Part shown: positions 1 to 41,308 of the stretch, piece by piece
Position numbering within the stretch: position 1 is the first letter of the stretch
Layout: each line of letters opens with the position of its first letter
NCBI GenBank assembly: GCA_949451605.1
Contig: CASTSB010000011.1
Coordinates: forward strand, 1 to 41,308
Reading direction: 5' to 3'
Source of the DNA: an uncultured Bacilli bacterium
Lineage (GTDB): Bacteria; Bacillota_I; Bacilli_A; RF39; UBA660
Length of the DNA: 41,308 nucleotides
Notes under the pieces: generated by a model
Told to the model about the DNA's origin: nothing
Databases searched by the model: none
What the model saw: only the letters and a program-made list of their open reading frames with translations
Translations under genes and position numbers: made by a program

Positions 1-38
1 AATAAACTAAAATATTTAAACATTTTCTTTTGACTCAT
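1..38 (-). CDS. Start of an unidentified gene (cut by the window edge)
   Basis: Only the first 12 codons are visible, reading MSQKKMFKYFSL. The ATG at 38-36 follows an AGGTGA Shine-Dalgarno at a normal distance. An extended -10 box (TGTTATAAT) at 61-69 could supply the promoter. The product cannot be named from so little sequence; a basic start followed by hydrophobic residues would fit a membrane or secreted protein. Confidence 0.6.
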   Translation of the reverse strand, partial: MSQKKMFKYFSL

Positions 39-60
39 ACTATCACCTATTCTAGATAAA

Positions 61-69
61 ATTATAACA
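61..69 (-). promoter_or_regulatory. Extended -10 promoter for the gene leaving the window
   Basis: The minus strand reads TGTTATAAT, a TATAAT box with the TG of an extended -10. Any -35 falls in the T-tract of the preceding terminator and is poor. It lies about 25 bases before the ATG at 38. Confidence 0.5.
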
Positions 70-80
70 AATAAACTAAA

Positions 81-102
81 AAGAAAAAAGAGGATAACCT
101 CT
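81..102 (-). terminator. Intrinsic terminator after the YgjV-like gene
   Basis: AGAGG (89-93) pairs with CCTCT (98-102) around a short loop, followed on the minus strand by TTTTTCTT. The stem overlaps the TGA stop of the gene. Confidence 0.7.
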
Positions 103-599
103 CATTTACTAAATCCTTTCGAATCTTTAAAAAGTACAAAAATATAAGAACCTATTAAGAAAATTTCTGATATAACTCCAGCATAACTCAAACAACTTAA
201 ATCATAAACAAACCAAAGCGTTTCTGAAATCATCGCACCTATTACTGCAGTTTTCTTACTAATAGCTAAACCGTATCCATCTATTACAGATGAAACAATT
301 GGAAGTAATGAAATAACACCATCAAACATAAATACAGCATATATAAGATAAATTGGAATAGTACCTATAAAAATATACCTATCTAAATCCGTCCTATAAT
401 AGCTATAGTCTCTAATAAGTTCAAAAATAATAACAAACAATGAAGAATAAGCACCTAAAAAATAATAATGTAAAGCATAAAAGATACCTGATATTACTTG
501 CATTAATAATACGCCATCAATATCTTCCTTAAAATAACTGATAAACAATAAAACAAATGCAATTAATCCAAGCAGTTGTATAAACAACATATTAAACAT
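102..599 (-). CDS. YgjV-family inner membrane protein
   Basis: A 165-aa, almost entirely hydrophobic protein with about five or six membrane helices. It matches the pattern of the bacterial YgjV (Imp-YgjV) family: a first helix with GLIAFVLLFISYF, a second reading ISGIFYALHYYFLGAYSSL, and acidic and Arg/Tyr residues in the loops (ELIRDYSYYRTD). The family's biochemical role is unknown to me. The ATG at 599 follows an AGAGGTG Shine-Dalgarno. A separate promoter at 686-714 and a terminator on its stop codon make it a single-gene unit. The family call rests on pattern memory and is fairly sure; no function is claimed. Confidence 0.75.
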   Translation of the reverse strand: MFNMLFIQLLGLIAFVLLFISYFKEDIDGVLLMQVISGIFYALHYYFLGAYSSLFVIIFELIRDYSYYRTDLDRYIFIGTIPIYLIYAVFMFDGVISLLPIVSSVIDGYGLAISKKTAVIGAMISETLWFVYDLSCLSYAGVISEIFLIGSYIFVLFKDSKGFSK

Positions 600-685
600 A
601 AAGCACCTCTGATTCCAAAATAATTATTTTTATTTGGTATTTGGTAATTAACATATAGGTACTAATTTCCTCACCTACTATAATC

Positions 686-714
686 AGTATAACTTTTAAA
701 AATAGAAAATTCAA
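686..714 (-). promoter_or_regulatory. Sigma-A-type promoter for the YgjV-like gene
   Basis: On the minus strand TTGAAT (714-709) and TATACT (691-686) are separated by 17 bases. The leader from the expected start to the ATG at 599 is about 80 bases and carries a tandem CAAATA repeat of unknown meaning. Confidence 0.7.
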
Positions 715-747
715 GAGTAGCATCTTAACCTTTAACTTTATTAAATC

Positions 748-1395
748 TTACGGAGCTGTTGAAAAAGTAAATTCTATATCTCCTATTTCTATATCAAAAG
801 GACCATCTGCCAAAGTTGCTTCAAAATCAGAATATGTAATACTAACCCCAAGCTTAATATAATCCTGTTTTCTTATTAATAAAGTACCTGCAGTATTACT
901 AATAGAAGATGATCCCTTGTAACTTGAACTAGATGAATCTGCCCACAGAAAATTAATAATTATTTTCTTGCACGCCTCTTGAACTAAAGCATCAGTTGTT
1001 CCTTCTCTAGGAGTACATCTTTTATTCATATTAGTACCATCAATATTTTTTACTATTCCTTGATTTAAATAAATATCAAATTGTCCTTCATTTTTAACAC
1101 TAAAATATAGAATTCCTCTCTGTTCGGGAATAGATATATTTACTTTGGCTCCATCAATAATAATATTATTACCACTTTGAACTAAATTTCCAATTTGACA
1201 TGAAGAACCACCACCGACCGTAGAACAATATCTATCAAAAACAGAAAGATTTAAAGACTGTGAACTAGGGCTAACGGTAGTACTTGATTTAATATTTAGT
1301 ATAGAAGAAAATAATCCAAATCCTATTGAAAGAGAACCAATTATTAATACTAATATAAAAATAATTATTAATTTCTATTGCCTCATATTTTTCAT
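748..1395 (-). pseudogene. Putative anchored surface protein, interrupted by TAG at codon 7
   Basis: Reading from an ATG at 1395 with a GGAGTGG Shine-Dalgarno, the frame is M-K-N-M-R-Q, then TAG (1377-1375), then stays open for about 208 codons to the stop at 748. After the TAG comes a hydrophobic stretch (LIIIFILVLIIGSLSIGFG) typical of a signal or anchor, then a Ser/Gly-rich extracellular-looking part with two Cys pairs. The second pair lies around KRCTPREGTTDALVQEAC. No ATG, GTG or TTG follows the TAG before the hydrophobic helix, so the signal would be lost if translation began later; the next Met in frame is at 1029, giving only 93 aa. It resembles the small secreted proteins of this genome (compare 10677-11231) only in layout. 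TAG is an ordinary stop elsewhere here, so this is a recent nonsense mutation or a sequencing error. Confidence 0.7.
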
Positions 1396-1482
1396 TTTTA
1401 CCACTCCATTATATTCCTATTATATATACAAGGCTTAAAGAACAAAAGAATAAAATAAATTTAAAATTAAATTAATTTTATT

Positions 1483-1606
1483 CGCTTTGGTCGTCTCCTT
1501 CCAAACTTCCTGCTTCTAAGATAAAGTATCCTTTATTCTCCACAGGCTTAAATTCCGACAGTCGCTGCCGTACTCTCTCTTATTTCTCTTATTTTTATCT
1601 TTTATA
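1483..1606 (-). ncRNA. Probable omega-RNA (reRNA) scaffold / right end of the TnpB element
   Basis: Directly after tnpB the minus strand carries a GC-richer stretch that contrasts with its AT-rich surroundings. It contains CGGAATTTAAGCCTGTGGAG and, further on, GAAGCAGGAAG, strings I associate with the 3' ends of clostridial IS200/IS605 tnpB elements. It ends in a small hairpin (TTTGG at 1490-1486 region pairing with CCAAA at 1505-1501). In TnpB systems this region, together with the 3' end of tnpB, forms the omega-RNA, and the sequence beyond the right end is the guide. Here the guide would lie just below about 1482, but the exact border cannot be fixed by eye. Confidence 0.6.
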
Positions 1607-2734
1607 TTAATTGCCATAGTGCAATTTAAAACCTTCAAACATTATATTTATACTCGCATTTATATCTCTATCATGACTTGTACCACAATTTTTACATTCC
1701 CAATTTCTTATATTTAAATCTTTTGTTATATCTGTTTTTTCTCCACATACTGAACATGTTTTACTACTTGGATAGTATGTATCCACTTGATAGTAATATT
1801 TGCCATTTATCTTACATTTCCACTTTAATACTTCACATATTTTATTAAATGATGCATCTCTTATTAATTTGGTAATATTATGTTTATTATCCATGTTAAG
1901 TACTTTTAGATTTTCTGATACTATTATGTCGTTTTCTTTTATTAGATTATTAACTACATTTATAATATTATGTTTTCTTGAATTTTTAATCTTACTGTAG
2001 ATTCTTCCTAACTTTTCTTTTGTTTTTTGATAGTTCTTACTTCCTTTTATTTGTCTTGATAATTTTCTTTGTAATCTTTTTAATCTTTTTTCATGTTTAT
2101 TAATTTCTTTTGGATTAGAATACTTTTCACCATTTGAAGTGATTACTAGATCTTTTATTCCTAAGTCTATTCCAACTATTTTATTTGGAGTAATTTTATC
2201 CTTTATAAGTTCTTTTTCTTCTACTATTACACTCACATAGTATTTTCCTGTTGTTTCTTTAACTACTGTTGCATTAATTATTTTTCCATTTATTTCATTT
2301 TTATTTCTATACCCTCTTATATCTATTAATCCAACTTTTGGTAATTTTATTTTCCTATTTTTTAGGTCTAAACCTATATTTGAATACTCACATCCTTTAT
2401 AAGAACTTCTTATACAATTTGTTCTATATGATTGCCTTGAATATTTATTCTTAAAGGATGGATAATTACTTCTTTTTTGAAAAAAATTTTTATAAGCATC
2501 TTCTAAATTAAAAATAGCACATCTTAAACTACAACTATCTACTTCTTTTAACCACGGATATTTTGAATACATTTCTTTTAATTCATTACACATATCAAAA
2601 GCTTTAATAAAACCATTATTCTTACAATAATCTAAAAAGTAGTTATAAATAAATCTATAACAACCAAAAGTTTTATTAATTAAAAGCTTTTGATTTTCAT
2701 TAGGATATAATCTGAACTTATAAGCTTTATACAT
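1607..2734 (-). CDS. tnpB: IS200/IS605-family TnpB, RNA-guided nuclease
   Basis: A 375-aa full-length TnpB. The N-terminus YKFRLYPNENQ is the usual opening. The split RuvC site appears intact: D190 in GIDLG, E274 in VSENL and D357 in DRDINAS. A four-Cys zinc ribbon (C327, C330, C347, C350) sits between the second and third parts. The ATG at 2734 follows a GGTGG Shine-Dalgarno. No tnpA lies on either side, so this is a lone tnpB, either a non-autonomous IS605-type element mobilised in trans or a kept copy. In characterised relatives TnpB uses an omega-RNA from its own 3' end to cut DNA next to a short transposon-associated motif. All catalytic residues are present, so it is not the nuclease-dead (TldR-like) kind. 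Confidence 0.93.
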   Translation of the reverse strand: MYKAYKFRLYPNENQKLLINKTFGCYRFIYNYFLDYCKNNGFIKAFDMCNELKEMYSKYPWLKEVDSCSLRCAIFNLEDAYKNFFQKRSNYPSFKNKYSRQSYRTNCIRSSYKGCEYSNIGLDLKNRKIKLPKVGLIDIRGYRNKNEINGKIINATVVKETTGKYYVSVIVEEKELIKDKITPNKIVGIDLGIKDLVITSNGEKYSNPKEINKHEKRLKRLQRKLSRQIKGSKNYQKTKEKLGRIYSKIKNSRKHNIINVVNNLIKENDIIVSENLKVLNMDNKHNITKLIRDASFNKICEVLKWKCKINGKYYYQVDTYYPSSKTCSVCGEKTDITKDLNIRNWECKNCGTSHDRDINASINIMFEGFKLHYGN

Positions 2735-2831
2735 AATATTACCACCACAAGTTCAATATATAATACATTTGTTCTATTGTCAATGCACCTAATTTGAAGA
2801 GAAAATTTCTTATTAAAAACGCACTTTCCTT

Positions 2832-2860
2832 ATAAATAAAAAAAGACATTTATAATGTCT
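2832..2860 (-). terminator. Intrinsic terminator after the lipoprotein gene
   Basis: AGACATT and AATGTCT (2844-2850 / 2854-2860) form a perfect 7-bp stem followed on the minus strand by seven T. It overlaps the TAG stop of the lipoprotein gene. Confidence 0.85.
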
Positions 2861-3479
2861 ATTTTCCTTCATATAATCCATGAATTTTTTGCATGTCTAT
2901 ATCACTAATATCTTCTACTTTCCAAGTCTTATCTTCTTTAGTTAATTTAAAGGTTATTGTATAATTAGTTGTTGCTTTTACTTCCTTTAAATTTTTAATT
3001 TTATAATCAATAAAACTAGAAATATTATCAACTGCATCTTCAATCATTTCTGATCCTTCTTCAATTAAACCTTCATTATCTTTATCGTTATCTTTATCAT
3101 CATTTTTCTTTTCTTTATCTTTAAATTCATCTTTATGATTATTATAGTATGATTTAGAGCTTGTTATATTTGAAGCGTAATCCAAAACTTCAATTTCTAC
3201 CTCAACTTCTGCTTCATCACCCATTACATTTTCATTAACAACTTTATAAGATAAATTCTTATACTGATTAATCATTAACTCTTTATAATCTTTTTTTTGT
3301 TCATCACTCATACTTGCATCATTTGAAATAACACTATCAAGTTGAGTTAATATTTCACTATCCAAATTTTGGTATTTACTTAAATATTTCTCTACTGCTC
3401 CCGTTGGAGTCCCCATAGAAGTTGAACAACCAGTCATTAATAATAAAGAAAGACAAAAAATTGCAAATATTTTTTTCAT
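2859..3479 (-). CDS. Secreted lipoprotein of unknown function
   Basis: A 206-aa protein with a clear lipoprotein signal: a short basic start, a hydrophobic core and the lipobox LMTGC with the lipidated Cys near residue 18. The mature part is mostly charged and begins GAVEKYLSKYQNLDSEIL, then has a central Asp/Lys-rich linker (about residues 120-140). It ends with an ITFKLTKEDKTWKVEDIS-like strand pair that recalls NTF2-like lipoproteins in which a threonine/lysine beta-sheet closes the fold. The ATG at 3479 has a GGGAGGA Shine-Dalgarno. It lies 42 bases after the PP2C phosphatase gene on the same strand, so the two may be co-transcribed. The function is not recognised. Confidence 0.8.
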   Translation of the reverse strand: MKKIFAIFCLSLLLMTGCSTSMGTPTGAVEKYLSKYQNLDSEILTQLDSVISNDASMSDEQKKDYKELMINQYKNLSYKVVNENVMGDEAEVEVEIEVLDYASNITSSKSYYNNHKDEFKDKEKKNDDKDNDKDNEGLIEEGSEMIEDAVDNISSFIDYKIKNLKEVKATTNYTITFKLTKEDKTWKVEDISDIDMQKIHGLYEGK

Positions 3480-3521
3480 ATAAAAATCCTCCCATTAATA
3501 TAATGGAAAGATTTTAGCGTT

Positions 3522-4337
3522 TTATACAGTTTTTTTTATAAATATTGCTCCACTCGCATTATCTTTACCACGAGTAGGAATATAGAAAGGTTCAGAAAAG
3601 TTTCTTTTTAGACGTAAGGGGATTCTAAGATCTTGTTCTACATAAACTGCATCTTGTATTATCCTATCAAGAATCTCACTCTTTTTATACTTTTCTATTA
3701 TCTCCTTTATCCTAACATCTGTAAGTAAATCAGTAACCCCATCTGTAAGAAGAAGTAATGACTCATAACTATTATTATCTATTGTTAAAACTTTTGAATG
3801 ACATAGTTCACTATTTAAACCTATACAAGCACTTATATAATTACTTGTGGTAAAATATCGTAGATCTTCTTTGTTAACTTCCCCACATTTATAATAAAGC
3901 CATACTTGTGAATCATCTTCTGTTACTTGTGTTAATTTATGATCTTTATAAATATAACACCTAGAGTCTCCAACATTTAAAACTATGGTTTCTAAATTAT
4001 TAATAACAGCAACTGTTAAAGTAGTACCCATTTTATCTTGGCCATACTTAACAATTAACTCCTCACTAAGCCTTGCTACAACTTGCTTTAAAACATTAGT
4101 TACTTTCATAGAATCATTAAGAAGCTCTGTACGAGTTCCTACAAACCAATCACACAAATTCTTTATTACATAGTTAGAAGCAACATCTCCTAAGTCTTTT
4201 CCACCCATACCATCAGCTATTGCCAGTAATTTTATATTTTTATCATTAGGATGAGAAAGAGCACAGCAAGCATCTTCATTTTTTTCTCTAATTAATCCAA
4301 TATCAGTTTTCTTTTGTAAAATACAATTATCACTCAT
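3522..4337 (-). CDS. PP2C-type Ser/Thr protein phosphatase
   Basis: A 271-aa protein with all the PP2C metal-site motifs: R-E-K-N-E-D (17-22), A-D-G-M-G-G (41-46), G-T-T-L-T (104-108), V-G-D-S-R (122-126), L-T-D-G-V-T-D (197-203) and G-K-D-N-A-S (257-262). The metal-binding Asp residues D22, D42, D199 and D259 are present, so it should be an active Mn/Mg-dependent phosphoserine/threonine phosphatase. In other Bacillota such enzymes (PrpC/Stp) are paired with a PASTA kinase; no kinase is in this window. It has its own promoter at 4362-4391. The GGGG Shine-Dalgarno is about nine bases before the ATG. A second, degenerate PP2C-like protein is encoded at 19064-20548. Confidence 0.93.
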   Translation of the reverse strand: MSDNCILQKKTDIGLIREKNEDACCALSHPNDKNIKLLAIADGMGGKDLGDVASNYVIKNLCDWFVGTRTELLNDSMKVTNVLKQVVARLSEELIVKYGQDKMGTTLTVAVINNLETIVLNVGDSRCYIYKDHKLTQVTEDDSQVWLYYKCGEVNKEDLRYFTTSNYISACIGLNSELCHSKVLTIDNNSYESLLLLTDGVTDLLTDVRIKEIIEKYKKSEILDRIIQDAVYVEQDLRIPLRLKRNFSEPFYIPTRGKDNASGAIFIKKTV

Positions 4338-4361
4338 AAAGAAATTTCCCCAGTCTTTGAT

Positions 4362-4391
4362 ATTATACCATATAATATTTTAATTAATCAA
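4362..4391 (-). promoter_or_regulatory. Promoter of the PP2C gene
   Basis: On the minus strand TTGATT (4391-4386) and TATAAT (4367-4362) are separated by 18 bases. The expected transcript start is about 20 bases before the ATG at 4337. Confidence 0.65.
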
Positions 4392-4471
4392 AGCATGAAT
4401 AAAACTTTACATAAAATAGTCATTAAAAGTTAATAATATCAAAATTAAATATTCTTAGTAATTAACACTTT

Positions 4472-4500
4472 TTGACAAAATACTATTATTTTAGTAAAAT
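4472..4500 (+). promoter_or_regulatory. Near-consensus sigma-A promoter
   Basis: TTGACA at 4472-4477, a 17-base spacer, then TAAAAT at 4495-4500. It drives the small gene that starts at 4532. The TTGACA is also an in-frame TTG codon, which makes the gene look 20 codons longer than it is. Confidence 0.85.
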
Positions 4501-4531
4501 AACAAAATTAAATGAAGGGAAAAAAGTATAT

Positions 4532-4999
4532 ATGAATAAAAAAGGAAAATTAGTTATCTGCATAACAGCAATATCATTAATATACACATATAATAAATTA
4601 ACTTTAAATAAAAATATATCTAAAAATATTACTAATCAAACTTTGCAAGAAATACAAGAAGAAATAATAAATGAAACGCCAAAGAATATTTATGTTTCAT
4701 TAAAAAAAGATGAAAATAATGATTTTAAAGAAACAGGCATTGTAATACAAGAATACAATTCTAAAATTCCAAAAAATACTGAACAAGAAATATACTATTA
4801 TATTGGTAGCACAAATGAAAATAATTTCTTTGTATGGAAAAAATTTAATAAAAATCAAAACATAAATGAAATTAAATTTAAAAACTATATTTTAACCAAC
4901 ACTATTCCTAAAGATACAGAAAATACAAAATATGAACTATTATATATTGGAAATAATCAACAAGATCAAGATTCTAAAAAAATTAAATTAAAAAAATAA
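4532..4999 (+). CDS. Small membrane-anchored extracytoplasmic protein, unknown
   Basis: A 155-aa protein starting MNKKGKLVICITAISLIYTY: a basic start and one hydrophobic helix, then a polar, Asn/Lys/Glu-rich domain likely outside the cell. It ends in the charged stretch KKIKLKK. The frame is open upstream to a TTG at 4472, but that TTG is the -35 box of the promoter at 4472-4500, so the ATG at 4532, preceded by AAGGGA (about 11 bases), is the credible start. It is one of only two plus-strand protein genes in the window. The gene has its own promoter and terminator. I recognise no family. Confidence 0.7.
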   Translation: MNKKGKLVICITAISLIYTYNKLTLNKNISKNITNQTLQEIQEEIINETPKNIYVSLKKDENNDFKETGIVIQEYNSKIPKNTEQEIYYYIGSTNENNFFVWKKFNKNQNINEIKFKNYILTNTIPKDTENTKYELLYIGNNQQDQDSKKIKLKK

Positions 5000-5000
5000 T

Positions 5001-5034
5001 ACCTCACTATCTATTAAATAGTGAGGTTTTCTTT
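5001..5034 (+). terminator. Bidirectional intrinsic terminator
   Basis: ACCTCACTAT (5001-5010) pairs with ATAGTGAGGT (5018-5027), followed by TTTTCTTT on the plus strand and, read the other way, by a T-run from 4991-4997. It sits between the convergent small membrane gene and asnS and can serve both. Confidence 0.88.
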
Positions 5035-5048
5035 AGCCAACTTTATTA

Positions 5049-6425
5049 CTAAAATTCACAATTTCCAGGAGTTCTAGGATAAGGAATAACATCTCTTATA
5101 TTATCAATTCCTGTTAGATAAATAAGTAGTCTTTCAAATCCCATACCAAATCCTGAATGAACACATCCACCAAATTTACGTAAATTGATATACCAATCAA
5201 GTGTATCTTTTTCCATTCCAAGTTCATCCATTCTAGCAACCAACTTTTCATAATCTTCTTCTCTTTGAGAACCACCCATTATTTCCCCAGCTCCAGGTAC
5301 TTCCAAATCAACAGCTGCAACAGTTTCACCATCTGGGTTTTGTTTCATATAAAATGCTTTTATATCTTTAGGCCAATCTGTAATAAATACTGGACCATCA
5401 AAATACTCAGTTATATATTTTTCATGTTCTTTAGCAATATCTTCACCCTGCTTTGGCTCAAACTCAAATTTAATATTTGCTTTTTGTAAAATATCAATAC
5501 ATTCTTTATGAGTAATTCTATTAAATTTAGAACTTACTAATTTTGTTAGTTTCTCTATTAATCCATTTTCAACAAACTTATCTAAAAATTCCATCTCATC
5601 CTTACAATTATCTAAGACATAATGAACAACATTTTTTAGCATATCTTCCATAATTTCCATATCACCTTTTAAATCACAAAAAGCAATCTCAGGCTCAACC
5701 ATCCAAAATTCATTAGCATGTACACGCGTATTTGAATTTTCTGCTCTGAAAGTAGGACCAAAAGTATATGTTTTTCCATAGGCAAGAGCAAAACTCTCAG
5801 CTTCTAATTGTCCTGAAACAGTAAGTGAAGCAGGACATGCGAACATATCTTTTTCATAATCAACTGCTCCATCTTTTTTTGGAACATTTTCTAAATCAAA
5901 GCATGTAACATGGAACATCTCACCTGCTCCTTCGCAATCACTTGCTGTTATTAATGGAGCATGAAAATAAACATAACCTCTTTCTTGAAAATATTTATGA
6001 ATTGCAAAAGATGCAACACTTCTTACTCTAAAAACAGCTTGGAACAAATTAGTTCTTGGTCTTAAATATGCTTGCTCTCTTAAAAATTCTCTAGAATGTT
6101 TTTTAGGCTGAATAGGATAATCCTCTGGACAATCCCCTAAAAGTGTTATAGAAGTTGCAGATACCTCAAAATCTTGCTTGGGATTAACCGATTTAACTAC
6201 ATTTCCAATAACTTCAATTGCACAACCTACATGCATTTTTTGAACATCTGAAAAGTTATTTAATTTTTCATCATAAACTACTTGTACATGTTTAAAACAA
6301 GTACCATCAGAAAAATCAATAAATCCAAATTCTTTTTGTTTTCTATGATTTCTAATCCATCCTTTTATTACTATCTCTTTATTCATTAACTCATCTTTAT
6401 TTTCAAATAATTCTTTATTAGTCAT
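5049..6425 (-). CDS. asnS: Asparagine--tRNA ligase
   Basis: A 458-aa class IIb aminoacyl-tRNA synthetase that charges tRNA-Asn with asparagine in the cytoplasm. An OB-fold anticodon domain (about 15-100, beginning IVIKGWIRNHR) precedes the catalytic core. Motif 2 is at 226-230 (FRAEN, followed by SNTRVHANEF), and motif 3 is near 425-434 (GFGMGFERLL). The C-terminus RDVIPYPRTPGNCEF separates AsnRS from AspRS. Length is normal. The ATG at 6425 follows GGAGGA. It lies 9 bases after the rluA-type gene, so the two form an operon. I see no T-box leader. Confidence 0.97.
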   Translation of the reverse strand: MTNKELFENKDELMNKEIVIKGWIRNHRKQKEFGFIDFSDGTCFKHVQVVYDEKLNNFSDVQKMHVGCAIEVIGNVVKSVNPKQDFEVSATSITLLGDCPEDYPIQPKKHSREFLREQAYLRPRTNLFQAVFRVRSVASFAIHKYFQERGYVYFHAPLITASDCEGAGEMFHVTCFDLENVPKKDGAVDYEKDMFACPASLTVSGQLEAESFALAYGKTYTFGPTFRAENSNTRVHANEFWMVEPEIAFCDLKGDMEIMEDMLKNVVHYVLDNCKDEMEFLDKFVENGLIEKLTKLVSSKFNRITHKECIDILQKANIKFEFEPKQGEDIAKEHEKYITEYFDGPVFITDWPKDIKAFYMKQNPDGETVAAVDLEVPGAGEIMGGSQREEDYEKLVARMDELGMEKDTLDWYINLRKFGGCVHSGFGMGFERLLIYLTGIDNIRDVIPYPRTPGNCEF

Positions 6426-6434
6426 AATATCCTC

Positions 6435-7280
6435 CTATATAATTTTTCTAAATTCTTGTGGGTTAGCAGTCTCAAACAAAATATCTTTCTTTATTACAGG
6501 ATAATACATTTTTAATCTATTAGCATGCAAATAAAGACGTGATTCATTGTCTTTGATATTACTATATTTTTTATCTCCAACAATAGGATTACCTAAAGTA
6601 TTAAAAAGAACACGTATTTGATTTTTACGACCTGTTTCAATATTGATTGATACCAAAGAATATTTATCACTTTCTTTTATAACTTTATAATTAGTAATAG
6701 CTTCCTTAGCATCTTCCTTTTTACTTACATAAACTAGATTTGTTTTAGTTTCACTTAATCTTTGAATTACTCTATCTTCTTTTTTCTTCAACTTTCCATG
6801 AACAACTGCAACATATTCACGTAAAGAAACAAAAGTATTCCAATTTTCCTGAAGTTGATTTTTAGTTTTTTCATCTTTTGCTAAAACAACAACTCCACTA
6901 GTATCTTTATCTAATCTATGAACTATAAATATACGAGCATTTCTATCTTTACTAATTAAATATTCTCTTACTATATGATATAAAGTTCTATCATGCTCCT
7001 TACTAGTTGCAATAGTAAGCAAACCACTAGGCTTATTAACAACAATTATATGATCATCTTCAAATAAAATTTCAAATGGTAAAGTCTTTTTATTTTTGCT
7101 ATCAGTATCAATCATAATAGTCATACCTTTTAAAACTTTATAATCATATTGAGTAGTTCTATTATTATTGACATAGATAGCCCCATGAGTCAAATACTGT
7201 TTTACACGTTTTTTTGGCATATCTAAATTATCATATAAATAATCCAGTAACTGCCCTTCTTTATTAACTACCAATTTCAT
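6435..7280 (-). CDS. RluA-family pseudouridine synthase
   Basis: A 281-aa enzyme that isomerises uridine to pseudouridine in rRNA or tRNA. An S4-like RNA-binding part occupies about residues 10-60 (LLDYLYDNLDMPKKRVKQYL). The catalytic signature HRLDKDTSG is at 121-129, with D124 the expected nucleophile. Further family strings are VVNKPSGLLT (80-89) and ETGRKNQIRVLF near residue 215. The target site cannot be told from sequence. The ATG at 7280 has an AAGGAG Shine-Dalgarno. It is the first gene of a two-gene operon with asnS; a TATAAT box at 7304-7309 lies upstream. Confidence 0.92.
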   Translation of the reverse strand: MKLVVNKEGQLLDYLYDNLDMPKKRVKQYLTHGAIYVNNNRTTQYDYKVLKGMTIMIDTDSKNKKTLPFEILFEDDHIIVVNKPSGLLTIATSKEHDRTLYHIVREYLISKDRNARIFIVHRLDKDTSGVVVLAKDEKTKNQLQENWNTFVSLREYVAVVHGKLKKKEDRVIQRLSETKTNLVYVSKKEDAKEAITNYKVIKESDKYSLVSINIETGRKNQIRVLFNTLGNPIVGDKKYSNIKDNESRLYLHANRLKMYYPVIKKDILFETANPQEFRKII

Positions 7281-7319
7281 AAAAATCTCCTTTAAACAAA
7301 GCTATTATAACGCATAAAT

Positions 7320-7355
7320 AAAAAAAAAGAAAGAAACTAACAATATAAGCTTCTT
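7320..7355 (-). terminator. Intrinsic terminator of the pgi-HAD operon
   Basis: Plus-strand AAGAAAC (7331-7337) pairs with GCTTCTT (7349-7355) with one G-T. On the minus strand a T-run of about nine follows. It overlaps the stop of the HAD-like gene and comes before the TATAAT box of the rluA-asnS operon. Confidence 0.65.
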
Positions 7356-8136
7356 ATTCTTTTATTAGATATTTATAAATTATTTTTTCTACAGCTTTTT
7401 CATCATTACTGCAAGTTACTTCTTTTGTCACTTTTTTTAATTTAGAACTAGCATTTTTCATACCAATTGAATGACCAACTTTTTTTAATAAATCAATATT
7501 ATCATCTGAAAAACTAATCATTATAACATCATCTAAACAAGATTTTTTAATATCACAAATCTTTTCGACAGCTTGAACTCTTCCACACTCATTCATAATT
7601 AGTTCAACAAAATAATCATCATTTTTCTTAATATAATATTTTAGATTAATTTTTAATTCTAAGATTTTAAAAATAATTTCGTCAATTTCTTTTTTACTCT
7701 TCGCATGAATTTCAATTTTATAAATACTATCTTTATGAAAGTCACTAAAGACTTTAAAATCACCAATTTTTCTTGCATTAGGCTTATCTATTACCTTTTT
7801 AGTACAATTACAGAAATCTAAGGTATAAAAACAAATGTTATACAAATCAAAATTCTTCTTTATTTTTTTAATAAGAGATATAGGAATATTTTTTTTAAAG
7901 AGTGCTCTATTTTTTTTAGCATCATGAATATATGCTCCATCTAAAAATATAATATAATCAACAAATGGAAAATCTTTATTATATTCTATCATAGTTCTAA
8001 AGCTTAAATCAGTCATAATTCCAAACGAAATATTATTGTTTCGAACTTTATCAATCGCAAGCATTGTTGATAGAGGTATAGCTTCTTCTGTATCTATTAA
8101 TGCATTTTCAAAATCACTTATTAAAATTTTAAACAT
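7354..8136 (-). CDS. Cof-type HAD-like protein with degenerate catalytic motif
   Basis: A 260-aa protein with the layout of Cof-type (HAD subclass IIB) phosphatases. Motif I normally reads DxDGT; here it is S-D-F-E-N-A-L (7-13), so the nucleophile Asp (D8) is kept but the acid/base Asp is replaced by Glu. Motif II keeps the Thr in G-I-M-T-D. Motif IV is S-D-D-N-I-D followed by the family-typical NASSKLKKVTKEVTCSNDE, in which the usual GDGxND is altered. The lysine of motif III is not obvious. It may be a weak phosphatase or a binding protein. A GGAGGGAAGG Shine-Dalgarno precedes the ATG at 8136, which overlaps the 3' end of the PAP2 gene by 16 bases. Confidence 0.8.
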   Translation of the reverse strand: MFKILISDFENALIDTEEAIPLSTMLAIDKVRNNNISFGIMTDLSFRTMIEYNKDFPFVDYIIFLDGAYIHDAKKNRALFKKNIPISLIKKIKKNFDLYNICFYTLDFCNCTKKVIDKPNARKIGDFKVFSDFHKDSIYKIEIHAKSKKEIDEIIFKILELKINLKYYIKKNDDYFVELIMNECGRVQAVEKICDIKKSCLDDVIMISFSDDNIDLLKKVGHSIGMKNASSKLKKVTKEVTCSNDEKAVEKIIYKYLIKE

Positions 8137-8732
8137 TTAGCCTTCCCTCCGTAACAAATATTAATCATTAATAAAAGCTCAGCTAGTCCTAAAATTGCTC
8201 CAGCTAAAACATCACTAGCAAAATGAACTCCTACATATATTCTACTAATAGAAACTAAAAATATCAAACAACTTAATAAAAATATTAAAATTATTTTTAA
8301 ATATTTATTTTTTATATTCGTATAAATTAAATAAATTAGAAAGCCATAAATAGTTACAGATATCATAGTATGTCCACTAGGAAATGAATAACCGCCCTGC
8401 TTTATTAACTTTAAAACTAAAGGTCGTTCTCTAGATACAATATATTTTATAAGAGTATTAGATGCTACTGACAGAACAGCTAGAATATCACATACAAAGG
8501 CATTCTTCTTGGATAAGAAAATATTAAGTATAATAAGTAGAATAATTATTGTTAAGGTATTACCAGCTTTCGTAACTAAAACAAAAAAACTATCAACAAA
8601 ATTATTACTAAAACTCTTTAGAAAACTATAAATACTATTATCAAAAATAATAGTATTATTAGTAATTACTAGTCCAGTAATCAATATAAATAAAATAATT
8701 AGTATTGTAACAAATTTATAAACATTCTTCAT
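8121..8732 (-). CDS. PAP2-family membrane phosphatase
   Basis: A membrane lipid phosphatase (about 203 aa, five to six helices) of the type that dephosphorylates undecaprenyl pyrophosphate or phosphatidylglycerol phosphate. The three PAP2 motifs are present: K-Y-I-V-S-R-E-R-P, then P-S-G-H, then S-R-I-Y-V-G-V-H-F-A-S-D, with both catalytic His residues. The frame extends to a TTG at 8738, but ATG at 8732 is placed properly behind AGAAGGT. It overlaps the genes on both sides: 17 bases with the unknown gene before it and 16 with the HAD-like gene after it. This marks a tight operon with pgi. Substrate is not shown by the sequence. Confidence 0.92.
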   Translation of the reverse strand: MKNVYKFVTILIILFILITGLVITNNTIIFDNSIYSFLKSFSNNFVDSFFVLVTKAGNTLTIIILLIILNIFLSKKNAFVCDILAVLSVASNTLIKYIVSRERPLVLKLIKQGGYSFPSGHTMISVTIYGFLIYLIYTNIKNKYLKIILIFLLSCLIFLVSISRIYVGVHFASDVLAGAILGLAELLLMINICYGGKAKCLKF

Positions 8733-9375
8733 GATCAATACCTTCTGACCTTTTCTCCTTAGTCTTACCTCTACTTCTATTTAAAGATTCTTTAGGTACT
8801 TGTAATTTTTCCCTACAGTCACATATTGCTTCACAACAATCAACAACAGCTGAAGAACGTCCTAAATTTCTAGATGAAATACCTCTGCTCTGAGCAATTG
8901 CAACATCCATACGATCATTTAAATAAGACATTAAGGTTGTTCCTTTATAAGGAATACTATGTAACAATTCACCTGTTAAATCAGGCGCCTTTAATATACA
9001 AGCTGGTGCCACATCACTCCCAATCGCATCAACTAAAATATCAGATATTTTATATTGTACTAATTGAGGAGTAGAAAGATTTCTGCCACTTGTAAAACCT
9101 GGTAAATTATGTTCAAGCATTCTTTGTGAAACAGCCTCAGCTAAACCATCTCGCATAGCTTTAGAAAATCTACAATTTTCAGTACTCATTCCTTCTATTA
9201 AATCTCTAGTTATTAAATATGATATATCAGTAAAATCTGCAGTTACAGATAATTCTGACAAATCAACTCCATTAATAATCCTTTTCATATCATCTGTTAT
9301 AGATACTTCACTACCTATAAAATTTTCAAGTCCTCTTGAATAACTTCCTAATACTTCTTCTTTTCTAAAAATCAA
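8716..9375 (-). CDS. Conserved-looking protein of unknown function
   Basis: A 219-aa soluble protein with no signal peptide or membrane helix. The first about 180 residues look like a mixed helical domain. The last 45 contain a Cys cluster (VVDCCEAICDCREKL) followed by a basic, probably disordered tail ending DHEECL. No family is recognised. The start is a TTG at 9375 with AAGGGTGG in front; no ATG occurs until about residue 30. It lies 13 bases after pgi and overlaps the PAP2 gene, so it belongs to that operon. The Cys cluster could bind a metal or be redox-active; this is speculation. Confidence 0.65.
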   Translation of the reverse strand: MIFRKEEVLGSYSRGLENFIGSEVSITDDMKRIINGVDLSELSVTADFTDISYLITRDLIEGMSTENCRFSKAMRDGLAEAVSQRMLEHNLPGFTSGRNLSTPQLVQYKISDILVDAIGSDVAPACILKAPDLTGELLHSIPYKGTTLMSYLNDRMDVAIAQSRGISSRNLGRSSAVVDCCEAICDCREKLQVPKESLNRSRGKTKEKRSEGIDHEECL

Positions 9376-9388
9376 AAAACCACCCTTC

Positions 9389-10561
9389 CTAAATAACTAT
9401 TTTTTCACGCACTTCCTTTTTATAAACTTCAACTCCTGGCTGATTAAAAGGATCAACTCCAAATAAGAAGCCACTAAATGCAGCACTTAACATAAAAAAG
9501 TACATTACTTCACCTAAATACTTTTCTGAAAGTTCAGGTAATGTTATCATAATACTAGAAACTTCTCCTTTTTTATGAGCTATGCGTACAGAATCTAAAA
9601 CAACATTGTTTATGTTATGTAAATCATGATCTTTAAATTTAACTTGACTAGAATTCTCAATTTTAATAAATGTTTCAAATAAAATCTTATTTCCTTCTTG
9701 AACCATTTGTCCTAAAGAATGTAAATCTCTTGTATGAACCGTAGAAGTTGGTAACAATCCCACTCCATTCTTACCCTCTGTTTCTCCAAATAATTGTTTT
9801 AACCATTCAGAAAAATAATTAAGTTTTTCTTCATAAACTACAAAATTCTCTACAACTTTACCTTGATCAAACATACTTTTACGACAAACCGCATACAAAA
9901 AAGCTTTATCCAAATATTTATAGCCATCATAATATCCCCTAACAAATTCCTCTATATCAATATTAAAAGCTAAAGGAAATAAATGAGCAGGCGTCATAAT
10001 TGAATACCTTCCTCCAATATTATCAGGAATTATAAAAGACTTATAACCTTCTTCTTTTACCTCTTGTCTTAATGCTCCATGTTCTTTATCAGTAGTAATA
10101 ACTATTCTCTTTCTTAATTCTTCCTTAGAATACTTTTTCTCCATCAACTCTTTAATTAATTTATAAGTAATTGTAGTTTCCATTGTAGTTCCACTCTTAC
10201 TTATTACATTAATTGAAAAGTCAACAGTCTCCAAGTAACATAATAATTCTTCCATATAAACGCTCGATAAAGTAGTACCAGCATATATAACTTTAAAATT
10301 ATTATCTTTAAAATAAGGAGCTAATGCTTTCTCAATACAATAACTTCCTAGAAAAGAGCCTCCTATACCAATTACTACCATACAAGAAGAATGTGTCTTT
10401 ATCTCTTTAGAAGTTTTTATAACATCATTAATAATATCTTGATCGATTGGACTAGTCCAGCCATTCATATAACTATTATTAAACTTACATAAGACTTCAG
10501 CCTTTTTGTCAAGCAATTCTTTATTGAAATTACACATACTAGTAAAATCAAATTTAATCAT
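9389..10561 (-). CDS. pgi: Glucose-6-phosphate isomerase (compact form)
   Basis: Interconverts glucose-6-phosphate and fructose-6-phosphate in glycolysis. Sugar-phosphate-binding motifs are GIGGSFLGS (65-73) and SKSGT (121-125). The PGI signature is at 180-187 (DNIGGRYS), the catalytic Glu at about 260 (FGETEG), the His at 281 (DLHSLGQMVQEG), and the C-terminal Lys in FNQPGVEVYKK. At 390 aa it is shorter than the roughly 450 aa usual for Bacillota, with shortened loops but no catalytic loss. The ATG at 10561 follows AGGAGG at about 11 bases. It is first in an operon with the unknown, PAP2 and HAD-like genes. An extended -10 (TGTTATAAT, 10593-10601) precedes it. Confidence 0.96.
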   Translation of the reverse strand: MIKFDFTSMCNFNKELLDKKAEVLCKFNNSYMNGWTSPIDQDIINDVIKTSKEIKTHSSCMVVIGIGGSFLGSYCIEKALAPYFKDNNFKVIYAGTTLSSVYMEELLCYLETVDFSINVISKSGTTMETTITYKLIKELMEKKYSKEELRKRIVITTDKEHGALRQEVKEEGYKSFIIPDNIGGRYSIMTPAHLFPLAFNIDIEEFVRGYYDGYKYLDKAFLYAVCRKSMFDQGKVVENFVVYEEKLNYFSEWLKQLFGETEGKNGVGLLPTSTVHTRDLHSLGQMVQEGNKILFETFIKIENSSQVKFKDHDLHNINNVVLDSVRIAHKKGEVSSIMITLPELSEKYLGEVMYFFMLSAAFSGFLFGVDPFNQPGVEVYKKEVREKIVI

Positions 10562-10592
10562 AAAATAAACAACCTCCTAAATTCTTGTCATT

Positions 10593-10601
10593 ATTATAAC
10601 A
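10593..10601 (-). promoter_or_regulatory. Extended -10 promoter for pgi
   Basis: TGTTATAAT on the minus strand, about 32 bases before the pgi start. The -35 position (TTTACT-like) is weak, which is common with an extended -10. Confidence 0.5.
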
Positions 10602-10631
10602 TAAGAAAAATACTAAGTAAAATTTGACTGT

Positions 10632-10660
10632 AAAGTAAAAGACAATAATTGCTTATTGTC
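10632..10660 (-). terminator. Intrinsic terminator after the TasA-like gene
   Basis: GACAATAA (10641-10648) pairs with TTATTGTC (10653-10660), with a short tetraloop, followed on the minus strand by TTTTACTTT. Confidence 0.75.
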
Positions 10661-10676
10661 TGGTTATTAAACATTA

Positions 10677-11231
10677 TTAATTAGCTTGTTCATATTGTAC
10701 TTGGAAAGCTAGATTTAAATTTGCATCTTCTGTTAACAAATCATCAGCACTAATATCTTTTTTTAACTCTACACGAACTTTTAAAGTTTTTGTACTATCA
10801 GCTTGAAGAGTATTTCCAACAGCTAAAGCAGTTCCATCAGAATAAGTTACTTTATAATTAAGAATATCTTCATAACCTTCTGCTCCAGTAATTGAAAATG
10901 ATTTTAATTTAGCATTAATTGTTCCGCCATTTTTAATTACTGGACTAAATTCATAAAACTCACCTGGTTTATCTAAATTTAATGTAAAAGTAATTAATTT
11001 ATCATTTCCATTAGAAATTGTAGCTGGATTAACAGGAGTTACAGAACCACTTGTTGCAGTACCAGCACTACTAAAGTAAACATCCCAGCTATTACTTTTA
11101 ATTTTTGCAGTACCAACTATATCAAGAGATCCTGACAAGTAAGCAAATCCAACACTTATAAATACAATTAAAAGCAATAATAGACCTACTAATCTATTTC
11201 TACTACCATTCTTATTTTTATCTTTCTTCAT
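10677..11231 (-). CDS. TasA/camelysin-like secreted surface protein
   Basis: A 184-aa protein with a basic start, one hydrophobic helix (about 14-33, VGLLLLLIVFISVGFAYLSG), and a beta-rich exported domain with the string TAKIKSNSWDVYFSSAG. This layout, a membrane helix ending in A-Y followed by a G-T-A-K-I strand and W-D-V, matches the CalY/TasA-type proteins that SipW-class signal peptidases process in Bacilli, where they form fibres or matrix. The rest (GKVTPV-like Thr/Gly strands, LNLDKPGEFYEFSPVIKNGG, LKVRVELKK) fits a sandwich fold. The ATG at 11231 follows GGAGG. An inverted repeat at 11253-11271 lies in its upstream region. It stands alone between two terminators. No SipW is seen in the window. 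Confidence 0.7.
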   Translation of the reverse strand: MKKDKNKNGSRNRLVGLLLLLIVFISVGFAYLSGSLDIVGTAKIKSNSWDVYFSSAGTATSGSVTPVNPATISNGNDKLITFTLNLDKPGEFYEFSPVIKNGGTINAKLKSFSITGAEGYEDILNYKVTYSDGTALAVGNTLQADSTKTLKVRVELKKDISADDLLTEDANLNLAFQVQYEQAN

Positions 11232-11252
11232 AAATCCTCCATTTAAATATCC

Positions 11253-11271
11253 CTATTCTTCTTTAGAATAG
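11253..11271. repeat. Inverted repeat upstream of the TasA-like gene
   Basis: CTATTCT (11253-11259) and AGAATAG (11265-11271) form a perfect 7-bp inverted repeat with a 5-base loop, 22 bases before the start codon. It could be an operator or a small leader hairpin; no T-run follows, so it is not a terminator. Confidence 0.4.
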
Positions 11272-11303
11272 CACAAATAGTTTTAAAATAAAAGCATTTT
11301 ATC

Positions 11304-11334
11304 TAAAAAAGAAAGCATACTTTACAGCATGCTT
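11304..11334 (-). terminator. Intrinsic terminator of the giant glucan-synthase gene
   Basis: Plus-strand AAGCATAC (11313-11320) pairs with GCATGCTT (11327-11334), 8 bp with one G-T. TCTTTTTT follows on the minus strand. It overlaps the stop codon. Confidence 0.8.
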
Positions 11335-14300
11335 AACTTTTAATATTAACAACTATCTGATGCTCTATACCATCATTTTTTAAGTCAATCATATAATCAG
11401 ATACTAATCGATTATCAAGATACATTTCTTCTTTTATATTTTTATTAATTCTTATATTGTAAAAAGTATCCATATACCTATATGTTATTTCGCAATGTTC
11501 CCAAGCAATAGGTATATGTGGATTAACTTTTAGTTTATCGCCATTCTTTTGTATTCCTAATATTTCTTCAACTCCAACTCTATAAAACCAACCTGCTGAA
11601 CCAGTATACCAAGTCCAACCGCCTCTTCCTTCTCTACCTTTTGCAGAATAAATATCTGCAGCAATAACATAAGGTTCAGTTTTATAACTATCTACACCAT
11701 CTTTGTTTAAACTTCGATTTATAGGGTTAATCATTTGATAATAACGATAAGCTCTATCTTGATATCCACACTTTATTAAAGCCATCAAATACCATGCAAC
11801 AGAATGAGTATATTGGCCTCCATTTTCTCTAATACCTCTAGGATAATTCATAATATAACCAGGATTATTTAAAGATGAGTGAAAAGCAGGAGTTAAAAGC
11901 TTAACTATTTTGGCATTGTTATCAACAAGATGCTCCTCAACAGATTCAATTACCTGCTGAACTCTACTCTTAGGTGCAACACCACTTAAAATTGAAAAAC
12001 TTTGACTTATTAAATCTATCTTACACTCAGAATTCTCTAAGCTTCCTAATTTATCTCCATTATCGAAGAAGGCTCTTAAATAATGACTTCCATCCCAAGT
12101 TTTACTATTTAAATCTTCTTTTAATCTTTCATTAAATATAATATAATCATCAAGACTAAATTTTTGATCATAATTTTTCATAAACTTTATGAAGTTATCA
12201 ATAATTTGATATAAGAAGAATCCAAGCCATACACTCTCTCCTCTTCCCTTAATACCAACCTTATTCATACCATCATTCCAATCTCCACCACCCATTAAAG
12301 GAATATGGTGTCGACCTAAACTATTCATAGAAAGTCTCAAAGATTTAATTAAATGTTCAAGAAGTGAATTAGTAAAGTCAGTATATGAGAAAACCATACC
12401 TTTTTCACTTTCATATTCGCTTAAGCTATCTCCAATAACATATGGTACCTGCTCATCCAAAATACTATAATCTTTAGTAACTTCTAAATAATGTAAAGTT
12501 GCATAGACGAGCCATAAATAGTCATCTTTAAACTTACTACGAAGTCCAAAATGATTTTTCTCATGCCACCAATGGAATACATCACCTTCTACAAATTGAT
12601 GTGAAGCATTAATTAAGATTTGACGCCTAGCTGCTTCAGGCTTAATCATACAAACATTCATTGAATCTTGCAATTGATCTCTAAAACCAAATGCACCACT
12701 TACTTGATAAAATCCACTTTTAGCTAAAATTCTAGAAGACAATGTCTGATATAAATACCATCCATTCATCATATAATTGAAACTATCATCAGGAGACTTA
12801 ACTTGAACAGTACTAAGAGTCTTATTCCAATTATCTCTAACTAATTTAAGTTCCTTTTTAACAGTATTTACATCACTATACTTTTGAACTAACTTTAGAT
12901 TTTCTTCATCACTCATACCACACCCTAAAGAAAATACTATAGTTTTTGTTTCTTTACTATCTAAACTAATTCTAGAAGCTATCGATTTTACTAGCATATT
13001 ATTTATTTCTGCACTATCAATATGAAGTGATGATGACATAAATACATTAACATCACTAAAATTAATACTATATACATTACGCATCTTCAAATAATTATCA
13101 TTTCCATAAAATTCAGTTAATATATGTCTTGAAGTCTTTTCCTCAAAATTACCAAAAGTAGGATTAATGAAAAATTCCAAATCATAATTGACTTTTTTAT
13201 TTTCTTTATTAGTAAGTTTCATCATATATAATTTGACATTATCTTCTTTTGCTACAAATTCAGTAATCTCAGTTTTTCTTTCCTCTGTTTCACTCTCCAA
13301 AATAGAATAACCGAATCCATGTATACATTTCATTGGATCAAATATCTTTCCATTAAATTTAAATCCTTCTGATTTATCATTGCAAACAATATCATTAGTC
13401 CAAGAAGTAAGCTTAAATTCTCCAGAATTAAAAGCATATGTAAATCCACAGCCATTATTAGTAATAATTGTACCAAAATTATTATTAGCAATAATATTAC
13501 TCCAAGGAGTTGGTGTATCACGATTATAAATTACATATTCTCTTCCATCATCCTTAAACCCACCATAATTATTATCAAATACTAATTTTTCTTTATTAGG
13601 TAATCTTAAATTTGTCTCTAATTTCACTGTACTATAATCACTAACAAAGTTGCTACTTTGTAATTCATCAACAGCTTCTTTTAAAGATTGATGATCACGA
13701 ATAATAAATGTAATTCTTGGTACTACTCTTAATAAACCATATTCATCATCATTAATTTCATTTATATCAATAACATTAATAGATCCAGGAGTATGATAAA
13801 AACTATTAAGTGTATACATTCTATATAATTCTTCATCGATTTCTTTTCTTATAATTTTGCTATATTGTTCACTTTCTTTATTAATAATTACAATATCTAC
13901 AAATATAGAATGATTCTTATAATATTCAAAAGCTTTTAATATTTCATAAATAAAAGGCATATCACTTATATCAGAAATCTCAACTAATACTATTGGCCTA
14001 TCACCACTTATTCCAAATTTCCATAAGCCAGATTGACCTAAAGCATTTCGTCTTAAAAGTTCCATTCTCTCATCTGTTGCTATAATACGAGTAGTCTGAT
14101 AAATATAATTAAGCATAATGTTATAAACTCTCATATCTTCGCCATTAATACCCATATCTTTTATATTAGTTATGTTCATTAAAGTAGCAAGTTTAAAGGC
14201 ATTATCAATAGCTTTCTCATTATCATAGCTTTTTACTATATTCAAAATTTGTTCTTTACTTCTTCCAAATCCAACAATCAAATAAACTTCTTCACTATCT

Positions 14301-17300
14301 CCAGGCTGTATCTCAATACTATTTCTCATACTTATAATAGGTTCTAAATTATCTCCTGAATAATTAGATAATTTTTTAAATAAAGCGCAAGGATTAGTAG
14401 CATTATTGTTTCTTCCTATAAATTCAGTTCGCTCAGTTTCATAAGAATAATTATCATTTGCATTAGGAACAAATAATTTATGAATCATATAACTACTTAA
14501 TTTTGTATCACCACGTGATTTTCTTCTAGCAATTAAAGCATCAGTTGACTTGTCATACTCAGTAGATATAAACATGCTGTTAAACACCCTATGACTAACA
14601 TCATCCATATTATCAGAAAGAATTGGTTCAGTATAACTAGTAAGCTCTAAATTTTTAATCTCGTTACTTTCATTTTTAAATGTAACTTTTCTAATTTCTG
14701 CATTTAATCCTTTACAAACAATTACTTCTGTTTTAGTAACTACTTCTCCATCACGCCTTGAATATTTAATTCTATCGCTAGCAAATACCACTTCATACTT
14801 GTCAGGCTTTTCATTAATTGGCGCATAAGTATTACTCCAAACTCTATTACTATCTTTATCTCTTATATACAAGAAAACTCCATAGTCTTGTTCAGTAACT
14901 TTTCGATACCTATTTAATTGCAAAGTCCTATATCTAGAAAAACTATTTCCTCTATCATTCATCAAAAGACAATATTTCTTATTGGATAAGACAGATACTT
15001 CTGGTAAATGAGAAATATAATTAAATGATCTTATATCATTTTCAATACTCTCTTTGTTATAATTATATTTCTTGTACTTTGCCATTTTCATGTCAATACT
15101 TGTTTTAACTTGAACTTTTTCTTTAAGTAAAATATCAAAGGTTTTTATAAATACATTTTGATGAAAATAATTTTTTATACAATCAGATTTTAGATAATTA
15201 GTTATTCCTGCTAAAATCATTCCTTCATGATGAGCAAAAAAAGCCTCTACTACTCCCTTATTATCATAATCATAAGATTCATAAAAACCATATTTTCCAT
15301 ACATATCTAGTTTCTTAAATTTTTCCATATTTTCATATATTTCTTGCGGAAATAACTCTAATGCCATAATTGATGCATATGGAGAAAGAACTATTCTATT
15401 TTCTTTATCTTCTTTTGCTTTCAAATATGGAGTTGAAAAAGCTTTATATTTATAATTTAAAGCATTATCTAATTCATTATAAGCAGATTCACTAATTCCC
15501 CAAGGTAAATGTCTAGAAACACTATCTATATAATCCTTTTGACAAAACTTTGCAAAATGATATGATTCATCTAATAATGTATTAGGATAATTTTTCATAA
15601 AAAGTAATGGCATATAGTATTCAAATGAAGTTCCAGACCAAGAAATAAGTCCCTTACGACCTTTATAAGTAGTAAGCGATTTATCTAAACAAAACCAATG
15701 CTTTGAAGGTATATCTCCTAAACATATCGCTAAATAACTTAATAATCTAGATTCACTCGCAAACTTATTATAATTATATATTGATAATTTTCCTTCTTGT
15801 TCATCATAACCAATACTAAAAACATCCTTCTTTGTATAAAGTTTTTTAAAATTAGAATTATTGATTAATTTATCACATAATCTAATAAGTTTATCTTCTT
15901 CAAATTGTACTAAAAACTCACGTGTCACAATTAAGCTAGCTACAAAATTACCAGAATCCACTGATGAAACAAATCTTGGTGCCATTACCTTCATACTTTT
16001 TATGTCATACCAATTATATAAATGACCATGCCATTTTTCTAATTCGTCTACACTTTTCAAAACCTTATCAATTAAGTAAATAGCTTCTTTTAAATCAATA
16101 AAGTTCAACTCATAAGCAGCTATTATACTTGTTAAAGAATATCCTATAGCAGTAGGAGAAGTCCTCATATCTAATTTCTGTTCTCTATTTTCTTGATAAT
16201 TATCAGGAATTAAAAAATTATTTTGATTATTCAAATTTTCACTAAAATAATTCCATGTTTTATATGCCACTTCTCTAATATAATCTAATTTTTTATCACT
16301 TAGAATAATCTTATTATGATTTATATCTCGACTCACAAAAAATACTATAAAAGGAGCAATTAAGAAAAGCACACTAATAATTAAAGATATATTATTATCC
16401 AAAACTATTCCAATAATTACAAAAAGTAATGCTGTTATTAAATTAGGTAAAAAATTCTTTAAATACACTACTAAACTATTACCAGTTGTTTTTTCTGCCT
16501 CTTCTGCAGTTATCCAATTTAGTAAATTCTTATGACTAACAAATAATCTATAGATAGTTCTAAAAAAAGCATCCATATAAAGTTTTGTATAATAAGGAAT
16601 AGTACAGAAAACAATAAAACAGCGCGAAATAAGACTTTTTCCTCCAAAAAATAAATTTTTGTAATAAACATTAGTATTACTATTATGTTTAACAGTAATC
16701 TTGCTTTCTAAATAAAAGATTATAGGAATAGCAATTTCCAAAACTACAAAGAAAATCCAAAATAAAGGAGAAACAATAGATGATATAATTGATAATAAAA
16801 TAATAAGTAATAAAGTCGGATATAAAAACATTCTCACAATATTATCAAAAATTTTAAACTTTCCTAATAAATTAATTGGATTCTTTACTTTTTTTGAAGA
16901 TTTATTTGGAATTTTATGAAAAAGCCAATTAATTATTTGAACATCTCCTCTAGCCCATCTATGATGTCTTGTTGTATCAATCAAAAATTTAGAAGGAAAA
17001 TCATCTATTAATTCAATATCTGAAACATACCCACATCTTAAATAATTGCCCTCTAATAAATCATGAGAAAGAATCAAATTATCAGGAAATGCATTTGATA
17101 AAACTTTATCGAATATCTCTAAATCGTATATTCCTTTTCCTACAAAACTACCTTCACAAAATAAGTCTTGATAAACATTAGGAACTACTGCAGAATATGT
17201 ATCAAAACCTCCAATACCTGCAAATATTTGGCTATATAAACTTTTATTAGTAGCCTCTATATCAACACTAACTCTAGGTTGCATTAGTCCATATCCACTT

Positions 17301-18985
17301 ACAACTTTAGTACAAGAATCATTTAAAACAGGCCTATTCAAAGGATGAGACATACATCCTACTAAATTAAGAGCAGAATTTAAAACCAGTTTAGTATCAC
17401 TATCTAATGTTATAACATATTTAATCTCTAAATCATGCCCATGAAGTGTATTAACATTAAAATATTTTTTTTCTGTCGACAAATCCATTTTTTTTAATAG
17501 AATTTGATTAAATTGTATAATTGCTCCTCTTTTTCTTTCATATCCTAAAAAAGAATTTTCGCTTTTATTCCAAACTCTTTTACGATAAATAAAATAGAAT
17601 AAATCTTTCTTATATTTATTATTTAACTTTTCAACATATTCTTGACCATATTTTGAAATTTCATCATCAAAATCACATATTTCAGTATTTGAACCTTTAA
17701 CATCTCCAAGCAAAGTAAAATACAAGTTATTTGTTTTATTAATAATATAGAAAGTTTCTAAAGTATCAAACATCTCTTTTATTTTTTCTTTAGATGAAAT
17801 AATAGTTGGTATAACTACCATAGTACTATCTTCTTTTGGTATTCCCTTGGAATAATCCAATTTAGGTAAAATCTTAGTTGACACAAGTTTTATTATTATT
17901 TGATTTAAAATTTGTATAAATAATTGACTCACTGGGATTAAAAGTATTATAAAGCCTAATATTCTCCATTTTATAAAATATTTTGATAAAAAATAAGATA
18001 ATAATACTGTAACTAAAACTATAAAGAAAATATATAAAAAAACATAAATATCCTTTTTACTATTTTTAAATAATAAACAACCTATATGTTCCTCAGAACT
18101 TTCTAAATTATTATTTAATTTTTCTAAAAGTTCCAACTCAGAACAATGATTCTTTTTAGAAAGTTTTAATAATCTCTGTCTATATAATTCACGTGAAGAC
18201 GCATCCATTTTCTCATAAATTTCATCCTGCATTAATTTTTTTTCGGTTTTGCTAATTTTTTCAAATAAGTCTTCTCTACTGATATCAAAAAATTCTTTTA
18301 AATCACCAAATATATTTGCTACTAAAATATCATTTTCAATCTTTTTTTGATACTCTTCATTAATTAATTCTTTCAAACTAATTTGTTTTTGTTCCAATAA
18401 ATCAGTCAACTCTTTAAAAGCTTTATTACTTTTTGATCCTAATTCTTTAAGTTCTCTATTAAGTTCAAAAATATAATTATAATTTTTTTCAATGACTAAA
18501 TCTTTCTTTATAAAACTATTAAGTTTAAGTTCTTTTCCTTCTAATTCTTTAACAATAAATGATATTGACTCTTTATTTATAAGTTTCTTATGCTCTTCTT
18601 TACAAATTTGATTAAGTCTATCTATATATATAAATATTAAAATATCTCTAATACATTCTATTTCAACATAAGATAAAAAGCCTTTATCTTTTTGATATTT
18701 TTTTAATTCATCAGAAAGAATTTTCAAACTAACATTATAATTATTTCTAATTACAATATCTCTTATGCAAAAGTATATTTTATTTATTTCTTTTGATCTT
18801 TTTTTGATACTTTTTTTATTCTGAATATAATTAGTTTTATGTTCAACAACTAAATAAAAGTTATCAATTAACCACTCATTTGTAATTCCAACGTATTCCT
18901 TTTTCTTCGTTTTAGAAACCAAAAAATTATAGTATTCTTTTATATCATTAAAGTCATTTATAAATTTCTTTGAAAAATCAGTCAT
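11333..18985 (-). CDS. Cyclic beta-1,2-glucan synthase-like GT84/GH94 protein
   Basis: A giant protein of about 2550 aa with the domain order of cyclic beta-glucan synthases (NdvB/Cgs). First comes a Lys/Glu-rich helical N-terminus (about 1-300) and membrane helices near 310-365. A glycosyltransferase domain follows (about 385-700) with D528-S-D530, CEGSF near 612 and RHHRW near 673-677. More helices lie at about 720-770 and 845-885. Next is a glucoamylase-like region opening with R-T-S-P-T-A-I-G-Y, then a long beta/alpha-barrel GH94 phosphorylase part with GGDWNDGMN (about 2233-2241, D2238 the expected general acid) and WTWYTGSAGW near 2460. Known relatives polymerise UDP-glucose into a beta-1,2-glucan and cyclise and trim it at the membrane. 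The product here is inferred. The frame runs to a TTG at 19006, but that codon adjoins the -10 box; ATG 18985 behind AGGAG is the credible start. The gene stands alone. Confidence 0.88.
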   Translation of the reverse strand: MTDFSKKFINDFNDIKEYYNFLVSKTKKKEYVGITNEWLIDNFYLVVEHKTNYIQNKKSIKKRSKEINKIYFCIRDIVIRNNYNVSLKILSDELKKYQKDKGFLSYVEIECIRDILIFIYIDRLNQICKEEHKKLINKESISFIVKELEGKELKLNSFIKKDLVIEKNYNYIFELNRELKELGSKSNKAFKELTDLLEQKQISLKELINEEYQKKIENDILVANIFGDLKEFFDISREDLFEKISKTEKKLMQDEIYEKMDASSRELYRQRLLKLSKKNHCSELELLEKLNNNLESSEEHIGCLLFKNSKKDIYVFLYIFFIVLVTVLLSYFLSKYFIKWRILGFIILLIPVSQLFIQILNQIIIKLVSTKILPKLDYSKGIPKEDSTMVVIPTIISSKEKIKEMFDTLETFYIINKTNNLYFTLLGDVKGSNTEICDFDDEISKYGQEYVEKLNNKYKKDLFYFIYRKRVWNKSENSFLGYERKRGAIIQFNQILLKKMDLSTEKKYFNVNTLHGHDLEIKYVITLDSDTKLVLNSALNLVGCMSHPLNRPVLNDSCTKVVSGYGLMQPRVSVDIEATNKSLYSQIFAGIGGFDTYSAVVPNVYQDLFCEGSFVGKGIYDLEIFDKVLSNAFPDNLILSHDLLEGNYLRCGYVSDIELIDDFPSKFLIDTTRHHRWARGDVQIINWLFHKIPNKSSKKVKNPINLLGKFKIFDNIVRMFLYPTLLLIILLSIISSIVSPLFWIFFVVLEIAIPIIFYLESKITVKHNSNTNVYYKNLFFGGKSLISRCFIVFCTIPYYTKLYMDAFFRTIYRLFVSHKNLLNWITAEEAEKTTGNSLVVYLKNFLPNLITALLFVIIGIVLDNNISLIISVLFLIAPFIVFFVSRDINHNKIILSDKKLDYIREVAYKTWNYFSENLNNQNNFLIPDNYQENREQKLDMRTSPTAIGYSLTSIIAAYELNFIDLKEAIYLIDKVLKSVDELEKWHGHLYNWYDIKSMKVMAPRFVSSVDSGNFVASLIVTREFLVQFEEDKLIRLCDKLINNSNFKKLYTKKDVFSIGYDEQEGKLSIYNYNKFASESRLLSYLAICLGDIPSKHWFCLDKSLTTYKGRKGLISWSGTSFEYYMPLLFMKNYPNTLLDESYHFAKFCQKDYIDSVSRHLPWGISESAYNELDNALNYKYKAFSTPYLKAKEDKENRIVLSPYASIMALELFPQEIYENMEKFKKLDMYGKYGFYESYDYDNKGVVEAFFAHHEGMILAGITNYLKSDCIKNYFHQNVFIKTFDILLKEKVQVKTSIDMKMAKYKKYNYNKESIENDIRSFNYISHLPEVSVLSNKKYCLLMNDRGNSFSRYRTLQLNRYRKVTEQDYGVFLYIRDKDSNRVWSNTYAPINEKPDKYEVVFASDRIKYSRRDGEVVTKTEVIVCKGLNAEIRKVTFKNESNEIKNLELTSYTEPILSDNMDDVSHRVFNSMFISTEYDKSTDALIARRKSRGDTKLSSYMIHKLFVPNANDNYSYETERTEFIGRNNNATNPCALFKKLSNYSGDNLEPIISMRNSIEIQPGDSEEVYLIVGFGRSKEQILNIVKSYDNEKAIDNAFKLATLMNITNIKDMGINGEDMRVYNIMLNYIYQTTRIIATDERMELLRRNALGQSGLWKFGISGDRPIVLVEISDISDMPFIYEILKAFEYYKNHSIFVDIVIINKESEQYSKIIRKEIDEELYRMYTLNSFYHTPGSINVIDINEINDDEYGLLRVVPRITFIIRDHQSLKEAVDELQSSNFVSDYSTVKLETNLRLPNKEKLVFDNNYGGFKDDGREYVIYNRDTPTPWSNIIANNNFGTIITNNGCGFTYAFNSGEFKLTSWTNDIVCNDKSEGFKFNGKIFDPMKCIHGFGYSILESETEERKTEITEFVAKEDNVKLYMMKLTNKENKKVNYDLEFFINPTFGNFEEKTSRHILTEFYGNDNYLKMRNVYSINFSDVNVFMSSSLHIDSAEINNMLVKSIASRISLDSKETKTIVFSLGCGMSDEENLKLVQKYSDVNTVKKELKLVRDNWNKTLSTVQVKSPDDSFNYMMNGWYLYQTLSSRILAKSGFYQVSGAFGFRDQLQDSMNVCMIKPEAARRQILINASHQFVEGDVFHWWHEKNHFGLRSKFKDDYLWLVYATLHYLEVTKDYSILDEQVPYVIGDSLSEYESEKGMVFSYTDFTNSLLEHLIKSLRLSMNSLGRHHIPLMGGGDWNDGMNKVGIKGRGESVWLGFFLYQIIDNFIKFMKNYDQKFSLDDYIIFNERLKEDLNSKTWDGSHYLRAFFDNGDKLGSLENSECKIDLISQSFSILSGVAPKSRVQQVIESVEEHLVDNNAKIVKLLTPAFHSSLNNPGYIMNYPRGIRENGGQYTHSVAWYLMALIKCGYQDRAYRYYQMINPINRSLNKDGVDSYKTEPYVIAADIYSAKGREGRGGWTWYTGSAGWFYRVGVEEILGIQKNGDKLKVNPHIPIAWEHCEITYRYMDTFYNIRINKNIKEEMYLDNRLVSDYMIDLKNDGIEHQIVVNIKS

Positions 18986-19006
18986 CTTATCTACACTCCT
19001 ATTCAA

Positions 19007-19036
19007 AGTATATCATAAATTAACTATTTCTAACAA
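19007..19036 (-). promoter_or_regulatory. Promoter of the giant glucan-synthase gene
   Basis: On the minus strand TTGTTA (19036-19031) and TATACT (19012-19007) are 18 bases apart. This rules out a start codon at 19006 and supports ATG 18985. Confidence 0.6.
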
Positions 19037-19068
19037 AAAAAATAACTAAGCATTATAGCTTAATTATT
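19034..19068 (-). terminator. Intrinsic terminator after the degenerate PP2C gene
   Basis: AATAACTAAGC (19041-19051) pairs with GCTTAATTATT (19058-19068), 11 bp with one G-T, followed by a T-run on the minus strand. The T-run overlaps the -35 of the next promoter. Confidence 0.8.
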
Positions 19069-20548
19069 TTTTTATATAACAACATCCAGTAACATTCCTT
19101 GATCTAACTTGTTTATTACATGCTTCATTAACTATTTCTTTTAGAAGTTCATGATTGCTATTAGAAACAATAATAGAATTAATTGATTTATTATTAATGT
19201 TATAAGTTACTCCATCAGTAAATAATAACAATTTATCGTAGGAATTATTATCTATTTTTATAGTATTTCTATTATTTAAAATATTCTTAATATCACCAAA
19301 ATATTTCGTAATATAAGAACCTTTTTGATATTGACTTGCTTCCTCAAAAGTAAAAATATTTTTAAGATAATTATCCCATACATTAGTATTATCTATAGTT
19401 ATAGGATCTAAACTTTCATTTTTAACTTTATAAACTCTTGTATTACCAAAATTTTCTATATAAGTATTTTCTTTTCCGATGAGAGCTATAGAAAAAGAAG
19501 ACTCTTTCAAATTTTTATTTTTTTGAGTTTCTTTAAATAAAGAATACTCTAATGAATCAATTTCATTTTCTAATGCATTTACTAGCTTTTCTTCATTATT
19601 TAAAGTATCAATATCTAATTCATTAAACCATTTTTGAAGCATCATTAATGACAATTTATTTATTTTTTTATTCAATTTGTTTTCTAGAACAAAATCAAAA
19701 ACACATAAAAGCTTTATATCAGGAATATAAGAATTTGAAATAGCTAAATAATTTTCATTGCTATTTTTTTGGTTATTTAAAGTTATTCCTTCAATAATTG
19801 AACTCTCATTATTTTCAATTTTAAAAGTAGAATTCTCATTTATATAAATTTCATTATAATCTTCAACTTTTTTAATTAACTCAATATCATAATAAAATTG
19901 ATCTCCTAAATCATTAAAATAACAATCGATATCTTCGTTTTTTATCTTAGGCATTTCTTCATCAATATATTTATAAATTTTATTTCTAGCATAAGCAATA
20001 TCTTTCAATTTAATATCTTTTAACTCAAATTTATAATAAAACTTACTAGAAATTTCTCCATTTTTAGAATAATAATTTTTTTCAACTTTCTGCTTCTTTT
20101 TATCCACATATGCTTCATAATCTATATTACCTTTAGAATCAACAGAAATATATCTATAATTTTGAAAATCCTCATTGGATAAATCTTCATACAATCCATT
20201 TCTTCCTAAAACAAATTTATCATTAGAAATCGAAAAAGAAATATTATCATTTAAATTAGGAAACAAAGTTGTTCTAAGCATAGAATCATTAGTATTTAAT
20301 CTATCATATTTTTTCATTGAAACTTGAAATAAAGTATTATTATTACTTATAAAATTAAATTTATTATCTCTATATTCTAAAGTTATATTTGATAAATTGG
20401 CATTTTTGTTTCTAAGGTCCTTACAAAACCATTTTATTGCTCCTCTACTAATACTTAATTCAAACCTTCTACTCACTTCAGCTAATAAATATTCTATTCC
20501 AAGATCTTCATTATCATTATAAATCTTAACAATGCTTTCTAAATTCAC
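19064..20548 (-). CDS. Protein with a degenerate PP2C-like domain
   Basis: About 494 aa, very rich in Asn, Lys, Ile and Glu, with no signal peptide. The N-terminal 250 residues match nothing I know. The C-terminal 240 follow the PP2C pattern motif by motif but with changes: K-L-L-C-V-F-D-F in place of K-L-L-A-I-A-D-G-M-G-G, then G-N-T-R for G-D-S-R. L-L-L-F-T-D-G-V-T is intact, and the end reads R-S-R-N-V-T-G-C-C-Y-I-K-K where the active enzyme at 3522-4337 has R-G-K-D-N-A-S-G-A-I-F-I-K-K. Two metal-site residues are lost, so it is likely a pseudo-phosphatase. The frame extends to TTG 20563, but TTGGGGGGA there is the Shine-Dalgarno; GTG at 20548 is the likely start. Confidence 0.7.
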   Translation of the reverse strand: MNLESIVKIYNDNEDLGIEYLLAEVSRRFELSISRGAIKWFCKDLRNKNANLSNITLEYRDNKFNFISNNNTLFQVSMKKYDRLNTNDSMLRTTLFPNLNDNISFSISNDKFVLGRNGLYEDLSNEDFQNYRYISVDSKGNIDYEAYVDKKKQKVEKNYYSKNGEISSKFYYKFELKDIKLKDIAYARNKIYKYIDEEMPKIKNEDIDCYFNDLGDQFYYDIELIKKVEDYNEIYINENSTFKIENNESSIIEGITLNNQKNSNENYLAISNSYIPDIKLLCVFDFVLENKLNKKINKLSLMMLQKWFNELDIDTLNNEEKLVNALENEIDSLEYSLFKETQKNKNLKESSFSIALIGKENTYIENFGNTRVYKVKNESLDPITIDNTNVWDNYLKNIFTFEEASQYQKGSYITKYFGDIKNILNNRNTIKIDNNSYDKLLLFTDGVTYNINNKSINSIIVSNSNHELLKEIVNEACNKQVRSRNVTGCCYIKK

Positions 20549-20590
20549 ACTATATCCCCCCAATAGTTTTGCATATTATATCATAAAAAA

Positions 20591-20617
20591 CTAAAAAAAA
20601 CAACTATAACTAGTTGT
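20591..20617 (-). terminator. Intrinsic terminator after tRNA-Ser
   Basis: ACAACTA (20600-20606) pairs with TAGTTGT (20611-20617), followed on the minus strand by eight T. Confidence 0.8.
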
Positions 20618-20630
20618 CTATAATCAAAAA

Positions 20631-20721
20631 TGGCGGAGTAGGAGAGATTTGAACTCTCGCGCCAGTTGCCCGACCTACACCCTTAGCAGGGGCGCCTCTT
20701 CAGCCTCTTGAGTACTACTCC
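20631..20721 (-). tRNA. tRNA-Ser (GCT)
   Basis: The minus strand gives GGAGTAG...CTACTCC as acceptor stem, a long variable arm typical of class II tRNA, the anticodon loop C-T-G-C-T-A-A with GCT, a GTTCAAATC T-loop and an encoded CCA end. It has its own promoter (20748-20776) and terminator. Confidence 0.97.
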
Positions 20722-20747
20722 ATTCCTCTATCGCATCCGCAAATACA

Positions 20748-20776
20748 ATATTACAGGATTTTATTTTAAATGTCAA
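20748..20776 (-). promoter_or_regulatory. Promoter of tRNA-Ser
   Basis: TTGACA (20776-20771) and TAATAT (20753-20748) on the minus strand with a 17-base spacer, 26 bases before the tRNA. It lies beyond the terminator of the Ile-Asn-Glu cluster, so tRNA-Ser is transcribed separately. Confidence 0.85.
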
Positions 20777-20787
20777 TAATAATCATA

Positions 20788-20815
20788 AAAAATAAAAACC
20801 GTTCAAATGAACGGT
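20788..20815 (-). terminator. Intrinsic terminator after tRNA-Ile-Asn-Glu
   Basis: ACCGTTCA (20798-20805) pairs with TGAACGGT (20808-20815) in a perfect 8-bp stem followed on the minus strand by TTTTATTTTTT. Confidence 0.88.
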
Positions 20816-20826
20816 AATAATCGAAA

Positions 20827-20903
20827 TGGTGACGAGTACGGAATTCGAATCCGTGAATGCTGCCGTGAAAGGGCAGTGTGTTAAGCCACTTCACCAACTC
20901 GCC
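20827..20903 (-). tRNA. tRNA-Glu (TTC)
   Basis: GGCGAGT pairs with ACTCGTC in the acceptor stem. The anticodon loop C-T-T-T-C-A-C carries TTC, the T-loop is GATTCGAATTC and CCA is encoded. It is last in the Ile-Asn-Glu transcript. Confidence 0.96.
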
Positions 20904-20906
20904 AAA

Positions 20907-20983
20907 TGGCGCCCCAACTAGGACTTGAACCTAGGACCCCTTGATTAACAGTCAAGTGCTCTAACCAACTGAGCTATTGAGGC
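20907..20983 (-). tRNA. tRNA-Asn (GTT)
   Basis: GCCTCAA pairs with TTGGGGC. The anticodon loop C-T-G-T-T-A-A carries GTT, the T-loop is GGTTCAAGTCC and CCA is encoded. Only three bases separate it from tRNA-Glu. Confidence 0.97.
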
Positions 20984-20991
20984 ATTACTAA

Positions 20992-21068
<77 letters not shown>

Positions 21069-21086
21069 ATAAATCAGTACTTTTTC

Positions 21087-21115
21087 ATTTTACTACATTA
21101 TATGAGATAATGCAA
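21087..21115 (-). promoter_or_regulatory. Promoter of the tRNA-Ile-Asn-Glu cluster
   Basis: TTGCAT (21115-21110) and TAAAAT (21092-21087) on the minus strand with a 17-base spacer. Confidence 0.75.
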
Positions 21116-21272
21116 GAGAAAATTAATTTTTTATTAACTTTTATTTCAAGTTGCAAATATAGAATACTATAATTAATTATTTAAAGTCAAGCTATTTTTT
21201 ATTTTTTTTAAACATTTCTACCCTTTTAATTCAAATAAATATAATTTAATTAAATATAAATAAAAAAAAGAC

Positions 21273-21301
21273 TTGTAAAATTAATTTTTTTGATATAAAA
21301 T
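21273..21301 (+). promoter_or_regulatory. Promoter of tRNA-Lys
   Basis: TTGTAA at 21273-21278 and TAAAAT at 21296-21301 with a 17-base spacer, about 21 bases before the tRNA. The 150 bases between this and the divergent tRNA promoter are AT-rich and hold nothing else I can identify. Confidence 0.65.
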
Positions 21302-21322
21302 AAATATGCAATTCAAATAAAT

Positions 21323-21398
21323 GGACTGTTAGCTCAGTTGGTAGAGCAACTGACTCTTAATCAGTGGGTCTAGGGTTCGAATCCCTAACAGTCCACCA
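21323..21398 (+). tRNA. tRNA-Lys (CTT)
   Basis: GGACTGT pairs with ACAGTCC. The D-loop is AGCTCAGTTGGTAGAGC, the anticodon loop C-T-C-T-T-A-A carries CTT, the T-loop is GGTTCGAATCC and CCA is encoded. It is the only plus-strand RNA gene in the window. Confidence 0.97.
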
Positions 21399-21413
21399 TT
21401 ATATTAGAATATT

Positions 21414-21445
21414 ACTTACGATTTTCATATCGTAAGTTTTTTTAT
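21414..21445 (+). terminator. Intrinsic terminator after tRNA-Lys
   Basis: ACTTACGAT (21414-21422) pairs with ATCGTAAGT (21429-21437), then TTTTTTTA on the plus strand. Confidence 0.88.
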
Positions 21446-21448
21446 TTA

Positions 21449-21483
21449 ATAAAAAAAGGAAAACTAATTTACTTTAGCTTTCC
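21449..21483 (-). terminator. Intrinsic terminator after ddl
   Basis: GGAAAACTAA (21458-21467) pairs with TTAGCTTTCC (21474-21483) with one G-T, followed by a T-run on the minus strand. It faces the tRNA-Lys terminator back to back. Confidence 0.78.
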
Positions 21484-22683
21484 TTTCATCCCTTTAACCC
21501 CATTTGAAGCAAAACCTTTTAATATATTACTTTCAAATGATCGTGTTTTACTAACTCTTTTCTTATAATCTTTAATACCAATTTGAATCATATTATCAAG
21601 TAAATCAGCAAAATCCATATCTTTTGCATCCCATAAATAAAATGCTAAGCTTCCTGGAATTGAATTTATTTCATTAATATATACTTTATTAGTTTTTTCA
21701 TCAATCAAGAAATCAATTCTTGAGTTTCCAGAACATCCTAAGGCTTTAAAAGCAGATGTTGCTATATCTTCTACTTGTGTTCTCAATTTATCGGAAAGAT
21801 CTGCAGGCAACTTACGATTAGTAGAAGCCATTCCTTTAGAGCCAACTTTCTTAGAACATTTTGCTCCCTTTATTTTACCCTTTCCATCACCAATATATTT
21901 ATCAGTAAATGTTAAGAACTTATTAGCAGATAAAACCTCTTCTATTTCACTTACTCTTTGATGCTCATAATTTCCCATAACTGCAATATTTACTTCTTTC
22001 AAATTTTCAACTACTTCTTCAATAATAATCTTAGAATCATATTGAATTGCATCATCTATTCCTTCAATCAATTTTTCTTCATTTTCACATACACTAATAC
22101 CCACTGAGGAACCAGTACAAGCAGGCTTAACTATTAAAGGATACTTTAATTTAGAAGCCTTTTTAAGAATAGACTCTTGGTCATTCTTGTAATCAGAATC
22201 ATAAAACCAAATATATTTAGTCATAGGAAGTGAAGCTGAAGACCAAACATCTTTCATATAGGCCTTATCTTGACCAACAACAGATGCATAAACATTACTT
22301 CCTACAAAAGGAATTCCTATACTTTGCAAATATCCTTGTAATACACCATCTTCAACATTAGTACCATGGACAATTGGAAAAGCAATATCTATTTCCTTAA
22401 CAATTGACTTAAATAAACCTTTTTTCTTTTGTAAAACATAACTTCCATCTTTATAATATAAAACTATATTTTTACAATATTTTTTTATTAGACCAAAATC
22501 TTGATAAACTTCAATATCTTTTAACATTTCTCCAGTATACCACTCTCTATTTTTAGTAATATAAATTGGAATAACTTCGTATTTTTCCAAGTCCATTTTA
22601 TTCATAGCTTGAATGGCTGAAATAATACTTACTTCATGTTCAACACTCTCTCCACCAAATATTACTCCTACTTTAATTTTCAT
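21469..22683 (-). CDS. ddl: D-alanine--D-alanine ligase
   Basis: An ATP-grasp enzyme of about 404 aa that joins two D-Ala for the peptidoglycan stem peptide. It opens with KVGVIFGGESVEHEVSIISA, has the ATP-grasp string PACTGSSVGISV and ends the core with the metal-site strand INEINSIPGSLAFYLW. A basic C-terminal tail of about 45 residues follows. The frame continues to a GTG at 22689, but AGGAGA sits seven bases before ATG 22683, which is preferred. It starts 12 bases after the murF-like gene, so the two consecutive steps of precursor synthesis are co-transcribed. No van-type context is seen, so it is taken as the housekeeping ligase. Confidence 0.95.
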   Translation of the reverse strand: MKIKVGVIFGGESVEHEVSIISAIQAMNKMDLEKYEVIPIYITKNREWYTGEMLKDIEVYQDFGLIKKYCKNIVLYYKDGSYVLQKKKGLFKSIVKEIDIAFPIVHGTNVEDGVLQGYLQSIGIPFVGSNVYASVVGQDKAYMKDVWSSASLPMTKYIWFYDSDYKNDQESILKKASKLKYPLIVKPACTGSSVGISVCENEEKLIEGIDDAIQYDSKIIIEEVVENLKEVNIAVMGNYEHQRVSEIEEVLSANKFLTFTDKYIGDGKGKIKGAKCSKKVGSKGMASTNRKLPADLSDKLRTQVEDIATSAFKALGCSGNSRIDFLIDEKTNKVYINEINSIPGSLAFYLWDAKDMDFADLLDNMIQIGIKDYKKRVSKTRSFESNILKGFASNGVKGMKGKLK

Positions 22684-22694
22684 ACACACATCTC

Positions 22695-24323
22695 CTATTC
22701 ATTATAAGTATCAGGTAAATCATTTTCAAACAATGCATAAACTTCTTGTCTTTTAACTAAAGACGATACAAAAGGATAAGCATCTCTAACATCATTTAAT
22801 ACTACTATTTTATCTTTGTCAAATCCTTTGTCTAATAATCCATCATAGATTGGCTTAGTTTTTTTTGCACCAATTAAAACTGCATAATCTGCAACTTCAG
22901 CAATTTGTCTACCAAATTCTTTATTGTATTCATCTTCTTTTTCACCAAGTTCTATCATTCCAGGAGTTACTACAACTTTAACTCCAGGCATCATCCCTAA
23001 AACTTGGCATGCGTTTTTAGCACCAACTGGATTAGAATTATAAGCGTCATCTATTTGATAGAAATTGCCTAGTTTTTTCAATTCCAATCGATGTTCAACA
23101 GGACGCACACCACTAACTGCATGAATCAAATCCTCTATATCTATTCCAAATTCAATTCCACAAGCAATACCAGCAAGAATATTATAAACATTATGATTAC
23201 CTAAAAGTTTAGTAGTAAAAGTATAAGAATCATTACCTCCTTTAAAAACAACATCAAAAGTAGTTCCCTTATTAGAACACTTAATATTAGTTGCTCTAAC
23301 ATCTGCTTCTTGATTATCAATTCCTATCCAAATTGTTTTAACTTTATTTTTTAGATTATAATTTACTTGTTTTGGATCATCCCCATTTAAGACTGCAAAT
23401 CCATCACTAGGTAAAGATTCAATAAGCTCAAACTTACCTTGTATAATATTTTCTTCACTTCCAAAACTTTCCAAATGAGCAGTTCCAATAGTAGTTAAAA
23501 TACCATATTTGGGATGAACTAAATTACAAAGTCCTCTAATCTCACCCTTAACATACGCTCCCATCTCTGCAATAAATATATCAGTAAATTTATCCATATG
23601 GTTATTAACTGTCATAATTAAACCATTATAAGTATTCAAATTTCTAGGTGTAGGTAAAGCGTTATATTTAACATTCAAAATGTCACTTAAAATATTTTTA
23701 CTACTTGTTTTTCCATAACTTCCAGTAATACCAATTATTTTTAAATTTTGCATTGATTTCAACTTTGATTGAGCCATTCTTTTAAAATGATAATAAACAC
23801 ATCTTTCATAAGGATAGTTAATAATATTTGCAACAAATACAACAAAAGGGTTTAACCAAAGTAATACACTTATAACTATTAAATAAAAATTATTACCTAA
23901 AATAATCATAATAATAGGAACTAAATATATTACAGAAGTTGTAAAGATCAATCTTTTCACTCTAGAAGTAACTACTAAAGGTTTTTTATTTTGATCATTT
24001 AACATCCTTGCTTTTAAATTACTTGCAAGTAGTAAATAAATTATAAAAATTACAAATAAGCTTCCACAAGCAGCTACAGTATTAAAAGAAGGATATATTG
24101 CACTTTCTTTATCTATTCTAATTAACAATGTTGTTATAATTGATAAAAATATAACTACTAAATCAAGAGATAAAAATTGACTTGAGTTTCGAAATGTCCA
24201 CTTCAAATACCTATTATTTTCATTATATAAGTTTTGTTGCAGCATATGTAAATTTCTTTTACTTCTATAAAAAGAAAGGAAAAAGAAACTAATTGAAACT
24301 AATAATAAAACTAAATACATCAT
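22695..24323 (-). CDS. MurF-like Mur ligase with an N-terminal membrane domain
   Basis: A 542-aa protein. Residues 1-170 hold about five hydrophobic helices (3-18, 52-68, 84-100, 125-143, 147-168) where a normal MurF has its UDP-MurNAc-binding domain. From about 195 it is a Mur ligase: P-loop GITGSYGKTSS (198-208), then TPRNLNTYNG, EMGAYVKGEI, LTTIGTAHLESFGS, NGDDP, and the C-terminal domain with GVRPVEHRLE and IDDAYNSNP. MurF adds D-Ala-D-Ala to the UDP-MurNAc-tripeptide. Placement directly before ddl supports that role, but the swap of domain 1 for helices leaves open a related ligase acting on a lipid-linked substrate. The ATG at 24323 follows AGGAGG. It lies 9 bases after the hydrolase gene. 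Confidence 0.88.
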   Translation of the reverse strand: MMYLVLLLVSISFFFLSFYRSKRNLHMLQQNLYNENNRYLKWTFRNSSQFLSLDLVVIFLSIITTLLIRIDKESAIYPSFNTVAACGSLFVIFIIYLLLASNLKARMLNDQNKKPLVVTSRVKRLIFTTSVIYLVPIIMIILGNNFYLIVISVLLWLNPFVVFVANIINYPYERCVYYHFKRMAQSKLKSMQNLKIIGITGSYGKTSSKNILSDILNVKYNALPTPRNLNTYNGLIMTVNNHMDKFTDIFIAEMGAYVKGEIRGLCNLVHPKYGILTTIGTAHLESFGSEENIIQGKFELIESLPSDGFAVLNGDDPKQVNYNLKNKVKTIWIGIDNQEADVRATNIKCSNKGTTFDVVFKGGNDSYTFTTKLLGNHNVYNILAGIACGIEFGIDIEDLIHAVSGVRPVEHRLELKKLGNFYQIDDAYNSNPVGAKNACQVLGMMPGVKVVVTPGMIELGEKEDEYNKEFGRQIAEVADYAVLIGAKKTKPIYDGLLDKGFDKDKIVVLNDVRDAYPFVSSLVKRQEVYALFENDLPDTYNE

Positions 24324-24332
24324 AAAATCCTC

Positions 24333-25052
24333 CTAAAAAAACTTATCTAATATATTAACTACATTTTGCAAATTTTCAATATAAGCATAGTGAGTTCCTG
24401 GCAAAACAATCAAAGCTGCATCATACATTATTTTTTCTAAGTCTTTTGCCAAATCAAGCGGTGCTTCTTGATCTTTGTCACCCCAAATTAATAATGTTGG
24501 CTCCTCTATTTGCTTAGCATAATTAGATAAATCTTCATTTACAACATTAACAAGAGTCTGTCTCATAATAGGACTAGCTGCTTTATAATCACGAGATCCT
24601 ATATATTTTTTCATATATTCCCCAAATTTATCCATTAAAGGTAATTTTTTAATTAATTTAAGGATTTTAACAGATAAAGGCAACTCCTCTTCTACTCTAA
24701 TACAAGGTGCTCCAAATAATACAATTTTGTCAACAGCATGATTCGATGCATACCTTATAGCAAGACGTCCTCCAAATGAATGTCCTATAATTATTGGTTT
24801 CTTTATATCTAACTCTTTTATAAAATCTTCTAACATATCTGAGTAATTTGTCATATTCCAAGCTTCTTTTGGTTCTGAACTCTTTCCAAAACCAGGCAAA
24901 TCTAGAATTGTTATTCTATATTTATCTTGGAAATAATCTCCAAGCATTTTCATCATTTCAATATTTTGACCCCAACCATGAAGAAGTAAAATATCTTTAC
25001 CCTTACCATATTGTATGTAATTAATATTTATTTCTTTAACTTTTAATTTCAT
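24333..25052 (-). CDS. Alpha/beta-hydrolase
   Basis: A 239-aa cytoplasmic hydrolase fold. The oxyanion string is LLHGWGQN, the nucleophile elbow is G-H-S-F-G-G, the acid is in L-L-I-W-G-D-K-D and the catalytic His is in PGTHYAYIEN. All three triad residues are present. The substrate is unknown. It is first in an operon with the murF-like gene and ddl (9 and 12 bases between), which suggests a role tied to the envelope, though this is only context. A TATACT box lies just upstream of the start at 25052. Confidence 0.9.
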   Translation of the reverse strand: MKLKVKEININYIQYGKGKDILLLHGWGQNIEMMKMLGDYFQDKYRITILDLPGFGKSSEPKEAWNMTNYSDMLEDFIKELDIKKPIIIGHSFGGRLAIRYASNHAVDKIVLFGAPCIRVEEELPLSVKILKLIKKLPLMDKFGEYMKKYIGSRDYKAASPIMRQTLVNVVNEDLSNYAKQIEEPTLLIWGDKDQEAPLDLAKDLEKIMYDAALIVLPGTHYAYIENLQNVVNILDKFF

Positions 25053-25161
25053 GTAATCACCTACAAAGAAAGTATAACATGTTTTTTATTATCTAACTAT
25101 TAAAACTAGAGTAAAAAATTTATAAATAAATGAATAACTTACTCATTGTTTGTAAAATAAT

Positions 25162-25190
25162 GTAAAAAAGTAATAACTAGAGCTATTACT
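25162..25190 (-). terminator. Intrinsic terminator after the GH3 gene
   Basis: AGTAATA (25170-25176) pairs with TATTACT (25184-25190), flanked by A and T runs. TTTTTTACA follows on the minus strand. Confidence 0.75.
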
Positions 25191-25199
25191 TTTATTTTT

Positions 25200-26576
25200 T
25201 TATTTATGCATGTCAAACATTAATCCTTTATAATATTTCCAAGCAAGAACTTTAAATGCTGTTTTATTAATTAATTCTTCACTAATATCTCCATCATTAA
25301 TTGCAGTCTTTATTTCATTAAAACTTTCTTCATAATCAGTTGTGATAATTAAATCATTTCCTGCAAGTAATGCTTTAACCTTAGGATCATTAATATTTTT
25401 CAAAGCATTCATACCTAAATCATCAGTTATTGAAACTCCTGTAAATTTTAAATTATTTCTTAATAAATTGTGTACACTAGGAGATAAAGATGCTGGATTA
25501 TTTGAATCTATAGAAGTAACTACATTATGACTAACAAGAACCGCTTCCGCACCTGCATCAATTCCAGATTGAAAAGGAGGAAGATCATATTTTTGAATAT
25601 CTTCTAATGTTCTATCATCAATAGCTTCGTCTTTATGTGTATCATCATTACTTCCATAACCAGGAAAATGCTTTAATGTATAACTTACTTTTGTACCTTT
25701 ACTTGCTTCTACTACAGTTTTAGCATATTCAGAGGTAATTTTAGTATCTTCACCAATTGTTCTAGGATAAATATAATCACTAGAGTTTGTAGAAACATCA
25801 ATAACAGGAGCTAAATTTAAATTTAATCCTAGCTTATTTAAAATATTGCTTTTATCAACTGTATCTTTTCTAATAAGATTAAAGCCCCCACTAGTATATA
25901 ATTCTCTAGAAGATTTAAATGGCTCTGACACCAATTTAGGATTACTGCTTACTCTAACAACCTTTCCACCTTCTTCATCTACAGCAGTAAGTAAAGGTAT
26001 TTTTGCTGTTTTTTGTAAAACATCAATCATATTAATAACTTCTTTTTCGTTTTTATCCTTAAAATCTTTTTCATAGAATACATATCCACCAAATTGATAT
26101 TTTTTTAATAATTCTTTTGCATTTGTATTTGGAAAGCGAACTAATAAAAGTTGCGCTATTTTTTCATCAAGAGACATTTTCTTTAATTTATTATTTGCTA
26201 ATATATAGTATTTACTAAATATACCATTATCTAACCAATCTGTAGGAATACCATTCTCATCCTTCATAACCTGGGAAGTTTTTAAATCTACTATTTGCCC
26301 AGATTGTTTCTCAACATTTTTATCTAAAAGACCAGTATATTGAATAATTATATTTGAGCCTACCAAGGCATCATCATAATCCTCTAAAGAATTAAATGTA
26401 TAAATAATATTTTCTTCATCTCTAACAGTCAATCTTTTCCCATTTTTAGAAATCAACGTTGCAGTCATTTTATTTATATCATTTTTGTTATTATCTTTAG
26501 AAAAATAGATTGCTGTAAGACTACATAATACTACAACTACAAAAGTAGCTAAATAAATTATCATTTTTTTATTCAT
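25200..26576 (-). CDS. Membrane-anchored GH3 beta-N-acetylhexosaminidase (NagZ-like)
   Basis: About 458 aa. One N-terminal helix (MIIYLATFVVVVLCSLTAIYF) anchors an extracellular protein. A small domain (about 35-105) with TATLISKNGKRLTVRDEEN looks like a beta-barrel of its own. The GH3 barrel follows with VDEEGGKVVRV, K-H-F-P-G-Y-G, the D-D-T-H pair typical of NagZ-type catalytic His/Asp, and the nucleophile strand SITDDLGMNA. Such enzymes release N-acetylglucosamine from peptidoglycan fragments. No second GH3 C-terminal domain is present, as in NagZ. The frame starts earlier at GTG 26585, but GGTGGGTGG points to ATG 26576. Confidence 0.9.
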   Translation of the reverse strand: MNKKMIIYLATFVVVVLCSLTAIYFSKDNNKNDINKMTATLISKNGKRLTVRDEENIIYTFNSLEDYDDALVGSNIIIQYTGLLDKNVEKQSGQIVDLKTSQVMKDENGIPTDWLDNGIFSKYYILANNKLKKMSLDEKIAQLLLVRFPNTNAKELLKKYQFGGYVFYEKDFKDKNEKEVINMIDVLQKTAKIPLLTAVDEEGGKVVRVSSNPKLVSEPFKSSRELYTSGGFNLIRKDTVDKSNILNKLGLNLNLAPVIDVSTNSSDYIYPRTIGEDTKITSEYAKTVVEASKGTKVSYTLKHFPGYGSNDDTHKDEAIDDRTLEDIQKYDLPPFQSGIDAGAEAVLVSHNVVTSIDSNNPASLSPSVHNLLRNNLKFTGVSITDDLGMNALKNINDPKVKALLAGNDLIITTDYEESFNEIKTAINDGDISEELINKTAFKVLAWKYYKGLMFDMHK

Positions 26577-26630
26577 TTTTTCCACCCACCTAATTAATTG
26601 TATTTAATTAAATTAGGAATATGAAAACAT

Positions 26631-26658
26631 TTAAAAAGATAAATTGATTAATTTATCT
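26631..26658 (-). terminator. Intrinsic terminator after the M19 dipeptidase gene
   Basis: AGATAAATT (26637-26645) pairs with AATTTATCT (26650-26658) in a perfect 9-bp stem, with a short T-run on the minus strand. It overlaps the stop codon. Confidence 0.75.
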
Positions 26659-27636
26659 TTTTTTATTGCGAATAGAAATATTCTTCTTAATTTTTTTAAA
26701 TATTTTTTCATAAGCATTAGAATAAATGAACTTATCTATAACACCATTTGTATAATTTTTACTTAAAGTTTGACTAACTAATTTTTTTAAATCTCTATAA
26801 TCATAAATAGCTACCTCACCATACTCTTTATCAGCTTCTTTGCAAAAATTCATATCATCAGTAGCAAGCATAATATTATCTTCACCTATAATTTTCTTAA
26901 TATGTTCAATATGTTTTAAATACATATTCTCTTTTAAATAAAAGCTTGCATTTTTACGTTCATTCTCAGAAACCACAAAGTTTCTATTAGAAAATACACC
27001 AACTAAACCACCTATCTCACTAAGCATTTCTAATTGCTCATCAGTTAGATTTCTTGATACACCACATAATGATCTACTATTAGAATGACTCGCAAAAGTT
27101 ATTACATCTATTCCCTCATTTTTCTTTTCTTTTACTAATTGTATCATATCAGTAAAGGTCTCCTTATTAGCATGACTGAAATCTACACACATTCCTAAAT
27201 CTATTGCTTTTGAAAGTAATTCTTTCCCTTCTTTTGTAAGACCTTGATTACTCCTATTTCCAGATGCGTATTTACTTTTAGTATTCCAAGCAATAATTAA
27301 AGAATTAAGTCCCTCACTATAAAGTTGTTCTAATTCACTACACCCTCTAATATAATCTGCACCTTCGATACTATATAAAATTTCAGTATTTGGTAAAAAT
27401 TTATCAAGTATTTCTTTTGCTTTAACAAACATTTCTAAAACAGAAATTTCTTCCCTATAATAATTAGGATGAAGTTCATTTTGCATTTCTTCTATACTCA
27501 TAAAGTAAAGATTAGCAATCACCCCTGTCACGTTATCTTTATTAAAATATTTAGATATTTCTTTTAAATAAGAATAATCATTTTTTAAATATGCAACATA
27601 TGCAATAGAAAGTAAATCATAATGAGTATCTATCAT
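26653..27636 (-). CDS. Membrane dipeptidase family protein (peptidase M19)
   Basis: A 327-aa zinc-dependent dipeptidase of the renal-dipeptidase family. The metal ligands appear in order: T-H-Y-D at the very start (H5, D7), the Glu in YSIEGADYI, the His in VDFSHAN, the His in ASHSNSRSL followed by RNLTDEQLEMLSEIGGLVGV, and the Asp in LATDDMNF. Family members split dipeptides, including those with a D-residue, so cell-wall peptide recycling is possible. No signal peptide, so it is cytoplasmic. It starts 15 bases after the small gene at 27652-28047 and ends with its own terminator. Confidence 0.92.
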   Translation of the reverse strand: MIDTHYDLLSIAYVAYLKNDYSYLKEISKYFNKDNVTGVIANLYFMSIEEMQNELHPNYYREEISVLEMFVKAKEILDKFLPNTEILYSIEGADYIRGCSELEQLYSEGLNSLIIAWNTKSKYASGNRSNQGLTKEGKELLSKAIDLGMCVDFSHANKETFTDMIQLVKEKKNEGIDVITFASHSNSRSLCGVSRNLTDEQLEMLSEIGGLVGVFSNRNFVVSENERKNASFYLKENMYLKHIEHIKKIIGEDNIMLATDDMNFCKEADKEYGEVAIYDYRDLKKLVSQTLSKNYTNGVIDKFIYSNAYEKIFKKIKKNISIRNKKR

Positions 27637-27651
27637 TTTATCACCATATCC

Positions 27652-28047
27652 TTATCTAGGAAAATATTTATATTCTCCTGTCTCAACATTTATTAAACAA
27701 CATAATTTTTTTAAATCTTTTTCTACTAAAAAACCATCAAAATTTGTAGTACATTTATTTTCATTTTTAATCCAAGAAATATCTCCTTTTAAAATTTGAA
27801 CTTTCCAATATGTATTATCATCTATTTTTTTAATATCAATATCCCATTTATCAAAACTTAAATATGAAATGTCCCTTTTATCATTTCTGCAAAAATCACT
27901 TTTCAAATTTTGATTTCTATTAGCTATCTTAAATGCTTCACTTCTTAGAATAGGATAATTATATTTTTCATCTAATTGCCTTTTATCATATTCAAAATCT
28001 TCTAATAAATCATCTAAAACGTTTAAGTCTTTTTTTCTAAAAAACAT
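27652..28047 (-). CDS. Small protein of unknown function
   Basis: A 131-aa soluble protein. The first half is charged and helical (LNVLDDLLEDFEYDKRQLDEKY); the second half looks like beta strands (YWKVQILKGD, then a CCLINVETGEYKYF-like end that faintly recalls PepSY-type repeats). No family is assigned. The ATG at 28047 has an AGGAG Shine-Dalgarno and a TATAAT box at 28065-28070 upstream. It is first of two genes with the dipeptidase. Confidence 0.6.
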   Translation of the reverse strand: MFFRKKDLNVLDDLLEDFEYDKRQLDEKYNYPILRSEAFKIANRNQNLKSDFCRNDKRDISYLSFDKWDIDIKKIDDNTYWKVQILKGDISWIKNENKCTTNFDGFLVEKDLKKLCCLINVETGEYKYFPR

Positions 28048-28208
28048 AATATTAATCTCCTACAATTATAATAGCATAATTTATGATTATTTTTTTAAAA
28101 TTATTAAATTAGATAAATGATTAATTTTATTTAACTAAAAAAATATTTTTCTAAAACAAAAATAAAAAATTATCAATAAATTAAATCTAAATTAATTAAA
28201 ACTCTCAT

Positions 28209-28237
28209 TTGAAAGAAAATAATTACCATGATAAGAT
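28209..28237 (+). promoter_or_regulatory. Promoter of the nuclease-like gene
   Basis: TTGAAA at 28209-28214 and TAAGAT at 28232-28237 with a 17-base spacer, about 55 bases before the ATG at 28292. The rest of 28048-28291 is extremely AT-rich and shows nothing else. Confidence 0.7.
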
Positions 28238-28291
28238 CTTCCGTAATAATTAATTTATTAAATTTTTTTTATATAGAAGGAGAAAATTAAT

Positions 28292-29038
28292 ATGAATAAT
28301 GGTTATAAAAATGAACTTGAATTTGTAGAATTATTTAATAATAAATATATTTCTGATTTAGACAATAATTCTAAACTTTTTTTGGAAGATTTATTTGAAA
28401 CAAAAATAGATAATAATGAAATAATAAAATCCTGGAAAAATAGAATGAATCAAAAAACAGACATTTTTATAAAATATAAAAATTATATAAAAAATATAAG
28501 TTTGAAATGTGGAAATAGCAACTCTGTTCATTGTGAACAAATTCAAGAATTTAAAAGATACTTAGAAAAATTAAATATTCCTTACAAAACTATAGATAAA
28601 TATGTTAGTTATCATTATGGTTACAAAAGAGATAACAACGGAAATTTAATCTTTTCAGAAATACTTAGTGCAGAGGAATACAAAAAAATACATCAAGAAG
28701 AAATTGACATTTTTAATCATGAAATAAATAAAACTAGAATTATTATTGATATGATAGATAGATTTTTAATTAGAGGAAGAAATTCAGATTATGATATTGA
28801 CGCACTGGTAAGTGGGACGATAGAGAATTATGTGTGGATAAAAAAATATGATTTATATGATCTGATTTTATCTAAAAAATGTCTAGAATTTACTTCTCCA
28901 CATGCCGCTTGCCTAACTATTGGACCAAAAAAAAGAAATCTAGATGGTAATTCAAAAAATTTTAAAGATAGATATTTAGTTGTTATAAGATGGAATAATA
29001 TTAAAGATGAAATCATATCTTTTAAAAATGCTAAATAG
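28292..29038 (+). CDS. Orphan restriction-endonuclease-like protein (tentative)
   Basis: A 248-aa soluble protein on the strand opposite to its neighbours, with a strong AAGGAG before its ATG. Residues 55-85 read K-T-D-I-F-I-K-Y...I-S-L-K-C-G-N-S-N-S-V-H-C-E-Q-I. An Asp followed at about 12 residues by a strand ending in x-L-K recalls the PD-(D/E)xK nuclease core, here with Ser where Glu is usual (D57, K72, with E8/E10 possible helpers). The C-terminus (SPHAACLTIGPKKRN and RYLVVIRWNN) may form a DNA-contacting part. No methylase, antitoxin or partner gene is beside it. It lies next to tRNA-Gly, a common landing site for mobile DNA, and has no terminator of its own. The nuclease call is a guess from motif spacing. 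Confidence 0.4.
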   Translation: MNNGYKNELEFVELFNNKYISDLDNNSKLFLEDLFETKIDNNEIIKSWKNRMNQKTDIFIKYKNYIKNISLKCGNSNSVHCEQIQEFKRYLEKLNIPYKTIDKYVSYHYGYKRDNNGNLIFSEILSAEEYKKIHQEEIDIFNHEINKTRIIIDMIDRFLIRGRNSDYDIDALVSGTIENYVWIKKYDLYDLILSKKCLEFTSPHAACLTIGPKKRNLDGNSKNFKDRYLVVIRWNNIKDEIISFKNAK

Positions 29039-29065
29039 TAAGATTCATGGGGGGTTCGTCCAATC

Positions 29066-29094
29066 ATAAAAAAAGCTAAGTATTGCTACTTAAC
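29066..29094 (-). terminator. Intrinsic terminator after tRNA-Cys-Gly
   Basis: GCTAAGTA (29075-29082) pairs with TACTTAAC (29087-29094) around a tetraloop, with one G-T. Seven T follow on the minus strand. Confidence 0.8.
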
Positions 29095-29106
29095 TAAATA
29101 TTAATA

Positions 29107-29181
29107 TGGAGCGAACGAGGGGAATCGAACCCCCATCACAGCCTTGGCAAGGCCATATTCGAACCATTGAACCACGTTCGC
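29107..29181 (-). tRNA. tRNA-Gly (GCC)
   Basis: GCGAACG pairs with CGTTCGC. The anticodon loop T-T-G-C-C-A-A carries GCC, the T-loop is GGTTCGATTCC and CCA is encoded. It follows tRNA-Cys by 10 bases in one transcript. Confidence 0.96.
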
Positions 29182-29191
29182 ACAAAAAAAT

Positions 29192-29265
29192 TGGAGGGGC
29201 CTAACGGATTTGAACCGATGATCAGGGTGTTGCAGACCCACGCCTTACCACTTGGCTAAAGCCCC
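29192..29265 (-). tRNA. tRNA-Cys (GCA)
   Basis: GGGGCTT pairs with AGGCCCC. The anticodon loop carries GCA, the T-loop is GGTTCAAATCC and CCA is encoded. It is first in the pair with tRNA-Gly. Confidence 0.95.
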
Positions 29266-29278
29266 ATCGCTAGATAAG

Positions 29279-29307
29279 ATTATAACAAATGATTATTTAA
29301 ATTTCAA
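29279..29307 (-). promoter_or_regulatory. Promoter of tRNA-Cys-Gly
   Basis: TTGAAA (29307-29302) and TATAAT (29284-29279) with a 17-base spacer and an extended TG on the minus strand. Confidence 0.88.
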
Positions 29308-29322
29308 CATCTTTGTTATATT

Positions 29323-29354
29323 TTATGCAAAAAAAAAAGCCATTATGACTTTTT
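29323..29354 (-). terminator. Intrinsic terminator after the 423-aa extracytoplasmic protein gene
   Basis: AAAAAGTC and GGCTTTTT on the minus strand form a stem with one G-T, followed by about ten T. It covers the stop codon at 29343. Confidence 0.75.
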
Positions 29355-30614
29355 ATAGAAATTACATATATTTTTATAATTATATTTAAATTCATTATTT
29401 CTAACTATTGGAATTAATCCTGTATTATTACTATAAAAATACATTGTATCATTACTTATTAGAAGAATATCATCATCACGTATCAAGTAATCAGAAACAC
29501 TATCTAGTTTAAACAGTTTAACTGGTATTTCTAAATGACTTTTATCAACTTTATAAAATGTATTAACCTGATCCTTAAAATAATAATAATTATCACTTTC
29601 AAAAATATTTACATTACCAAATTTTTTTTCCAAAGAATCAACTTTTATAGATTTATCAAAATAATACTTTTTCTTAAAATATTCTTTAGAGGAGATATTT
29701 TTTAAATTACCGTCTTCTAATATTAAATAGCCATCATCCTTGTTACCACAGACTTCTGCTTTATCCTTATAAGGATTTAAAACATATTGTTTTTTTGAAG
29801 CTAAATCTGTGAGATAAAGATTATTTTTATAACTACCATTAATATACATATTATCATCTAATGATTCAGGAAAAGACATTACATTTTTACCAAAATCCTC
29901 AACATTTATATAAGTTATTTCATTAAGTTTTCCAATCTTTTTATCAAAATCAAAAACATAATAATATTTACCAGACAAATAAGAATTAGTATTTTCATAT
30001 AAATCACTGTTAAAATAGTTTTTTTCCACTATTTTATCTTTTCTCATAAAAAACAAACCATTATAATTCCAAGCCATAAATGTATAATTATCCACTAAAT
30101 TATTCTTATATACATTAAATATAGAAGTATTAGTCATCTTATTATCACTTGTTACTTTATTGTTTTTCCAATCTAATCTAGTAGCACCCAATCTTTCTAA
30201 AGATTCGACAAACTCTTTAACTTCAATTTTATTATTTGCCAAATAGCTATACTCTACAACATCTTTTTTATAATTACAAACAATTCCACCTACTTTATCA
30301 CCTTTATATATAGGTGCGATGCACTTCAAATCATCATATGGGTTATAAAATTTTATATCTTTCAATATTTTCTTTTGCTTATTATAATCTTCATTAAAAT
30401 TAAAAATATATTTGTCATTTCTATTATCAGTAACATAAAAATAATAGTTATCTTGTCCATTTACTCTTCTATATTTTTCATCTATCACAAAAGAATTATT
30501 TGTTGCTTTTATAGAATAATTAATTTCATGTGAATTAATAAAGAAATTTACTACAACTTGATAAGCTAAAGCAAATATCCCTAATGCAATAATTATAGGA
30601 AATAATTTTTTCAC
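29343..30614 (-). CDS. Membrane-anchored extracytoplasmic protein, unknown
   Basis: A 423-aa protein with one N-terminal helix (LFPIIIALGIFALAYQVVVNFF) and a long Tyr/Asn/Lys-rich exported part. The exported part alternates short strands with turns of the kind YYFYVTDNRNDKY, YYYVFDFDKKIGKL, NNLYLTDLASKKQYVLNP and YYYFKDQVNTFYKVD. These repeated aromatic-strand/turn units suggest a beta-propeller-like fold, which I infer from pattern alone. The start is a GTG at 30614 behind AAGGTGG. It is a single-gene unit. No family is recognised. Confidence 0.65.
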   Translation of the reverse strand: MKKLFPIIIALGIFALAYQVVVNFFINSHEINYSIKATNNSFVIDEKYRRVNGQDNYYFYVTDNRNDKYIFNFNEDYNKQKKILKDIKFYNPYDDLKCIAPIYKGDKVGGIVCNYKKDVVEYSYLANNKIEVKEFVESLERLGATRLDWKNNKVTSDNKMTNTSIFNVYKNNLVDNYTFMAWNYNGLFFMRKDKIVEKNYFNSDLYENTNSYLSGKYYYVFDFDKKIGKLNEITYINVEDFGKNVMSFPESLDDNMYINGSYKNNLYLTDLASKKQYVLNPYKDKAEVCGNKDDGYLILEDGNLKNISSKEYFKKKYYFDKSIKVDSLEKKFGNVNIFESDNYYYFKDQVNTFYKVDKSHLEIPVKLFKLDSVSDYLIRDDDILLISNDTMYFYSNNTGLIPIVRNNEFKYNYKNICNFYKKS

Positions 30615-30644
30615 TTTACCACCTTACTTCTATTTAAAGTATAA

Positions 30645-30670
30645 CAAAAAAAAAGACCTAATAAAAGTCT
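30645..30670 (-). terminator. Intrinsic terminator of the thioredoxin-like/PH operon
   Basis: AGACCT (30654-30659) pairs with AAGTCT (30665-30670) with one G-T, and eight or nine T follow on the minus strand. Confidence 0.65.
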
Positions 30671-31115
30671 ATTTTTCATGAGAATCAAAAGAAGGATATA
30701 ATTTTTTTGCTTCCATCATATATGCTGAAATATTAGTTTCAATTTCTGATAAAGCACCTTTAGAAATATTTGATAAAGTGATAAATTCCTTAATTGTATC
30801 AATATGAATTTTTCCCCAAATAATTCCACTTTTAACTTTTAAGTCATTAAACATATCTGGTGTAATTGAATCAAGAAAATATCCAATAACTACCCTTTTT
30901 CTTCCAATTAAAATTCTTTTATTAGTAAGACAAACAACTGCAGTACTTACAATATCAAAAGGATTATCATTTTTTTGTGCAACAAATGTATAAAGCGGTT
31001 CTTCTCCAGGATTTAAATGTCTTTCAACAATAGAGGCATTTTTTCTAATTCTCCACCCAATACTTGTTGGATACTTTTCCATAAATTTTAATGCTTGATT
31101 ACAAACTTTTCCCAT
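30669..31115 (-). CDS. Bacterial PH-domain protein (YokE-like)
   Basis: A 148-aa cytoplasmic protein. The string from about residue 37 to 130, with GEEPLYTFVAQ, VVCLTNKRILIGRK, VVIGYFLDSI and IHIDTIKEFI, follows the bacterial PH fold: a strand, TNKRI(L)-type turn, and a GxI-x-I-D-T-I strand before the closing helix. The C-terminal helix (SEIETNISAYMMEAKKLY) completes it. Such domains bind proteins or lipids; the partner is unknown. It starts 12 bases after the thioredoxin-like gene, so the two are co-transcribed. Confidence 0.7.
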   Translation of the reverse strand: MGKVCNQALKFMEKYPTSIGWRIRKNASIVERHLNPGEEPLYTFVAQKNDNPFDIVSTAVVCLTNKRILIGRKRVVIGYFLDSITPDMFNDLKVKSGIIWGKIHIDTIKEFITLSNISKGALSEIETNISAYMMEAKKLYPSFDSHEK

Positions 31116-31127
31116 ATTTTATTACAC

Positions 31128-31631
31128 CTAACCTTCTATAAATCCATTTTTAACAAAAAACTTAAAATAACCAGTAGAATCAGTTAATTCAGATAAACTA
31201 TCCTTTATTTTTCCATTTGAAACAACCATTATTAGAGGAGTAGAAAATGAGTTTAACTGATCATTAGAACTCATAAATTTTTCTTCACTTTCTTCAGTAA
31301 ATTCATCAGTCGAAATATAGTTAATTTCAATATCTTGTATAAACATAATATTTTGCACAATTGGTTCAGCTATTTGGCAATAATTGCAACTACTACTTCC
31401 AACAAATATAAGTACATCTTTATTGCCATTATATAAATTCAAATAATCATCTACACTTATTTTATTAAATTCTTTTTTACTACTTTCTGATACAGCCTTT
31501 GCTTCACTTCGAGCTTTCGCTAACAAATCATCAGCTTCAGCAATATTATTTTTTTCTCTTCCTACTAAAAATATAACAAAGAAAAATAGTACAAGTCCAA
31601 TTACTATAGATACAGTAGTTTTATTTTTCAT
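31128..31631 (-). CDS. Membrane-anchored thioredoxin-like protein
   Basis: About 167 aa. One N-terminal helix (VSIVIGLVLFFFVIFLVG), a helical Ala/Glu-rich stalk, then a thioredoxin fold outside the membrane. The active-site string is S-S-C-N-Y-C after a VLIFVGS strand, and the cis-Pro is in F-S-T-P-L-I. The CxxC is intact, so a thiol-disulfide role is likely. The frame continues to TTG 31646, but that TTGAGGTG is the Shine-Dalgarno; ATG 31631 is preferred. It is first in an operon with the PH-domain gene. Confidence 0.85.
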   Translation of the reverse strand: MKNKTTVSIVIGLVLFFFVIFLVGREKNNIAEADDLLAKARSEAKAVSESSKKEFNKISVDDYLNLYNGNKDVLIFVGSSSCNYCQIAEPIVQNIMFIQDIEINYISTDEFTEESEEKFMSSNDQLNSFSTPLIMVVSNGKIKDSLSELTDSTGYFKFFVKNGFIEG

Positions 31632-31676
31632 GTTAATACACCTCAAAAAAATTATATCATATTATATGCTTGATTA

Positions 31677-31713
31677 AAATAAAAAGAAAAGTAATCACTA
31701 TTTATTACTTTTC
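31677..31713 (-). terminator. Intrinsic terminator after the ABC-F gene
   Basis: GAAAAGTAAT (31686-31695) pairs with ATTACTTTTC (31704-31713) in a 10-bp stem, with TTTTT on the minus strand after one C. Confidence 0.8.
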
Positions 31714-33287
31714 TCAATATATTCTTCATAAGTAATACTTTTATCATTAATACTTCCATCAGCTTTTATTTCAATAACTCGATTAGCAACAGTACTATTA
31801 AGTTCATAATCGCGTGATGTAAACAAAACTTCTCCTTGAAAATTACAAAGTCCTTTATTTAAAGAAGTAATACTTTCTAGATCTAAATGGTTTGTTGGTT
31901 CATCTAGTATTAAAAAATTAGGTTGTTCCAACATCATTTTAGATAACATACAACGAGCTTTTTCTCCACCTGATAAAACATCAACTTTTTTAAAAACATC
32001 TTCACCAGAAAATAACATTCTGCCTAAGAATCCTCTTAAAATTGTTTCATCTTTAATATCATAAAATTGACCTATCCATTCCATTATATTCTTAGATATA
32101 TTAAAATACTCTGTATTATCTTGAGGCAAGTAACCATAATTAATAGTTTTTCCCCACTCTATACTACCTTTATCATATTTTTCTTTACCAGATAAAATAT
32201 TAAAAAGAGTTGTTTTAACCATATCATCTTGTGCCAAGAGACAAACTTTATCACCTTTTAGTATTGTAAAAGATACCTTATCTAAAATCTTTTTACCATC
32301 AACAATTTTTGTAAGATTTTCAACTTTAAGGATTTCTTTTCCTGCAGGTTTTTCAATTTTAAAATCTATAAATGGATATTTTCTAGAAGATGGTACAATC
32401 TCATCTAATTCTATTTTCTCAAGCATCTTCTTTCTAGAAGTAGCTTGCTTAGATTTTGAAGCATTAGCTGAAAATCTTGCGATAAAAGATTGTAATTCTT
32501 TAATCTTCTCTTCTTTTTTCTTATTAGATTCTTTCATTTGTCTTTGTAAAAGTTCTGATGATTCATACCAGAAATCGTAGTTACCAACGTATAATTTAAT
32601 CTTACCATAATCAATATCAGCAATATGTGTACATACATTATTTAAGAAGTGTCTATCATGTGAAACAATAATAACTGTATTATTAAAGTTAATTAAAAAC
32701 TCCTCCAACCACTTAATAGCCTCAATATCCAAACTATTTGTAGGTTCATCTAATAACAAAACATCTGGATTTCCAAATAAAGCTTGAGCAAGTAATACCT
32801 TAACTCTTGATTTAACAGGAAGTTCATTCATATTCAAATAATGTTCTTCTACTGGTATTCCTAAATTACTAAGAAGTTGAGATGCATCTGGTTCAGCATT
32901 CCAGCCATCTAAGTCCATAAATTCAGCTTCTAAATTAGCAAGTCTCATTCCATCTTCGTCGCTAAATTCAGTTTGAGAATATAATTTATCTTTTTCTTCC
33001 ATTATTTTGTATAATTTATCATTACCCATAATAACAACATCTATAACTCTTTTATCTTCGTATTGATAATGATCCTGTCTTAAAAAAGATAATCTCTCAT
33101 CTTTACTTATTACTACTTCCCCTGTTGTAGTTTCAATTTCTCCTGATAACAATTTCAAAAATGTTGACTTACCAGCACCATTAGCTCCAATAAGTCCATA
33201 ACAATTACCATTAGTAAATTTAATATTTACATCTTCAAATAAAGTTCTTTTTCCAAATTTTAAACTTACATTATTAACTTGAATCAC
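31698..33287 (-). CDS. ABC-F family ATPase (YbiT/YkpA-type) with one dead ATP site
   Basis: About 529 aa, two ABC domains joined by a charged linker, no membrane segments; ABC-F proteins act on ribosomes. Domain 1 has a normal Walker A (GANGAGKST, 34-42), Walker B (LLLDEPTN, 177-184) and H-switch (VSHDR), but its signature is L-P-V-K-S-R (156-161) instead of LSGGEK. Domain 2 has a normal signature (LSGGEK, 438-443) and Walker B, but its Walker A is L-A-Q-D-D-M-V-K-T-T (351-360) and its H-switch reads T-S-R-D. All changes fall on one composite site. The frame runs to GTG 33296, but AGGTGA points to GTG 33287 (MIQVNNVSLKFG). The promoter overlaps the oapA terminator. Confidence 0.92.
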   Translation of the reverse strand: MIQVNNVSLKFGKRTLFEDVNIKFTNGNCYGLIGANGAGKSTFLKLLSGEIETTTGEVVISKDERLSFLRQDHYQYEDKRVIDVVIMGNDKLYKIMEEKDKLYSQTEFSDEDGMRLANLEAEFMDLDGWNAEPDASQLLSNLGIPVEEHYLNMNELPVKSRVKVLLAQALFGNPDVLLLDEPTNSLDIEAIKWLEEFLINFNNTVIIVSHDRHFLNNVCTHIADIDYGKIKLYVGNYDFWYESSELLQRQMKESNKKKEEKIKELQSFIARFSANASKSKQATSRKKMLEKIELDEIVPSSRKYPFIDFKIEKPAGKEILKVENLTKIVDGKKILDKVSFTILKGDKVCLLAQDDMVKTTLFNILSGKEKYDKGSIEWGKTINYGYLPQDNTEYFNISKNIMEWIGQFYDIKDETILRGFLGRMLFSGEDVFKKVDVLSGGEKARCMLSKMMLEQPNFLILDEPTNHLDLESITSLNKGLCNFQGEVLFTSRDYELNSTVANRVIEIKADGSINDKSITYEEYIEKSNK

Positions 33288-33311
33288 ATATATCACCTCA
33301 AAGCTCTTATA

Positions 33312-33340
33312 ATTTTACTATATTTAATAAAAAAAAACAA
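33312..33340 (-). promoter_or_regulatory. Promoter of the ABC-F gene
   Basis: TTGTTT (33340-33335) and TAAAAT (33317-33312) with a 17-base spacer. The -35 and spacer lie in the stem and T-run of the oapA terminator. Confidence 0.45.
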
Positions 33341-33359
33341 GTTTATTAAAAACTTGTTT
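33323..33359 (-). terminator. Intrinsic terminator after the OapA-like gene
   Basis: AAACAAGTTT (33335-33344) pairs with AAACTTGTTT (33350-33359), followed on the minus strand by nine T. Confidence 0.85.
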
Positions 33360-33364
33360 ATATA

Positions 33365-33967
33365 TTATCCTTTATAAAAATTGGAAATGAATTTAGCAAA
33401 TTCATATAAAATGATGTCACTCTTATTTATAGCAAAGCTTTTACCTATAGCCTTACCACCAATAGTAATAGATGCAATTGTTGCAGAAACTACTAAAGAT
33501 GTAATAAAAGGATCAGTAGATAATTTTGAAGCTATCAATAGCGAAATAGTTGTACCTGCAGCTCCAGAAACTATACCACAAATATCACCAATAACGTCAC
33601 AGCAAAAACTTGATACTTTATCAGCATTTTTCTTAAATTTAACTGCAACATTAGCACCTTTGACTTTTCTTGAATTCATAGAATGGAAAACTGCTTCATC
33701 AGCTGTAGTAACAGAAACACCAACAATATCAAAAAGTATTCCTAAAAATACAAATAATAAAGTTACAACAACTCCAAAAAATAAAGACATATGAGGAATT
33801 GTAGATTCTGAAACAAATGACATTCCAATTGAAATTAAAAATGCAATAATAACAATTTTAAATATCCATGACCAATTTACGTATTCTTTTTTTTCTTTTT
33901 CTTTCTTTTTATTTTGAATTAATAAGTTCTCAAACTCCGACGGAACTTCGCCTTTCTTACTTTTCAT
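33365..33967 (-). CDS. OapA-like four-helix membrane protein (CNNM/DUF21-like)
   Basis: A 200-aa protein. A charged N-terminus (KKKEKEKKEY) is followed by four hydrophobic segments (about 33-51, 60-86, 122-142, 152-172). Between helices 2 and 3 the string TTADEAVFHSMNSRKVKGANVA resembles the E-A-x-x-S-x-x-x-x-R loop of CNNM/DUF21 membrane domains (CorB/CorC-type Mg transport proteins), but there are no CBS domains. It lies directly downstream of a roughly 610-nt structured RNA. A small DUF21-like membrane protein encoded just after a 600-nt RNA is the defining pair of the OLE system, whose OapA binds the RNA and holds it at the membrane. An AAGGAG Shine-Dalgarno precedes the ATG at 33967, immediately after the RNA terminator, so translation would depend on read-through. 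The identity rests on size, topology and place. Confidence 0.75.
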   Translation of the reverse strand: MKSKKGEVPSEFENLLIQNKKKEKEKKEYVNWSWIFKIVIIAFLISIGMSFVSESTIPHMSLFFGVVVTLLFVFLGILFDIVGVSVTTADEAVFHSMNSRKVKGANVAVKFKKNADKVSSFCCDVIGDICGIVSGAAGTTISLLIASKLSTDPFITSLVVSATIASITIGGKAIGKSFAINKSDIILYEFAKFISNFYKG

Positions 33968-33977
33968 AAAATCTCCT

Positions 33978-34008
33978 TGAAAAAAAAATAGTATTTAAAA
34001 TACTATTT
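33978..34008 (-). terminator. Intrinsic terminator at the 3' end of the OLE-like RNA
   Basis: AAATAGTATT (33986-33995) pairs with AATACTATTT (33999-34008), a 10-bp stem with a 3-base loop. A T-run follows, then the oapA Shine-Dalgarno. It would end most RNA transcripts before oapA. Confidence 0.85.
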
Positions 34009-34617
34009 ATTATTTAATTCATAATTATGGCAATTAACATAGTAAACTTTGAACCTTAGGTCAAGTAGGATTTCCCTGATTCTTACAATTCCGTTACCAA
34101 AATTGCGGTTCCCCTTTAAAAGAATCAATATGATGTCGCCAATTCATACGACTTGATTACCACTTAGTGTCCACTGCAATCCTATATTAATAAGTACACC
34201 CTAGGGGATTTCCCCACCAACACTTTACTATTAGTTCTTTTTTGCAAAGATTATTTCAAAGTGCAATACCTTAACTTTAGTCGGCCAACTAAAATTAGGA
34301 GATCACTTATCCCAAAATCTTCACTCAAGACAGGCTACACTACACATAACTTTCGCCACATGCAGGTTCTATCCCATTTCGTATCAAGTCCGTCAGTGAT
34401 AAATCACGTATAGGCTTAACACAATAATAGGTCTCCACAGATCATGGGTCGATGATCGTATGCCATTACGGTCGCCCACTCTCCTCATCTCCAGCATTCA
34501 CCCCAAACTGGGCGTAAGAAGCAAACACCAAAGGTTTCACAGATATGCCCTTTAACGATTGTTTAATCTCGTCTTCCTAGCAAAGTAATTGACTAGAATA
34601 ATGTGCCATCAATTACG
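34009..34617 (-). ncRNA. ole: Large structured RNA, probable OLE RNA
   Basis: About 609 bases without a credible gene, clearly GC-richer than the surroundings, between a consensus promoter and an intrinsic terminator. The 5' end TAATT-(G)-ATGGCA (34615-34604) pairs with the 3' end TGCCATAATTA (34032-34022), closing the whole molecule. Inner hairpins include TGATTCTT with AAGAATCA around a CCG/CGG helix near 34060-34110, GGGGAAATCCCC (34201-34212), TTTAGT/ACTAAA around GGCC (near 34275-34295) and GATCAT/ATGATC (near 34441-34458). Length, end-closing helix and the DUF21-like membrane protein gene right after it match OLE RNA, known from anaerobic and extremophilic Bacillota. It lacks the RNase P and tmRNA signatures. 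ROOL RNA has a similar length but no such neighbour. I cannot align it to the OLE consensus from memory. Confidence 0.75.
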
Positions 34618-34623
34618 TACTAC

Positions 34624-34652
34624 ATTATAGCATATTCATATACACTTGTCAA
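34624..34652 (-). promoter_or_regulatory. Consensus promoter of the OLE-like RNA
   Basis: On the minus strand TTGACA (34652-34647), a 17-base spacer ending in TGC, then TATAAT (34629-34624): a perfect -35, -10 and extended -10. It is the strongest promoter by sequence in the window and predicts a start at about 34617. Confidence 0.93.
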
Positions 34653-34660
34653 GTTTCTTA

Positions 34661-35806
34661 TTATTTTCTCTTAACTAATACTTTTTCTCTTTCATTTAGA
34701 TTGACTAACCTCGAATTTGAAAATTTATTTTTTAAGTCTGTATTAAAATAAGCTTTTTCAAATATACCATTATAATTAATATAATCAAAATAAAAATCTT
34801 CAGCATCTTCTTCAAAAACACTACTAGCTAAATTTAAATTATATTCAAAAGATGAATAATTATCATAATCTGGATTAATATTTAAATAAATCTTTTTCAA
34901 ATTATTTCTAGCTTCTTCTTGCAATTGACTACTATACTTACTTTTAGTTCCTTCAAGTTGACTTTTAAAGCTATCCTCATAAATATCAAGTAAATCTTTA
35001 GAATCATAATTTGTATTATTATAAAGATCAAGATAATTTGTAATTAAAGAAAAATCACCTTTACAAAAAGTTTCCATAACAATGTCACTACCAACCATTT
35101 CACAAAGCATCTTTATATAAGATACTTGATAAGGATAAATATTAGCTTCATAAAAAGGATCATCACTATAATATTCATTTGATAATAATTCAGTCATTCC
35201 CTCTCGAAAATAATAAGGTAATTTAAAACTTTTTTTACTTGTAAATAAAGCATGTATACCTTCATGTGTAATAATTCTATTCTCAAAATCTTTTTCAACG
35301 TATATATTTATTTTTTTTGAATTAAACAAATAATCACCTAACACCTTAGATGTATTATTATCTTCATGACGAGTACGTTCAATACTAAGATTTTTAAAAG
35401 TTTTATAAGCATTTTCCTTATCTAAATATTTACAATCTTCAACTATAGAATAAAATCCATAAAAAATTTTTTTGTCATCATTATTTATATTTTCATTTTC
35501 CAAAATAGAATTTAATAAGACTAAACTATCAATATTTTGATCATCAATTTCTACTCCAAATTCTCTTTCTAAATTTAAAACAATATCATCAACATCAGAG
35601 CTTTCTAAAATTAATTTTGTATTATCATAAGGTATACAATCTTTTTTTGTTTTTAAGCCATTACTAGAAGAAAATAAATAAAAAATTGTTCCAAGACATA
35701 CTATATATTTTAGTGAAGACAAAAAAGAAAAAGATTCACTTTTTCTTTTTTTAGATATTAAATTATTATAATTTTTATCTGCCATAACTCCCCCGAATTT
35801 AAGCAT
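34661..35806 (-). CDS. Membrane-anchored HExxH metallopeptidase-like protein
   Basis: About 381 aa. One N-terminal helix (YIVCLGTIFYLFSSS) precedes an extracytoplasmic domain. The zinc motif is I-T-H-E-G-I-H-A-L (HEGIH near 181-185). About 17-21 residues later come R-E-G-M-T-E-L-L, whose Glu can be the third ligand, as in gluzincins. The C-terminal part is Asp/Tyr/Asn-rich and not recognised. The substrate is unknown. Starts are possible at 35824, 35806 and 35785. ATG 35806 is chosen because it overlaps the glucosaminidase stop by 8 bases; ATG 35785 has GGGGGAG in front, but very close. It is co-transcribed with the glucosaminidase gene. No terminator is seen before the OLE-like promoter. Confidence 0.75.
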   Translation of the reverse strand: MLKFGGVMADKNYNNLISKKRKSESFSFLSSLKYIVCLGTIFYLFSSSNGLKTKKDCIPYDNTKLILESSDVDDIVLNLEREFGVEIDDQNIDSLVLLNSILENENINNDDKKIFYGFYSIVEDCKYLDKENAYKTFKNLSIERTRHEDNNTSKVLGDYLFNSKKINIYVEKDFENRIITHEGIHALFTSKKSFKLPYYFREGMTELLSNEYYSDDPFYEANIYPYQVSYIKMLCEMVGSDIVMETFCKGDFSLITNYLDLYNNTNYDSKDLLDIYEDSFKSQLEGTKSKYSSQLQEEARNNLKKIYLNINPDYDNYSSFEYNLNLASSVFEEDAEDFYFDYINYNGIFEKAYFNTDLKNKFSNSRLVNLNEREKVLVKRK

Positions 35807-36485
35807 TACGTATTTTTCCAACATAATAATTTATTTTAGACACCCAAGTAGTACTTTCTGCATACTTAGGTCCAATTTTTTCAACAGTATTTAATCCTCT
35901 AGAAAAATAATTTCTTTGTAAATTACTTACAAAATCAATAATTCCTTCATCAAGAGAAGCAAACACCTTATAGCTTCCTCCATTACATCCAGGAGCTCCT
36001 TTTTGTCCACCAACATTATTACATGTAATAACAAGTTTTGAACAGTTAGAACCACATCCAGTTTCATGTAATATTATAGCAAGAGCTATATAAGGGTCAA
36101 CCCCATATTCTAAAGCAGTAGATGCTATCATTTCACCTTTTCCAGCCATATATCCATTTCCTAAAAGTCTATTGAATTTAGAAGCAATTTCTTCCAAAGT
36201 AAGACCATCATATACCTCTACTCTTGGTGGTATTATAATAGATGCTGGAACTGTCTCCATAGAAACTTCTTGTAAGGGTAATAAAACTTTCTCAGTTTTA
36301 GTATCCTTATTGTCTATGATCATATTTGTAGAAGCTGCAACGCTTTTAATATCTATTTGTTTAGTATTATCTTTTCTATTATTTGAATCCTCTAAAGAGT
36401 ATTCACCTTGTAGTATTAAAGCAATCGAAATCATCATGATCCCAACTGTTAGTAAAACACCACACATTATCTTAGTTTTTTTCAA
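35799..36485 (-). CDS. Membrane-anchored glucosaminidase-like autolysin (GH73-like)
   Basis: A 228-aa protein with one N-terminal helix (GVLLTVGIMMISIALIL), a linker to about residue 90, and a muramidase/glucosaminidase-like fold: GKGEMIASTALEYGVDPYIA, then A-I-I-L-H-E-T-G-C-G with the catalytic Glu, then NNVGGQKGAPGC and YKVFASLDEGIIDFVSNL. It ends with W-V-S-K-I-N-Y-Y-V-G-K-I, as in LytG/FlgJ-type enzymes. It should cut glycan strands of peptidoglycan. The paired Cys near the active site (TGCGSNC, APGC) suggest a disulfide. The start is a TTG at 36485 seven bases behind GAGGTGA. Its promoter is at 36521-36549. Confidence 0.88.
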   Translation of the reverse strand: MKKTKIMCGVLLTVGIMMISIALILQGEYSLEDSNNRKDNTKQIDIKSVAASTNMIIDNKDTKTEKVLLPLQEVSMETVPASIIIPPRVEVYDGLTLEEIASKFNRLLGNGYMAGKGEMIASTALEYGVDPYIALAIILHETGCGSNCSKLVITCNNVGGQKGAPGCNGGSYKVFASLDEGIIDFVSNLQRNYFSRGLNTVEKIGPKYAESTTWVSKINYYVGKIRNA

Positions 36486-36520
36486 TGTAAATTCACCTCA
36501 ATTGAAATACTAACACCTAA

Positions 36521-36549
36521 ATTTTACCATTTTTAAAGGAAAAAGTCAA
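36521..36549 (-). promoter_or_regulatory. Promoter of the glucosaminidase-metallopeptidase operon
   Basis: TTGACT (36549-36544) and TAAAAT (36526-36521) with a 17-base spacer, starting just after the stop of the previous gene. Confidence 0.75.
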
Positions 36550-36550
36550 A

Positions 36551-36991
36551 TTACCTATGTTTTCTACCAGATATACTATTTGAATAATCAAAGTTAAAAG
36601 TAAACGATTCCATATCACTTTCTTTTGCTTTTTTAATAGTATCTTCCTTAAGTTTTTCATATCTAAATTTATTAAAAACAGAATAAGCTCCTAATGCTGC
36701 ACAAAGCCCAACTAACGATGGAATTTCCCAAGAGGAATCCTTAGAAAAGACACTATAATTATCTTTTTCCTCATTGTAGCTAACCTCTACTGTTTCCTCT
36801 TCAACAAGCGAACTAGCAATATTATTATAAAGTTCTATATTTTTATCATTATTATTTTTCTTTAACATTTTACTACCAGAATATATTGAAATACTTATAA
36901 CTGTACCAATAACAGCTACTTTAAGAGTTTTAGAGGCCAATGAATCCTTTGAAAATCTAATCTTTTTATGATTCTTATTAATTTCTATCAT
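36551..36991 (-). CDS. Small two-helix membrane protein, unknown
   Basis: A 146-aa protein with two hydrophobic segments (about 24-40, VAVIGTVISISIYSGS; and 90-107, IPSLVGLCAALGAYSVF) separated by an acidic loop (SSLVEEETVEVSYNEEKD). The basic N- and C-termini (ending SGRKHR) probably stay inside. No family is recognised. Its ATG overlaps the DUF1292 gene by 14 bases, so the two are translated from one message. Confidence 0.65.
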   Translation of the reverse strand: MIEINKNHKKIRFSKDSLASKTLKVAVIGTVISISIYSGSKMLKKNNNDKNIELYNNIASSLVEEETVEVSYNEEKDNYSVFSKDSSWEIPSLVGLCAALGAYSVFNKFRYEKLKEDTIKKAKESDMESFTFNFDYSNSISGRKHR

Positions 36992-37226
36992 CGCTTACTA
37001 CCACCTCTTCAAATATTCCTCTCGCAAGTGCAAGTTCCTCTTCACTTAAATTAGTATCTAAATCACTCATACTTGTTCCATTATATTTAGCAATATATAA
37101 ATGGCTATTATCTATTTCTTTATAAAGTATATAATTACTAGAATAGCCTTCTAATTTAAAAGTACTTACTACTTCATATGTTGTTTCTTTTCCATCTTCA
37201 TCTATAATTTCAATATAATCATTCAT
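36978..37226 (-). CDS. DUF1292-family protein
   Basis: An 82-aa acidic protein. It starts MNDYIEIIDEDGKETTYEVV, followed by a strand with YILYKEID, an I-A-K-Y turn, and a C-terminal helix reading LSEEELALARGIFEEV. This is the usual shape of DUF1292 (YrzB-like) proteins of Bacillota, which are often near asp/ruvX genes but of unknown role. AGGAGG precedes the ATG at 37226; a TATACT box lies at 37245-37250. It overlaps the next gene by 14 bases. Confidence 0.8.
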   Translation of the reverse strand: MNDYIEIIDEDGKETTYEVVSTFKLEGYSSNYILYKEIDNSHLYIAKYNGTSMSDLDTNLSEEELALARGIFEEVVVSDDRN

Positions 37227-37244
37227 AAGAATCCTCCTATTCTA

Positions 37245-37273
37245 AGTATAACATAAATTCTAGTTAATTTTAA
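37245..37273 (-). promoter_or_regulatory. Possible promoter of the DUF1292 pair
   Basis: TTAAAA (37273-37268) and TATACT (37250-37245) with a 17-base spacer. The -35 is a weak match. Confidence 0.4.
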
Positions 37274-38804
37274 AAGTTCTAGGTGCATAATTTTCAACTA
37301 TTTTTAAACTTATTAAAATATATATTATGCATAATACAAGACCAATAATTGAAAAAGTTAATGATGAAACATACAACTTAGATGCCCAATAACATATTAA
37401 GTATGTTATTAAGCTTACCACTGAATAAGATAATTTTTTCATTTGCATTTCTTGATTATAAGGTTGTAATAAATAATAAATAACAAGATAATGTAAAGAG
37501 AAAAAAACACTCAATAATATAATAAATAAAAACATTCCTACAAAATTCAAAACTGAAGTTTCACCTCCAATAAATAAAAGTATTGCATTTCCAAAGCTAA
37601 TTATTAAAGCTGGCAATAAATTAATTTGACTAATAGTCTTTAATCTCATTTTGAAAAGACCAATAATTACTGAAGGTTCTCTATAAAAGTTATATTTAAG
37701 CATTGCATGATCACAATTATAAAACATTGCTTGAGTAACAATACTACCTCTATTTATAAAATACATAATAAGTACAAACCAACCTAATCTATTAGATAAA
37801 AAGTCATTTAACATAATAGAAAATTCTTTATTATCAATTGCAAAAATTCCTAATATAATATATGAAACAATTAAAACAAAAGATATAAATTTTACAGTTC
37901 GAAGTAATATATCTCTATGTCGTTCAAAAAATATTGTATTAAAATAATCATATCCATTTTTTGTTGAAATCTTTTTTTCATCTATTTGAATATCTTTTTT
38001 CTTAACTTCAACAATAGACTGTCTATTATTAGATAAATCATTATTTATAGCATTAGAAAGTGTATTTATTCTTTTAAATATAGAAGTATAATCATTAAAC
38101 GAACAAATATAAAAATAAGAAACGACTGAAATAACTATTGAGGCTAAAGTACTAATAAATATCATATCTTGATTTATAAATAAGTTAATTGCGGGAGAAA
38201 AACTGAATAATAATAAAATAGATAAAATACTAAAATATAAAAATGTATTATTGTACCAAAAGTTTGCATATTTTCTAAAATACATAAGTTCTAAGCTTTC
38301 TCCTATTACTCTAACCCCCAATTGAAATAAAACTAAGATAAATCCTATTTTCATATCTAAATTAAATAAATAAAAGCAAAGACTATTAAGTGATAAATTT
38401 GTAAGCAAAGTCCAAAATAAATTATATTTCAAATAATTTTTAGCATCCATCTTAAAAACAACAATAGATAAATATTTTTTCATATTAGCAGTTAATAATT
38501 TATTATTTATAAACATACCTATAATACTAAATATAAAGAATACATGATAAAAAGTTCTATTATCCTTGGATATGTAGTTACTAATTATATAAATTATTAA
38601 AAAATACAAATATCTACTAAAAACCATTTTAGTAAAAGAAAGTAAAATTCCAAAGAAACCACTTAAAAGCTTTAAAATTTTAGATGTATAAGCATCTTCA
38701 GTAAATAAATCCTTCAATATGGGTAACTTTCTCAAAAGATAAATAAAAGAGTTTATAGCATAATAAGTATCAATTTTTAAAGAATAATAAAGTGTTCTAA
38801 TCAT
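37260..38804 (-). CDS. ABC transporter permease-like membrane protein
   Basis: About 514 aa with about a dozen hydrophobic segments, split by a polar stretch (about 240-275, with NDLSNNRQSIVEVKKKDIQI) into two bundles. No family motif is clear, but it directly follows and overlaps by 8 bases the ATPase gene, as in two-component ABC exporters. The frame begins at ATG 38813, but AAAGG fits ATG 38804 (MIRTLYYSLK). The substrate is unknown. Confidence 0.8.
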   Translation of the reverse strand: MIRTLYYSLKIDTYYAINSFIYLLRKLPILKDLFTEDAYTSKILKLLSGFFGILLSFTKMVFSRYLYFLIIYIISNYISKDNRTFYHVFFIFSIIGMFINNKLLTANMKKYLSIVVFKMDAKNYLKYNLFWTLLTNLSLNSLCFYLFNLDMKIGFILVLFQLGVRVIGESLELMYFRKYANFWYNNTFLYFSILSILLLFSFSPAINLFINQDMIFISTLASIVISVVSYFYICSFNDYTSIFKRINTLSNAINNDLSNNRQSIVEVKKKDIQIDEKKISTKNGYDYFNTIFFERHRDILLRTVKFISFVLIVSYIILGIFAIDNKEFSIMLNDFLSNRLGWFVLIMYFINRGSIVTQAMFYNCDHAMLKYNFYREPSVIIGLFKMRLKTISQINLLPALIISFGNAILLFIGGETSVLNFVGMFLFIILLSVFFSLHYLVIYYLLQPYNQEMQMKKLSYSVVSLITYLICYWASKLYVSSLTFSIIGLVLCIIYILISLKIVENYAPRTFKIN

Positions 38805-39495
38805 GTTTATCATCCTTTAAAGATTTTATAATTTTATCTTTATATTTCTTTGAATTTAAATTTTCCTTATCACATATTTCTAATGTTTTATTATTTAAAA
38901 TAACTATTTCATCGCATAAATCCATCGCAAGTTCTAAAATATGTGTTGATAAAATTATAATATGATCATCTTTTAATTTTTTTAATAACTCTTTTATTTC
39001 TTCTTGAACCACAATATCTAAACTTGTTAATGGTTCATCTAATAAAATAACCTTTGGATTTGCTATTATATTAATTAATAATTGCATTTTATTTTTCATT
39101 CCATGTGAAAAATCTCTTAATAATTTATTTTGATCTTCTTTTTCTATTTTAACTATATCAAAATACTCTTCAATACTTTTATCACTTATTTTATTAATAT
39201 CTAAAAAAAACTTTAAAAACTCCTTTGCTGTTAAAAATTCAGGTACAACAGGAGTACTTACAACATACCCAATATCGTTAGTATTAATTAAATTCTTTCC
39301 GTATCCAGCTTCTAAATATATTTTTCCACTATCATATGTAATATCTTCATTAATACAATTAAAAAATGTAGTTTTCCCTGCACCATTTCTACCAAGTAAT
39401 CCATATATTTTACCTGACTCAAACGTAATATCAATATCTTTTAAAATGTTTTTATCTATATATGATTTTGATAAATTTTCTATGTATAACTTCAT
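38797..39495 (-). CDS. ABC transporter ATP-binding protein
   Basis: About 232 aa, one nucleotide-binding domain. Walker A is G-R-N-G-A-G-K-T-T, the signature is F-S-H-G-M-K-N-K (a variant of LSxGMK common in this export-type group), Walker B is VILLDEPLTSLD and the switch His is in LSTHILE. All are present, so it should be active. The frame starts earlier, but GGAGG five bases before ATG 39495 decides the start. It energises the permease encoded next. Confidence 0.93.
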   Translation of the reverse strand: MKLYIENLSKSYIDKNILKDIDITFESGKIYGLLGRNGAGKTTFFNCINEDITYDSGKIYLEAGYGKNLINTNDIGYVVSTPVVPEFLTAKEFLKFFLDINKISDKSIEEYFDIVKIEKEDQNKLLRDFSHGMKNKMQLLINIIANPKVILLDEPLTSLDIVVQEEIKELLKKLKDDHIIILSTHILELAMDLCDEIVILNNKTLEICDKENLNSKKYKDKIIKSLKDDKHD

Positions 39496-39516
39496 AAATG
39501 CCTCCATAACACTCAT

Positions 39517-39525
39517 ATTATAGCA
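39517..39525 (-). promoter_or_regulatory. Extended -10 promoter of the ABC transporter operon
   Basis: TGCTATAAT on the minus strand; the -35 position falls in the preceding terminator and is poor. The leader would be about 15-20 bases. Confidence 0.5.
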
Positions 39526-39552
39526 CAAAAAAGAGGTTATTACTAAACCTCT
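39524..39552 (-). terminator. Intrinsic terminator after the large surface-protein gene
   Basis: AGAGGTT (39532-39538) pairs with AACCTCT (39546-39552), with TTTTTT on the minus strand. It lies just after the stop codon. Confidence 0.8.
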
Positions 39553-39554
39553 AT

Positions 39555-41308
39555 TTAACCAAGTGTAATTTCAAATGGAGAATCTGGAGTACCATTACCA
39601 CTTACAATTTTTGTATTAGCTTTTAAATTAATTACTGGTCTTAGCATTGAGCTATTTTGTACATATGTGCTGCTAAGGCTTCCATTACTTGAAACAATAT
39701 AAAGAACTGCACCATTATTATAATCATAGTAATATGGACTCATTGTGAAAAAAGTGCGACTTCCATAAGATAAATAAAATAATTTATTTGAATAATTGCC
39801 AGTATATGTACCAGCTAATAATGCTTCATCTAATGTGATAAGTCCAATTGGATTTGTTAATTCTCCATTCCCAATGTCATTTGATACAGTAAACTTATCA
39901 TTATCTTGTGTACAGATTAAGCTAGGACTTTTCGTATTGACTCTTGAATTACTTTTATAGTATGTCTGTTTAGTAAAAGAATTAAACCCATCTCCAGAAT
40001 TTATTTCTCTATCATTACAGAATATATTATCAGTAAGATATTTAGATAGCAAATTTCCATTACTGTCTTGTTGATTCTTTATATTTTCTTCATACCAAAT
40101 ATTTAATTCTTTTAAAGCATTAGATTCCTCAACATTTTCTACTGCATTTTCATAGGAAGTTGATACATAACCCATATATACATATTTTTTATAATAATAT
40201 ACTCCTGTTTCAGTTACTGGGGTATAACCTGTAACCTTTTGAATTCTTTCTGATGAAAAACTTGGATTACTTGAAGTAAAGGTATAAATATAACCTTCAT
40301 TTAATACTTGATCATGGATGTCAGACCATTTACCAGATATCATATTTCCCTCTGATTGATCTAGCGTAAATTTGCCTGTTTCTCTATCATAGTTATATCC
40401 TTTAGAATAATAAGAAGAACTGTAATTAGTTGTCATAATATTATAACTATCATTTCTTTCGCTACTTTCAACAATATTGCTTCCAAATCCTGGCTTATTA
40501 TTTTTAAATCCTAAATAAGTTGGGCTATAGGTTAGTGAATTATAAATTTTATTATTTGCATAATAGGTAACTTTGTCTATTGTTGAACCATAATGAATCA
40601 TTCTAATTGATCCATCACCATTGATTCTAATTACTTTCCAATAATCATTTCCAAATTTTACGATATTTCCTGATACAACACCTCTATAGTAATAACTTGT
40701 TCCTTGATTATCTTCAGCTGCATGTATTCCTGAATCGTCTGAAGTATATCCAACTATTTTAGGCTCTAAATCGTACTTTAGGAAGGAATATTTATTTTTA
40801 ATAGTATAAATCTTTTCAGCATCGGTTGTTTCTGATGATAATCTACTACCAGATACAAGCTTATATAATTTTTGGCAAGTACTACTTCCATAACTATTAG
40901 CACAAATATAATAAGTATTACTTTCAAAATCAAAGTTGTTTTTTCTTGTGTATTCGTAATTACCTTTGCTTAAAGAAAAGTAACCTGTATCTTTATTAAA
41001 TGAATAACCTGTACCAATTTGTATGTAAGATGACGTATAAAGACTATTATTATTTTTATAATACGAACTACTATCAGTTATTTCTATAATACTTGCTTTT
41101 GCTGAAGTTTTTTCTTCATAAGACGTTGCTGGACTAGCATTATTTATCACAACTGGTGCTTTATTATTAATCTTAACTTTAGCTTGTGATAGGTTTGCAG
41201 TTCTTGCCTCACTTGTAAGTAAACAATCTCCTAGCTTTGTTATTCCATTACTTTTACACCAATTATTAGTTCTTATTATGTCTGTTTTGGCATCTACTGC
41301 TGATGTGT
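39555..41308 (-). CDS. C-terminal part of a large secreted surface protein (partial)
   Basis: The frame is open from the stop at 39555 to the window edge, at least 584 codons; the GTG at 41150 is internal, since coding continues upstream without a stop. The product is Ser/Tyr/Asn/Thr-rich. It opens with a Cys-containing stretch (WCKSNGITKLGDCLL near the edge) and has repeated YSFNKDTGYFSLSKGNYEY and YNYDRETGKFTLDQSEG units. It holds a fragment FGNDYWKVIRINGDGSIRMI and ends with RPVINLKANTKIVSGNGTPDSPFEITLG-type strands. That closing module, a strand with PVINLK and a final G-x-G-T-x-x-x-P-F, is frequent in surface proteins of gut Bacillota. It may be a pilin-like or adhesin protein. The N-terminus is outside the window. 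Confidence 0.8.
   Translation of the reverse strand, partial: TSAVDAKTDIIRTNNWCKSNGITKLGDCLLTSEARTANLSQAKVKINNKAPVVINNASPATSYEEKTSAKASIIEITDSSSYYKNNNSLYTSSYIQIGTGYSFNKDTGYFSLSKGNYEYTRKNNFDFESNTYYICANSYGSSTCQKLYKLVSGSRLSSETTDAEKIYTIKNKYSFLKYDLEPKIVGYTSDDSGIHAAEDNQGTSYYYRGVVSGNIVKFGNDYWKVIRINGDGSIRMIHYGSTIDKVTYYANNKIYNSLTYSPTYLGFKNNKPGFGSNIVESSERNDSYNIMTTNYSSSYYSKGYNYDRETGKFTLDQSEGNMISGKWSDIHDQVLNEGYIYTFTSSNPSFSSERIQKVTGYTPVTETGVYYYKKYVYMGYVSTSYENAVENVEESNALKELNIWYEENIKNQQDSNGNLLSKYLTDNIFCNDREINSGDGFNSFTKQTYYKSNSRVNTKSPSLICTQDNDKFTVSNDIGNGELTNPIGLITLDEALLAGTYTGNYSNKLFYLSYGSRTFFTMSPYYYDYNNGAVLYIVSSNGSLSSTYVQNSSMLRPVINLKANTKIVSGNGTPDSPFEITLG

Follow-up and report, generated by a model that had tools for sequence, protein, structure and literature searches.

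Introduction

The stretch of DNA analysed here, 41,308 nucleotides of a contig from an uncultured Bacilli bacterium (the window), contains a long segment free of genes directly ahead of the gene for a small membrane protein. The question that this locus raises is what the segment encodes and whether it works together with the protein. An earlier note, made from the letters of the DNA, proposed that the segment is the gene of OLE RNA and that the protein is OapA, its membrane partner. OLE is, to our knowledge, among the largest conserved bacterial RNAs of unknown biochemical function. In this work we analyzed the RNA, the protein and their occurrence in related genomes. The locus is confirmed as a genuine OLE RNA gene with, directly downstream, the gene of OapA, the membrane protein that partners this RNA; the identification of the pair is firm.

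The OLE RNA and Its Signals

In a cmscan search against Rfam, the OLE model (RF01071), which has a gathering score of 50 bits, scored 375.2 bits for positions 34625-34011 of the minus strand, at an E-value of 7.1e-107. The match covers the whole model (1-616) and has the boundaries that the earlier note had predicted, and apart from OLE and tRNAs no Rfam model reached its gathering threshold across the window. The RNA lies in an ORF-free gap of 693 nt (34660-33968) and, as had been noticed, it is richer in GC than its surroundings (38.5% against 26.0% for the window), a value that is reached by 1 of 407 windows of 615 nt.

Transcription signals are found on both sides of the RNA. Upstream stands a sigma-A type promoter (34652-34624, minus strand), TTGACA-N17-TATAAT with an extended TG, which agrees with the consensus at 12 of 12 positions, as the word "perfect" in the earlier note implied, and which is the best among 16 promoter-like sites of the region. 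Among 87 non-redundant loci of relatives the best upstream promoter agrees with the consensus at all 12 positions in 50 and at 11 in 23, values that were reached by 0 and 0.2% of shuffled upstream sequences, and a TGn ahead of the -10 box is present in 83 of the 87. At the boundary between OLE and oapA we find the proposed intrinsic terminator, AAATAGTATTTTAAATACTATTTTTTTTTC (34008-33979, minus strand), with a 10-bp A/U-rich stem of -5.9 kcal/mol and a T run; it was missed by a stock terminator scan because that scan demands three G-C pairs. Terminator-like hairpins with differing stems stand 3' of OLE in 69 of the 87 relatives, counted by a loose rule that lets in some weak ones. The terminator is followed by the Shine-Dalgarno sequence AAGGAG (33973-33978, minus strand) of oapA.

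Beyond the pair, the 387-amino acid protein encoded upstream (34661-35824) has no Pfam match and carries a zincin-like HEGIH motif. It adjoins a glucosaminidase-domain protein (35799-36485), and the two may form a small cluster of cell-wall or secreted enzymes. Downstream of oapA, at 30669-33296, are encoded ABC-F ATPase, thioredoxin-like and bPH_3-domain proteins.

Architecture of the RNA

The ends of the RNA are joined by helix P1, in which GTAATTGATGGCA (34616-34604, minus strand) pairs with TGCCATAATTAT (34032-34021) in 12 pairs with one bulge (-11.4 kcal/mol), very near the 11 bp that had been counted before. A long-range helix, P3, is formed by two arms of approximate boundaries (34576-34591 and 34216-34229, minus strand) with 13 pairs in the window and is left unpaired by the Rfam model. 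Since our shuffle tests ignore the shared ancestry of the loci, the following figures are support and not probabilities: the P1 arms of 105 loci form 6.46 of 8 ungapped pairs with their cognate partners, where 2000 shuffles average 5.62 and never exceed 5.89, and the P3 arms of 87 loci have a duplex energy of -9.68 kcal/mol with their cognate and -6.22 kcal/mol with exchanged partners. The innermost pair of P1 is C-G in 70 and U-A in 34 of the 105 loci. Compensatory change in the closing helix, whose absence the earlier note had named as evidence against its call, is therefore present.

Two stem-loops of the Rfam alignment, P7 (34371-34432) and P8 (34340-34365, both on the minus strand), have approximate boundaries and a numbering that we derived from published descriptions (PMC12054373; PMC11332333). 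The presence of P7 marks the full-length class, and both stems are aligned in the window RNA, which therefore belongs to this class.

The apical loop of P9 (L9.3; 34278-34288, minus strand) reads UGGCCG in the window and contains the palindrome GGCC, at the position of the published kissing loop of the OLE dimer. By loop alignment, GGCC is found in 66 of 87 relatives. Among the 19 other loops that have letters at this place, 12 carry a different palindrome at exactly the same columns and 7 carry one within two columns, whereas neighbouring registers of the loop are palindromic in just 0-11 of 85. The palindromic nature of the loop thus appears to be kept while its letters change, in agreement with the symmetric kissing loop seen in the OLE dimer by cryo-EM (PMC12286853; PMC12265935). 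Such palindrome-to-palindrome swaps lend the published RNA dimer independent support from evolution. Promoter, P1, P3 and the palindromic loop are all conserved, the helices and the loop by compensatory change, and the architecture of OLE RNA is therefore under selection.

The OapA Protein

The oapA gene (33967-33365, minus strand) encodes a protein of 200 amino acids with four transmembrane helices, as its ORF, alignment and structure model indicate. The AlphaFold2 model (pLDDT 91) superimposes on the CNNM transmembrane domain of MtCorB (7m1t) with Z 14.7 and an rmsd of 2.2 over 129 residues, and on CorC with Z 12.8, while the next fold reaches only Z 8; the CNNM-like, four-helix character proposed before is thus well borne out by the model. 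At the sequence level the likeness is weaker: the OapA profile matches CNNM weakly (hhalign probability 80%), a PDB sequence search with this profile gave no match, and the best genome-wide score for PF01595 (CNNM) is 16.2 bits against a cut-off of 28.4. Pfam CNNM is nevertheless found at E 0.1 or better in 52 of 70 OapA relatives, the best at 4e-9. No CBS domains are present in the protein.

It was reported that OapA proteins are recognized by a DxxxD motif and by the absence of the conserved CNNM proline (PMC11332333). In the window protein DxxxD corresponds to D124/D128, invariant in 70 sequences, and alignment with MpfA proteins places G175 at the site of the proline. The name OapA in the earlier note is thus supported by the predicted fold, by both motif features and by co-occurrence with OLE, while the window protein alone falls below the Pfam CNNM cut-off. 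The CNNM motif GExxPK reads GKAIGK, with the glutamate replaced by K172, again invariant in the 70 sequences. This glutamate coordinates Mg2+ in CorC, and its replacement by lysine makes a Mg2+ site of the CNNM type in OapA doubtful. The invariant K172 also matters for the question whether OapA is a Mg2+ transporter in the first place.

Distribution and Known Partners

Among 193 genomes of the window's order OLE is present in 119 and OapA likewise in 119, with 118 in common, so that 118 of the 120 genomes bearing either one bear both. In the genome with OapA and an absent OLE call (G129), OLE is cut by a contig end and its 3' end is still there. In the reverse case (G065), a full-length OLE (L137:2593-3164) with its own terminator has no oapA downstream of it within the 4-kb stretch compared, and none was detected in the 93% complete genome. 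These counts indicate that OLE and OapA are retained or lost jointly, even among species of one genus, and since many close relatives are without both genes the function is dispensable. In a larger sample OLE was found in 213 of 385 genomes and in 90 of 118 genera. In the phylum and class samples OLE was found in the window's family only, and these contain no OLE-bearing genome from outside the family that could bridge to the OapA of H. halodurans (WP_010898928.1). A protein scan with OapA returned 66 related loci. The MAGs that contain them are labelled Bacilli, Erysipelotrichaceae, Firmicutes or Tenericutes, and the isolate names of many refer to gut or rumen; OLE stands upstream of oapA at nearly all of these loci. 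Relatives of the ABC-F ATPase, thioredoxin-like and bPH_3 proteins appear at 30-44 of the 66, which shows partial conservation of the neighbourhood.

Some partners known for OLE were not detected. In the window's genome, which is 95% complete, OapC (L7Ae-like, PF01248) gave no match, with a positive control in B. subtilis. The sole KOW match in this genome is a frame of 188 amino acids, the size of NusG, and no 11-kDa KOW protein of the OapB type was detected, the KOW motif being short enough to be missed. The gene for bS21 is present; CCTCC, the anti-Shine-Dalgarno mimic, is absent from the window RNA and from the OLE RNAs of all 87 relatives. This bS21-related mimic (P6) was described for the OLE of H. 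halodurans (PMC12054373).

The 95% complete genome also contains no MpfA. An anticorrelation between OLE and MpfA has been published across Bacillota and supports a role of OLE in Mg2+ physiology. In the window's order MpfA is found in 7 of 119 genomes with OLE and in 4 of 74 without it (three further matches are OapA itself); it is equally rare in both, and the Bacillota-wide anticorrelation is therefore not repeated within the window's family. Substitution of MpfA for OapA after loss of OLE was considered and rejected, as MpfA is rare either way. In about 70 genomes of the order no OLE, OapA or MpfA was detected, so that in this family MpfA does not make up for a lost OLE complex.

Length Classes of OLE

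OLE RNAs of the window's family have lengths of about 590-615 nt or about 480-520 nt (E near 1e-65), and two are of about 380 nt. The latter (L135:1169-1546 in G026 and L136:1163-1543 in G034) belong to different genera and adjoin oapA, and a genome of the second genus (G700) has an E-value similar to that of this form. About a dozen nucleotides replace the P5-P8 stretch, and P1, P2, P3, the A-rich loop of P4, the P9 hairpin with its palindromic loop (TGATCA in L135, an equivalent in L136), P10 and domain 2 are retained. We found no mention of this form in the OLE papers that we consulted. In RNAs of about 480-490 nt (L148:795-1274; L150:767-1253), P7, P8 and most of the distal P9 arm, on which the palindromic dimer loop sits, are gone. 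A loop of this kind is kept in the forms of about 380 nt.

A tentative proposal, to which we give slightly less than even odds, is that the family displays the OLE particle in natural stages of reduction, from the full-length RNA of the window through about 490 to about 380 nt, with OapA as partner, with neither OapC nor the bS21 mimic and apparently with no OapB, and that the shortest form would be the minimal functional OLE core. The lineage shows which parts are dispensable, namely OapC, apparently OapB, the bS21 mimic and, in two relatives, also P5-P8. What persists is OapA and, within the RNA, P1, P3, the A-rich loop of P4 and the P9 loop with its palindrome; these parts outline a core that is worth testing.

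Discussion

What, then, does the pair do? The most likely answer is that the ole-oapA locus specifies a stripped-down, membrane-bound OLE-OapA complex that tunes Mg2+ and stress physiology; we assign this reading a probability of about 0.87. Transcription of OLE would start at its own strong promoter and stop at the A/U-rich hairpin, which gives an RNA of about 620-640 nt, with oapA expressed by read-through or from an unseen promoter. The RNA is expected to adopt the OLE architecture, in which P1 brings the two ends together and P3 anchors domain 1, and it would probably dimerise via the palindromic P9 loop, as the published cryo-EM work together with the pattern of palindromes suggests. OapA, a four-helix protein of CNNM-like fold and without CBS domains, would bind OLE and tether it to the membrane, and there the complex would adjust Mg2+ and stress physiology. 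The partnership of the RNA with OapA is established by neighbourhood and co-occurrence; the membrane location, the RNA-protein contact and the physiological role are carried over by analogy from work on H. halodurans.

One possible alternative is that OLE acts in cis, as a long leader or attenuator that controls oapA through the intervening terminator, rather than as an RNA-protein particle that works in trans. This arrangement, with OLE directly upstream of oapA and a terminator between them, is indeed found in most relatives, and the gap is below 150 nt in 88 of 95 loci. Yet in the other 7 of the 95 it is filled by 594-3241 nt of other sequence, in one locus (L095) a polysaccharide-deacetylase-like gene stands between the two, and in one genome (G165) they lie on different contigs, with OLE intact in every case. 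In H. halodurans, moreover, OLE acts with OapA at the membrane (PMC12265935), and we regard control in cis as improbable.

Still less probable is that the locus is a decaying remnant which survives by chance in a reduced genome. The host is without OapC and apparently OapB, and nearly half of the related genomes are without both ole and oapA, as might be expected of a system in decay; however, P1, P3 and the palindromic loop show compensatory change, the promoter is almost invariant, and RNA and protein are lost jointly. Another large RNA class beside an unrelated membrane protein, for example ROOL, which the earlier note had set against its own call, can be rejected as practically without a chance: a similar size and the gut habitat are all that speaks for it, no computed result favours it, OLE alone among large-RNA models passes the gathering threshold (E 7e-107), and the adjoining protein has the hallmarks of OapA.

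The OLE-OapA complex thus remains the reading that we prefer, and it can be compared with three known systems. With the MpfA/CorC Mg2+ exporters (CNNM plus CBS), OapA shares the predicted transmembrane fold (Z 12.8-14.7) and a weak profile match; unlike them it has no CBS or CorC domains and neither the glutamate nor the proline of GExxPK, and it has DxxxD. With the full-length OLE and OapA of the H. halodurans and C. acetobutylicum type, the window shares the whole Rfam model, P1, P3, the A-rich P4 loop, the P9 palindrome and the position of oapA directly downstream. It differs from this type in that OapC (L7Ae) and the 11-kDa KOW protein were not detected in its genome and the RNA has no CCUCC mimic. 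Its OLE also has its own promoter and terminator and is not part of a long polycistron, and the pair stands alone, as had been observed, with no isoprenoid or DNA-repair neighbours.

The third system is the closest in lineage. Fernando and Breaker reported OLE from two clades of uncultured gut microbes whose genomes are reduced, RF39 and TANB77; variant 2 OLE, which is without P7 and P8, is common in RF39, OapB and OapC are largely missing and OapA is almost always present (PMC11332333). The window's genome most probably belongs to RF39, as its size, the MAG labels, the habitat and these common traits suggest. The window agrees with variant 2 in the lack of OapC and the apparent lack of OapB and differs in that its RNA has both P7 and P8. 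The full-length form (about 590-615 nt) and the shorter one (about 480-520 nt) are both found in the window's family. The claim of the earlier note that the locus extends OLE to this AT-rich lineage was overstated, as a paper of 2024 had already described OLE from RF39, a clade with reduced genomes (PMC11332333). Since the pair had been known before, also from small-genome gut bacteria of this sort, the window adds a sound example to a kind of system already described, and its discovery value is modest. What it adds is detail: a full-length form with OapC and MpfA undetected, a bS21 mimic absent in 87 relatives, an invariant lysine in OapA and, in two relatives, an OLE of about 380 nt.
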